DNA of 45,357 nt from Verrucomicrobium spinosum. GTDB taxonomy: Bacteria > Verrucomicrobiota > Verrucomicrobiia > JADLBR01 > JAIBCM01. The position numbers were made by a program, and so were the translations under genes. Positions 1 to 45,357 of the stretch are shown here, piece after piece (position 1 is the first letter of the stretch; each line of letters starts with the position of its first letter). The stretch spans positions 29,275 to 74,631 of the forward strand of contig DYRQ01000001.1 in NCBI GenBank assembly GCA_020718645.1. The letters are read 5' to 3'. The notes below the pieces were generated by a model. It was not told where the DNA came from. It searched no databases and saw nothing but the letters and a program-made list of their open reading frames with translations.

Positions 1-2
1 AC

Positions 3-221
3 CGCCATCACTTTGATTTTGGCGACCCCAGTTACATGCAGGAAATATACGAAATGGGAGAGGACAACCACCGCTCCGGGGGCGGGTTTCAATCCATGCG
101 AGGAGCGCGCGGCTCAGCGCATAGCCTCTATGTGAACCGGACTTATTATGGGTTATACAGCTTGCTAGCGCGATTGAAAGCACGCGTCCAAACCCATGCT
201 CCAATTCCTGAACTGGTGTAG
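3..221 (+). CDS. C-terminal fragment of an ABC1/AarF/UbiB-type kinase-like protein (5' truncated by window edge)
   Basis: Open frame continues upstream of the 36..221 ORF to the window edge (RHHFDFGDPSYMQEIYEMGE...SLYVNRTYYGLYSLLARLKARVQ). The tail resembles ABC1-family C-termini. Confidence 0.45.
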   Translation, partial: RHHFDFGDPSYMQEIYEMGEDNHRSGGGFQSMRGARGSAHSLYVNRTYYGLYSLLARLKARVQTHAPIPELV

Positions 222-335
222 TCCGGTTTATTCTAAAAATACCCAACTGATAATCAGGGGAATCTAAAGCTAATTTCGTGAATCTTGTCTGGGCGGGTGC
301 TGGGAACACTGGTCTCTAGCTGGCCAAGGGCGGAT

Positions 336-1619
336 TCAGGCGGCTTTGCGGTGCCTGTGCAGAACGAGTTGGGCAGGTTGACCACAGGAGATAGTCTCAC
401 CAGTCACCACCACTTCCGCGACATCATCGCGAGATGGAATTTCAAACAGGACATCCTGCATGACCCGCTCAAAGATGGAGCGGAGGGCTCGAGCGCCCGT
501 GCCTTTGGAGATGGCTTCAGCGGCCATGGCCTCCAGTGCCTCGGGTTTGATAGTGAGCCGCACCCCCTCGAGCAAAAGCAGTTTGGTGAATTGCTTGACC
601 AAGGCGTTGCGAGGCTCCTTGAGCACCCGGACCAACTCGGATTGATCCAACTCCCGCAAGGAGGTGATCACGGGCAGACGCCCGACAAATTCGGGGATCA
701 TCCCAAAGCGAACCAGATCCTCCGGTTCAGCTTTCTGCAAAATATGATCGAGCGGCACAGCGCCGCCTGTGGCACCACCTTGATCTTGTATAAAGCCAAG
801 AACTCGATGACCGAGACGACGGGAAATAATGGACTCGAGACCAACAAAAGCCCCACCGCAGATGAACAGGATTTTTTCGGTATTCACTTGGATATACTCC
901 TGCTGCGGGTGCTTGCGTCCGCCTTGGGGAGGGACATTGCAAACACTGCCCTCCAATATTTTCAGCAAGCCTTGCTGCACCCCTTCACCCGATACATCGC
1001 GGGTGATGGAGACATTCTCTGTCTTGCGCCCGATCTTGTCTATCTCGTCAACATAGACGATACCCATCTCGGCTTTTTTAATGTCGTAAGAAGCGTTCTG
1101 CACGAGGCGCAAAATAATAGACTCCACATCTTCGCCCACATAACCCGCCTCGGTCAGCGTCGTGGCATCGGCGATGGTGAAGGGAACATCCAACATTTTG
1201 GCAAGCGTCTTTGCCAAGAGCGTCTTGCCAGAACCTGTGGGACCCATGAGCAATATATTGCTCTTCTCGATGTCAACCTCGTCAGCTTGCGGAATCTCTA
1301 AGCGCCCCTTGTCAGTCTGAGCTGCGGACACCGTGATGCGGCGGTAATGGTTATGAACGGCCACAGCCAAGGATCTCTTAGCGGCATCTTGCCCGATCAC
1401 ATGGCGATCCAGCTCAGCCTTGATCTCCGCCGGCTTGGGTATGCGAATCTGAAACGGGGCGCTCTTCGCATCGCCACCCGCTTCTCTACCGAGGATATTT
1501 TTACAAACAACTATGCAGCTATCACAGATGTAAACGCTGGGGCCAGCGATGAGGCGGCGAACCTCAGCAGCACTCTTCCCACAGAATGAGCAAGTCGTTG
1601 GAACATGGACACGAGCCAT
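336..1619 (-). CDS. clpX: ATP-dependent Clp protease ATP-binding subunit ClpX
   Basis: N-terminal C4 zinc finger (CSFCGKS...CDSC), Walker A GPTGSGKT, Walker [10 protein letters not shown], and GYVGEDVE pore region. Start placed at MARVHVPT rather than the upstream ORF start. Confidence 0.97.
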
Positions 1620-1744
1620 ACTAAGAATCTGCCTTCTTTTCGGCGCAGCACAAGCCGTTACTCCGCAACACGCCAAAAAAAAGCATCTGTATTTTCACAA
1701 AATAATGCTGTCCTACCGAAATTAACTGGTCTTATCTTGCTGTC

Positions 1745-3181
1745 ATGAACACCAACGCTGCACCTATCGTTCCTCGCAAAACTAAAATCATTGCTACCGT
1801 CGGTCCCGCGACCGAATCCCCTGAGGTATTGAGGGATCTGATCCTGAAGGGAGTTGGCATTTTCCGTTTGAACATGTCCCACTCCAAACACGAATGGGTT
1901 CGTAAAGTCGTAGCAGATATCCGCGCCATTAGCGCTGACACCCACCGTCAAGTCGGCCTGCTGCTCGACACGCAGGGGCCTGCCATCCGCACGGGTGAAC
2001 TCCAGTCCTCTCTCCAACTCAAACCCGGCGACACCTTCACCTTCACTGTCCGCGGTGAAAAAAGCGAAGAACTCCACTCAGTCGATGTGAACTACGATGG
2101 CCTCATCAACGACATTTCCGTTGGCGACACCGTGCTCGTAGACAACGGCGTGATCCACATGAAAGTTCTTTCCAAAGACGGCAACCAGATCCATTGCGAA
2201 GTCTTAACACCCGGCACTTTGGGCAGCCGCAAGCATATCAACTTGCCCGGTGTTCGCGTAAACCTCCCTGCCATGACCGAGAAGGATAAAGAAGATGTCA
2301 TGCTCGCCATCGAGCTGAACTTGGACTTCATCGCCCTGTCCTTCGTGCGCGAAGCGTCCGACATCCAATTGCTGCGCGACTTCCTCGCCGACCACGGCAA
2401 CAACCATGCCTTCACCATCATTGCCAAAGTCGAAGATCAAATCGCTATCAAGAATATCGATGAGATCATTGACGCTGCCGACGGTGTCATGGTGGCTCGT
2501 GGTGACCTCGGTATCGAGTGCCCTTACGAAGAGCTGCCCATCATCCAGCGTAAAATCGTCCGCCGTTGCGCGACCCAGTTCAAACCCGTGATTGTGGCCA
2601 CGCACATGCTGGAAAGCATGATCACCAACCCCGTGCCCACCCGCGCCGAAGTGACCGATGTCTCCAACGCTGTTTACGAGCAGGCGGACGCCATCATGCT
2701 CTCGGGCGAAACATCCGTGGGGCGTTACCCCGCCTCCTGCGTCGAGGTCATGGACAAAATTGCCCGCCGTGTGGAGATCACTGGCGGCCTCGATTACTCC
2801 CAAGAAGTGTCTCTCACCAAAGACGGCGACTCGATCCTCTCCTCCGCTGTCCACATGGCCAACACCATCCGCGCCGACGCGCTGCTGGTCTTCACCGTAG
2901 CTGGCAGATCAGCTCAACTGACCTCTGGTCTCCGTCCGAAATACAGCCCGATCTATGCCTTCTGCCCCTCCCCCGAGTTGGCAGCGCGCATGGTGCTTCT
3001 ACGCGGCGTCACCCCCATCCCGTTGCCTTTTGAAAAAGATCGCGAGATCACGATTGATGCGGCTCTTCATAGGCTCAAGCTCAAAAATTTGCTCAAGCCG
3101 GGCGCAAAAGTGGTGGTGGTCTCGCAGGTGTTGGCTTCGGACGAGTTGTTCGATTCGCTCCAGTTGCGCACTATCCACTAA
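1745..3181 (+). CDS. pyk: pyruvate kinase
   Basis: TKIIATVGPATESPEVL, RLNMSHSKHEW, MVARGDLGIE, MLSGETSVGRYP motifs across a full-length ORF. Confidence 0.97.
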   Translation: MNTNAAPIVPRKTKIIATVGPATESPEVLRDLILKGVGIFRLNMSHSKHEWVRKVVADIRAISADTHRQVGLLLDTQGPAIRTGELQSSLQLKPGDTFTFTVRGEKSEELHSVDVNYDGLINDISVGDTVLVDNGVIHMKVLSKDGNQIHCEVLTPGTLGSRKHINLPGVRVNLPAMTEKDKEDVMLAIELNLDFIALSFVREASDIQLLRDFLADHGNNHAFTIIAKVEDQIAIKNIDEIIDAADGVMVARGDLGIECPYEELPIIQRKIVRRCATQFKPVIVATHMLESMITNPVPTRAEVTDVSNAVYEQADAIMLSGETSVGRYPASCVEVMDKIARRVEITGGLDYSQEVSLTKDGDSILSSAVHMANTIRADALLVFTVAGRSAQLTSGLRPKYSPIYAFCPSPELAARMVLLRGVTPIPLPFEKDREITIDAALHRLKLKNLLKPGAKVVVVSQVLASDELFDSLQLRTIH

Positions 3182-3225
3182 AACAGCCCAGAACTGGGAA
3201 TTTTTCCCATTCGGAGATTATTTCT

Positions 3226-3255
3226 ACGGTGGTGCTTGCATAGCACCGCCGTTTT
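3226..3255 (+). terminator. Putative intrinsic terminator after pyk
   Basis: ACGGTGGTGC (3226-3235) / GCACCGCCGT (3243-3252) stem with one wobble, followed by TTTT. Confidence 0.6.
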
Positions 3256-3270
3256 AGCCAAGCTAGACCC

Positions 3271-3558
3271 ATGTTAAGTCTGGCCACCCGCGTCTGGTAT
3301 TCGTCCGAAAGGGCAGGGAAGAAAGTGGAGTATCCCCAGAACATCTCTCTCAACGAAGGGCTCATCAAAGTCATGTCTGGCTCTTTTGACCCCATGGAAG
3401 CCGAGAGCGTCTGCAGCCTGCTCGAGCAGGAAGGCAAAGTGCGTATCGACATCTCGGGGCTTTGCCACCGCATCGAGTTGGTGGACAAAGAACAGGCCAC
3501 CACTTTCAAGCGCCACCTCGTCACCACGCGCAAGATTGATGTCGCGCAGCTGCGGTGA
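3271..3558 (+). CDS. hypothetical protein, 95 aa
   Basis: Stand-alone ORF between pyk and the esterase. No family recognised. Confidence 0.45.
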   Translation: MLSLATRVWYSSERAGKKVEYPQNISLNEGLIKVMSGSFDPMEAESVCSLLEQEGKVRIDISGLCHRIELVDKEQATTFKRHLVTTRKIDVAQLR

Positions 3559-3640
3559 CCCCGACACGGGCAAGAGTCACTCCCAAGAACAGGGCTCACC
3601 ACTGCCCATCAGAAGCATAAACTCAGATTGCACCTGCGAT

Positions 3641-4596
3641 GTGCTGCAGACACACACATCTCCTAGAACACGCCTGTCTGCACCCCACTCGCTCATCGGC
3701 CAAATAACCTGGTGCGTCTGCCTGCTCGCCTGTCTTGTATTCGCCACCTGCTGCGACGCTCAAGAGATTCCAGCCCAAAAAAAACAACGCCTATCACAGT
3801 AACAACAGTCTCTTATTTGGGCTCCCAGCGCTCAGAAAAAATGGACATCTACACACCCTCAGAGCCTCGAGAACAAGATCTCCTGCGTCCTGCCATTCTC
3901 TACATACACGGAGGAGGATGGGCCAAAGGCAGTAGGCTGACCGAGAGAGACATATTCATTGCCAAGACCCTAGCTGAAAATGGTTATGTGGTCTTCTCCA
4001 TTGATTACCACCTGACACAGTTTAAGGGCGAGGCGTTCCACAGCGAGATTACTATACCTGGGTGGCCACAGAATATTTACGACTGCAAATCGGCAGTGCG
4101 CTTCATCCGGAAAAACGCGCAGAAATATCACATAGCCGATCAAAGCATCGCCGTCATGGGCTGCTCTGCTGGAGGTCACCTAGCTTTGCTGACTGCACTT
4201 TCTGCCACCAATCCAATACTCAACAGTGGTGGGCTCTACAGAGAGGTCCCCAGTCATGTTTCTTGTGTAGTGAGTTTTTATGGTATTCCAGACATCCGGA
4301 CCTGGGGAGGAGATGCTTTCATGGGTGTAGATCGGAGGCAATCCCCAGACCAGTGGTCACTCGCCTCTCCGGTCACTTACCTGACCAACAACAGCCCGCC
4401 AATCCTGCTCGTGCACGGAGACAAGGACCAAACCGTCAGTCTCAGCCTTGCAATTGATTTCTCGAATGAACTCAAAACACACAAAATCTCACATGCATTA
4501 CTCGTGCTCAAGGATGTTGGTCACAGCTTCGGCTTGGAACTCCCTCACCCAAATCTCAAAAAAAAGCTGCTCAGCTTCTTGGAACAACACCTCTAG
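3641..4596 (+). pseudogene. Secreted alpha/beta-hydrolase (esterase/lipase, BD-FAE-like) with apparent frameshift at an A8 run
   Basis: HGGGW oxyanion motif (AILYIHGGGWAKGS), nucleophile elbow MGCSAGG, and HGDKDQTV...DVGHSFG define the hydrolase in frame 1. The signal-peptide-like segment WCVCLLACLVFATCCDAQEIPAQKK is in frame 2 and stops at 3802. The frames join at AAAAAAAA (3777-3784). The 5' start is uncertain. Confidence 0.7.
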
Positions 4597-4789
4597 CAAC
4601 AGATAGCAGTATCTCGAGTTATACTGGCGCACCCCAGGTCTCCCATCAATTTCCAGAAGCTCACTATGGAAAACCTCCTCGCACCCATTCACGGCACCAG
4701 AACCGAGCTTTGCCAAAAGATCCAGAGCAAGTTTCTTTTTCCAAAATCTCTGCTTTTCAAAAAGCACTCTCCCGTCTAAGACAATCACG

Positions 4790-5755
4790 ATGAAGCAGCA
4801 CAGCCTCGAAGATATCCGAGCCCTCTACCACCAGCCAATTTTCCAACTGATTGACCAAGCCCGCAGCGTCCACCAACACCACTGGCACGACAACGAAGTG
4901 CAGCTTTGCAAGCTTCTGAGCATCAAAACAGGCGGATGCAGCGAGGATTGCAGCTATTGCGCCCAGAGCGCCCACCACGAAGCTCACCTGCCCGCTGGAA
5001 AACTCATGGGCTGCTCCGAAATCCTGCCCCTCGCTCAAGAAGCCAAAGAGTCTGGCGCAACCCGTTTCTGCATGGGTGCCGCCTGGAAGGGCATCCGCGA
5101 AGACGATCCCCGTTTCCCCTCGATTCTCCAGACCGTGCGCGAAGTGCGATCCCTCGGCATAGAAGTCTGCGTCACCCTGGGCTCTCTGTCTCAAGGCGCT
5201 GCCGACCAACTCAAGGAAGCTGGCCTGACCGCCTACAATCACAACATTGATACCAGCCCAGAATTTTATCCGAACATCGTGAGCACCCACTCCTTCGAAG
5301 ATCGTCTGCGCACCATCAAGCATATCCAAAATGCGGGTATCTCCGTCTGCTGCGGCGGCATCATCGGCATGGGCGAGAGCGAAGACGACCGCCTGAGGAT
5401 GCTCGAGGAACTCCTGAAATTCGAACCCCTGCCCGAGAGCATCCCGATCAACTGCCTCATCCCCATCGAGGGCACACCCCTAGAAGAACAGCCCCCGGTA
5501 GATGTCTTCGATCTCGTGCGCATGGTCGCCACCACGCGCATCCTTTTCCCACGCGCCAAGGTGCGCCTCTCCGCGGGCCGCTCCGAGATGAGCCGCGAAG
5601 GCCAAGCCCTCTGCTTCTACGCGGGTGCTAACTCAATCTTTTACGGCGACCGCCTCCTCACTGCCGACAATCCCGGGGAGTGCGAGGACCAGAAGCTTCT
5701 GAAAGATCTCAACCTCGTGCCGCTCGCCCCTGTGCCCGAGACCGCGCTTGCCTGA
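4790..5755 (+). CDS. bioB: biotin synthase
   Basis: Radical SAM CSEDCSYCAQS motif, FCMGAAWKG, YNHNIDTSPEFY, RLSAGRSEMS, FYAGANSIFYGD. Confidence 0.97.
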   Translation: MKQHSLEDIRALYHQPIFQLIDQARSVHQHHWHDNEVQLCKLLSIKTGGCSEDCSYCAQSAHHEAHLPAGKLMGCSEILPLAQEAKESGATRFCMGAAWKGIREDDPRFPSILQTVREVRSLGIEVCVTLGSLSQGAADQLKEAGLTAYNHNIDTSPEFYPNIVSTHSFEDRLRTIKHIQNAGISVCCGGIIGMGESEDDRLRMLEELLKFEPLPESIPINCLIPIEGTPLEEQPPVDVFDLVRMVATTRILFPRAKVRLSAGRSEMSREGQALCFYAGANSIFYGDRLLTADNPGECEDQKLLKDLNLVPLAPVPETALA

Positions 5756-5805
5756 GCTATCCGCTTCCCAAAAATCAATAACCAACCCACAGAAAGAGAG
5801 AGACC

Positions 5806-6984
5806 ATGACATTCGAACAAAAACTCGCCAGGCTCCGCGCCAAGCACGACGAACTCATTACCCGCCCCAACCTTGTGGACGAAAGCTGGTATAACGGCGT
5901 TTACGAACGCTACGAACATCCTGTTGTGACAGCCGCGCACGCTCCGCTGGAGTGGCGCTTTGACCTGAACCCCGCCACGAATCCCCACCTCCTCGAGCGG
6001 TTGGGCGTGAATGTCGCTTTCAATGCCGGTGCCATCGAGTGGGAAGGCAAGATCGTCCTCTGCGTGCGCGTGGAAGGCAACGACCGCAAATCGTTCTTCG
6101 CCATCGCCGAAAGCCCCAACGGCGTGGATAATTTCCGTTTCTGGGACGAGCCCGTTGTCATGCCCGAGACGGCCGATCCCGACACCAATGTCTATGACAT
6201 GCGCCTCGTCAAGCATGAGGACGGCTGGGTTTACGGCCTCTTCTGCACCGAGCGCAAAGACCCCAACGCGCCCAAAGGCGACCTCTCCTCTGCCGTAGCT
6301 CAGTGCGGCATTACACGCACCAAGGATCTGAAAAAATGGGAGCGCCTGCCCGATCTCAAATCCCGCTCGGCCCAGCAGCGCAATGTCGTGCTGCACCCTG
6401 AGTTCGTGAATGGCAAATACGCCCTCTACACCCGCCCACAAGACGGTTTCATTGACGCCGGCTCGGGTGGCGGCATCGGCTGGGCCTATTGCGACTCCAT
6501 GGAAAACGCTGTAACTGGCGAGGAGATCATCATAGACCCCCGCGTTTACCACACGATCAAAGAGAGCAAAAATGGCCTCGGCCCAGCACCGATCAAAACC
6601 CCCGAGGGTTGGCTCAACCTCGCTCACGGCGTCCGCGGTAGTGCCTCGGGTCTGCGCTATGTGCTCTACTGCTTCCTCTCGGACCTGAAAGAGCCTTGGA
6701 AAGTCACCCACCGCCCCAGCGGCTATTTCATTTCGGATGTAGATGATGAGCGTATCGGTGACCTGACCAACATCATCTTCGCCAACGGCTGGGTCGCCCG
6801 TGCTGATGGCTCGATCTTAGTTTACTACGCCTCCTGCGACACCCGCATGCATGTGGCCACCACCAGTGTCGCACGCCTGTTGGACTATGTGAAAAACACG
6901 CCCGAAGACCCCCTGCGCTCCGCCGCCTGCGTGCAGCAGCGCATTGAGCTGATCCGCAAGAACCACGCGTTTTTGAAAAAATAA
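5806..6984 (+). CDS. GH130-family glycoside phosphorylase (4-O-beta-D-mannosyl-D-glucose phosphorylase-like)
   Basis: Full-length match in character to GH130 subfamily 1: NPxxNPHLLERLGVNVAFNAGAIEWEGKIVLCVRVEG, RLVKHEDGWVYGLFCTERKD, VYYASCDTRMHVATTS. Confidence 0.88.
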   Translation: MTFEQKLARLRAKHDELITRPNLVDESWYNGVYERYEHPVVTAAHAPLEWRFDLNPATNPHLLERLGVNVAFNAGAIEWEGKIVLCVRVEGNDRKSFFAIAESPNGVDNFRFWDEPVVMPETADPDTNVYDMRLVKHEDGWVYGLFCTERKDPNAPKGDLSSAVAQCGITRTKDLKKWERLPDLKSRSAQQRNVVLHPEFVNGKYALYTRPQDGFIDAGSGGGIGWAYCDSMENAVTGEEIIIDPRVYHTIKESKNGLGPAPIKTPEGWLNLAHGVRGSASGLRYVLYCFLSDLKEPWKVTHRPSGYFISDVDDERIGDLTNIIFANGWVARADGSILVYYASCDTRMHVATTSVARLLDYVKNTPEDPLRSAACVQQRIELIRKNHAFLKK

Positions 6985-7008
6985 TTGCAGCCTTTACAGG
7001 AGTAGATC

Positions 7009-8208
7009 ATGGACAAAAAACAGATGACAGCCGCTCTGGCGGCTCTAGACAATTTCGCCATTGAAATCCCGAGTTGGGGTTTTGCTGACACCGGCACTCG
7101 GTTCGGCAAATTCCTCCAAGCCGGAGCCGCCATAGACACCGCCGACAAGCTCGCTGACGCGGGGCATGTGCATTCCCTCACGGGATGCTGCCCCACGGTA
7201 GCCGTGCATGTTCTGTGGGACTTTGCACCGGGTCAAAAAACCTCGGAAGTGGCCGCACAGGCGAAGAAATTCGGTGTGAAGATCGGTTCGATTAACCCGA
7301 ATCTTTTCCAAGATCAACACTACAAATTCGGCTCCTTCGGCAACGAGGATGCCGCCGTTCGCAAGGCCGCCTTGGACCATGTCCGCGACTCAGTAAAAAT
7401 CGGCCAAGCCGTGGGCAGCCGCTATCTCTCCCTCTGGTTCGCCGACGGTTCCAACTACCCTGGACAAGGCGACATCCGCGAACGCAAAGGCCATTTCGAG
7501 GAGTGTCTGAAAGCCACGCACAAAATGCTGGCCAAGGATCAAGTCATGCTCGTGGAATACAAACCCTACGAGCCCGCCTTCTACCACACCGACATCATGG
7601 ATTGGGGCATGGCCATGCTGCTGTCCAAAAAAGCCGGACCGCGCGCCAAAGTCCTCGTGGACACCGGACACCACTACCTCTCCCAGAACATCGAGCAGAT
7701 CGTGGCCGTGCTCTTGGACGAGGACATGCTCGGCGGTTTCCATTTCAATGATCGCCGCTACTCCGACGATGATCTCACGCTGGGCTCGATTGACCCCTAC
7801 CAGATCTTCCGCATCTTCCACGAGATCCACAAATTCTCCCACGACACAGGCAAGACCCCTGAGATCGCCTACATGATTGACCAGTCCCACAACATCAAGC
7901 CCAAGATAGAAGCGATGCTCCAGACCTCACTCATGGCCCAGGAACTCTTCGTCAAAGCTGCGCTCGTAGATGTCAAAGCCCTGCGAGTCTGCCAAGCCAA
8001 ACACAATGTGGTGGACGCTGAACTCCTGCTGAAAAATGCGTTCTTCACGGATGTCACCCCCGCCCTCCACGAATGGCGCCGCAAGCGTAAACTCCCGACC
8101 AATCCGCTCGAAGCCCACCGCAAGTCGGGCTATGCTGAATTGATCGCAAAAGAACGCACCCACCGCCGCAAAGAGCTTGGACTGGGTGGCGGAGGAGGCT
8201 TCGCCTGA
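7009..8208 (+). CDS. L-rhamnose isomerase-type sugar isomerase (Pseudomonas stutzeri RhaI-like)
   Basis: TIM-barrel sugar isomerase features: LWFADGSNYPGQGDIRERKGHFEECL, VEYKPYEPAFYHTDIMDWGMA, VLVDTGHHYLSQNIEQIVA, GGFHFNDRRYSDDDLTLGSIDPYQ. Confidence 0.87.
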   Translation: MDKKQMTAALAALDNFAIEIPSWGFADTGTRFGKFLQAGAAIDTADKLADAGHVHSLTGCCPTVAVHVLWDFAPGQKTSEVAAQAKKFGVKIGSINPNLFQDQHYKFGSFGNEDAAVRKAALDHVRDSVKIGQAVGSRYLSLWFADGSNYPGQGDIRERKGHFEECLKATHKMLAKDQVMLVEYKPYEPAFYHTDIMDWGMAMLLSKKAGPRAKVLVDTGHHYLSQNIEQIVAVLLDEDMLGGFHFNDRRYSDDDLTLGSIDPYQIFRIFHEIHKFSHDTGKTPEIAYMIDQSHNIKPKIEAMLQTSLMAQELFVKAALVDVKALRVCQAKHNVVDAELLLKNAFFTDVTPALHEWRRKRKLPTNPLEAHRKSGYAELIAKERTHRRKELGLGGGGGFA

Positions 8209-8231
8209 CGCAAGCCCGTCACCTAAATGTT

Positions 8232-8288
8232 ACAGGCTGGGTGATACTGCTCAGCGGGTTTTCCTTGCGCTAAGCCCCAGCCTGTTTT
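8232..8288 (+). terminator. Putative long hairpin terminator after the isomerase gene
   Basis: ACAGGCTGGG (8232-8241) / CCCAGCCTGT (8276-8285), then TTT. Confidence 0.45.
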
Positions 8289-8304
8289 CAATATACCTTT
8301 CACG

Positions 8305-8703
8305 ATGGCCGATATCCTTTTTAACTGTTCCAACTGTCAGACAGAGCTGGTCGTGGATGCCGAAGGAGCTGGACTTGAAATCGAATGTCCGAACTGCGGC
8401 ACAGCCTTGATCATACCCGATGGTCCTATCATCGAATCCAGCGAGGCGTCCGAACCCGAAACCAATCTGATCTATGACACCATAGTCTTGGAGGTAGAGC
8501 CCACCCCGGAGCAGCTCATGGCTGCCGATGGGGAACTCGCTGCCCAGCCTGAACAAGACTACTCGCACGAAGCCATAGTTGGCCTCAACAGTCTCACCCA
8601 ACCAGAGACAGCAAAGCCACCTCATTTAGATCAACAGCCTGTAGGGGCCACCCAGAAAATCACCCTACCCCCGCGCCGCCCCTTCGGCTCGCGGAGCCGG
8701 TAA
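8305..8703 (+). CDS. Zinc-ribbon N-terminal protein, function unknown
   Basis: FNCSNCQTELVVDAEGAGLEIECPNCGTALIIP, i.e. two CxxC pairs. Confidence 0.6.
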   Translation: MADILFNCSNCQTELVVDAEGAGLEIECPNCGTALIIPDGPIIESSEASEPETNLIYDTIVLEVEPTPEQLMAADGELAAQPEQDYSHEAIVGLNSLTQPETAKPPHLDQQPVGATQKITLPPRRPFGSRSR

Positions 8704-8724
8704 AACTAAAAGGAGAATCGAGCC

Positions 8725-9258
8725 GTGCCCGACATAGAATTCCAATGTCACCAGTGCGGCCTTGATCTCGTCGTTGATCAGGAAGGTGCTGGCCTTGAAA
8801 CCGAGTGTCCTTCCTGCTCGGCTATCCTACTCATCCCAGAGCCATCTGTCTCTTTTGCAGAATCCCCCACAGTTCACACCACGGCAGTCCCAGCATTCCC
8901 TACCCAAGAAAGCATCCGCCACACAGCGCCGATCCACATTGCCCTAGAGCAAACGCGCCCGGTGGATCCCTCCCATTTCTCTGAGGCAGACACCACCAGC
9001 AAGCGCACGCCCAAAAAACCTTTTGCCCCGTTTGCTGGCAAACAAAGCAGTTTTGAGCCTGCACCCTCCGCCCATCGGCCACCCATGACTCCGCTGGCCA
9101 CTGCGGATGACATCGTCATCCTGTCCCCCGAGAAGAAGCGCAAGGAGGTCGTGCGTGCCGACCACAGCATGAGCGTATGGAAAATGTTTTTTTACCTCGT
9201 GCTGGCGATCGCGTGGCTCACCTCCCTGACCACCTTTCTCAATACACGCTCGTGGTAA
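8725..9258 (+). CDS. Zinc-ribbon N-terminal protein with C-terminal transmembrane segment, paralog of the preceding gene
   Basis: FQCHQCGLDLVVDQEGAGLETECPSCSAILLIP parallels the upstream ORF. C-terminal hydrophobic MFFYLVLAIAWLTSLTTFL. GTG start. Confidence 0.6.
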   Translation: MPDIEFQCHQCGLDLVVDQEGAGLETECPSCSAILLIPEPSVSFAESPTVHTTAVPAFPTQESIRHTAPIHIALEQTRPVDPSHFSEADTTSKRTPKKPFAPFAGKQSSFEPAPSAHRPPMTPLATADDIVILSPEKKRKEVVRADHSMSVWKMFFYLVLAIAWLTSLTTFLNTRSW

Positions 9259-9312
9259 ACTCTCTGTTCTAAGGCTTGTCGCAGGTAACGGGTTTCGCTT
9301 CTCGCGCAGGTC

Positions 9313-9759
9313 TCACTCGACGGCTTCTATCATGCAGTAGATCCCGTGGATCATATCTTCCGTTTCCTGCAAATTTTCGCAAAACGCCTCAACACTATTC
9401 GTGCGGAGAACATAAGTCTGGAACACCACTGTTCCCATCTCGCTCTCATCACCACGCTCGCGGCGCACGCTAAATGTCCCTAAGCCACTACAAGCGTCAT
9501 TCCAGTTGAGCATTTCTACAAACACTTGAGCGCCGTGAAGCTCGTCAACTTCCATCAGGCAAACATCCAAATACCAACCAGTTTTATCAGGGTCAGGGCG
9601 CCAGAAAAATAAAATCTCTCTACCTACGACGCAATCGCTCTTGTGGCAAAACCCATTCTCAGTCCACTCCACCTCAATACCACAGGCATCGAAGAGATAC
9701 GCCAGATGGTCCACTTCATTCTCCAACACTTCACTTTCATATGTTTTTCTGTAGCTCAT
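9313..9759 (-). CDS. hypothetical protein, 148 aa (possibly YbjN/type III secretion chaperone-like fold)
   Basis: Coherent acidic ORF with weak resemblance to YbjN-like proteins (VFQTYVLRTNSVEAFCENL). Confidence 0.5.
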   Translation of the reverse strand: MSYRKTYESEVLENEVDHLAYLFDACGIEVEWTENGFCHKSDCVVGREILFFWRPDPDKTGWYLDVCLMEVDELHGAQVFVEMLNWNDACSGLGTFSVRRERGDESEMGTVVFQTYVLRTNSVEAFCENLQETEDMIHGIYCMIEAVE

Positions 9760-9836
9760 GGTTTCACGATGTCAGACAACCTAGGACATCCGCTGTCCTA
9801 CACCTTTTTTCTTTTAAATAATATCCAAGAGACGCC

Positions 9837-10892
9837 TCAGAGCCTACCTTCGGCCAAGTCTATGATGTCCACGAAAGTGGTGAGGTCCGTGCGGGTCGGG
9901 TCGCAGCAGTCGCGCAGGTAGGTCAGGCGGGCCCGGCGGCGCTCATCGGTGCCACCGATGGAGAGGATCATTTCGTTAAATTGCTTCTTCTCATCCGCAG
10001 AATGGGGTTGGGTATTCACTTTGATCCAAGCCTCCAATTCCTTGTCTGAGGCACAGGCCTTGACAGCACCTACAAAAGCTTCTGGGGAAATCCCAAGAAA
10101 CTCGACCACCATCTTGTCGAACCCGACAGAGAGGTAGTTATAACCGGGCAAAAACCCCTGCTCGGCCAGACGGATTTTGTCCACCAGTCTAGCGAGATGA
10201 ACCAGCCCGAACATCAGCTCCTTGGGACTGCGCAGAGCTTGCGGTTGGTAGGTGTATGGGGTGCTCAAAGTCTCCTGAAAAACGACCGAAGACCGGGCTA
10301 ACCGCCCTGGATGCACTGGCTTGGAATCGGAATACCCGAGACAGAGCATCGCTGCTAGCGCGGTGCATTCAGTGGAGTTGACCCCTAGCAAGTTCAAGTA
10401 GTCGCCATCTTTCCAGCCATGAATAAAGTGGGAAGATAAACCGATGCTTTCTGCCGCCAGCGAGGCGTAGGCTGCTGCAATCATAGTATCTTTCACGGCG
10501 TGTTCGCGGGTGAGCCCGCCGAGGGATTTTTGGAAATCGCCAATGATCGTGGCATAGTGTTCTTTGGGATACTTGGTCCATGCCCCGGTTTCCGTCGCTG
10601 TTTTCAGCACGGCAGGCAGTCGCTCATGCCACCGATCAAAAGCAGCTACAAAAACAAGAACTACAGGCGCACTTCGGATCTGCGCCAAAGTAAATCCCGC
10701 CTCGGAGAGTCTCTCTTTACCCTCTGCACTTTTGACTGCAATGATGCGCCATGGCTGAAGATTCCAACTGCTGGGAGCCTCACAGGCGGCATCAATCACC
10801 GCATTCAAGACTGTTTCCGGTATCGGCTGCTTCTTAAATTCACCGACTGAGCGGCGGCTTTCTATGGCCTGCAATACAGTTTTTTCGTTCAT
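9837..10892 (-). CDS. Nitroreductase family protein with C-terminal DUF5069 domain
   Basis: N-terminal nitroreductase (ESRRSVGEFKKQPIPETVLNAVIDAACEAPSSWNLQPWRIIAV). C-terminal PQALRSPKELMFGLVHLARLVDKIRLAEQGFLPGYNYLSVGFDKMVVEFLGISPEAFV resembles DUF5069. Start at MNEKTVLQ. Confidence 0.75.
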   Translation of the reverse strand: MNEKTVLQAIESRRSVGEFKKQPIPETVLNAVIDAACEAPSSWNLQPWRIIAVKSAEGKERLSEAGFTLAQIRSAPVVLVFVAAFDRWHERLPAVLKTATETGAWTKYPKEHYATIIGDFQKSLGGLTREHAVKDTMIAAAYASLAAESIGLSSHFIHGWKDGDYLNLLGVNSTECTALAAMLCLGYSDSKPVHPGRLARSSVVFQETLSTPYTYQPQALRSPKELMFGLVHLARLVDKIRLAEQGFLPGYNYLSVGFDKMVVEFLGISPEAFVGAVKACASDKELEAWIKVNTQPHSADEKKQFNEMILSIGGTDERRRARLTYLRDCCDPTRTDLTTFVDIIDLAEGRL

Positions 10893-11464
10893 AGTTTTTC
10901 CTCGGCTTTCAATAGAGCCTCCCTCCACTTAGCCAACACCGCATCAGCCAGTTGCTGTATAGAAACTACCCTGTGCACTTTATCGGGCGAGAGGCGTTCT
11001 TTCGAACTGGGGACATCGAAGGATGCTACTGGCACTCGACTGCTCAGCGAGAGGTCAAACAGGCGAATCCGTGCCGACACCCCAACTCCCGTGCGGCTGA
11101 ACCCCATCATGTATCGCAGGTAGGACTTGTCCACGATCTCGTGAAAATCTCCGTCCACCAACCATCCTTGCTTGGGCAGTGAGACTTCAGCTTTGCGAGC
11201 TTCGCCCTCGATTCCGATCCGCTCGATAACCGTGTCGCGAGCCACTGCCACTGTATCTTGCAGGAAGTTTTGCCGGGCGACCCCATCTTCTTTGGTGTGA
11301 ACCGTGGCGGACTGTAGGCCAAAATCTCGCACGATGACAATGGGTTTGGAGGGAGCGGCATGAGAACTCCCTGCCGTGGTTGGGTGGCTGGCACAGCCGC
11401 ACAAGACGGATAACACCACGAGGGCAACGGCGAGTCGTGAGAACATAGCGTGTATTTTATGCAT
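10889..11464 (-). CDS. DUF4410-like lipoprotein
   Basis: Lipobox LSVLCGC; DUF4410-like central region. The stop overlaps the downstream ATG (ATGA). Confidence 0.6.
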   Translation of the reverse strand: MHKIHAMFSRLAVALVVLSVLCGCASHPTTAGSSHAAPSKPIVIVRDFGLQSATVHTKEDGVARQNFLQDTVAVARDTVIERIGIEGEARKAEVSLPKQGWLVDGDFHEIVDKSYLRYMMGFSRTGVGVSARIRLFDLSLSSRVPVASFDVPSSKERLSPDKVHRVVSIQQLADAVLAKWREALLKAEEKL

Positions 11465-11520
11465 AAACGACCCCTTGGCAACACCACTCCTTTAACAAAA
11501 TTCCATCTGGCTGAGCCGGC

Positions 11521-12333
11521 TCATCCTGCGCTACTTCGAGAGTATTGCCGCTCATGAAACCAGTAGCAAATTGCTGTGACGAGGAGTCCAAGCACAAAAA
11601 AACTGGCGTATTGTAAAAATTGTTTGTCGAGAGAGGCTTTTTCCTCCGCCTTCCATCCGGTGCGAAGCACGAGATAATCGTGCAAAACATCATGGTCGAA
11701 TCGGACGAGGAGTCGGAGCGAACTCCCTGTCGGCGCGAGTTTTTTCAGGGAGTCCAGCGACTTCACTTTCACAGGAAGAACCCGGTCTGCGTCGAGGGTG
11801 ATTTGCTTATTCACCGACCATGAACGGTTGGGCGCGATCAGATCTCCGACGATGACTGGTTTAGTCCGATCCAGCAACTGCCTATCCGCTGTTTGGATTG
11901 CGGCTAACGCTATCGCTGATTTGGCTCTCACGCGGTAGGAGTGACTATCAAAAATGACAGCGGGAGCAAACTGTGCCTCCTTGACGATCAGGCGCGCTTC
12001 TTCGTAGCGATCCGGCTCAGAAACTCTAATGCGCTGCTCGTAGGTGTTGATCAAGCAGAGGGCAGCAACAGCGATGAGGTAGAAGGCTGCCCCAAAGAAT
12101 ATGGAACCCCGGTGGCTTTTTCTCTCCTCCTCCACCACCCGTTCTGGAGTGACAAGTGTAGAGAGATTCATCCAAGGTGCTACGGCGTCATCCGCATCTC
12201 GGATCTTGGTGTTGTCGTGGATGATCTGCCTTTGATACAAGTCCAGCAAGGCGGGCCAGCTTAACGGACCTTCGAAGTGAATACCATCTGTCGTGTAAAT
12301 ATACGAAGCAGACTCCATGCTGGGCTTGGGCAT
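11521..12333 (-). CDS. GYF_2-domain membrane protein
   Basis: YIYTTDGIHFEGPLSWPALLDLYQRQIIHDNTKIRDADDAVAPWMNLSTL is GYF_2-like. Two hydrophobic segments follow. Confidence 0.6.
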   Translation of the reverse strand: MPKPSMESASYIYTTDGIHFEGPLSWPALLDLYQRQIIHDNTKIRDADDAVAPWMNLSTLVTPERVVEEERKSHRGSIFFGAAFYLIAVAALCLINTYEQRIRVSEPDRYEEARLIVKEAQFAPAVIFDSHSYRVRAKSAIALAAIQTADRQLLDRTKPVIVGDLIAPNRSWSVNKQITLDADRVLPVKVKSLDSLKKLAPTGSSLRLLVRFDHDVLHDYLVLRTGWKAEEKASLDKQFLQYASFFVLGLLVTAICYWFHERQYSRSSAG

Positions 12334-12370
12334 GGAATAATGTTCCCGCTCTGTAAGATTTAGTCAAGAA

Positions 12371-12398
12371 AGGCTCTGGAACACAAGGTCCAGAGCCT
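12371..12398 (-). terminator. Intrinsic terminator downstream of the secreted glycosidase
   Basis: Perfect 10-bp stem AGGCTCTGGA/TCCAGAGCCT with 8-nt loop, T-rich on the minus strand (TTTCTTG). Confidence 0.65.
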
Positions 12399-12425
12399 CT
12401 GCGCTACGGGATAATCTCTGTGCGA

Positions 12426-15383
12426 TTACTGCTCTTCGTAAACCAGAACCGTGGCCGAGACAGGAGGCAGTTTCAGGCTGTAGTTGTTCGAGAAATCGCT
12501 CTTCTCTTCACTCTCGATTTTGTAGAGCAACTCATCGCGGTTGGTAACACGGGGATCGTGGTAGGCCAGGCGATGGATGGAGACATGGGTTCCCGCAGCA
12601 TGGGGCAACACTACCTTAGCTGTGCGCGTATCGGAATAGCACCTGTTCAACAGGAGAAGAGAATGTTTCTTGCCATCTTGGAAGGCGTAACAGGAGACCA
12701 TGGGGACATTCTCGCGTCCCTTGACCTTGACCTCTTGTTTCTCGCCTTTCCAGTTCATCTTCATGGCGATCGAATCAGGGATGGTGATGGTCTTGACCTC
12801 CTTGGGCTGGACAGACATCAGATCGCCTTGGCAGTAGCGGTTGCGCAACTCGAGCGCCTGCCATCCGGCGAAGGGTCTCATGGTTTCCCCGTCGGTATGG
12901 CTGGTCCAGTTGATTCCTGTCTGGAAGTTGAAGTAGCCCTGTGGCCCATCGAAACCAAAGTCATGCAGCCAGATCATGTGCATATCCAGCGTTGCGATGC
13001 CGAGAGCCAGCGATTTACCGACCTCCTCACTCTCGTCTATGTAAGGTCTATCTGCACTGGGCAATGCGTATCCTGAACCATATTCATAGATAGCGATCCC
13101 CATATCTTTGTCCGTGCCAGAGGGTGCCCGGCCTTGAGCTGCCCTCGCAGCGACAACCTCGTTCATCTGAGGTGCCACTACTTGGTAGGGATAGAGCAGT
13201 TGGCGCTGGAACATGTCGGCATCATTGCCTCCCAAGACAGTGAAGCCATCCCATCCACCGATGTAATTGGCCACCGCCAACATATCCGCTTCTATGGCTC
13301 CCTTGATCATTCCATTGGTATAGGAAGGATTGTGGGAGTGTCCTCCTGCGATGAAATCAAACTTGTCCGCTTGATAATGTGGGCTCTTCTTCATCGCCCG
13401 ATACATGCGGTTGGCCAAGGCTGCATGGCGCTCGGGTTTAGCTGGGAATGATAGCGGATCAAAAACGGGGCTATTCCAACACTCGTTACCCATCTCGATG
13501 TAGATCTTCTTGAAGACCTTGGTCCATGGCTCGACTTGCCCGTGTTTTTCAGCGCGGATTTTCCCATAGGTAGAATTGGCTGGGCCGCCCAGGTATTCGA
13601 TCAGTCCCAGACACTCCTCCTCTGTCAAAAGGAAGGTATTGATCCACGGGTTAGCGCCAACCTGCCGGGCGGCATCCAGCAGGGTGAAAAGAGAGCCTGC
13701 TGTCGCAGGCCCCATATTCGCCTGTTTTCCTTTGCCAACGAACATGGATTTTTCCGAAAAGTCTTTTTGCAACACAGAATCCAGGGTGCGATAAAATTCG
13801 ATGCCTTGGGCCAGGTATCGAAGACTCTCGGGCTTCCAGTTTTGCAGCGCTTTCTGGTATTGGGGGAGGAATCGGAAGGGCTCGACCCCTTCCTCATAGA
13901 CTACAAAATTATCCACCCAGAGCGTGCCCCCTCCCGATGAGTAAATACCGAGTTGCTGGAGTTTCTCTGGATCCGGCTGATAATCGAAAGAGAGGGAATA
14001 TTTTTTCCACTCTTTACCCACTGGAATATTCTGGCTGCCGAGATGGCCCAAGGTCAGGGTCACCTCTCCGGCAACGCCCTCCTGCTTCATCCAGATATCG
14101 GCCAGATATTTTTTACCGGGCGTCAGGCGGGTCCAACCTTGTTTGTCTTGTATGAAATGGTGTTCGATCCCGCCCTTTTTGCCAGATGGCAAAGCCATGC
14201 GTAAACTCCGGGTGCTGCCGCCCTCTGGAGCATGCGTGGCAGCGTCCAGCTCCACCGCTGTGCCTTCCACAATCCCCATGCCTTGGAAAGTCTTCCTATC
14301 GCTGCCTAGGCAACTGGGTAAGTTGTCCCGCTCCATAGTGAGCAGATAGAGATCTCCCTCCTGCGTCGCTTCAGGTGCCGGGCTGTCGTAGTATAAGCGC
14401 TCTTCTTTATCTCGCTCTACGACCCATTTTTTCACCTTCCCCTTGTGGATTAACTCATAATAATCCCCTTTGATCCGGTAAACCTCGAAGTCGCCACCAT
14501 CCCAAAACCCAGTCGGAAAGGTCTGCCAAAATCCCAAGCCTCCCCGACCACCAGCGTAGTTATGCTCGATATAATCTACAGTGCTCACGCTTTTTTCGCC
14601 CACGACATTCATGTGCCGGAAGACTATTGGCTCGAATCCCGCTTGCCTGTTCCAGATATTGGTCATCCGATTGCCTTTCCAATGGGAGAAAGAATCGAGA
14701 ACGATGTTGGCGCCCGAGCCGGGAGCCGACTTCATTTTGACCTCTGTGCCCACCTCAAAAACATCTTCTTTCGGATCTTTGACCACCTTGAAAGCTGAGT
14801 CGGAATACTTGGCTCGCTCTTCATCGGAAATTTGGAGTTTTTTCACAGCCGCGTTGTCTGCCATCTCTGGGATACCAGCCAGCTTCCGCTCGATATTGAT
14901 CAAAGACTCCCCATTGATCGCGGCGCAGGACACGACTCTATCGGCAAAAATGACATCAACATCGAGAATGTAGGGATACGCCTTGAGTCCATTATCGGAG
15001 ACCTTGCGGATATCTACATCGAGCAGATATTCTTTGCCTATCTCCAAGGAGCCGAGGGTGAGATATCGGGTAACCCCCGCTGTGCCCTGACCCTCAGCCG
15101 CAGCTTGGGAGACATCGGCCTTGCCGCCAGTCTCCTTTTGTCCTGTGCGCCTGAAATTGTATTTGATGAAGCCTTCGTTAAAATTTTTCCCATCGGGTCT
15201 CATCTTGGCTCGCAGGAGGAAAGCCATGCGTCCCTCAAACTGGTTGACGAACACGCCACGCATCTGGGTCTTGCCCGGCTGGAGTTTAGAGATAACTATT
15301 TCCTCTTGAGCCAAGGCTGCCACAGGCAGCAGGGCGAGGAGGGAGAAAATGCAGGTTAATACCAAAGTAAAACAGCGACTCAT
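12426..15383 (-). CDS. Large secreted GH-A clan glycoside hydrolase, GH51 alpha-L-arabinofuranosidase-like, with an internal CBM-like domain
   Basis: Signal peptide; EYLGGPANSTYGKIRAEKHGQVEPWTKVFKKIYIEMGNECWN (GNE acid/base motif); AIYEYG (candidate nucleophile); beta-rich C-terminal domain. Confidence 0.65.
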   Translation of the reverse strand: MSRCFTLVLTCIFSLLALLPVAALAQEEIVISKLQPGKTQMRGVFVNQFEGRMAFLLRAKMRPDGKNFNEGFIKYNFRRTGQKETGGKADVSQAAAEGQGTAGVTRYLTLGSLEIGKEYLLDVDIRKVSDNGLKAYPYILDVDVIFADRVVSCAAINGESLINIERKLAGIPEMADNAAVKKLQISDEERAKYSDSAFKVVKDPKEDVFEVGTEVKMKSAPGSGANIVLDSFSHWKGNRMTNIWNRQAGFEPIVFRHMNVVGEKSVSTVDYIEHNYAGGRGGLGFWQTFPTGFWDGGDFEVYRIKGDYYELIHKGKVKKWVVERDKEERLYYDSPAPEATQEGDLYLLTMERDNLPSCLGSDRKTFQGMGIVEGTAVELDAATHAPEGGSTRSLRMALPSGKKGGIEHHFIQDKQGWTRLTPGKKYLADIWMKQEGVAGEVTLTLGHLGSQNIPVGKEWKKYSLSFDYQPDPEKLQQLGIYSSGGGTLWVDNFVVYEEGVEPFRFLPQYQKALQNWKPESLRYLAQGIEFYRTLDSVLQKDFSEKSMFVGKGKQANMGPATAGSLFTLLDAARQVGANPWINTFLLTEEECLGLIEYLGGPANSTYGKIRAEKHGQVEPWTKVFKKIYIEMGNECWNSPVFDPLSFPAKPERHAALANRMYRAMKKSPHYQADKFDFIAGGHSHNPSYTNGMIKGAIEADMLAVANYIGGWDGFTVLGGNDADMFQRQLLYPYQVVAPQMNEVVAARAAQGRAPSGTDKDMGIAIYEYGSGYALPSADRPYIDESEEVGKSLALGIATLDMHMIWLHDFGFDGPQGYFNFQTGINWTSHTDGETMRPFAGWQALELRNRYCQGDLMSVQPKEVKTITIPDSIAMKMNWKGEKQEVKVKGRENVPMVSCYAFQDGKKHSLLLLNRCYSDTRTAKVVLPHAAGTHVSIHRLAYHDPRVTNRDELLYKIESEEKSDFSNNYSLKLPPVSATVLVYEEQ

Positions 15384-15604
15384 GACATCTATTTGCCACA
15401 GATCACCCTAAAAGTGAATAGCAATGTCATCGAATTCCAAAAAAAATTATCGGCCCCCCGCATATTCCAGAAACTGGGAACCCGACCCATGTCCGAGCAA
15501 GAATTTCAAAAAAGATCACTTGCAATAAGTGCGGTTTTAGCAAATAGTGCCGCTGAGTAGATAACAATAAACACTGTTTGTTTTTTCAGCCTACGACTAA
15601 CACG

Positions 15605-16315
15605 ATGCCCTTTATTCTCATAGCCGAAGATGATCTAGTTTCAGCCAGGATTCTTTGCCGTATTCTGACCGACATTGGATTCGAAGTTTTTTCTGTGGAC
15701 GACGATGATTCGTTTTGGGTGGAGTATCACAAACGCACCCCTGACCTTTGCATCATAGATATTCAGCTCAGAAAGGGGAATGGCTTGGTCATTCTCGAAG
15801 AGATTCGAAAGACGCACAGGGAGTTGCCTTGCTTGGTTTCTAGCGCCTCAGTGGATCGCACGATCATTGAACGAGCACTCGTGTTGAATGCTTTCGACAT
15901 CGTGGTCAAGCCCTACTACAGAGCCCGGATCATTGAACAGGTGCGCGCTGCGCTGGCGTTTCCGAAAGGACCTTTCGAGGCAGAAGAATTAATCATCGAA
16001 CGCCTTGGGATACCCAAAGCAGACCTGATTCGCATCTACCACGAAGCCGCCGATGTCTGTGCCATCTACCACTCCCAGCTCAAGGACATCTTGGAAATAC
16101 AGGATACCGACAGCCGCAACAGCCAACTGGCTGTGATCGCTTCGAGTCTCAAGGGCATGGGAAACAACTTGGGCATCCGTGCCCTTTTCCAATTTGCTGT
16201 CGAGATTGACACCCTCGGCCAAGAGTCTGCCCCCGTCCAAAAATTCCTTGCGAAGCTCGAGGAGATTCGGCAGAGCGTGATGAGACATGCCGAAGATATT
16301 CGTAGCCGCCACTAG
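15605..16315 (+). CDS. Response regulator: REC domain plus Hpt-like C-terminal domain
   Basis: REC: IAEDDLVSARI, CIIDIQL, VVKPYY. C-terminal IASSLKGMGNNLGIRAL resembles Hpt AHxLKGxxxNLG, but Ser is at the His position. Confidence 0.75.
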   Translation: MPFILIAEDDLVSARILCRILTDIGFEVFSVDDDDSFWVEYHKRTPDLCIIDIQLRKGNGLVILEEIRKTHRELPCLVSSASVDRTIIERALVLNAFDIVVKPYYRARIIEQVRAALAFPKGPFEAEELIIERLGIPKADLIRIYHEAADVCAIYHSQLKDILEIQDTDSRNSQLAVIASSLKGMGNNLGIRALFQFAVEIDTLGQESAPVQKFLAKLEEIRQSVMRHAEDIRSRH

Positions 16316-17102
16316 ATTTTTCTCGCTCGCTGCCCTAGCTCTTGCGCCGGCATTCGCTGCGGGCATGAGCATCACGACAGAAACTGAATCCGACGGAGTC
16401 AAAGAACAGGTTCGCCTTTTCATGGCTCCCCACAAGATGAGGGTAGATACAGCTGAGGTCAGTTCCATCCTCTTATTCCAAGAGCAAAAGATACTCATGG
16501 TGCTCCACTCGGAGAAAACCTATACCACCATGGACATGCCCAAGGAAAACGCTCTCCCGAGCGCAACCGATAAGGAGCTAGCCCCTAGCGTCCCACCTGA
16601 CTCCAGCGCCAGTAACACAGACTCTGCTCCACCAACCATCAAAAAGACGGGGCGCAAAGAGACTATTGGCTCATTCTTGTGCGAGGAATGGAAAATCTCC
16701 TACCCGGACGGCTCACGGGAAGAATGGTGGGTCAGCGAACAGGCTCCAGAACTGGCTGAACTAGCCAATCGCATGGGCACCTCCCCGAGCCTGAGCGATG
16801 AGGTGCTCGCGGCCAACCCATTCAAACTCGGCTGCTCAGGCATGGAAATCAAACACTTTCCCGTGCGCCAGATTTCCTATGATGCGGATGGAAAACTGGT
16901 CTCAAAAACTACCTTGCTCGCCTACGATAAACAGCCTGTCCCAGCCTCAGTCTTCTCGCCACCCAAAGGCTACAAACGACAGGATATCCCAGCAGGTTTC
17001 GGTGCCGCCGACATCGAGAAACTCGACCAGTTCCGCGAAGGGCTGGAAAAGAAAATGGAGTCCCTCGAAGACGAACTCAACAAGATACCCCCCGAGCCCT
17101 GA
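16287..17102 (+). CDS. DUF4412-like exported protein
   Basis: Signal peptide; MSITTETESDGVKEQVRLFMAPHKMRVDT...TYTTMD pattern. Overlaps the response regulator gene by 29 bp. Confidence 0.6.
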   Translation: MPKIFVAATRFFSLAALALAPAFAAGMSITTETESDGVKEQVRLFMAPHKMRVDTAEVSSILLFQEQKILMVLHSEKTYTTMDMPKENALPSATDKELAPSVPPDSSASNTDSAPPTIKKTGRKETIGSFLCEEWKISYPDGSREEWWVSEQAPELAELANRMGTSPSLSDEVLAANPFKLGCSGMEIKHFPVRQISYDADGKLVSKTTLLAYDKQPVPASVFSPPKGYKRQDIPAGFGAADIEKLDQFREGLEKKMESLEDELNKIPPEP

Positions 17103-17141
17103 CCCAGCACAGACACACCTCCCACCCTCTCACTTTTTTAT

Positions 17142-17708
17142 ATGAACCAAGACGAAGCCATCTCCCTTTTTCGCCAGACTGGCGCCCTGCTAGACGGGCA
17201 TTTCATCCTCCGCTCAGGTCTGCATAGCCGCCATTTTTTTCAGTGCGCCCTGCTCATGAAAGAAACCCGCATCGCAGAGCGTATCTGCGCTGCCTTGTCC
17301 GCCCTCGTGCCAGCCGCTGAGGTGGATGCTGTCATCTCCCCAGCCCTCGGCGGCATCATCGTCGGCCACGAAGTCGGACGAGCCCTCGGCAAAAAACATA
17401 TCTTCGCCGAAAAAGAAGAGGGAAAACTGGTGCTGCGCCGCGGTTTCACTATCGCACCAAGCGAACGGTTTCTTGTGGCGGAAGATGTGGTCACCCAAGG
17501 CGGTCGCGTGCGCGAGACTCTCGATATCGTGCGCCAGCACGGCGGCATCCCGGTGGGCGTTGCCACCATCGTCCACCGTGGCGCTGAGGAGCCTGATTTT
17601 GGATGCCCCTTTTACAAGCTGATCCGCCTGCAAGTGGAAACTTTTGAAGCGGACAACCTCCCCCCCGATCTGGCCGGCACTCCTGCCATCAAACCCGGCA
17701 GCAAGTAG
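17142..17708 (+). CDS. pyrE: orotate phosphoribosyltransferase
   Basis: GHFILRSGLHSRHFFQCALLM, PALGGIIVGHEVGRAL, FLVAEDVVTQGGRVRETL (PRPP loop). Confidence 0.93.
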   Translation: MNQDEAISLFRQTGALLDGHFILRSGLHSRHFFQCALLMKETRIAERICAALSALVPAAEVDAVISPALGGIIVGHEVGRALGKKHIFAEKEEGKLVLRRGFTIAPSERFLVAEDVVTQGGRVRETLDIVRQHGGIPVGVATIVHRGAEEPDFGCPFYKLIRLQVETFEADNLPPDLAGTPAIKPGSK

Positions 17709-17738
17709 TCTTAGCCATGTTGGCGCAAGTTGAGATTG

Positions 17739-17760
17739 GACAGTTGCCACAGCAATTGTC
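17739..17760. promoter_or_regulatory. Strong hairpin in the pyrE-secA intergenic leader (attenuator/terminator candidate)
   Basis: GACAGTTGC-CACA-GCAATTGTC: 9-bp stem with one G-T wobble and a 4-nt loop, 36 nt before the secA ATG. Confidence 0.45.
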
Positions 17761-17795
17761 ACAATACCTCTCCATTTTTTAGAAAAATAACTATT

Positions 17796-20792
17796 ATGAT
17801 CTCTTGGATACTGAAAAAAATTCTTGGCACCAGAAACCAGCGTGAAATTAACCGCCTGACGCCATTAGTGCTGCGCATCAACGAAATTGAGCGCCAATAC
17901 CAATCTCTCTCGGAGGACGAACTCCGAGGCAAAACCCAGGAATTCAGAGATCGTATCACCAAGGGGGAAACCCTCGACGACCTGCTGCCTGAAGCCTTTG
18001 CTGCTGTCAAAAATTGCTGCCGCAGATTCACCGAGAGCAAACGGGTCGTCATGGTGCGCGGCCACGAAATTGTCTGGGAAATGATCCCCTTCGATGTCCA
18101 GCTCATCGGCGGCATGGTGCTCCATTCCGGTAGAATTTCCGAGATGGGCACCGGCGAAGGTAAAACTCTCGTCGCCACCATGCCCACCTACCTCAATGCA
18201 CTCCCAGGCAAAGGCGTCCATGTCGTAACTGTCAACGACTACCTCGCCTCGCGCGATAGCGAGTGGATGGGAGAAATCTACCGCTACCTCGGCCTGACTG
18301 TGGGCTGCATCCAGCACGATCTCCCCCCCCACCTGCGCCGCGAACACTACGCCTGCGACATCACTTACGGCACCAATACCGAGTTCGGCTTCGACTACCT
18401 GCGCGATAACGGTATGGCCACCACCGCTGAAGAGCAGGTGCAGCGCGGCTACAACTTTGCCATTGTGGATGAGGTGGACAGCATCCTCATAGACGAGGCA
18501 CGCACCCCGCTCATTATCTCCGGCCCTGTGACCGTGGCTTCCAACATGCAGTTCGACCACTTCAAACCTGCCATCGAGCGGCTCGTGCGCGAGCAAACCG
18601 CCCTCTGCAACAAGCTCGCCTCCCAAGCCAAAGAGGCCGCCGAACGCAAAGACTATTCCCAAGCAGGCTCCCTCCTCTACCGCGTCAAGTGTGGCATCCC
18701 CAAACACAAACTACTCCTGCGCCTGATCGAGGAGCCCGAAATCCGCACAGCACTCGACGACTTCGAGGTGAATCTCTATGCCGATACCCGACGCGAGGAG
18801 CTTTACAGAATCAAAGAGGAACTCCTGTTCAATATTGACCCAAAAAACAGCGAGTGCGACCTTTCCTCCAAAGGCCGCGAATTCCTGAGCCCGGGCGACT
18901 CAGAAGCCTTTGTTGTCCCCGACCTCATCACCCAACTCCACGACATCAACTCGGGTTCCCTGCCCGACGCGAAAAAAGATGAGGCTCGACGCCAAGTGCA
19001 GCAGCATTTTGACCAAGCCAACGAGCGCATCCACACCATCTCCCAACTCCTCAAAGCCTACTGCACGCTCGAGAAAGATGTGAATTATGTCGTGCAGGAC
19101 AACAAGGTCATGATTGTGGACGAGTTCACCGGCCGCGCCTTGCCTGGCCGCCGCTGGAGCGATGGTCTCCACCAAGCCGTCGAAGCCAAGGAGGGTGTGC
19201 AGATAGACAAAGAGACCCAGACCCTCGCCACCATCACCATCCAAAACTATTTCCGTCTCTACGAAAAACTCGCCGGCATGACTGGCACCGCCGAGACCGA
19301 GGCCAACGAATTCCACGACATCTACCGTTTAGAGATTGTAGTCATACCCCCCAACCGCATCTGCAAACGGGTGGATTCCAACGACGCCATCTACAAAACG
19401 CGCCGCGAGAAATACAACGCTGTCGTGCGTGAGATCCAATCCTCCCATACCAAAGGCCAGCCTGTGCTCGTCGGCACCATATCGGTCGAAGCCTCCGAAC
19501 TCCTCTCGCGCATGCTCAAGCGCGAGGGCATCCCCCACAATGTTCTCAACGCCAAATACCACCAGCAAGAGGCGGAAATCGTAGCACGCGCCGGCCAAAG
19601 GGGCAGCGTGACCATCGCCACCAACATGGCCGGTCGTGGCACCGACATCAAACTCGGACAAGGTGTAGCCGATCTCGGCGGCTTGCGGGTCATTGGCACC
19701 GAGCGCCACGAATCCCGCCGCATTGACCGCCAGCTCAGAGGCCGCTGCTCCCGCCAAGGCGACCCAGGCGCATCGCGCTTCTTCATTTCATTCGAAGACG
19801 ATCTCATGCGCAACTTCGCCGACTCCCGCAAGTTGGCCGAGTGGATGACCAAACTCGGCATGGGAGAGGACGAGGAACTGGAACACCCTTGGCTCAATAA
19901 AAGCGTTGAGACCGCCCAGAAGAGGGTCGAACAACGCAATTACATGATCCGCAAACACACCCTGCAATACGACGATGTCATGAACCAGCAGCGCAGTGTG
20001 GTTTACGACTTCCGCAACGAGGTGCTCCGCACGGAAGACCCCCGCAGCGTCGTCTTTGAGGTGATCGAGGAGGTGCTCGAATCTCGCGCAACCAGCGCCT
20101 GCCAAGAGAAATCCGAAGATGCCATGGAATCGTTCCGCGTCTGGGCCAATACCGCTTTCCCTGTCAACCTCTCCAAAGAAGACATGGCCGAAGTTTCCGA
20201 CGAGAAAAACCTGGCAGCCCTCTGCATGGGTCGCGTCCAAAAATCTTACGATCTCAAAAGCCAGTTCGAAGAGCCCGAGGCTTCCCGCCTGCTGGAACGC
20301 TACATGGTGCTCAGTGCCATAGACCGCCACTGGCAAGAACATCTCTATGCCATGGATGGTCTCCGCACTAGCATCGGCCTGAGAGCCATCGGACAGAAAG
20401 ATCCCCTCATCGAATACAAAACAGAGGCTTTCGGCATGTTCGAGGAAATGATGGACTCGATGAAAAATGAAGTGGCACACAACCTCTTCCGCTCCACTGC
20501 CAGCCTGACAGCCTTCGAGAAATTTCTTTCGGCATTGCCGCAGCGTCTCGTGCATGAGCAGATGTCTATGCTCGGCTCCTCCGAGGAATCCGCGGCCCAT
20601 GCCTCCTCCCGCCAGACGGCACAGGCACCCACCTCCGAAGCCGTATCCGAGATTATTCAACAAACCGTGTCACAGCCCGTTCGCCGCGAAGGTCCCAAGC
20701 TCGGTCGCAATGACCCCTGCCCACTCGACCCGAAGAAAAAATTCAAAAACTGCTGCGGTGCCACCGGTGCTAAAGGGTGCCTGAAAAACTAG
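17796..20792 (+). CDS. secA: preprotein translocase subunit SecA
   Basis: MGTGEGKTLVATMP, HVVTVNDYLASRDSEWM, VDEVDSILIDEARTPLIISG, TNMAGRGTDIKLG, QLRGRCSRQGDPGASRFFISFED. Start at MISWILKK. Confidence 0.97.
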   Translation: MISWILKKILGTRNQREINRLTPLVLRINEIERQYQSLSEDELRGKTQEFRDRITKGETLDDLLPEAFAAVKNCCRRFTESKRVVMVRGHEIVWEMIPFDVQLIGGMVLHSGRISEMGTGEGKTLVATMPTYLNALPGKGVHVVTVNDYLASRDSEWMGEIYRYLGLTVGCIQHDLPPHLRREHYACDITYGTNTEFGFDYLRDNGMATTAEEQVQRGYNFAIVDEVDSILIDEARTPLIISGPVTVASNMQFDHFKPAIERLVREQTALCNKLASQAKEAAERKDYSQAGSLLYRVKCGIPKHKLLLRLIEEPEIRTALDDFEVNLYADTRREELYRIKEELLFNIDPKNSECDLSSKGREFLSPGDSEAFVVPDLITQLHDINSGSLPDAKKDEARRQVQQHFDQANERIHTISQLLKAYCTLEKDVNYVVQDNKVMIVDEFTGRALPGRRWSDGLHQAVEAKEGVQIDKETQTLATITIQNYFRLYEKLAGMTGTAETEANEFHDIYRLEIVVIPPNRICKRVDSNDAIYKTRREKYNAVVREIQSSHTKGQPVLVGTISVEASELLSRMLKREGIPHNVLNAKYHQQEAEIVARAGQRGSVTIATNMAGRGTDIKLGQGVADLGGLRVIGTERHESRRIDRQLRGRCSRQGDPGASRFFISFEDDLMRNFADSRKLAEWMTKLGMGEDEELEHPWLNKSVETAQKRVEQRNYMIRKHTLQYDDVMNQQRSVVYDFRNEVLRTEDPRSVVFEVIEEVLESRATSACQEKSEDAMESFRVWANTAFPVNLSKEDMAEVSDEKNLAALCMGRVQKSYDLKSQFEEPEASRLLERYMVLSAIDRHWQEHLYAMDGLRTSIGLRAIGQKDPLIEYKTEAFGMFEEMMDSMKNEVAHNLFRSTASLTAFEKFLSALPQRLVHEQMSMLGSSEESAAHASSRQTAQAPTSEAVSEIIQQTVSQPVRREGPKLGRNDPCPLDPKKKFKNCCGATGAKGCLKN

Positions 20793-20865
20793 CACCCCAC
20801 TTATTCCTCAGCGATGTGACAGAGATGAAATGTTTTTGATACAGTCAAGCACCACCCTGCGCGAC

Positions 20866-21656
20866 ATGTATGCAGCAATCAGGTATTCAGTCTGCGCGGT
20901 GTTACTAGCTCTGCTCTCGTTCCATGCCAACGCTCAAGAACCCGAGACCATCACGCTGGTCGGAGACTCTTGGATGCCTGTCAACGGCGAACCCAATTCG
21001 CCTATGGAGGGCTACATGGTCGAGATTGCCAGAGCCGCTTTTGAACCTTACGGATACAAAGTTATCTATGAACTCATTCCTTGGTCCAGAGCCTTACTCG
21101 AGGTGAAAAACGGCAGGTGGCATGCCATTATTGGAGGCATCTTGACCAGGAACGCCGTGAGTATCTGGTATATCCCAAAGAGATTATCAATAAGATCACC
21201 AGCTCGTTCTTCAAGCGCAGCGATGATCCCTGGCACTACAGCGGCATCGAAAGCCTCAAAACACTTCGCCTCGGCATCATTAGAGATTACCAATACGAAG
21301 TGACGCTCGACCGTTATCTCTCCTCAGCACCACCAGAGCAGATACATGTGGCTCATGGTATTGACGGGCTCGGCGAGCTGATCAATATGCTGCACAATAA
21401 ACGCTTCAGAGCGTTGGTAGAAGATGAGGATGTGTTCCGTTTCAAAGTCCAGTCCATGGGGCTGGCCTCCTCAGATTTCGCCATGGCCGGACGCCTCACA
21501 GCAGCAGCCCCCATCTACATCGGGTTTTCTCAAGCCTACCCACACAGCCAGAAGCTTGCAGACATTCTCGATGAAAAAGTGCGCTCCATGAGAGCTAGCG
21601 GAGAGCTGGAGAAAATCTTTCAAAAATACAGCGTCAAAGACCGCTCTAACGAATAA
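20866..21656 (+). pseudogene. Frameshifted extracellular solute-binding protein, family 3 (SBP_bac_3)
   Basis: Frame 1 reads signal peptide plus VGDSWMPVNGEPNSPMEGYMVEIARAAFEPYGYKVIYELIPWSRALLEVKNGRWHAIIGG. Homology continues in frame 0 (DQERREYLVYPKEIINKITSSFFKR...). The shift lies near 21125-21165. Confidence 0.75.
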
Positions 21657-21677
21657 GTGAAAATCTGAACCCGTCGC

Positions 21678-22826
21678 TCAGAATTCGATTTCGAGCAACG
21701 AAAGGTCATCGGGAAAATGACTGGCTCCTTGGTAGGCGCGCAATCCTTGGAGTATGGCCTCCAATCTTTCTGGCGACCCTTTCTCTCCTGAGAGCATGAT
21801 GGTATGGAAAGCCACCTTACCAATCTCGTTTCCCCCAGGATTGCAAAGCTCCCTAGCCCCATCGCTGTAGAGCACCAACCTATCACCTGAAATCAAGTGC
21901 ATCTCAGCATTCGTGTAGGATGCCTCGGGTAGAAGCCCCACAGCGGGGCCGGCAGATGCAAATTGATGCGTGGAGCAACTCCCGTCCAACACCGGGTGCG
22001 GATGGCCTGCCGAGGCATAGACCAATCTCTGCCCTGCCAAGTGATAAACCCCATACCAGATAGTGAAATAGCGGTCATTGTTGTCCGACATGGGGAACGC
22101 CTTATTGAGAGATACCAGCACGGAAGACGGATCAGCCATGTCGGCATCCGACAGGGATCCCCCTCGCAGAATATTGCCTACTGATACCGAGAGCAAGGCC
22201 GCCCCCACGCCATGCCCCGACACATCCAGTAAAAATACAGCAAAGATACCTGGCCTAATCTCATGGAATCCAAATGTATCCCCGCCCAACTCGGAGGATG
22301 GCAGATAAATCCAGCGGGTAGTGAAGGGCTGCGAAATTGGTTGAGGCAAGATCGAGCGAACATAGTTCGAAGCCTCGTCCAGCTCGCTGCGAAGACGATC
22401 CTTCCAAGCTTGCAAATCGCGCAAGAATTGCTCCTCCTGCTGTCGGGCACGCTTTTTCTCGAGACAGGCATTGATCCTAGCATGCAAGAGTGTCGAATTG
22501 CAGGGCTTGCTTAAATAGTCGTCCGCCCCTGACTCAATACACTCGGCGATTAACTCCATCTCGTCATTCGCCGAAACGATCAGCACATGCAGATCCGAAT
22601 AGCGAGTGTCGGCACGGACTGCTTTGAGAACCGAGAGACCATCCAGACGGGGCATATCAATGTCGAGCAGGAGAACATCCACCGGATGAGAGTCCAGGTG
22701 GATCAGTGCATCATCGCCGTCCTCGACAGCAGTTACATTATGACCTTGGCGTTTCAGGTCGCGTGTAAATAATGCACGCACTGTCTCATTGTCGTCGGCG
22801 ACCAGAATCTTGGCAGGTGGATTCAT
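21678..22826 (-). CDS. RsbU-like response regulator: REC domain plus PP2C/SpoIIE phosphatase
   Basis: VADDNETVRALFTRDL, VLLLDIDMPRLDGL, YLSKPCN; ELGGDTFGFHEI, FLLDVSGHGVGAALLSVSV, LVLYSDGARE. Confidence 0.9.
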   Translation of the reverse strand: MNPPAKILVADDNETVRALFTRDLKRQGHNVTAVEDGDDALIHLDSHPVDVLLLDIDMPRLDGLSVLKAVRADTRYSDLHVLIVSANDEMELIAECIESGADDYLSKPCNSTLLHARINACLEKKRARQQEEQFLRDLQAWKDRLRSELDEASNYVRSILPQPISQPFTTRWIYLPSSELGGDTFGFHEIRPGIFAVFLLDVSGHGVGAALLSVSVGNILRGGSLSDADMADPSSVLVSLNKAFPMSDNNDRYFTIWYGVYHLAGQRLVYASAGHPHPVLDGSCSTHQFASAGPAVGLLPEASYTNAEMHLISGDRLVLYSDGARELCNPGGNEIGKVAFHTIMLSGEKGSPERLEAILQGLRAYQGASHFPDDLSLLEIEF

Positions 22827-22928
22827 GTCCTAAAACTCTACCCTCCTCCTCAAAGCTAGGCAAGAGGCTTTCCGCGGTTGTCCGCTTTGAATTTGACTTT
22901 CTGAACTCCCACAAGTATAGGTGCGCAC

Positions 22929-23441
22929 ATGCGACACATCTTGATTACCTTAGTATGGACATTGCTCCTGTCTGTGCCCAGTCTGGCAACAGCCCAGGAA
23001 AGCCAGCTAGGCACAGCCAACCATCTCTTGCTCAAAGCAGGGGAACTCCAAGGAAAATTATCCTCCTTGAACATGGTCACCTCGGGTGGATGCACACCAC
23101 GCCGCACCCACACCATGCAATACCAAGGCTCCGAATTCGAGTGCTACGACATGTCTACCTGCACCGCCTCTGGCAACTACTGCGGATATGGCGGCAGTAT
23201 CATGATCGCTGTTCCTAAAGCTGAAGATACGAAATTCTCCCGCAAAGTCGCGAACTCCAACAATTCCAACGCGGGACGCTACGGCTACATCCGCATCCGG
23301 GGCGTTTTGGAAAAAGCCCCTACCACACCGGCACCTACCCTTGACCCTTCATCCAAAGAGTGCTCTACTCCCTCGGCACCAGCCTGTCCTCCCCCTGCCT
23401 GCCAGAGTAACGCCTACCTGTTTTTCGTGAAAAATTTTTAA
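22929..23441 (+). CDS. Secreted Cys-rich hypothetical protein
   Basis: Signal peptide (MRHILITLVWTLLLSVPSLATAQ), multiple Cys, Pro-rich C-terminus. Confidence 0.5.
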   Translation: MRHILITLVWTLLLSVPSLATAQESQLGTANHLLLKAGELQGKLSSLNMVTSGGCTPRRTHTMQYQGSEFECYDMSTCTASGNYCGYGGSIMIAVPKAEDTKFSRKVANSNNSNAGRYGYIRIRGVLEKAPTTPAPTLDPSSKECSTPSAPACPPPACQSNAYLFFVKNF

Positions 23442-23453
23442 CCTATTCCTACC

Positions 23454-25523
23454 ATGCACTACCCCTTCCGCCCAGGTGAAGCCGATAGACTCGGCGCCCA
23501 TCCGGAAGAAAACGGCGTCAACTTCTGCATCTTCACCCACCACGCCACCAGCGTCTCCCTCGTGCTCTTCGACCAGCAGGGCGACCAGGTCCTACAGGTT
23601 ATTGAACTGGATCCGACCTTCCATCGCACGGATTTTTTCTGGCATGTTTTCGTCGAGGGTCTTCCCGCTGGCATCCAATACGGATGGCGCATTGATGGCC
23701 CTAAAACTATCGCCTCCGAGAGAGGCGCCAAGTTCTTCCCAGACAAACTCCTCCTCGACCCTTGGGCTAAAGCTGTCACCGACTCCCGCTGGAACCGCGG
23801 CAAGGCTGTTGGCCCCGGCGACAACACCTCCACCTCCATGCGCTCCCACGCTGTGCGCACCGACGACTACGATTGGGAGGGCGACCAACCTCTCAACCTT
23901 GATCTGCGCGACACCATCATCTACGAAATGCATGTCGCCGGTTTCACCCGGCACCCCTCTTCAGGCGTCAGCCACCCGGGCACTTTCCATGCCCTCATAG
24001 AAAAAATTCCCTACCTCAAAGAGCTGGGTGTTACAGCCGTCGAACTCCTGCCCGTCATGGCATTCGACGAAGCCGATGTCCCACAAACAGCCTCCTCCCT
24101 CGGACTCCACAACTTCTGGGGCTACAGCACCCACAGCTTTTTCAGCCCGCACCCGCGCTACTGCGTCACCCCTGAAAAAGGCACGCATCTCCACGAGTTC
24201 CGTGACATGGTCAAGGCCTTCCACCGCGCTGGTATCGAAGTCATCCTCGATGTGGTCTTCAACCACACCTCCGAGGGAAACCACTTGGGCCCAGCCATGA
24301 ATTTCAAAGGCATGGTCAACGAGATGTTCTACCACCTCGACTACACCGACCGCGCCAAATACCGCGACTACACCGGCTGCGGCAACACCGTGAGTTGCAA
24401 CAACCCCTTTGCGGTCTCGTTCATCGTCAGCTGCCTCGAATACTGGGTGCAGGAACTGCATGTGGACGGCTTCCGCTTCGACCTCGCCTCGGTCATGGGG
24501 CGCGACGCTGACGGAAAACCCATGGAATACGCACCCGTCATTTGGGGTATCGAGTTCAGCCCCATCCTGCGCAAGACCAAGCTCATCGCTGAGGCATGGG
24601 ACGCTGGTGGCCTCTACCAAGTCGGGAATTTTCCAGGATTCCGCTGGCGCGAATGGAACGGCAAATACCGCGACGATATTCGCCGCTTCATCAAAGGCGA
24701 CGATGGGGTCACTGGCGACGCCGCCACTCGCATCTGCGGTTCGGAAGATCTCTACGGCCAAGACTTCCTCGGCCCCATGAGCAGCATCAATTTTATCACC
24801 TGCCACGACGGTTTCACACTCTGGGATCTCGTCAGCTACAACGACAAACACAACACTGCCAACGGCGAGGGCAACCGCGATGGCTGCGACAATAACTGTA
24901 GCTGGAACTGCGGCCACGAAGGAGACACTACAGACCCGTCCATCCTCCGCCTCCGCGAGCGCCAAGCCAAAAACTGCACCGCCCTTCTCATGCTCAGCCA
25001 AGGCGTCCCCATGCTCCTAGCTGGCGACGAGGTCCTGCGCAGCCAAGAGGGCAACAACAACGGCTATTGCCAAGACAATCCCATCGGCTGGTTCAACTGG
25101 GAGGAAATAGACTCCAACCGGGACACTTTCCGTTTCACCAAGGAAATCATCGCTTTCCGCCAACGCCACTCCTGCCTGCGCCGCGACCATTTTCTCTCGG
25201 GCACCAAGCGCAACGCCCGCGGCGTTCCCGACATCGAATGGCACGGTCAACGCCTCGGGCGCCCAGACTGGAAAATGCGCCACTTCGCCTTCACCATGGG
25301 CGCGTTTGCCGAACGGGAGGAAGATCTCCATGTCATCGTGAACATGGAAGACAAGCCCTTGGTCTTCCAACTCCCCTCCGCCAGTGGAAGACGCTGGCAC
25401 ACGGCTATAGACACTGCCCAACCCTCCCCCTCTGACATCATATTTCCGCCCGACCAAAAGCCAGTCGTCGGACACCAGATCAAACTTCAACCCCGCTCCA
25501 TTGTGGTGCTGGAAGCCAGATGA
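23454..25523 (+). CDS. glgX: glycogen debranching enzyme, GlgX/isoamylase type (GH13)
   Basis: VEGLPAGIQYGWRIDGP, VILDVVFNHTSEGN, VDGFRFDLASVMGRD, IAEAWDAGGLYQVG, FITCHDGFTLWDLVSYNDKHN. Confidence 0.95.
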   Translation: MHYPFRPGEADRLGAHPEENGVNFCIFTHHATSVSLVLFDQQGDQVLQVIELDPTFHRTDFFWHVFVEGLPAGIQYGWRIDGPKTIASERGAKFFPDKLLLDPWAKAVTDSRWNRGKAVGPGDNTSTSMRSHAVRTDDYDWEGDQPLNLDLRDTIIYEMHVAGFTRHPSSGVSHPGTFHALIEKIPYLKELGVTAVELLPVMAFDEADVPQTASSLGLHNFWGYSTHSFFSPHPRYCVTPEKGTHLHEFRDMVKAFHRAGIEVILDVVFNHTSEGNHLGPAMNFKGMVNEMFYHLDYTDRAKYRDYTGCGNTVSCNNPFAVSFIVSCLEYWVQELHVDGFRFDLASVMGRDADGKPMEYAPVIWGIEFSPILRKTKLIAEAWDAGGLYQVGNFPGFRWREWNGKYRDDIRRFIKGDDGVTGDAATRICGSEDLYGQDFLGPMSSINFITCHDGFTLWDLVSYNDKHNTANGEGNRDGCDNNCSWNCGHEGDTTDPSILRLRERQAKNCTALLMLSQGVPMLLAGDEVLRSQEGNNNGYCQDNPIGWFNWEEIDSNRDTFRFTKEIIAFRQRHSCLRRDHFLSGTKRNARGVPDIEWHGQRLGRPDWKMRHFAFTMGAFAEREEDLHVIVNMEDKPLVFQLPSASGRRWHTAIDTAQPSPSDIIFPPDQKPVVGHQIKLQPRSIVVLEAR

Positions 25524-25694
25524 TCTCTCTCACTCTCCAATAGGATTGTGACACAAAACCACAGACGCACTACCCACAACTCTGACCTCTTTGCTATCCC
25601 CCCAGCAGGAGGTCAAGGTAGGAGCTAGGTAGTCGTGGTCTCGTGAGACTCACCGATCTGAGCCCTCTTAATGCTCTCTGATTGAGTGCAAGCT

Positions 25695-28600
25695 CTACTG
25701 CACCACAGGTGGAATTGCTTCGGGATCTAGATTCTTCTTCTCATGGGTTTTCCACAAACCGCCGACAGAAAAACGCGACCAAGCCCACCGGATCCACTCC
25801 ACCATGGAGTGTGCCAACCACAAAGCCCACACCAGCATCAGCACGCGGTAGAACCAGATGCTCACCGAGGCTGCGCCGACAACTGGCAAGTCGCTGGCAA
25901 CGGTAGGTTGATACCATGAGAGTAATTTCGCTGAGGAATCCTCGCCGCCAATCCACATTTCAGGATCACCGAGCAGCCCGACCCCAACTACCTGCACCAG
26001 CGATCCGAGCATCCAGAAAGTCAGGAACACCAGCGCTAACTGCCGAAGGTTATACAGCCAGGGAGTGAGACCACTTACCGCATCTTTACCCCGGTGCAAC
26101 AAGAGAAAAAACCATGTGGCAATGACTAGGGCTGCGACAAAATGAACTTGGGTTAATCCTACTGACAACAGCATCCACTGGAGACTACCGAGCGGTGAGG
26201 ATGGCAGGCGTGACAAGAACCACGCAGCAACAAGAGCACACAATAAAATCACCCACAAGCGCACCGCAGGCCCGCGCACCGGACCACTGGCCCACAATGT
26301 CCACCGGCTTTCCGGTATGTGAAACTTGGTGGTTATGTTGGCAGCTGCCACTGGCAATTTCACGGCGTCGCCCCGCTGCCAGAAACCGAGTTCCACGGTG
26401 GATTTCCAGCGGATTTCCAGCTCCTGTGACCCAGGGTGAAGCGGCACGATCAGCTTGCCTTTTTCCAAGCGAATAGGGAGATCATGTCCATCTCTGGATA
26501 AACGCTCGATCTCGATCCCCTCCCCTTCTTGCCCGATGGTAATGGGGAAATCCTCCCCCGTGCTGGATTGCACGGACAAAGCGAGAGTGGAGGCGCGATG
26601 ATGCCTGCCCACTTGCATCTCGTGCTGGGCGCGGTGGACGGTCATCGTCGGGCCTGCAACTTGCTCGGGGCGACTGATCTCCATGGCAATTGTTTCGCCG
26701 GGCCACGGGTTCCAGACCGGGGTCAAATCACTCGCATTTTTTTCGAAAACCGGTTCAAGCCCCGAGAGGGTGACATTCCAGATTGGGGAAGCCTCGAGCC
26801 TCCACTGCTCTACCCAGCGAGCATCCTGCGCTGCGTGCAGCTCGATCTTCGGGAGTGTATCGAGCGAGCTCTCCCACGACACCTGGCTCTCCCGCTCGCT
26901 CATGCGCACTCGGATGCGACCGGACTCTACGGGGAATTGTGCGCTCAACACTTTCTCACCGGCCAGCAGCGGGAGTTCAAGCGAGAGAGCTGCCCCAGCA
27001 GGAGTGAACCGCTCCACGGTAGTGCTCACCTTCCAGACAAGACCGAGTTCGATCACCCGTCGCACTCGGACGAGTGACTGGTAATCCCGTTTTTCGAAGC
27101 GCTCTGATTCGAGGGATGGATTCCTGACCGCACGCTGTTTTTTGGAAAAGAAAAGCTGCCCCTCGGCCAAGCCTTGCTCATCGAGACCGCTCACTGTCCA
27201 CTCATCACTTCTGACGCTCAGCGACCTAGGCTTGAGCGGTAGTGACAAACGCCACTCCTGGACTCCGGGCAACGCGGCTTCGATATGAGCTTTGTGAATG
27301 CCCTGTGGCAGCGAGATCCAAAGAGCGTGCTCCTTCCGCAAGAGGGGGACACGGGCGCCATCGAGAGTCACAGACACTGGCGCCCACTCGGGCAACCCCC
27401 CGGGCAAAGGCACGGCACAGGCTGTGATGGCATGCCACTCTGCGTCCAAGGTTACTTTCCCATCCAACATGATTATTTCAAGAAAAGCTAGATCCGCCAG
27501 TTTGCTTGGCTTCGCCTCCATCTGGAGCACCCGCTCCCGCAGTGTCTCCAGCGTTGGCTTGTCCGGAATCACCCCTTGGGCAACCGCCTGCCCATGCCAG
27601 AAAACAGCAGCCAATAACACCACCGCAGGTGCTGTTTTTCGGGCCGCCATCAGCAGTGGGTTCCAGCACCTGCGCAGGTCGAGCAACAGCGCCAGCAAAC
27701 CGAGCAGAAGCAGGGCGCGTATGACGGAAAGTGGGCGTTGCACAGAAGGCGGCATCCAGAGTGGCACCACTTGGTGTTCGGGTGCCACTGGGCCATCCCA
27801 CGAACAGACCAAGGGCGTCCCCCAACTCCACTCGGGCACGCCAGGCCCTGTCTGCACTTTGGCTTTGGGTTCTTGTGCAAGATTTTTTTTGCGCTGAGGC
27901 ATGCCGGCGGCAGAGGGGGTTGCTTGGTAAAATTGCTCGGATACTGAGGATACGACATCCATTTTTCTCGCTTTCGCAGGCACTGGCATCGGCGCAGGGG
28001 CGGCTGGCAGAGCTGCCTGTGCCGCATCCAGATCCTGTGCCATAAATGCTCCCCGCTGCACAAACTGGGTCTGCCCACCACTGTTCTCCAGTTGCGGGTA
28101 TAGAGCCCCCTGCACCAGAGCGATGCAGAACGGGATCAACACCCACAACAACACCACGGTGGCACCGTATCGCAACACGGTGCATACTTGGCGAAATAAA
28201 CCCTGTGGCACAGCCCGCTCCACCACTACAGCCGCCATCAGCGCCAGCCAAGAATAGCGCGGGGCTCCCGGCTCGTGCCATGCCAAACCCAGCGCCACAA
28301 ATGTCACCAGCCCAGCCTGCCAGCCCCAGACGCGGAAGACAGCAAGTGCACCGACCATGACAAGGAAAAGATCCAGCAGCGTCCAATGAGTGATCCAGTC
28401 CCCTGTGCTGCGATCAGCACCTAGGACAGCCCATGTCCTCCACCCTGGCGGCAAATGAAACACCATCTGCAAACCATCGGCTCCCACCTGCCAACCCGAG
28501 GCGGCGATAGCGCTGGAATCTGCCCTGCCCACAGCCTCGACCGAAAGCGTGCGCGTGCGCACTTCGAACCCCGGGGCTCCCGTGACAGGATTGAGCGTCA

Positions 28601-29804
28601 CCAACTGCGGCTCCCCATCCATCCGCACTGATCCTAGACGGTTTTGCGGACTGCAATCCAACCTCCAAAATTTCTGCAAATTGCCAGACAAGGTGTCGCG
28701 CCATGTCAGCGATCTCCCATCTTCATCGAGCCAAAGAACTCGGTTGATCTGGATATCCCCGTTGCTTTCGATCCCCATGCCACGCAGTTTTTCCACGATG
28801 GCAAATGCCGTTCCCGTCTCCCACGCATAGATAGGCCACTGCTTCCACGCCTCGGGAAACTGCACCTGACTTCCATCCACTGTTGGAAGACCGGGAACCT
28901 CAATAACACGGAAATCTGGAGCCGGTTTTACAGCCACCAATTCAGTGCCACCTCCGGGCCGAACCCCTGGCGCAAAAGAAAAAGAAGCCCATGAATCAGT
29001 GCGGAAGGCATCCACCTCAATCTTGAAACGACCCGGTCTCACGCGCACGGTCGCTACACCTTGAGCATCCACGACGACAGGCAGGGGACCGCGCACGGCT
29101 GAAACCTGCCATCCCTCAGGGATGAGGCTTCCGAGCGACTCTTCCCGGGGTTTTCCCGACACGGAAAGCTCCACCTGCGTGCGCAACCAAGTCGGATTAC
29201 CGTCTTCCAATAAGCGCCAAGTTTGAGATGAGACATTGTCTTGCGTATTGTCTGTCACCCCAGCAGAAACCCTGCGTTTGAGCCACACTCTGCCACTGGC
29301 GTCTCGACTCGGAAACTCGACAAGCTTCCCCTCCAACCAGAGAGAGATCACACCGTAGTTCTCAGGGACAAGCAACGACTCCGGCATCTGCATCCACGGC
29401 AGCACTCCCTCTATCCTGTGCGTCCCCGGCATGAGACGAACACAGGGCAATAGCTCATGCTCCACCACTGGCACGGGGATGCCGCCCATCTTCACCTTCA
29501 CCGGCCAGATATCCTTGGTGCCGGGCAGCGTCAGCAGCACCTCATCACATGCCGTCACTTCCACAGAAAATTCGGCGCCAGTGGCTCCGGCTTTCACCAC
29601 ACACACCGAAGGCCAGAGCGGTAGCCGGACAGCCGGTTGGTCGTAGGCGGCTGGCACCGATTTGGGCAGATCATCCCATGTCGCCCACTCGACCCAATCC
29701 TTCAGTGCTTGGGGCAAAGACCGAGCTGGCTCCGCCGCTTGAGCTGAAAAGAGAGTCAACCACCAAGCCATGAAACACAGAATCACTGATAGTATGGGAC
29801 GCAT
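25695..29804 (-). CDS. Giant multi-spanning membrane protein of unknown function with internal duplication
   Basis: Single 1369-aa ORF with an N-terminal signal peptide and several transmembrane blocks. Repeated motif pairs lie about 706-718 aa apart (see findings). Confidence 0.75.
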   Translation of the reverse strand: MRPILSVILCFMAWWLTLFSAQAAEPARSLPQALKDWVEWATWDDLPKSVPAAYDQPAVRLPLWPSVCVVKAGATGAEFSVEVTACDEVLLTLPGTKDIWPVKVKMGGIPVPVVEHELLPCVRLMPGTHRIEGVLPWMQMPESLLVPENYGVISLWLEGKLVEFPSRDASGRVWLKRRVSAGVTDNTQDNVSSQTWRLLEDGNPTWLRTQVELSVSGKPREESLGSLIPEGWQVSAVRGPLPVVVDAQGVATVRVRPGRFKIEVDAFRTDSWASFSFAPGVRPGGGTELVAVKPAPDFRVIEVPGLPTVDGSQVQFPEAWKQWPIYAWETGTAFAIVEKLRGMGIESNGDIQINRVLWLDEDGRSLTWRDTLSGNLQKFWRLDCSPQNRLGSVRMDGEPQLVTLNPVTGAPGFEVRTRTLSVEAVGRADSSAIAASGWQVGADGLQMVFHLPPGWRTWAVLGADRSTGDWITHWTLLDLFLVMVGALAVFRVWGWQAGLVTFVALGLAWHEPGAPRYSWLALMAAVVVERAVPQGLFRQVCTVLRYGATVVLLWVLIPFCIALVQGALYPQLENSGGQTQFVQRGAFMAQDLDAAQAALPAAPAPMPVPAKARKMDVVSSVSEQFYQATPSAAGMPQRKKNLAQEPKAKVQTGPGVPEWSWGTPLVCSWDGPVAPEHQVVPLWMPPSVQRPLSVIRALLLLGLLALLLDLRRCWNPLLMAARKTAPAVVLLAAVFWHGQAVAQGVIPDKPTLETLRERVLQMEAKPSKLADLAFLEIIMLDGKVTLDAEWHAITACAVPLPGGLPEWAPVSVTLDGARVPLLRKEHALWISLPQGIHKAHIEAALPGVQEWRLSLPLKPRSLSVRSDEWTVSGLDEQGLAEGQLFFSKKQRAVRNPSLESERFEKRDYQSLVRVRRVIELGLVWKVSTTVERFTPAGAALSLELPLLAGEKVLSAQFPVESGRIRVRMSERESQVSWESSLDTLPKIELHAAQDARWVEQWRLEASPIWNVTLSGLEPVFEKNASDLTPVWNPWPGETIAMEISRPEQVAGPTMTVHRAQHEMQVGRHHRASTLALSVQSSTGEDFPITIGQEGEGIEIERLSRDGHDLPIRLEKGKLIVPLHPGSQELEIRWKSTVELGFWQRGDAVKLPVAAANITTKFHIPESRWTLWASGPVRGPAVRLWVILLCALVAAWFLSRLPSSPLGSLQWMLLSVGLTQVHFVAALVIATWFFLLLHRGKDAVSGLTPWLYNLRQLALVFLTFWMLGSLVQVVGVGLLGDPEMWIGGEDSSAKLLSWYQPTVASDLPVVGAASVSIWFYRVLMLVWALWLAHSMVEWIRWAWSRFSVGGLWKTHEKKNLDPEAIPPVVQ

Positions 29805-29958
29805 AAAAAATTCCTCTTTTTCTAGGTTATTGGAGATCTTGAGTCATGACACCCCGTTTGCCAAGCCAAGTATCGTCCCTGAAAATAGCGCGTAACCGCC
29901 CCTCTCTTTCGACGCATAGCTTCTTGCAATATCTGCCTTCGTTTTGTAATGCTTGCCG

Positions 29959-32895
29959 ATGCAAACTGCCTCGAGCGATTCCTCCCGCACACTGGCCACA
30001 GCCGCGGTCGTCTCTGACCATGTGTTTACCGATGTGATCCCTGATATTTTTCCTGACACTTTTCCTGCCTCTATCCCTTTTCTGCCAAGGCATGTAGGGG
30101 CCTCCGAGGATGAGATCAACGGCATGCTCGCCGCTCTTGGCTGCAACTCGCTAGATTCTCTCTGCAACACCGCCGTCCCCCACTCGATCCGCCTCAAAAA
30201 AACACTCCGCCTCCCTGATCCCTCATCAGAACAGGATGCCTTGGCCGAACTGCGCTCCATCGCGGACAAAAACAAGATATTCCGCAGCTACATCGGCACG
30301 GGTTACAACGGCACGATCACACCCCCGGTCATCCAGCGGCTCATCCTCGAAAATCCGGGCTGGTATACAGCCTATACCCCCTACCAAGCTGAGATTGCCC
30401 AAGGCAGACTGGAAGCTTTGCTGAATTTCCAAACCTTGGTCTGCGACCTCACCGGCATGCCAGTCGCCAACGCATCCCTCCTCGATGAAGCCACCGCCGC
30501 AGCCGAAGCTGTCACCATGTGCCTCGCCTTGCGCGACGCCCCCACCCGCAATACCGTCTTCGCTGCTGCCTCGTGCCACCCACAGACCCTAGCCGTCATC
30601 AAGACTCGCTGCCGCCCGCTCGGGATCCGTGTGGAAATCGGCGATCCAACCTCTTTCCTCCCCACCCCAGAATATCTGGCTGTGATCGTGCAATACCCCG
30701 ATACTGAAGGTGTCATCCGCTCCTACAGCGACCTTGCTGAAATCTCGCACTCTACGGGCACTAAACTTATTGTCGCTGCCGATCTGCTCTCTCTGGCCTT
30801 GCTCGCACCTCCTTCCACATTCGGTGCAGATATCGTCATCGGCAGTGCCCAGCGTTTTGGTGTGCCCATGGGATTCGGCGGACCCCATGCCGCCTTCATG
30901 GCCACACGCGACGAACTCAAACGCTCGATGCCTGGCCGCCTCATCGGCGTCTCGCGTGATGCTGACGGACGCCCAGGCTACCGCCTCTCCTTGCAAACCC
31001 GCGAACAGCACATCCGCCGCGAGAAGGCCACGAGTAACATCTGCACAGCTCAGGTGCTGCTCGCTGTCATGGCCTCCATGTATGCCGTTTACCATGGCCC
31101 CGCCGGTGTCAAAGCCATAGCTTCGCGCATACACCAACAGGCGCGACGACTCGCTACAGCCCTGCGCTCGGCTGGCCACTCCCTAGCTTCCACCACTTTC
31201 TTCGACACCTTGCGCGTCTCTCTCAAACCGGGAATAAATGCTGACGCGGTTCATGCGGCTTTGGCTTCGGCCAAAATCAACCTGCGCCTCATGCCTGACA
31301 ACACTTTTGGCATCTCTCTCGACGAGACCGTCACCGAATCAGATCTCAGAGACTTGGCTTCCTGTTTCAACGCCATACTGCCAGCGGCCTCAGACCTCGC
31401 TCCCCTGCCAAGCGCAGTGCTGCGCAAAGGGGATATCCTCCGGCACCCCATCTTCCACCAACACCACACCGAAACCGAGTTGATGCGTTACATCAAACGC
31501 TTGGAGGCCAAAGATGTCACCCTGACCCACTCCATGATCCCGCTGGGTTCTTGCACGATGAAACTCAATGCCGCCTCGGAGATGCAGGCTGTCACCTGGC
31601 CCGAGTTCGGCGCCTTGCACCCCCACTGCCCCAGCAGCCAGAGCAAGGGCTACACGAAACTCGCCAAGGACTTAGAGAAATGGCTATCGGAAGTCACTGG
31701 TTTCTCCGCTGTATCTCTCCAACCCAATGCGGGTTCCCAAGGTGAATACGCAGGGCTTCTGGCCATTCGCGGTTGGCATGAAGCCGACGGTCAGCCCCAC
31801 CGCACAGTCTGCCTGATTCCTACCTCCGCCCACGGCACCAACCCTGCCAGCGCTGTGATGGCTGGATTCCAAGTAGTCGGCGTGCGCTGCGAAACCAACG
31901 GTGATATTGACATGTCAGATCTCGAAGCCAAGTGCGTCCAACACGCCGAGAACCTAGCTGCCCTCATGGTCACCTACCCTTCGACCCACGGCGTATTCGA
32001 GACGACTATCAAAAAAATCTGCAAGCTCGTGCATGACCACGGCGGTCAAGTTTATATGGACGGTGCCAATATGAACGCGCAAGTCGGCCTCTGCCGCCCA
32101 GGCGATATTGGCGCTGATGTCTGCCACCTCAATCTTCACAAAACTTTCTGCATCCCCCACGGCGGCGGCGGACCAGGCGTCGGCCCCATCGGCGTGGCCA
32201 AACACTTGGCTCCATTCCTCCCCTCCACCTCATGGGACAACTCCGGCAACCCTACGGGCTACGCTGTGGGCCCTGTCTCTGCCGCTCCTCTCGGCAGCGC
32301 CACTATCTTGGTCATACCTTGGATGTATATCCGCATGCTCGGGGCGGTCGGGCTCTCCCGCTCCACGCAGGTGGCTATCCTGAATGCCAACTATGTCGCC
32401 CATCGTCTCAAAGGTGCCTACCCTGTGCTTTTCACCGGCCCCGGCGGCTTCGTCGCCCACGAATGCGTGCTGGACTGTCGCCCGTTCAAAACCCACGGCA
32501 TCGAGGTGGAAGACATCGCCAAGCGCCTGATGGATTTCGGATTCCACGCACCGACTATGTCTTGGCCAGTGCCAGGCACGCTGATGGTGGAACCAACCGA
32601 GAGCGAATCCCGCGAGGAACTGGACCGCTTCTGCGATGCCATGCTCTCCATCGCCGAGGAAATCCGAGCTGTCAGTGAAGGGCGTTTGGATAAAGTGAAC
32701 AACCCACTCAAGCGGGCTCCTCACCCCGCCGATTCTGTCTGCTCCGACTCTTGGGATCGCCCTTACTCCCGCGAACAAGCGGCCTATCCAGCTCCTTGGC
32801 TACGCACCCACAAATACTGGCCACCCGTCAGCCGTATTGACAATGTTTACGGCGACAGAAACTTGGTCTGCACTTGCCCACCTATGGAGGAGTGA
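29959..32895 (+). CDS. gcvP: glycine dehydrogenase (decarboxylating), P protein
   Basis: [66 protein letters not shown]-like [21 protein letters not shown]. Confidence 0.97.
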
Positions 32896-32913
32896 GCACC
32901 CGCTCAGCGCCGC

Positions 32914-34560
32914 ATGAAAATCGCTCTCTGCCAGATCAACAGCACCGTTGGTGACCTCTCCGGCAACGCCCAGCGCATCATCGCCGCCGCTGCTCGTGCC
33001 CGCGAGGCTGGCGCTGTGCTGGCTGTTTTTCCAGAACTCTGCTTGAGCGGATACCCACCCCAAGACCTGCTACTCCGCCCTGCTTTCATGGACGCAGTCG
33101 CCGCCCAGCTCAACCAACTCGCCTCCGAAATCCTCGGTGTCACCGCACTGGTGGGAACTCCCACCACCAGCCAGAAGCGCCCTGGCAGACCGTGCTACAA
33201 TAGCGCGGCACTTCTCCGCGACGGACGCGTAGAAACTCTCTTCCACAAACGCCTCCTCCCCACCTACGATGTGTTCGACGAAGACCGCTATTTCGAGCCG
33301 GGCAACAGCCCTGCCTTCTTCGAACTCGGCGGAAATAAAATCGGCGTCACCATCTGTGAAGACATTTGGAACGACGGCGATTTCTGGCGCGAACGACGCT
33401 ACTCCAGCGACCCCTTGCACGATCTTGCCTCCCTAGGCTGCTCGACTATTGTCAATCTCTCCGCCTCCCCGTGGCACTCGGGCAAAGAGCAACTGCGCGA
33501 ACAAATGATCCGCTGTGCTGCCACCGATGAAAACTGTTCGATCCTCCTCTGCAATGCAGTCGGTGGCAATGACCACCTCGTCTTCGACGGTAGTAGTTTT
33601 GCCGTCTCCCCCAGTGGCACTGTTATCGCCCGCAGCCCTTCGTTTGAAGAGTCTGTCACAGTGGTGGACACCGAATGTCCTACACCCGCACCCGAACCCA
33701 CCACTATCCCCGAGGAGATGATCTACCGCGCCCTCGTCCTAGGCACACGCGATTACCTGCATAAATGTGGCTTCTCCAAAGCTGTTCTTGGCCTGAGCGG
33801 TGGCATAGATTCTTCCCTCGTTGCCGTCATCGCTGCTGACGCTCTCGGCGCGGAAAATGTCCTCGGGGTTTCACTGCCTGCTCCGGTCTCCAGCGAGGGC
33901 AGCCTCCGCGATGCCGAGGCCCTCGCCCGCTCCCTCGGTATTGGCTACACCGTGGTGCCGATCCACCAACCCTTCGAGAGTGTCTGCTGGTCGCTCTCGG
34001 GGGTTTTCGCTCCTTATCCCACCGATGTGACCGAGGAGAATATCCAGTCCCGCCTGCGCGGCCTGACGCTCATGGCCATCTCCAATAAATTCAAATCCCT
34101 CGTCCTCACAACCGGTAATAAATCTGAACTGGCCGTCGGCTATTGCACCATCTACGGCGACATGAGTGGCGGGCTGGCCGTGATCTCCGATCTGCCAAAA
34201 ACCGTAGTTTACCAAGTCTGCCGCTGGATCAATCGCGAGAGGGAAATCATCCCCGACTCCTGCATCTCCAAACCCCCCAGCGCTGAGCTGCGAGAGAACC
34301 AGACCGACCAAGATTCCCTGCCTCCCTACGACATCCTCGACAGCATCCTGCACCAGTATGTGGAGGAGAATAAACCCGTGCGCGACATCATCGCCTCTGG
34401 CCACGACCCTGCCACCGTGCACGATGTCGTGCGCCTCGTTGACCTAAATGAATACAAGAGGCAACAGGCTGCGCCCGGACTCAAAATCACCCCCCGCGCC
34501 TTTGGTCGCGGACGCCGCATGCCCATGGCCCAAAGATTTCGGGAAGGGCTTCCCCACTGA
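32914..34560 (+). CDS. nadE: NAD+ synthase, glutamine-dependent (amidase + synthetase)
   Basis: N-terminal nitrilase-like domain (FPELCLSGYPPQDLL, GVTICEDIW), synthetase LGLSGGIDSSLVAVIAADALG, TTGNKSELAVGYCTIYGDMSGG. Confidence 0.96.
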   Translation: MKIALCQINSTVGDLSGNAQRIIAAAARAREAGAVLAVFPELCLSGYPPQDLLLRPAFMDAVAAQLNQLASEILGVTALVGTPTTSQKRPGRPCYNSAALLRDGRVETLFHKRLLPTYDVFDEDRYFEPGNSPAFFELGGNKIGVTICEDIWNDGDFWRERRYSSDPLHDLASLGCSTIVNLSASPWHSGKEQLREQMIRCAATDENCSILLCNAVGGNDHLVFDGSSFAVSPSGTVIARSPSFEESVTVVDTECPTPAPEPTTIPEEMIYRALVLGTRDYLHKCGFSKAVLGLSGGIDSSLVAVIAADALGAENVLGVSLPAPVSSEGSLRDAEALARSLGIGYTVVPIHQPFESVCWSLSGVFAPYPTDVTEENIQSRLRGLTLMAISNKFKSLVLTTGNKSELAVGYCTIYGDMSGGLAVISDLPKTVVYQVCRWINREREIIPDSCISKPPSAELRENQTDQDSLPPYDILDSILHQYVEENKPVRDIIASGHDPATVHDVVRLVDLNEYKRQQAAPGLKITPRAFGRGRRMPMAQRFREGLPH

Positions 34561-34581
34561 ACTTCTTGAAACTTTTGTAGT

Positions 34582-35541
34582 ATGGACTACTACCTCCTCA
34601 TCGGCGACGAGCAGTCTGGACCGCTCACCCCAGCACGGGTGCGCTCGCTCTTGGCCACTTTACCATCGGACCAAGAATCTTGGATCTGGTGCGAAGGCAT
34701 GGCTGATTGGCAGGATTCCGTTCAGTGGCTCCTCGACTCTTCCTCGGATGCCGTAGAAACTTATGAAGTAGCTGACAACTCCTCAACAGCTACTATCGAA
34801 GCCCAGCCTACCGATTATTTCGTGCTCCGCGGCGAGGACACCCTCGGCCCATGGAGCGAAAGCGATCTCGTTGCCCGCCTCCAAGCTGGGGAATTCCAAG
34901 AGACCGACCTTCTCTTCCAGGACGGCATGGCGGATTGGAGTCCTGTCGGCGATCTTTTCACCAAAGCACCCACCCCGACACGACTCGGTTGGCTGCTGGT
35001 CTGCGGAGGCACAGTCCTTGCCATAGCCGTCTCTGCTTTCATGGGTTTCAGCGCTCTTTCTCAGGGCAACCAATACGCCGAAACAGCCGCCCGCTTTCTC
35101 AACCGCGGCACTCCTACACAGGCTGACATCACTTGGGACGCTTGGATTGCCATGAACCGCGCGGAAATACAGATTGCGAAAACGCCCGACCTCATGGATC
35201 GCACTGCTTCAGCAATCTCTATTTACAATGCCATCGCCATCACAGGCGCAGACGAAGCCCTAGTTCAATTTCTTGGTCGCACCCTCGCCTTGCACAACCG
35301 CAGGCTCACCACCCTCCACTCCCTCCGCAGCGATCTATCTGCCATCCAAGAAAAATACCCCAACCTACCGATCAACCTGAACGCCATCGGCCTTCCCCCT
35401 GAAATTCAATCTGAGATCCAAGCGTCTGTTCAGTTGCACACTCCCGACCTCAAGACTGTGGACGATGAGTTCGCCAAACTTCACAAAGAGAAAACCGCTG
35501 TAGGGCGCACCCTCTCCCTCAAATACCAACGCCCTTTCTAG
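34582..35541 (+). CDS. Membrane protein with two tandem GYF_2 domains
   Basis: DYYLLIGDEQSGPLTPARVRSLL...SWIWCEGMADWQDS and DYFVLRGEDTLGPWSESDLVARL...DLLFQDGMADWSPV, then one TM segment. Confidence 0.7.
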   Translation: MDYYLLIGDEQSGPLTPARVRSLLATLPSDQESWIWCEGMADWQDSVQWLLDSSSDAVETYEVADNSSTATIEAQPTDYFVLRGEDTLGPWSESDLVARLQAGEFQETDLLFQDGMADWSPVGDLFTKAPTPTRLGWLLVCGGTVLAIAVSAFMGFSALSQGNQYAETAARFLNRGTPTQADITWDAWIAMNRAEIQIAKTPDLMDRTASAISIYNAIAITGADEALVQFLGRTLALHNRRLTTLHSLRSDLSAIQEKYPNLPINLNAIGLPPEIQSEIQASVQLHTPDLKTVDDEFAKLHKEKTAVGRTLSLKYQRPF

Positions 35542-35679
35542 CCTGGCGAGTGCCTGACCTCAGCACAAACCAGACAGCAACTCTGGACTACGATCCTGCA
35601 ATCCTGTTGCTGATGACCCCTATGATCCCGAATTTGGCAAGAGCACGCACTCGGTCATACTGCTAGAGAGAGGACAAAA

Positions 35680-35710
35680 GCAGAAAAGCCACCCCGTTGC
35701 CAAGGTGGCT
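35680..35710 (-). terminator. Intrinsic terminator for the minus-strand 97-aa ORF
   Basis: AGCCACC (35687-35693) / GGTGGCT (35704-35710), followed on the minus strand by TTTTCTGCTTTT. Confidence 0.65.
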
Positions 35711-35738
35711 CAAATAATTTCAGGCTGTCGCGGATGCG

Positions 35739-36032
35739 TTAGTCAGGTTTGGCTGCGGTTCCGATCAGTTTGGCCATACCCTCGATAATCGCCGGAGGCG
35801 GGAAGGCACCATTCTGCACCATGTCTTTATAGGAAGACACGATCTCCTGACGGACTTCTGGGCTGTTCTGGAGCTGGCTCACATAGCTGGCTACCTTCTG
35901 GACATTGGGCGAGAGGCTGATCGAATCCGAAACCGGAACTTGGGGCTGCGCTTGCGCGGCTACTGGCCGAGATTGCACCGTTTGGACGGCACCCACATCA
36001 AGACCTGAATCTGTAACTTTCGGAATATTCAT
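35739..36032 (-). CDS. Small protein with FlgM-like (anti-sigma-28) C-terminal region
   Basis: SDSISLSPNVQKVASYVSQLQNSPEVRQEIVSSYKDMVQNGAFPPPAIIEGMAKLIG resembles FlgM (xVxLSxxAxx...LPEVRxEKVxxLKxxIxxGxYxxxxxxIAxxLl). Confidence 0.5.
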   Translation of the reverse strand: MNIPKVTDSGLDVGAVQTVQSRPVAAQAQPQVPVSDSISLSPNVQKVASYVSQLQNSPEVRQEIVSSYKDMVQNGAFPPPAIIEGMAKLIGTAAKPD

Positions 36033-36272
36033 AATACCATCATCTTCGGCACTGCTTCTGGATACTTGAGAATTATTTTATAAAATTCCAAAAAAACTGC
36101 TTCAAGCAGCCTATCCACCACTGACCCGAAGTAGCTCACCAGTTTTTGGCGGCTTCATTTCTAAAACCTAGGAAGGGCGCGCGAGGTGTCAAACTTTTTC
36201 CCCCCTCTCATGGTTTATTTGATGTTTTTGCCTTGCGAACGGAGGAAAGCTTCGGTATGACGCCCGACTTCC

Positions 36273-36899
36273 ATGACACAGCCTAATACTACTTCGACTC
36301 ACAACGAAACAAAAATCATCATGGCCGACCCCACTGCGCTAGGGGTCATGGGCCTTGCCATCGTCACTTGGGTAGCCGCCTCGGTGAAACTCGGTTGGAC
36401 GACAGGCACTGCCACCGCCATCCCATGGTCGCTCTTTCTCGGTTCAGTCGCCCAGATCTGGGCTTCGACCGTGGATTTCAAGAAGAACAATTATTTCGGA
36501 GCCATTGTGCTCGGTGCCTACGGCTTGTTCTGGGCCGCTGTCTCGTTCCACTGGGCTATCGGCTTGGGCTGGTTCGGTCCGAACAATAATCCCGACCCGC
36601 GCCATTTCGGTTTTGCGTGCTTGGGTTATGCGATCTTTTCGCTCTTTGTGATGGTCGCCTCGTTCGAGACCAATAAAGTCTTTGCCGCCATCTTGGTGCT
36701 CATCAACATCCTGCTCCCCTCGCTGGGATTAGGCATGCTGGGCGTGCAAAAAGAGCTATGCCACTTCTTGGCGGGCTGGTCGGAGCTGGCGATATCTCTG
36801 CTGAGCTTCTACGCGACTGGAGCTCTATTTCTGAACAGCTTTTTCGGGCGCGTGGTATTACCCATGGGCAATCCTTTTGGCTTCATCCGTAAAGCTTGA
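36273..36899 (+). CDS. Acetate uptake transporter family protein (AceTr; GPR1/FUN34/YaaH)
   Basis: ADPTALGVMGLAIVTW (NPAPLGL-like), FLGSVAQIWASTVDFKKNNYFGAIVLGAYGLFWAAVSFHW, six hydrophobic segments. Confidence 0.8.
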   Translation: MTQPNTTSTHNETKIIMADPTALGVMGLAIVTWVAASVKLGWTTGTATAIPWSLFLGSVAQIWASTVDFKKNNYFGAIVLGAYGLFWAAVSFHWAIGLGWFGPNNNPDPRHFGFACLGYAIFSLFVMVASFETNKVFAAILVLINILLPSLGLGMLGVQKELCHFLAGWSELAISLLSFYATGALFLNSFFGRVVLPMGNPFGFIRKA

Positions 36900-36917
36900 T
36901 CCCACCTTCCTCTCTCC

Positions 36918-36954
36918 AGGGTGCTCTCGTCTCACGGGTAGCACCCTTTTTTTT
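36918..36954 (+). terminator. Intrinsic terminator between the acetate transporter and the lpxA stop codon
   Basis: AGGGTGCT (36918-36925) / AGCACCCT (36940-36947), then T8 reaching into the lpxA stop. Confidence 0.8.
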
Positions 36955-37729
36955 ATCGCACGATGCCTCGTGGGGAGGTGACTATGAACTCGATAAGCGC
37001 TGCCACCTCGGGCACTTCGCCTAACTCTTCTTTCAGGCGTTCGACTGCCTGTGTGGTGTTAAGTCCACTGCTGTAAATGATCTTGTGCGCTTGGCGGATC
37101 TGCTTTTGCACGGCTTCGGATACCCCATGGCGCTGGAGTCCAACAGCGTTGATCGACCGCACGGCAGCGGGGTTTCCATCCGCGATCATGTAGGGCGGCA
37201 CATCTTGCACGATCTTGGTGCAGCCGCCGATGATGCTCATGCGCCCGATGCGGCAGAACTGGTGCACGGCGCTCAGGCCACCGATGATGGCGTAATCGTC
37301 CATCACCACATGCCCGGCAAGCGTGCCGTTGTTGGAGAAAATACAGTGGCTCCCCACGGTGCAGTTGTGGGCTATGTGGGCATAGGCGAGCAGGTTGTTG
37401 TGGGATCCAACTACAGTCTCCTCGCCGGGAGCTGTGCCACGGTTAATCGTCACTCCCTCGCGGAAACGGTTGCCGTCTCCCATGCGCAGGTAGGTGGGCT
37501 CACCCTTGTATTTGAGATCTTGGGTGACACCACCAATGGAGCAAAACGGGAAAAATTCGTTCTCCGCGCCGATCTGGGAAGGGCCATCGAGGACTACATG
37601 CGAACGCAGTATGCAACGGTCTCCAAGGCGAACGCTATCGCCGATCACACAGTAAGGGCCGATCTCGACATCACTGCCGATTTCGGCTTTGGAGGATACA
37701 ACAGCGGAGGGATGAATGCAGCTAGCCAT
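36953..37729 (-). CDS. lpxA: acyl-ACP--UDP-N-acetylglucosamine O-acyltransferase
   Basis: Left-handed beta-helix hexapeptides (IHPSAVVSSKAEIGSDVEIGPYCVIG), FREGVTINRGT, LLAYAHIAHNCTVG, AVGLQRHGVS. Confidence 0.96.
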   Translation of the reverse strand: MASCIHPSAVVSSKAEIGSDVEIGPYCVIGDSVRLGDRCILRSHVVLDGPSQIGAENEFFPFCSIGGVTQDLKYKGEPTYLRMGDGNRFREGVTINRGTAPGEETVVGSHNNLLAYAHIAHNCTVGSHCIFSNNGTLAGHVVMDDYAIIGGLSAVHQFCRIGRMSIIGGCTKIVQDVPPYMIADGNPAAVRSINAVGLQRHGVSEAVQKQIRQAHKIIYSSGLNTTQAVERLKEELGEVPEVAALIEFIVTSPRGIVR

Positions 37730-37757
37730 GGGCTTTCTCTTCTCTTGGGGCCAACTC

Positions 37758-39074
37758 TTATTCGTCAGCGAGTGCGAAAGTCATCTCGCCTTCGGACACC
37801 ACGTCACCATTGACCATGCACTGGCCTACAGCCCTGCCGATCTTGCCACGCGAACGCACCAGCTCGACATGAATGTAGAGGGTGTCGCCCGGGCGGACCA
37901 TCTTGCGGAACTTCACCTTGTCGGCACTGAGGAAGTAGCCGAGGCGACCCGCACTGCCCGCCTGACGAAGCATGAGGATGCTGGCCACCTGCGCCATGGC
38001 CTCGACTTGAAGCACACCCGGCATGACAGGCTGCGTGGGGAAATGTCCGGGAAAGAAGGGTTCGTTGATAGTGACATTTTTGCAGCCAATGGCTTTGTTG
38101 TCTCCCTCGAACTTGATGATCCTGTCCACGAGCAAGAACGGATAACGGTGGGGCAGGATGCGCATGACCTCGTCTATGTCGAGGGCGCCTTCGCCAACGG
38201 GTATATTCTCCACAGGAAAGCGCATAGCCTCGCGCAGGCGGAAATGTTTCATCAGCGCCTTAGCCAACTCCACATTGAGTGCGTGACCCGTGCGCACTGC
38301 GACGATACGGGCTTTGAGCGGCTTGGGCAGAAGCGAGAGGTCGCCGATGATGTCGAGGACTTTGTGGCGTGCGAACTCGTTCTGGAAACGCATGGGCTCC
38401 TTGGTCATGACCGAGTCCCCGCGAATGACTACAGCGTTCTCGAGGCTGCCGCCTTTGATGAGCCCTTTTTCCATGAGTGGCTGCACCTCTTCGTAGAAGA
38501 CAAAGGTGCGAGCTGGGGCTATCTCTTTGGCGTAATTTTCCGGAGAGAGTGTGTAGTTGTGAAACTGCGTGTGGAATCCGGTGTGGGTGACATTCGTGCA
38601 AGAGACTTCGAAATGTTTGCAGGGAAGCGCGATCATGCAGGCGCCATCCTTGCCTTCGACAGAGACAGGCTCTTTGAGTTCGAGATACTCGCGGCGGGCG
38701 GATTGCTCGATGGTGCCAGCTTTCTGGATGAGTTCGACGAATTGCTTGGCGCTGCCGTCGCAGATTGGCGGCTCGTTAGCGTTCATGGAGATCACGGCGT
38801 TATCCACTCCGAGACCGCGTAGAGCCGACAGCACATGCTCGACGGTGTGAACTTTGATGTTGCCCTCACCGATCGTGGTGGCTCGTTCGACCTGCTTCAC
38901 ATTCTCTGCAAGCGCGGCCACTGTGGGCTCGTCTTTGAGGTCGGTTCGTTTGAAAATATAGCCCGTGTTTTCGGGTGCTGGGGAGAGGGTCAGCTTGACG
39001 GTGCCGCCCGTGTGCAGAGCTACGCCTTCGAGAGAGGCGGAACCCGCCAATGTCCTTTGGTTGTCCGATGTCAT
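37758..39074 (-). CDS. Bifunctional UDP-3-O-acyl-N-acetylglucosamine deacetylase / (3R)-hydroxyacyl-ACP dehydratase (LpxC-FabZ)
   Basis: Lpx[49 protein letters not shown]. Fab[38 protein letters not shown]. Confidence 0.96.
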
Positions 39075-39103
39075 CCGCACCCTTTACAGGCGACGCGGCA
39101 AAA

Positions 39104-39709
39104 TCACAACACCTTTAGCGCTTCACGCACCAGAATAGCGGTTTCAGGTGTCGCTCCTCCGCCTGCCTGTGCCACGCCTTTGACCGCCTTGTGCGCTTCG
39201 GCTTGTTTGTAGCCGAGTGCGATCAACGCCAGCACGGCATCATTCACAGCTTGGGCTTCGGCTCCGAGCGAGTTGGCGGCTGAGGCCTGTTCCCATGCCG
39301 CCGAGACGCCGACTTTATCGCGCAGCTCGACGATGATTTTTTCGGCGGTTTTCTTGCCGATCCCTTTGATTTTTGAAATAGAAACTATGTCGTTATTGAC
39401 CACGGCCGCACGGAACGCCAAGGGATTCATGCCATTGAGAACCGCCAAGGCCGACTTGGGACCGATACCGGAGACCTGGCCGACCAGCATCCGAAACAGT
39501 TCCCGCTCTTCCTCAGTGGCAAAGCCGTAGAGCACATGTGCATCCTCCCGCACTTGCAGGTGTGTCAACAGTTTTACCTCAGCAGGAGGCGCGGGCAATT
39601 TGTCATAAGTGGACATCGGAATCAGAATTTCGTAGCCGATGGAACCAGCCTCCACTTCCACTTGAGTAGGCAAGGATTTGATGAGCGTGCCGCGAACTGA
39701 GGTGATCAT
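39104..39709 (-). CDS. ruvA: Holliday junction branch migration protein RuvA
   Basis: MITSVRGTLI, SGIGPKSALAVLNGM, KIKGIGKKTAEKIIVELRDK (HhH motifs). Confidence 0.95.
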   Translation of the reverse strand: MITSVRGTLIKSLPTQVEVEAGSIGYEILIPMSTYDKLPAPPAEVKLLTHLQVREDAHVLYGFATEEERELFRMLVGQVSGIGPKSALAVLNGMNPLAFRAAVVNNDIVSISKIKGIGKKTAEKIIVELRDKVGVSAAWEQASAANSLGAEAQAVNDAVLALIALGYKQAEAHKAVKGVAQAGGGATPETAILVREALKVL

Positions 39710-40245
39710 GTGCGCACTCTGCGACGACGCGCTGGAGAGTGCAAGTCTATCGCAGTTTGAGCAAACCGCGACCGGGCCGCATGGGCCATAGCAACAGCCA
39801 GCGCATCCGCAGCATCGGAGTCCGGTGTTGTCTCCAACCCCAGTAACACTCGCACCATGAAACCCACCTGTTGCTTGGCTGCCGATCCTGTTCCGGCGGA
39901 AGCCGACTTGATCTCTTTGGGAGAATATCCGAAGACTGCCAACCCGCGCTGTGCTGCTGCCAACAAGAGCACACCCCGTGCGCACCCGAGCACAATAGCT
40001 GTTTGCACGCTCTGAACAAAAATAGTGTTTTCTATAGCCACGCACGACGGCGTTCGACGATCCATCACCTCCGTGATTTTTTCAAATATCGCCAGCAAAC
40101 AACCCTCGCGGCTCAGTTTGGATGGAAGCTGGATCGAGCCGAATTCGAGGGCTCGATATTTGCCAGGAGCCAGCACCTCGATCACCCCATATCCCGTCCC
40201 GCGCAAGGAAGGGTCGAGGCCTAAAATGATTTCTGTCGAAGGCAT
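39706..40245 (-). CDS. ruvC: crossover junction endodeoxyribonuclease RuvC
   Basis: ILGLDPSLRGTGYGVIE, AIENTIFVQSVQTAIVLGCARGVLLLAA, DAADALAVAMAHA. ATGA overlap with ruvA. Confidence 0.95.
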   Translation of the reverse strand: MPSTEIILGLDPSLRGTGYGVIEVLAPGKYRALEFGSIQLPSKLSREGCLLAIFEKITEVMDRRTPSCVAIENTIFVQSVQTAIVLGCARGVLLLAAAQRGLAVFGYSPKEIKSASAGTGSAAKQQVGFMVRVLLGLETTPDSDAADALAVAMAHAARSRFAQTAIDLHSPARRRRVRT

Positions 40246-40289
40246 TTGACAAACCATCGCAGAACAGGCCAACTTTCCAAGAGAAACCT

Positions 40290-40607
40290 ATGAAAATACC
40301 CGCCTTCTTTGCCGTGTTGTCCCTGTGCTCAGGCTCCGCCCTCGTGGCGCAAACTTACCAGGCCGACTTACCAGAATCCAAAAAACTGGTGTTGCCAGAG
40401 AAACCTAGGGTCAAAGCCATCAACCGCACCGTGGGTGCCAAGGTCAACTACAGCGGTGTTGCCGTCCATTGGGCCAAACTCAAATACCCCGCCCAGACGA
40501 TCAACCCCTTCGCGGGCTCAGAAGCCGGCGACGGCAAAGACAATGTGGCCATCAACGCGGTCACAGGCGAGGCCGATGGCCTGAAATTTTTCTCCATCGA
40601 ATTCTGA
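40290..40607 (+). CDS. Small exported hypothetical protein
   Basis: Signal peptide MKIPAFFAVLSLCSGSALVAQ, 105 aa. Confidence 0.5.
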   Translation: MKIPAFFAVLSLCSGSALVAQTYQADLPESKKLVLPEKPRVKAINRTVGAKVNYSGVAVHWAKLKYPAQTINPFAGSEAGDGKDNVAINAVTGEADGLKFFSIEF

Positions 40608-40704
40608 TCGCCTAGGGCAATAGCCGCCCATTTTTTGCTCAAGATTTCGGAGCCCGTGCCGAAATAGTGTTTAGGAACATGCCGCAGGTGCGGTGTGAAA
40701 AACC

Positions 40705-41070
40705 ATGAACACTTCGAGCCTCAACCATGTTTACTCGCGCGGCATCCGCAAGGATTCCTCCGAGTTCCTGCGCAGCTATTACAGCGAGGAATTCCAGCGC
40801 AAACAACAGCAGCGCAAAGCGGATGAACGGCGTCTCCAGCGGGAACGCTACGAGGAAACCCAAGACCGCATTCGCCTCCAGCAGGAACGGGCTGATCGCG
40901 CCCGCGCCTCGGATCGGCGGGAACAAGCTGTGCAACAGCGCGACAAGATTCAAGACGAGCAGGATCAAGCGCGGTGGACAAACTCGTTACTAGGAAAAAG
41001 CATCATTTCCCGTATCTCATCCCTACGCGCCGACACGGTATTCCTTCTCCTGAGCCGCTACGACTTATAG
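40705..41070 (+). CDS. Charged, helical (coiled-coil-like) hypothetical protein
   Basis: R/Q/E/K-rich helix EEFQRKQQQRKADERRLQRERYEETQDRIRLQQERADRAR. Confidence 0.45.
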   Translation: MNTSSLNHVYSRGIRKDSSEFLRSYYSEEFQRKQQQRKADERRLQRERYEETQDRIRLQQERADRARASDRREQAVQQRDKIQDEQDQARWTNSLLGKSIISRISSLRADTVFLLLSRYDL

Positions 41071-41085
41071 TCTGGGTCAGGCAGA

Positions 41086-42702
41086 TCAGGATCTGGCTGC
41101 CAGCTCAGCGACCTTCGCCGGGGGCGTCGGAAAAAGGAGCGCGACAGCACAGGTGGCTATCGTGCCAAACATCACCCGCCACGGAAAACTAATCACAGGC
41201 AACCAGTCCGGCTGCGTGTAGAGTTTGCCCCCGAAGATCGAGGCAGCATCATTGGGCAATCCGCTCAAAATTCCGACAACAACAAACCCTACCGCCATAG
41301 CTACCAAGTTGCCGCGATCACTCCCGCGTGTTTTGGTCAGCATACCCGCTAAGAAAACTCCCAACAACGACCCGTAGGTGTAACCGAAAATTCCCAGCAC
41401 GATCGGTATAATCCGGGCCTTGGGATACAGGATAACAAAGTAGGCCGTGCCCGAGGCTACCAAGACCATCAGCACCGCAAATACGATGGTCGCCGTGCGC
41501 GCTGCTTTGAGCGTGGAAGCCTCCCCTGCTGCGCTCGTGTTCTGCGTCACGATTTTCGAATGAAAATCTCTCACAAACGAAGTCGCCAGCGCATTGAGTG
41601 CTGCACTCAGCGAGCCCATAGTCGTCGCGAAAATTCCCGCCACCAAGAGACCGCGCATGCCAGGGGGTAATCCGGTCAGGATAAAATAGGCGAAAATTTC
41701 ATTGGTCTTCTGCGGCAGACCCGCATCCGGCAACGCCTGATAATGCACCCACAGCAATACGCCAATACCCAGAAAAATCAATACTATCGGGATGTCTGCC
41801 AGCCCCGACAACACCAGCGAGACGCGGCTCCTTTTCAGATTCTCCGCGGTAAGCATCCGCTGCACCATATCTTGATCGGTGCCGTGGGTCGCCATGGTCG
41901 TGAAGGTCGAGCCCAGGAGCGCGGCAAATATAGTGTATTCCGAGGTCAGCACAGCTTTGATCGCATCCCATCTGCCTCCGCTGGCTGGCAGCCCCGCATC
42001 GAAAAATTTGAGCGTCTCCCATCCCCCGATCCAGTGACCCACACCGCTGAGTCCTCCAGGGATTGTGCCGAGCAAAATCACCCCAGCAGCACAGGCGCTA
42101 CCCATCATCAAAGTCGCTTGGATCACATCGGTCCAGATGACCGCTTTGATACCACCGAGGACAGTGTAAATCGCCGTCATCAGCACCACGAGAACGATGG
42201 CACCGATATAGAGGCCGAGAGTTTGCATGGAATCTGGACGCACCCCAGTCACTACCTCCCAGCCCACAACCAGCACGATGGCGCCAATATAAAGTCTTGC
42301 GCCCGAGGCGAGCACGCGGGTGACGAGAAAAATACCCGAAGCCGTCGTGCGGGTGGCCTCACCAAAACGCAGGTTCAGAAATTCGTAGATGGAATAAACA
42401 TTGTAATCGAAATAAGGTTTGAGAAAGACACCTGCAATGATGACCCTAGCGATCACCGTGCCGAGAGCGAGTTGCACATAGGTGAAATTCAATTTCGCGA
42501 AACCTTCGCCCGGCGTGCCGAGAAATGTCCCGGCACTGGTCTCCGCAGCGATAATCGAGGCCAGCACTGCCCACCATGGAATCCTGCGTCCACCGAGGGC
42601 GAAATCATGCAGGCTTTCTTCCTTCCGGCCCATGCTGAGACCGATCCAGACGATCAAAACAAAATAGCCTGCCACCACCAGGCCATCGAGAAGCCAAGCC
42701 AT
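41086..42702 (-). CDS. sodium:solute symporter (SSS) family protein
   Basis: Multi-TM protein with SMGRKEESLHDFALGGRRIPWWAVLASIIAAETSAGTFLGTPGEGF and GTDQDMVQRMLTA. Confidence 0.9.
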   Translation of the reverse strand: MAWLLDGLVVAGYFVLIVWIGLSMGRKEESLHDFALGGRRIPWWAVLASIIAAETSAGTFLGTPGEGFAKLNFTYVQLALGTVIARVIIAGVFLKPYFDYNVYSIYEFLNLRFGEATRTTASGIFLVTRVLASGARLYIGAIVLVVGWEVVTGVRPDSMQTLGLYIGAIVLVVLMTAIYTVLGGIKAVIWTDVIQATLMMGSACAAGVILLGTIPGGLSGVGHWIGGWETLKFFDAGLPASGGRWDAIKAVLTSEYTIFAALLGSTFTTMATHGTDQDMVQRMLTAENLKRSRVSLVLSGLADIPIVLIFLGIGVLLWVHYQALPDAGLPQKTNEIFAYFILTGLPPGMRGLLVAGIFATTMGSLSAALNALATSFVRDFHSKIVTQNTSAAGEASTLKAARTATIVFAVLMVLVASGTAYFVILYPKARIIPIVLGIFGYTYGSLLGVFLAGMLTKTRGSDRGNLVAMAVGFVVVGILSGLPNDAASIFGGKLYTQPDWLPVISFPWRVMFGTIATCAVALLFPTPPAKVAELAARS

Positions 42703-42704
42703 GT

Positions 42705-43373
42705 TCAAGAGCACAGTTTGATGACCGCAGTCACCATCTCATCAATACCGCGGGCCACTTTGGAAATTGGCTGTTCGCACATGTAGGCAGGAGTCGAGAC
42801 GACTTTGTTCTCGGTATCCACACAGATTTTATCCCCTGCCGTATCCACATGCTTTGCACCCATCTCAACGATGGCAGCCGCGGTGCCTTTATCGCAACCG
42901 ACCGTGACAGTGACCTGGCTCGAACCCAAAACTTTGGCGGCCAGCACAGGCGATATGCAGGCGAAACCCATCGGCTTACCCGCCGCATGCATGGCCTCAA
43001 TAAATTTCGCCACGGCAGGGTTGACATCGCACCTCGCACCATCGCTGGCGAAACTGCACAGGTTCTTGACCGCACCGAATCCGCCCGGGAAAATAGCTGC
43101 GTCGTAGTCTTTCACCTTGGCCTTAGCCAAATCAGCGACTGGCCCACGGGCAATACGAGACGCCTCGGTCAAGACATTGCGAATCTCTCCCTTGCACTCC
43201 TCGCCATTGGCGTGGTTGACGACATGCTTTTGGGGGATATTGGGTGCTAGAAAAATAATTTTGGCTCCGTGCATATCAAGCGACAGAAGTGTCAGAACAG
43301 CTTCGTGTATCTCGGAGCCGTCGAATACGCCGCATCCTGAAAGAACCACCGCAATTTTTTTGGTTTGAGCCAT
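42705..43373 (-). CDS. elbB: isoprenoid biosynthesis glyoxalase ElbB (DJ-1/PfpI superfamily)
   Basis: KIAVVLSGCGVFDGSEIHEAVLTLLSLD, EASRIARGPVADL, DYDAAIFPGGFGAVKNLC. Confidence 0.93.
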   Translation of the reverse strand: MAQTKKIAVVLSGCGVFDGSEIHEAVLTLLSLDMHGAKIIFLAPNIPQKHVVNHANGEECKGEIRNVLTEASRIARGPVADLAKAKVKDYDAAIFPGGFGAVKNLCSFASDGARCDVNPAVAKFIEAMHAAGKPMGFACISPVLAAKVLGSSQVTVTVGCDKGTAAAIVEMGAKHVDTAGDKICVDTENKVVSTPAYMCEQPISKVARGIDEMVTAVIKLCS

Positions 43374-43399
43374 GAGACCCGACACTCTAGCCTCTGCCA

Positions 43400-44206
43400 G
43401 TGCTAAAGCCAATCGAAAAATTAGTGGATATTGTCCGCGTCCTGCGCTCCGACAAAGGGTGCCCTTGGGATCGCGAGCAGACCCACACATCCCTCAAACC
43501 CATGCTGGTCGAGGAGGTCTATGAGGCTCTCGAAGCCGTGGACTCTGGCGTGGATGCCGATCTCTGCGAGGAGCTGGGAGACCTGCTGCTCCACCTGGTC
43601 ATGCACGCGCAGATCGCTGACGAGAGGCGCGCCTTCAATTTCGACGATGTCGCCAACCGCATCTCCCACAAACTCGTCGCACGCCATCCCCATGTCTTCA
43701 CCCCCTACCCGTCCCCCTCGGGAGAGACAGGACGCCTCCAAGCCACCACAGTCGAGCAGGTTTTGTCCAACTGGCAGCAACTCAAATCTGCCGAGAAACC
43801 CGAACGCGCCAGCGTCCTCGACGGGATCCCCAAGGGACTCCCCGCTCTCGCCCGCGCTACGGAGGTGCAAAAGAAAGCATCCAAATGCGGCTTCGACTGG
43901 CCTGACGCCTCGGGACCACTCGAGAAAGTTTCCGAGGAACTCCGCGAAATCCACGAGGCACGCGAACTGCAATCCCAAGAAAAAACCGAAGAGGAATTCG
44001 GCGACCTCCTCTTCACCCTCGCCAACTATTCCCGCTTCCTCGGAGTGAATGCCGAAGAGTCCCTGCGCCGCGCCACGGCAAAATTTGAATCCAGATTCCG
44101 CCAAATCGAGCAGGCTGTGACCGCCTCAGGGAAAACTTGGCAAGATTACACACTCGACGAACTCGAATCTCTCTGGCAACAGGCCAAGCGCAGCGAAACA
44201 TTATGA
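43400..44206 (+). CDS. mazG: nucleoside triphosphate pyrophosphohydrolase MazG
   Basis: [71 protein letters not shown] start. Confidence 0.93.
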
Positions 44207-45228
44207 GCGACCACAAGCTGGACCAATTCAACAAAGACGAAGAAACCACACTAGACCTCACCCTACGCCCGGTAGATTTCAGCGACTTCACCGGCCAAGC
44301 CAAAATCAAAGAGCGTATCGAGGTTCTCATCCAAGCCGCGCGCTCCCGAGGCGAACCCCTCGACCACCTCCTTTTCTGCGGGCCTCCCGGACTGGGCAAA
44401 ACCACCCTCGCCAACATCATCGCACAGGCCATGGGCTCCGCCATCAAAACCACCTCCGGCCCCGTCATCGAAAAAGCCGGAGACCTCGCCGGCCTCCTCA
44501 CCACTCTCGAACGCGGCGATGTCCTCTTCATTGATGAAATCCACCGCCTCAACAAGACTATCGAGGAATACCTCTACCCCGCGATGGAGGACTACCGTCT
44601 CGACATCATCATTGACCAAGGCCCCAACGCCCGCAGTGTCCGGATCAACCTCCCCAAGTTCACCCTCATTGGTGCCACCACCCGCTCGGGCATGCTCAGC
44701 GCCCCGCTACGCTCCCGCTTCGGCATGGTCAACCGCCTCGACTACTACTCCGCTGAAGACCTCGCCACCATCGTCTCCCGCTCGGCCCGCATCCTCAACG
44801 CAGACATCCTCCCAGCCGGCGCCCTCGAGATCGCCCGCCGCTCTCGCGGCACCCCGCGCATCGCCAATAACCTCCTGCGTTGGGTGCGCGACTTCGCTAG
44901 CGTCAAAGCCGATGGCACTATTACCCGCGACATCGCTGACCGCGCCTTGGCCATGCTGGAGATTGACGCGGACGGCCTCGACGAGATGGACACCCGTTTG
45001 CTCGAGACGCTCATCCACAAATTCCGTGGCGGCCCCGTCGGGCTCAATTCACTCGCCGTCGCCATCGGCGAGGAACCCGGCACTCTCGAGGAAGTCAACG
45101 AGCCCTACCTCATCATGCAAGGTTTCATCCAGCGCACCCCGCAAGGCCGCGTCGCCACACAGTCTGCCTACGCCAAGTGCGGTGTCACCTCCCCCCCCAG
45201 ACAAGACGAATTATCGCAATTATTGTAG
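44203..45228 (+). CDS. ruvB: Holliday junction branch migration DNA helicase RuvB
   Basis: [89 protein letters not shown] overlap with mazG. Confidence 0.97.
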
Positions 45229-45261
45229 CGGCTCGGTTCTGCGTGTGTTCGAGTGAAATTG

Positions 45262-45357
45262 TCGCGGATTGCATAGATTCGCTTAGATTTCGAACCACTG
45301 ATATGAACCTTGATGCACACTGATGACAGAGGCGAACACAGGCTGGAAGCCGCTTCT
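45262..45357. repeat. Degenerate dispersed-repeat-like intergenic sequence (edge of window)
   Basis: CGCGGATTGCATAGATTCGCTTAGATTTCGAACCACTGATATGAACCTTGATGCACACTGATGAC...ACAGGCTGGAAGCC. Quasi-periodic gattcgc/cactgat units and an imperfect palindrome. Confidence 0.4.

Follow-up and report, generated by a model that had tools for sequence, protein, structure and literature searches.

Two subunits in a fixed ratio are normally obtained in bacteria by way of operons, and true polyproteins are, to our knowledge, rare there. As far as we know, the nearest bacterial precedent for the gene described here is fbcH of Bradyrhizobium japonicum, the precursor of cytochrome b and cytochrome c1, in which one ORF encodes two membrane proteins and an internal signal peptide is cleaved by signal peptidase. 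A second point of reference is the LptF/LptG type of inner-membrane pair, whose paralogous, pseudo-symmetric members carry periplasmic beta domains and are encoded by separate genes together with an ATPase partner.

The 1369-aa protein encoded in the window (the whole stretch of 45,357 nucleotides that was analysed) consists, as sequence and profile comparisons indicate, of two colinear homologous units placed head to tail, and the duplication is real. We consider it likely that these duplicated units form a bacterial polyprotein, which signal peptidase I would cut into two paralogous five-helix subunits, made 1:1 and pairing as a heterodimer; such processing would resemble that of viral polyproteins. 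With a shade more caution, we also favour the wider reading that this is an undescribed polyprotein family, with duplicated units fused across phyla and signal peptidase I acting at a conserved internal site to give two subunits in a fixed 1:1 ratio.

Gene, predicted topology and surroundings

The ORF comprises 1369 codons on the minus strand (an earlier, sequence-only reading of this DNA had named no strand), and the assembly holds a single copy of the gene. Topology was predicted from hydropathy averaged over the family and from the charges flanking the hydrophobic segments, the splitting of merged peaks into helices being our own reading. The parts are as follows.

25695..29804 (minus): whole gene of the two-unit membrane protein, 1369 aa, defined by the ORF and its full-length homologues
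29736..29804 (minus): N-terminal signal peptide, aa 1-23 (..FSAQA/AEP, putative cut after A); 18% mean pairwise identity
28386..29735 (minus): unit 1 ectodomain, aa 24-473, homologous to its counterpart in unit 2 and predicted to lie in the periplasm
28104..28385 (minus): unit 1 transmembrane helices 1-4, aa ~474-567, predicted from family-averaged hydropathy and positive-inside flanks
27897..28091 (minus): hypervariable Pro/Ala-rich linker, aa 572-636; 16% mean pairwise identity
27789..27869 (minus): conserved segment VQTGPGVPEWSW...W(N/D)GPV, aa 646-672; 63% mean pairwise identity; a loop ahead of helix 5, predicted to be periplasmic
27672..27737 (minus): unit 1 transmembrane helix 5, aa 690-711, predicted from hydropathy, with a basic loop after it
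27579..27671 (minus): internal signal-peptide-like segment, aa 712-742 (RRCWNPLLMAARK-TAPAVVLLAAVFWHGQAVA/Q), where signal peptidase I is predicted to cut after A742; found in 33 of 33 homologues checked
26259..27578 (minus): unit 2 ectodomain, aa 743-1182, predicted from profile homology and hydropathy to be periplasmic
25797..26258 (minus): unit 2 transmembrane helices 1-5, aa 1183-1336, predicted from hydropathy, then a short cytoplasmic C-terminus

In unit 1, hydropathy peaks mark the signal peptide (aa 4-18) and helices at about aa 474-493, 497-511, 517-532, 547-567 and 690-711, the stretch from the signal peptide to aa 474 being free of hydrophobic segments; those of unit 2 mark the signal-peptide-like segment (aa 724-738) and helices at about aa 1183-1200, 1207-1220, 1222-1237, 1254-1278 and 1314-1336. 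Basic residues lie on the predicted cytoplasmic side, most strongly in the loop that leads from helix 5 to the internal segment, where the charges average +2.97/-0.21. Each unit is predicted to comprise a signal peptide, an ectodomain and five helices, with its C-terminus inside, and a unit 1 that ends inside would leave unit 2 in need of a new export signal. In line with the family-averaged hydropathy and the profile alignment described below, the earlier suggestion that each half comprises an exported region and, after it, a membrane module was upheld. The ectodomains are probably beta-rich, to judge from the character of their sequence; two AlphaFold2 models, built with the window's own two units as the sole alignment, had pLDDT values of 34.8 and 32.5, too low to be informative. 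The Pro/Ala-rich linker occurs in unit 1 only, between two highly conserved regions, and has no counterpart in unit 2. In the conserved segment at aa 646-672, the residues Q651, T652, G653, P657 and W659 are invariant.

The genes flanking this one in the window, both on the opposite strand, encode an isoamylase-type debranching enzyme and, judged by eye, a glycine dehydrogenase-like protein. A comparison of 20 neighbourhoods with the window revealed no conserved gene neighbours of the family. Shared ORF families beside the gene were rejected as neighbours, since they appear to be shadows of this same gene, read in antisense or out of frame, the exception being a generic ABC ATPase-like cluster. 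Elsewhere in the window, a 440-aa protein (37758-39080, minus) with both an LpxC and a FabA domain of Pfam is a fusion of LpxC and a FabZ-type dehydratase; this fusion and the gene content as a whole point to Verrucomicrobiota as the probable host group. An exported 985-aa protein with no Pfam match (12426-15383, minus) resembles, by eye, a carbohydrate-active enzyme. Three small proteins (8305-9258, plus; 11521-12333, minus; 34582-35541, plus) have zinc-ribbon-like (two adjacent) or GYF_2 N-termini, a GYF_2 N-terminus being confirmed for the last (34582-35538) and the other two being judged by eye. Finally, a 157-aa protein (20830-21303, plus) gives a partial, sub-threshold match to the periplasmic solute-binding proteins of SBP_bac_3; it is apparently truncated, and its gene is perhaps decayed.

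Homology of the two halves and spread of the family

The sequence-only reading had proposed an internal duplication from three motif pairs that recur in the same order at a nearly constant spacing, and had named a self-alignment of the halves as the check. This alignment proved significant by BLASTP, Smith-Waterman and hhalign. BLASTP matched aa 83-139 to aa 793-849 at 37% identity (E 1.4e-4 uncorrected, 0.002 composition-adjusted), motif pair 1 being the sole pair that is significant by itself in such single-sequence searches. The best Smith-Waterman path between the N- and C-terminal halves passes through motif pairs 1 and 2 and scores 78, as against a shuffle mean of 47 (sd 6), and none of 200 shuffles reached this score; BLOSUM45 gave the same answer, and with PAM250 three of 200 shuffles reached the score. 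When profiles of the N-terminal (aa 25-575) and C-terminal (aa 745-1356) parts, comprising 28 homologues besides the query, were compared by hhalign, the local alignment scored 58.8 (E 2e-6) and the global one reached E 3.2e-9, aligning 471 columns that begin with the ectodomain and end at transmembrane helix 4. These values stand well above the controls, in which 20 column shuffles of the C-terminal profile scored at most 23.2 (best E 0.09) and the reversed profile 22.3. Furthermore, tool-built alignments that were independent of our own script matched the two parts at E 8.7e-6 over 372 columns. Since the profile alignment ends at helix 4, the correspondence between the fifth helices of units 1 and 2 is by topology.

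All three motif pairs are present and fall, in the same order, inside one colinear profile alignment of the halves, and the near-constant spacing holds, with offsets of about 708-718 aa (G127/G835, F449/F1161, W206/W924). Our own reading of the family consensus adds the matches W206-LRT/W924-KVST and P296-FR..GLP/P1007-WN..GLxP. It could be argued that the halves are non-homologous and that their likeness reflects convergence among exported membrane proteins rich in Trp, Pro and Gly, given the low pairwise identity (about 26% over the best part) and the fact that the first domain alone is significant in single-sequence BLAST. We regard this as extremely improbable: the profiles match colinearly (E 2e-6 to 3e-9) where shuffles score 23 or less, and all elements recur in the same order at the same offsets. 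Within one protein, units 1 and 2 share 21-30% identity (mean 26%), which is below the identity of either unit between phyla (33% for unit 1 and 32.5% for unit 2 when the window protein is compared with its Azoarcus relative), so that the duplication is probably older than every sampled member.

As the sequence-only reading had anticipated, the layout belongs to no described family: the window protein had no match above cut-off in Pfam-A, NCBIfam or PHROGs, and sequence and profile searches of PDB sequences returned nothing significant (best E 0.1, implausible). Other members show scattered weak domain matches (best E 4e-4, to the middle domain of GH127, in 7 of 25 members). The family is undescribed, large, well conserved and outside present domain libraries, and the window protein fits it, having two homologous units of signal peptide, ectodomain and five helices and the QTGPG loop in unit 1. 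By protein search, members occur in both genomes of the taxonomic family, 4 of 5 of the order and 30 of 287 of the class, full-length members being present in about 10% of the sampled genomes of the class. A profile search across the phylum identified members in 3 of 291 genomes, one of them outside the class, and in that other class, where the family is rare, 2 convincing matches were found among 288 genomes. Every intact member is a full-length two-unit protein (1333-1395 aa, counted from the chosen start) encoded by a single-copy gene. Spread beyond the phylum was judged from plasmid and phage collections: the sole named relative is WP_015452075.1, a hypothetical protein on plasmid pAZKH (NC_020548.1) of Azoarcus sp. 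KH32C, with 33% identity over 91% of the length, and the phage records held no family member. No single-unit homologue was found in the genome searches within the phylum or in the plasmid and phage collections. One candidate of that kind (G154, 627 aa, E 7e-4) is, by eye, an unrelated glycosyltransferase-type multi-helix protein; two candidate split genes (G235 and G230) lie in pieces over several frames, with the break not at the junction, and reflect frameshifts or assembly errors.

The segment between the units

The most informative part of the protein, which the sequence-only reading overlooked, is the signal peptide inside the repeat unit: because the repeated unit includes it, an apparently cleavable internal signal peptide lies at the junction. 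Every member has the same layout there, namely a basic n-region, a short h-region of 10-15 hydrophobic residues, usually a Pro or Gly, AxA, and then mostly Gln or Glu, this last residue preceding a conserved Pro by two to four positions. A strict site, [AVTSLI]xA[AQEDGST] no more than 12 residues before the conserved P747, is present in 28 of 29 full-length members, as against a mean of 12.6 and a maximum of 22 of 29 in the shuffled null. The 29th (L019) has VRG/AE at the junction; an AxA-type site is found in all the others of the 33 homologues checked, among them four further members, three of which are partial genes and one the most divergent, with SRA/E, ASA/D, VRA/D and VSA/Q. In addition, when the roughly 1320 positions of each protein were scored with a weight matrix built from 41 signal peptides of unrelated genes at the same loci, the junction was among the best five in 24 of the 29 proteins and came out on top in 12. 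A helix-breaking Pro or Gly occupies positions -8 to -4 in 26 of 29 members (57% expected), and the +1 residue is Gln in most and Glu in most of the remainder. A looser rule-based scan flagged the junction in 25 of 29 proteins and also picked up motifs resembling cleavage sites where helices of unit 2 end (in as many as 22 of 29 near aa 1270 and 17 of 29 near aa 1220), so AxA by itself is unspecific. The case therefore rests on the combination of low conservation, signal-peptide-like hydropathy and the Pro/Gly and Gln/Glu context.

The same segment might instead escape cleavage and serve as a signal anchor, an eleventh transmembrane helix joining two fused halves of an intact chain, as in fused pseudo-symmetric transporters. 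A packed helix should match the other ten, whose mean pairwise identities are 41-69%, whereas the internal segment has only 19%, as against 18% for the N-terminal signal peptide, and varies in length among members; just downstream of the site, identity is back at 44%. What the segment keeps instead is the AxA, the Pro/Gly and the Gln or Glu at +1. Its hydropathy is 2.44 over 12 residues and 1.64 over 19, compared with 2.51 and 1.67 for the N-terminal signal peptide, and lies below that of all measured helices except the last. The predicted topology fits an intact chain equally well, and every member found is a single ORF, as expected if the fusion matters. In no genome did we find two separate genes instead of the fusion, yet such a split should be tolerable if the two chains separate, which is a counter-point to cleavage. 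Taken together, we consider an intact chain unlikely, although it is a serious contender.

Unit 2 might also, or only, arise as a separate protein if ribosomes initiated within the gene, shortly ahead of the internal signal peptide, for example at M719AARK, and the window protein does have a suitably placed ATG (MAARKTAPAVVLL). We think this very unlikely, since the family has no conserved in-frame start codon with a ribosome-binding-like site at the corresponding place; one member (L024) lacks any in-frame start codon there and others have misplaced ones only. Cleavage at the junction is the outcome that we favour, and the genome encodes a signal peptidase I (PF10502).

Proposed origin and comparison with described systems

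The halves are homologous, and the route to the present gene would have been tandem duplication and fusion. An ancestral gene may have encoded a signal peptide, a large periplasmic ectodomain and five transmembrane helices with the C-terminus inside; its duplication would have included the signal peptide, both copies then being fused in one reading frame. In the polyprotein that we propose, the N-terminal signal peptide would export unit 1, helix 5 would return the chain to the cytoplasm, and the internal signal peptide would restart export, so that the ectodomain of unit 2 also reached the periplasm. Signal peptidase I would most likely cut after the junction AxA, and since the cut acts on one translation product, two paralogous subunits would arise at a 1:1 ratio. 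These probably pair in the inner membrane to form a heterodimer with pseudo-symmetry. Because Trp, Pro and Gly residues are deeply conserved in both ectodomains and in the membrane parts, their role might tentatively be placed with structural or transport functions rather than with a variable surface function.

If true, this would be a clean natural case of Sec and signal peptidase handling an export signal after five transmembrane helices, and also of how duplicated membrane proteins stay paired. Annotation pipelines would call one 11-helix protein and so miss the second mature chain. The family also adds a large and well-conserved group of membrane proteins that is missing from domain libraries.

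Among its relatives, Azoarcus WP_015452075.1 resembles the window protein in being a full-length two-unit protein with the QTGPG segment and a signal-peptide-like junction (EAQA/Q), but belongs to a different phylum and has different gene surroundings. No sequence relation to LptF/LptG was found (no Pfam match); the likeness lies in two paralogous membrane subunits forming a pseudo-symmetric pair, as proposed for the window protein, whereas LptF and LptG come from separate genes with an ATPase partner and the window protein from one ORF. In the literature collection that was searched, no paper on comparable bacterial polyproteins was found. The window protein shares with fbcH the arrangement of a single bacterial ORF containing an internal signal peptide with a cleavage site, both of these being predicted from sequence in the window protein. 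The two differ in that the parts of fbcH are mutually unrelated respiratory subunits, whereas those of the window protein are paralogues.
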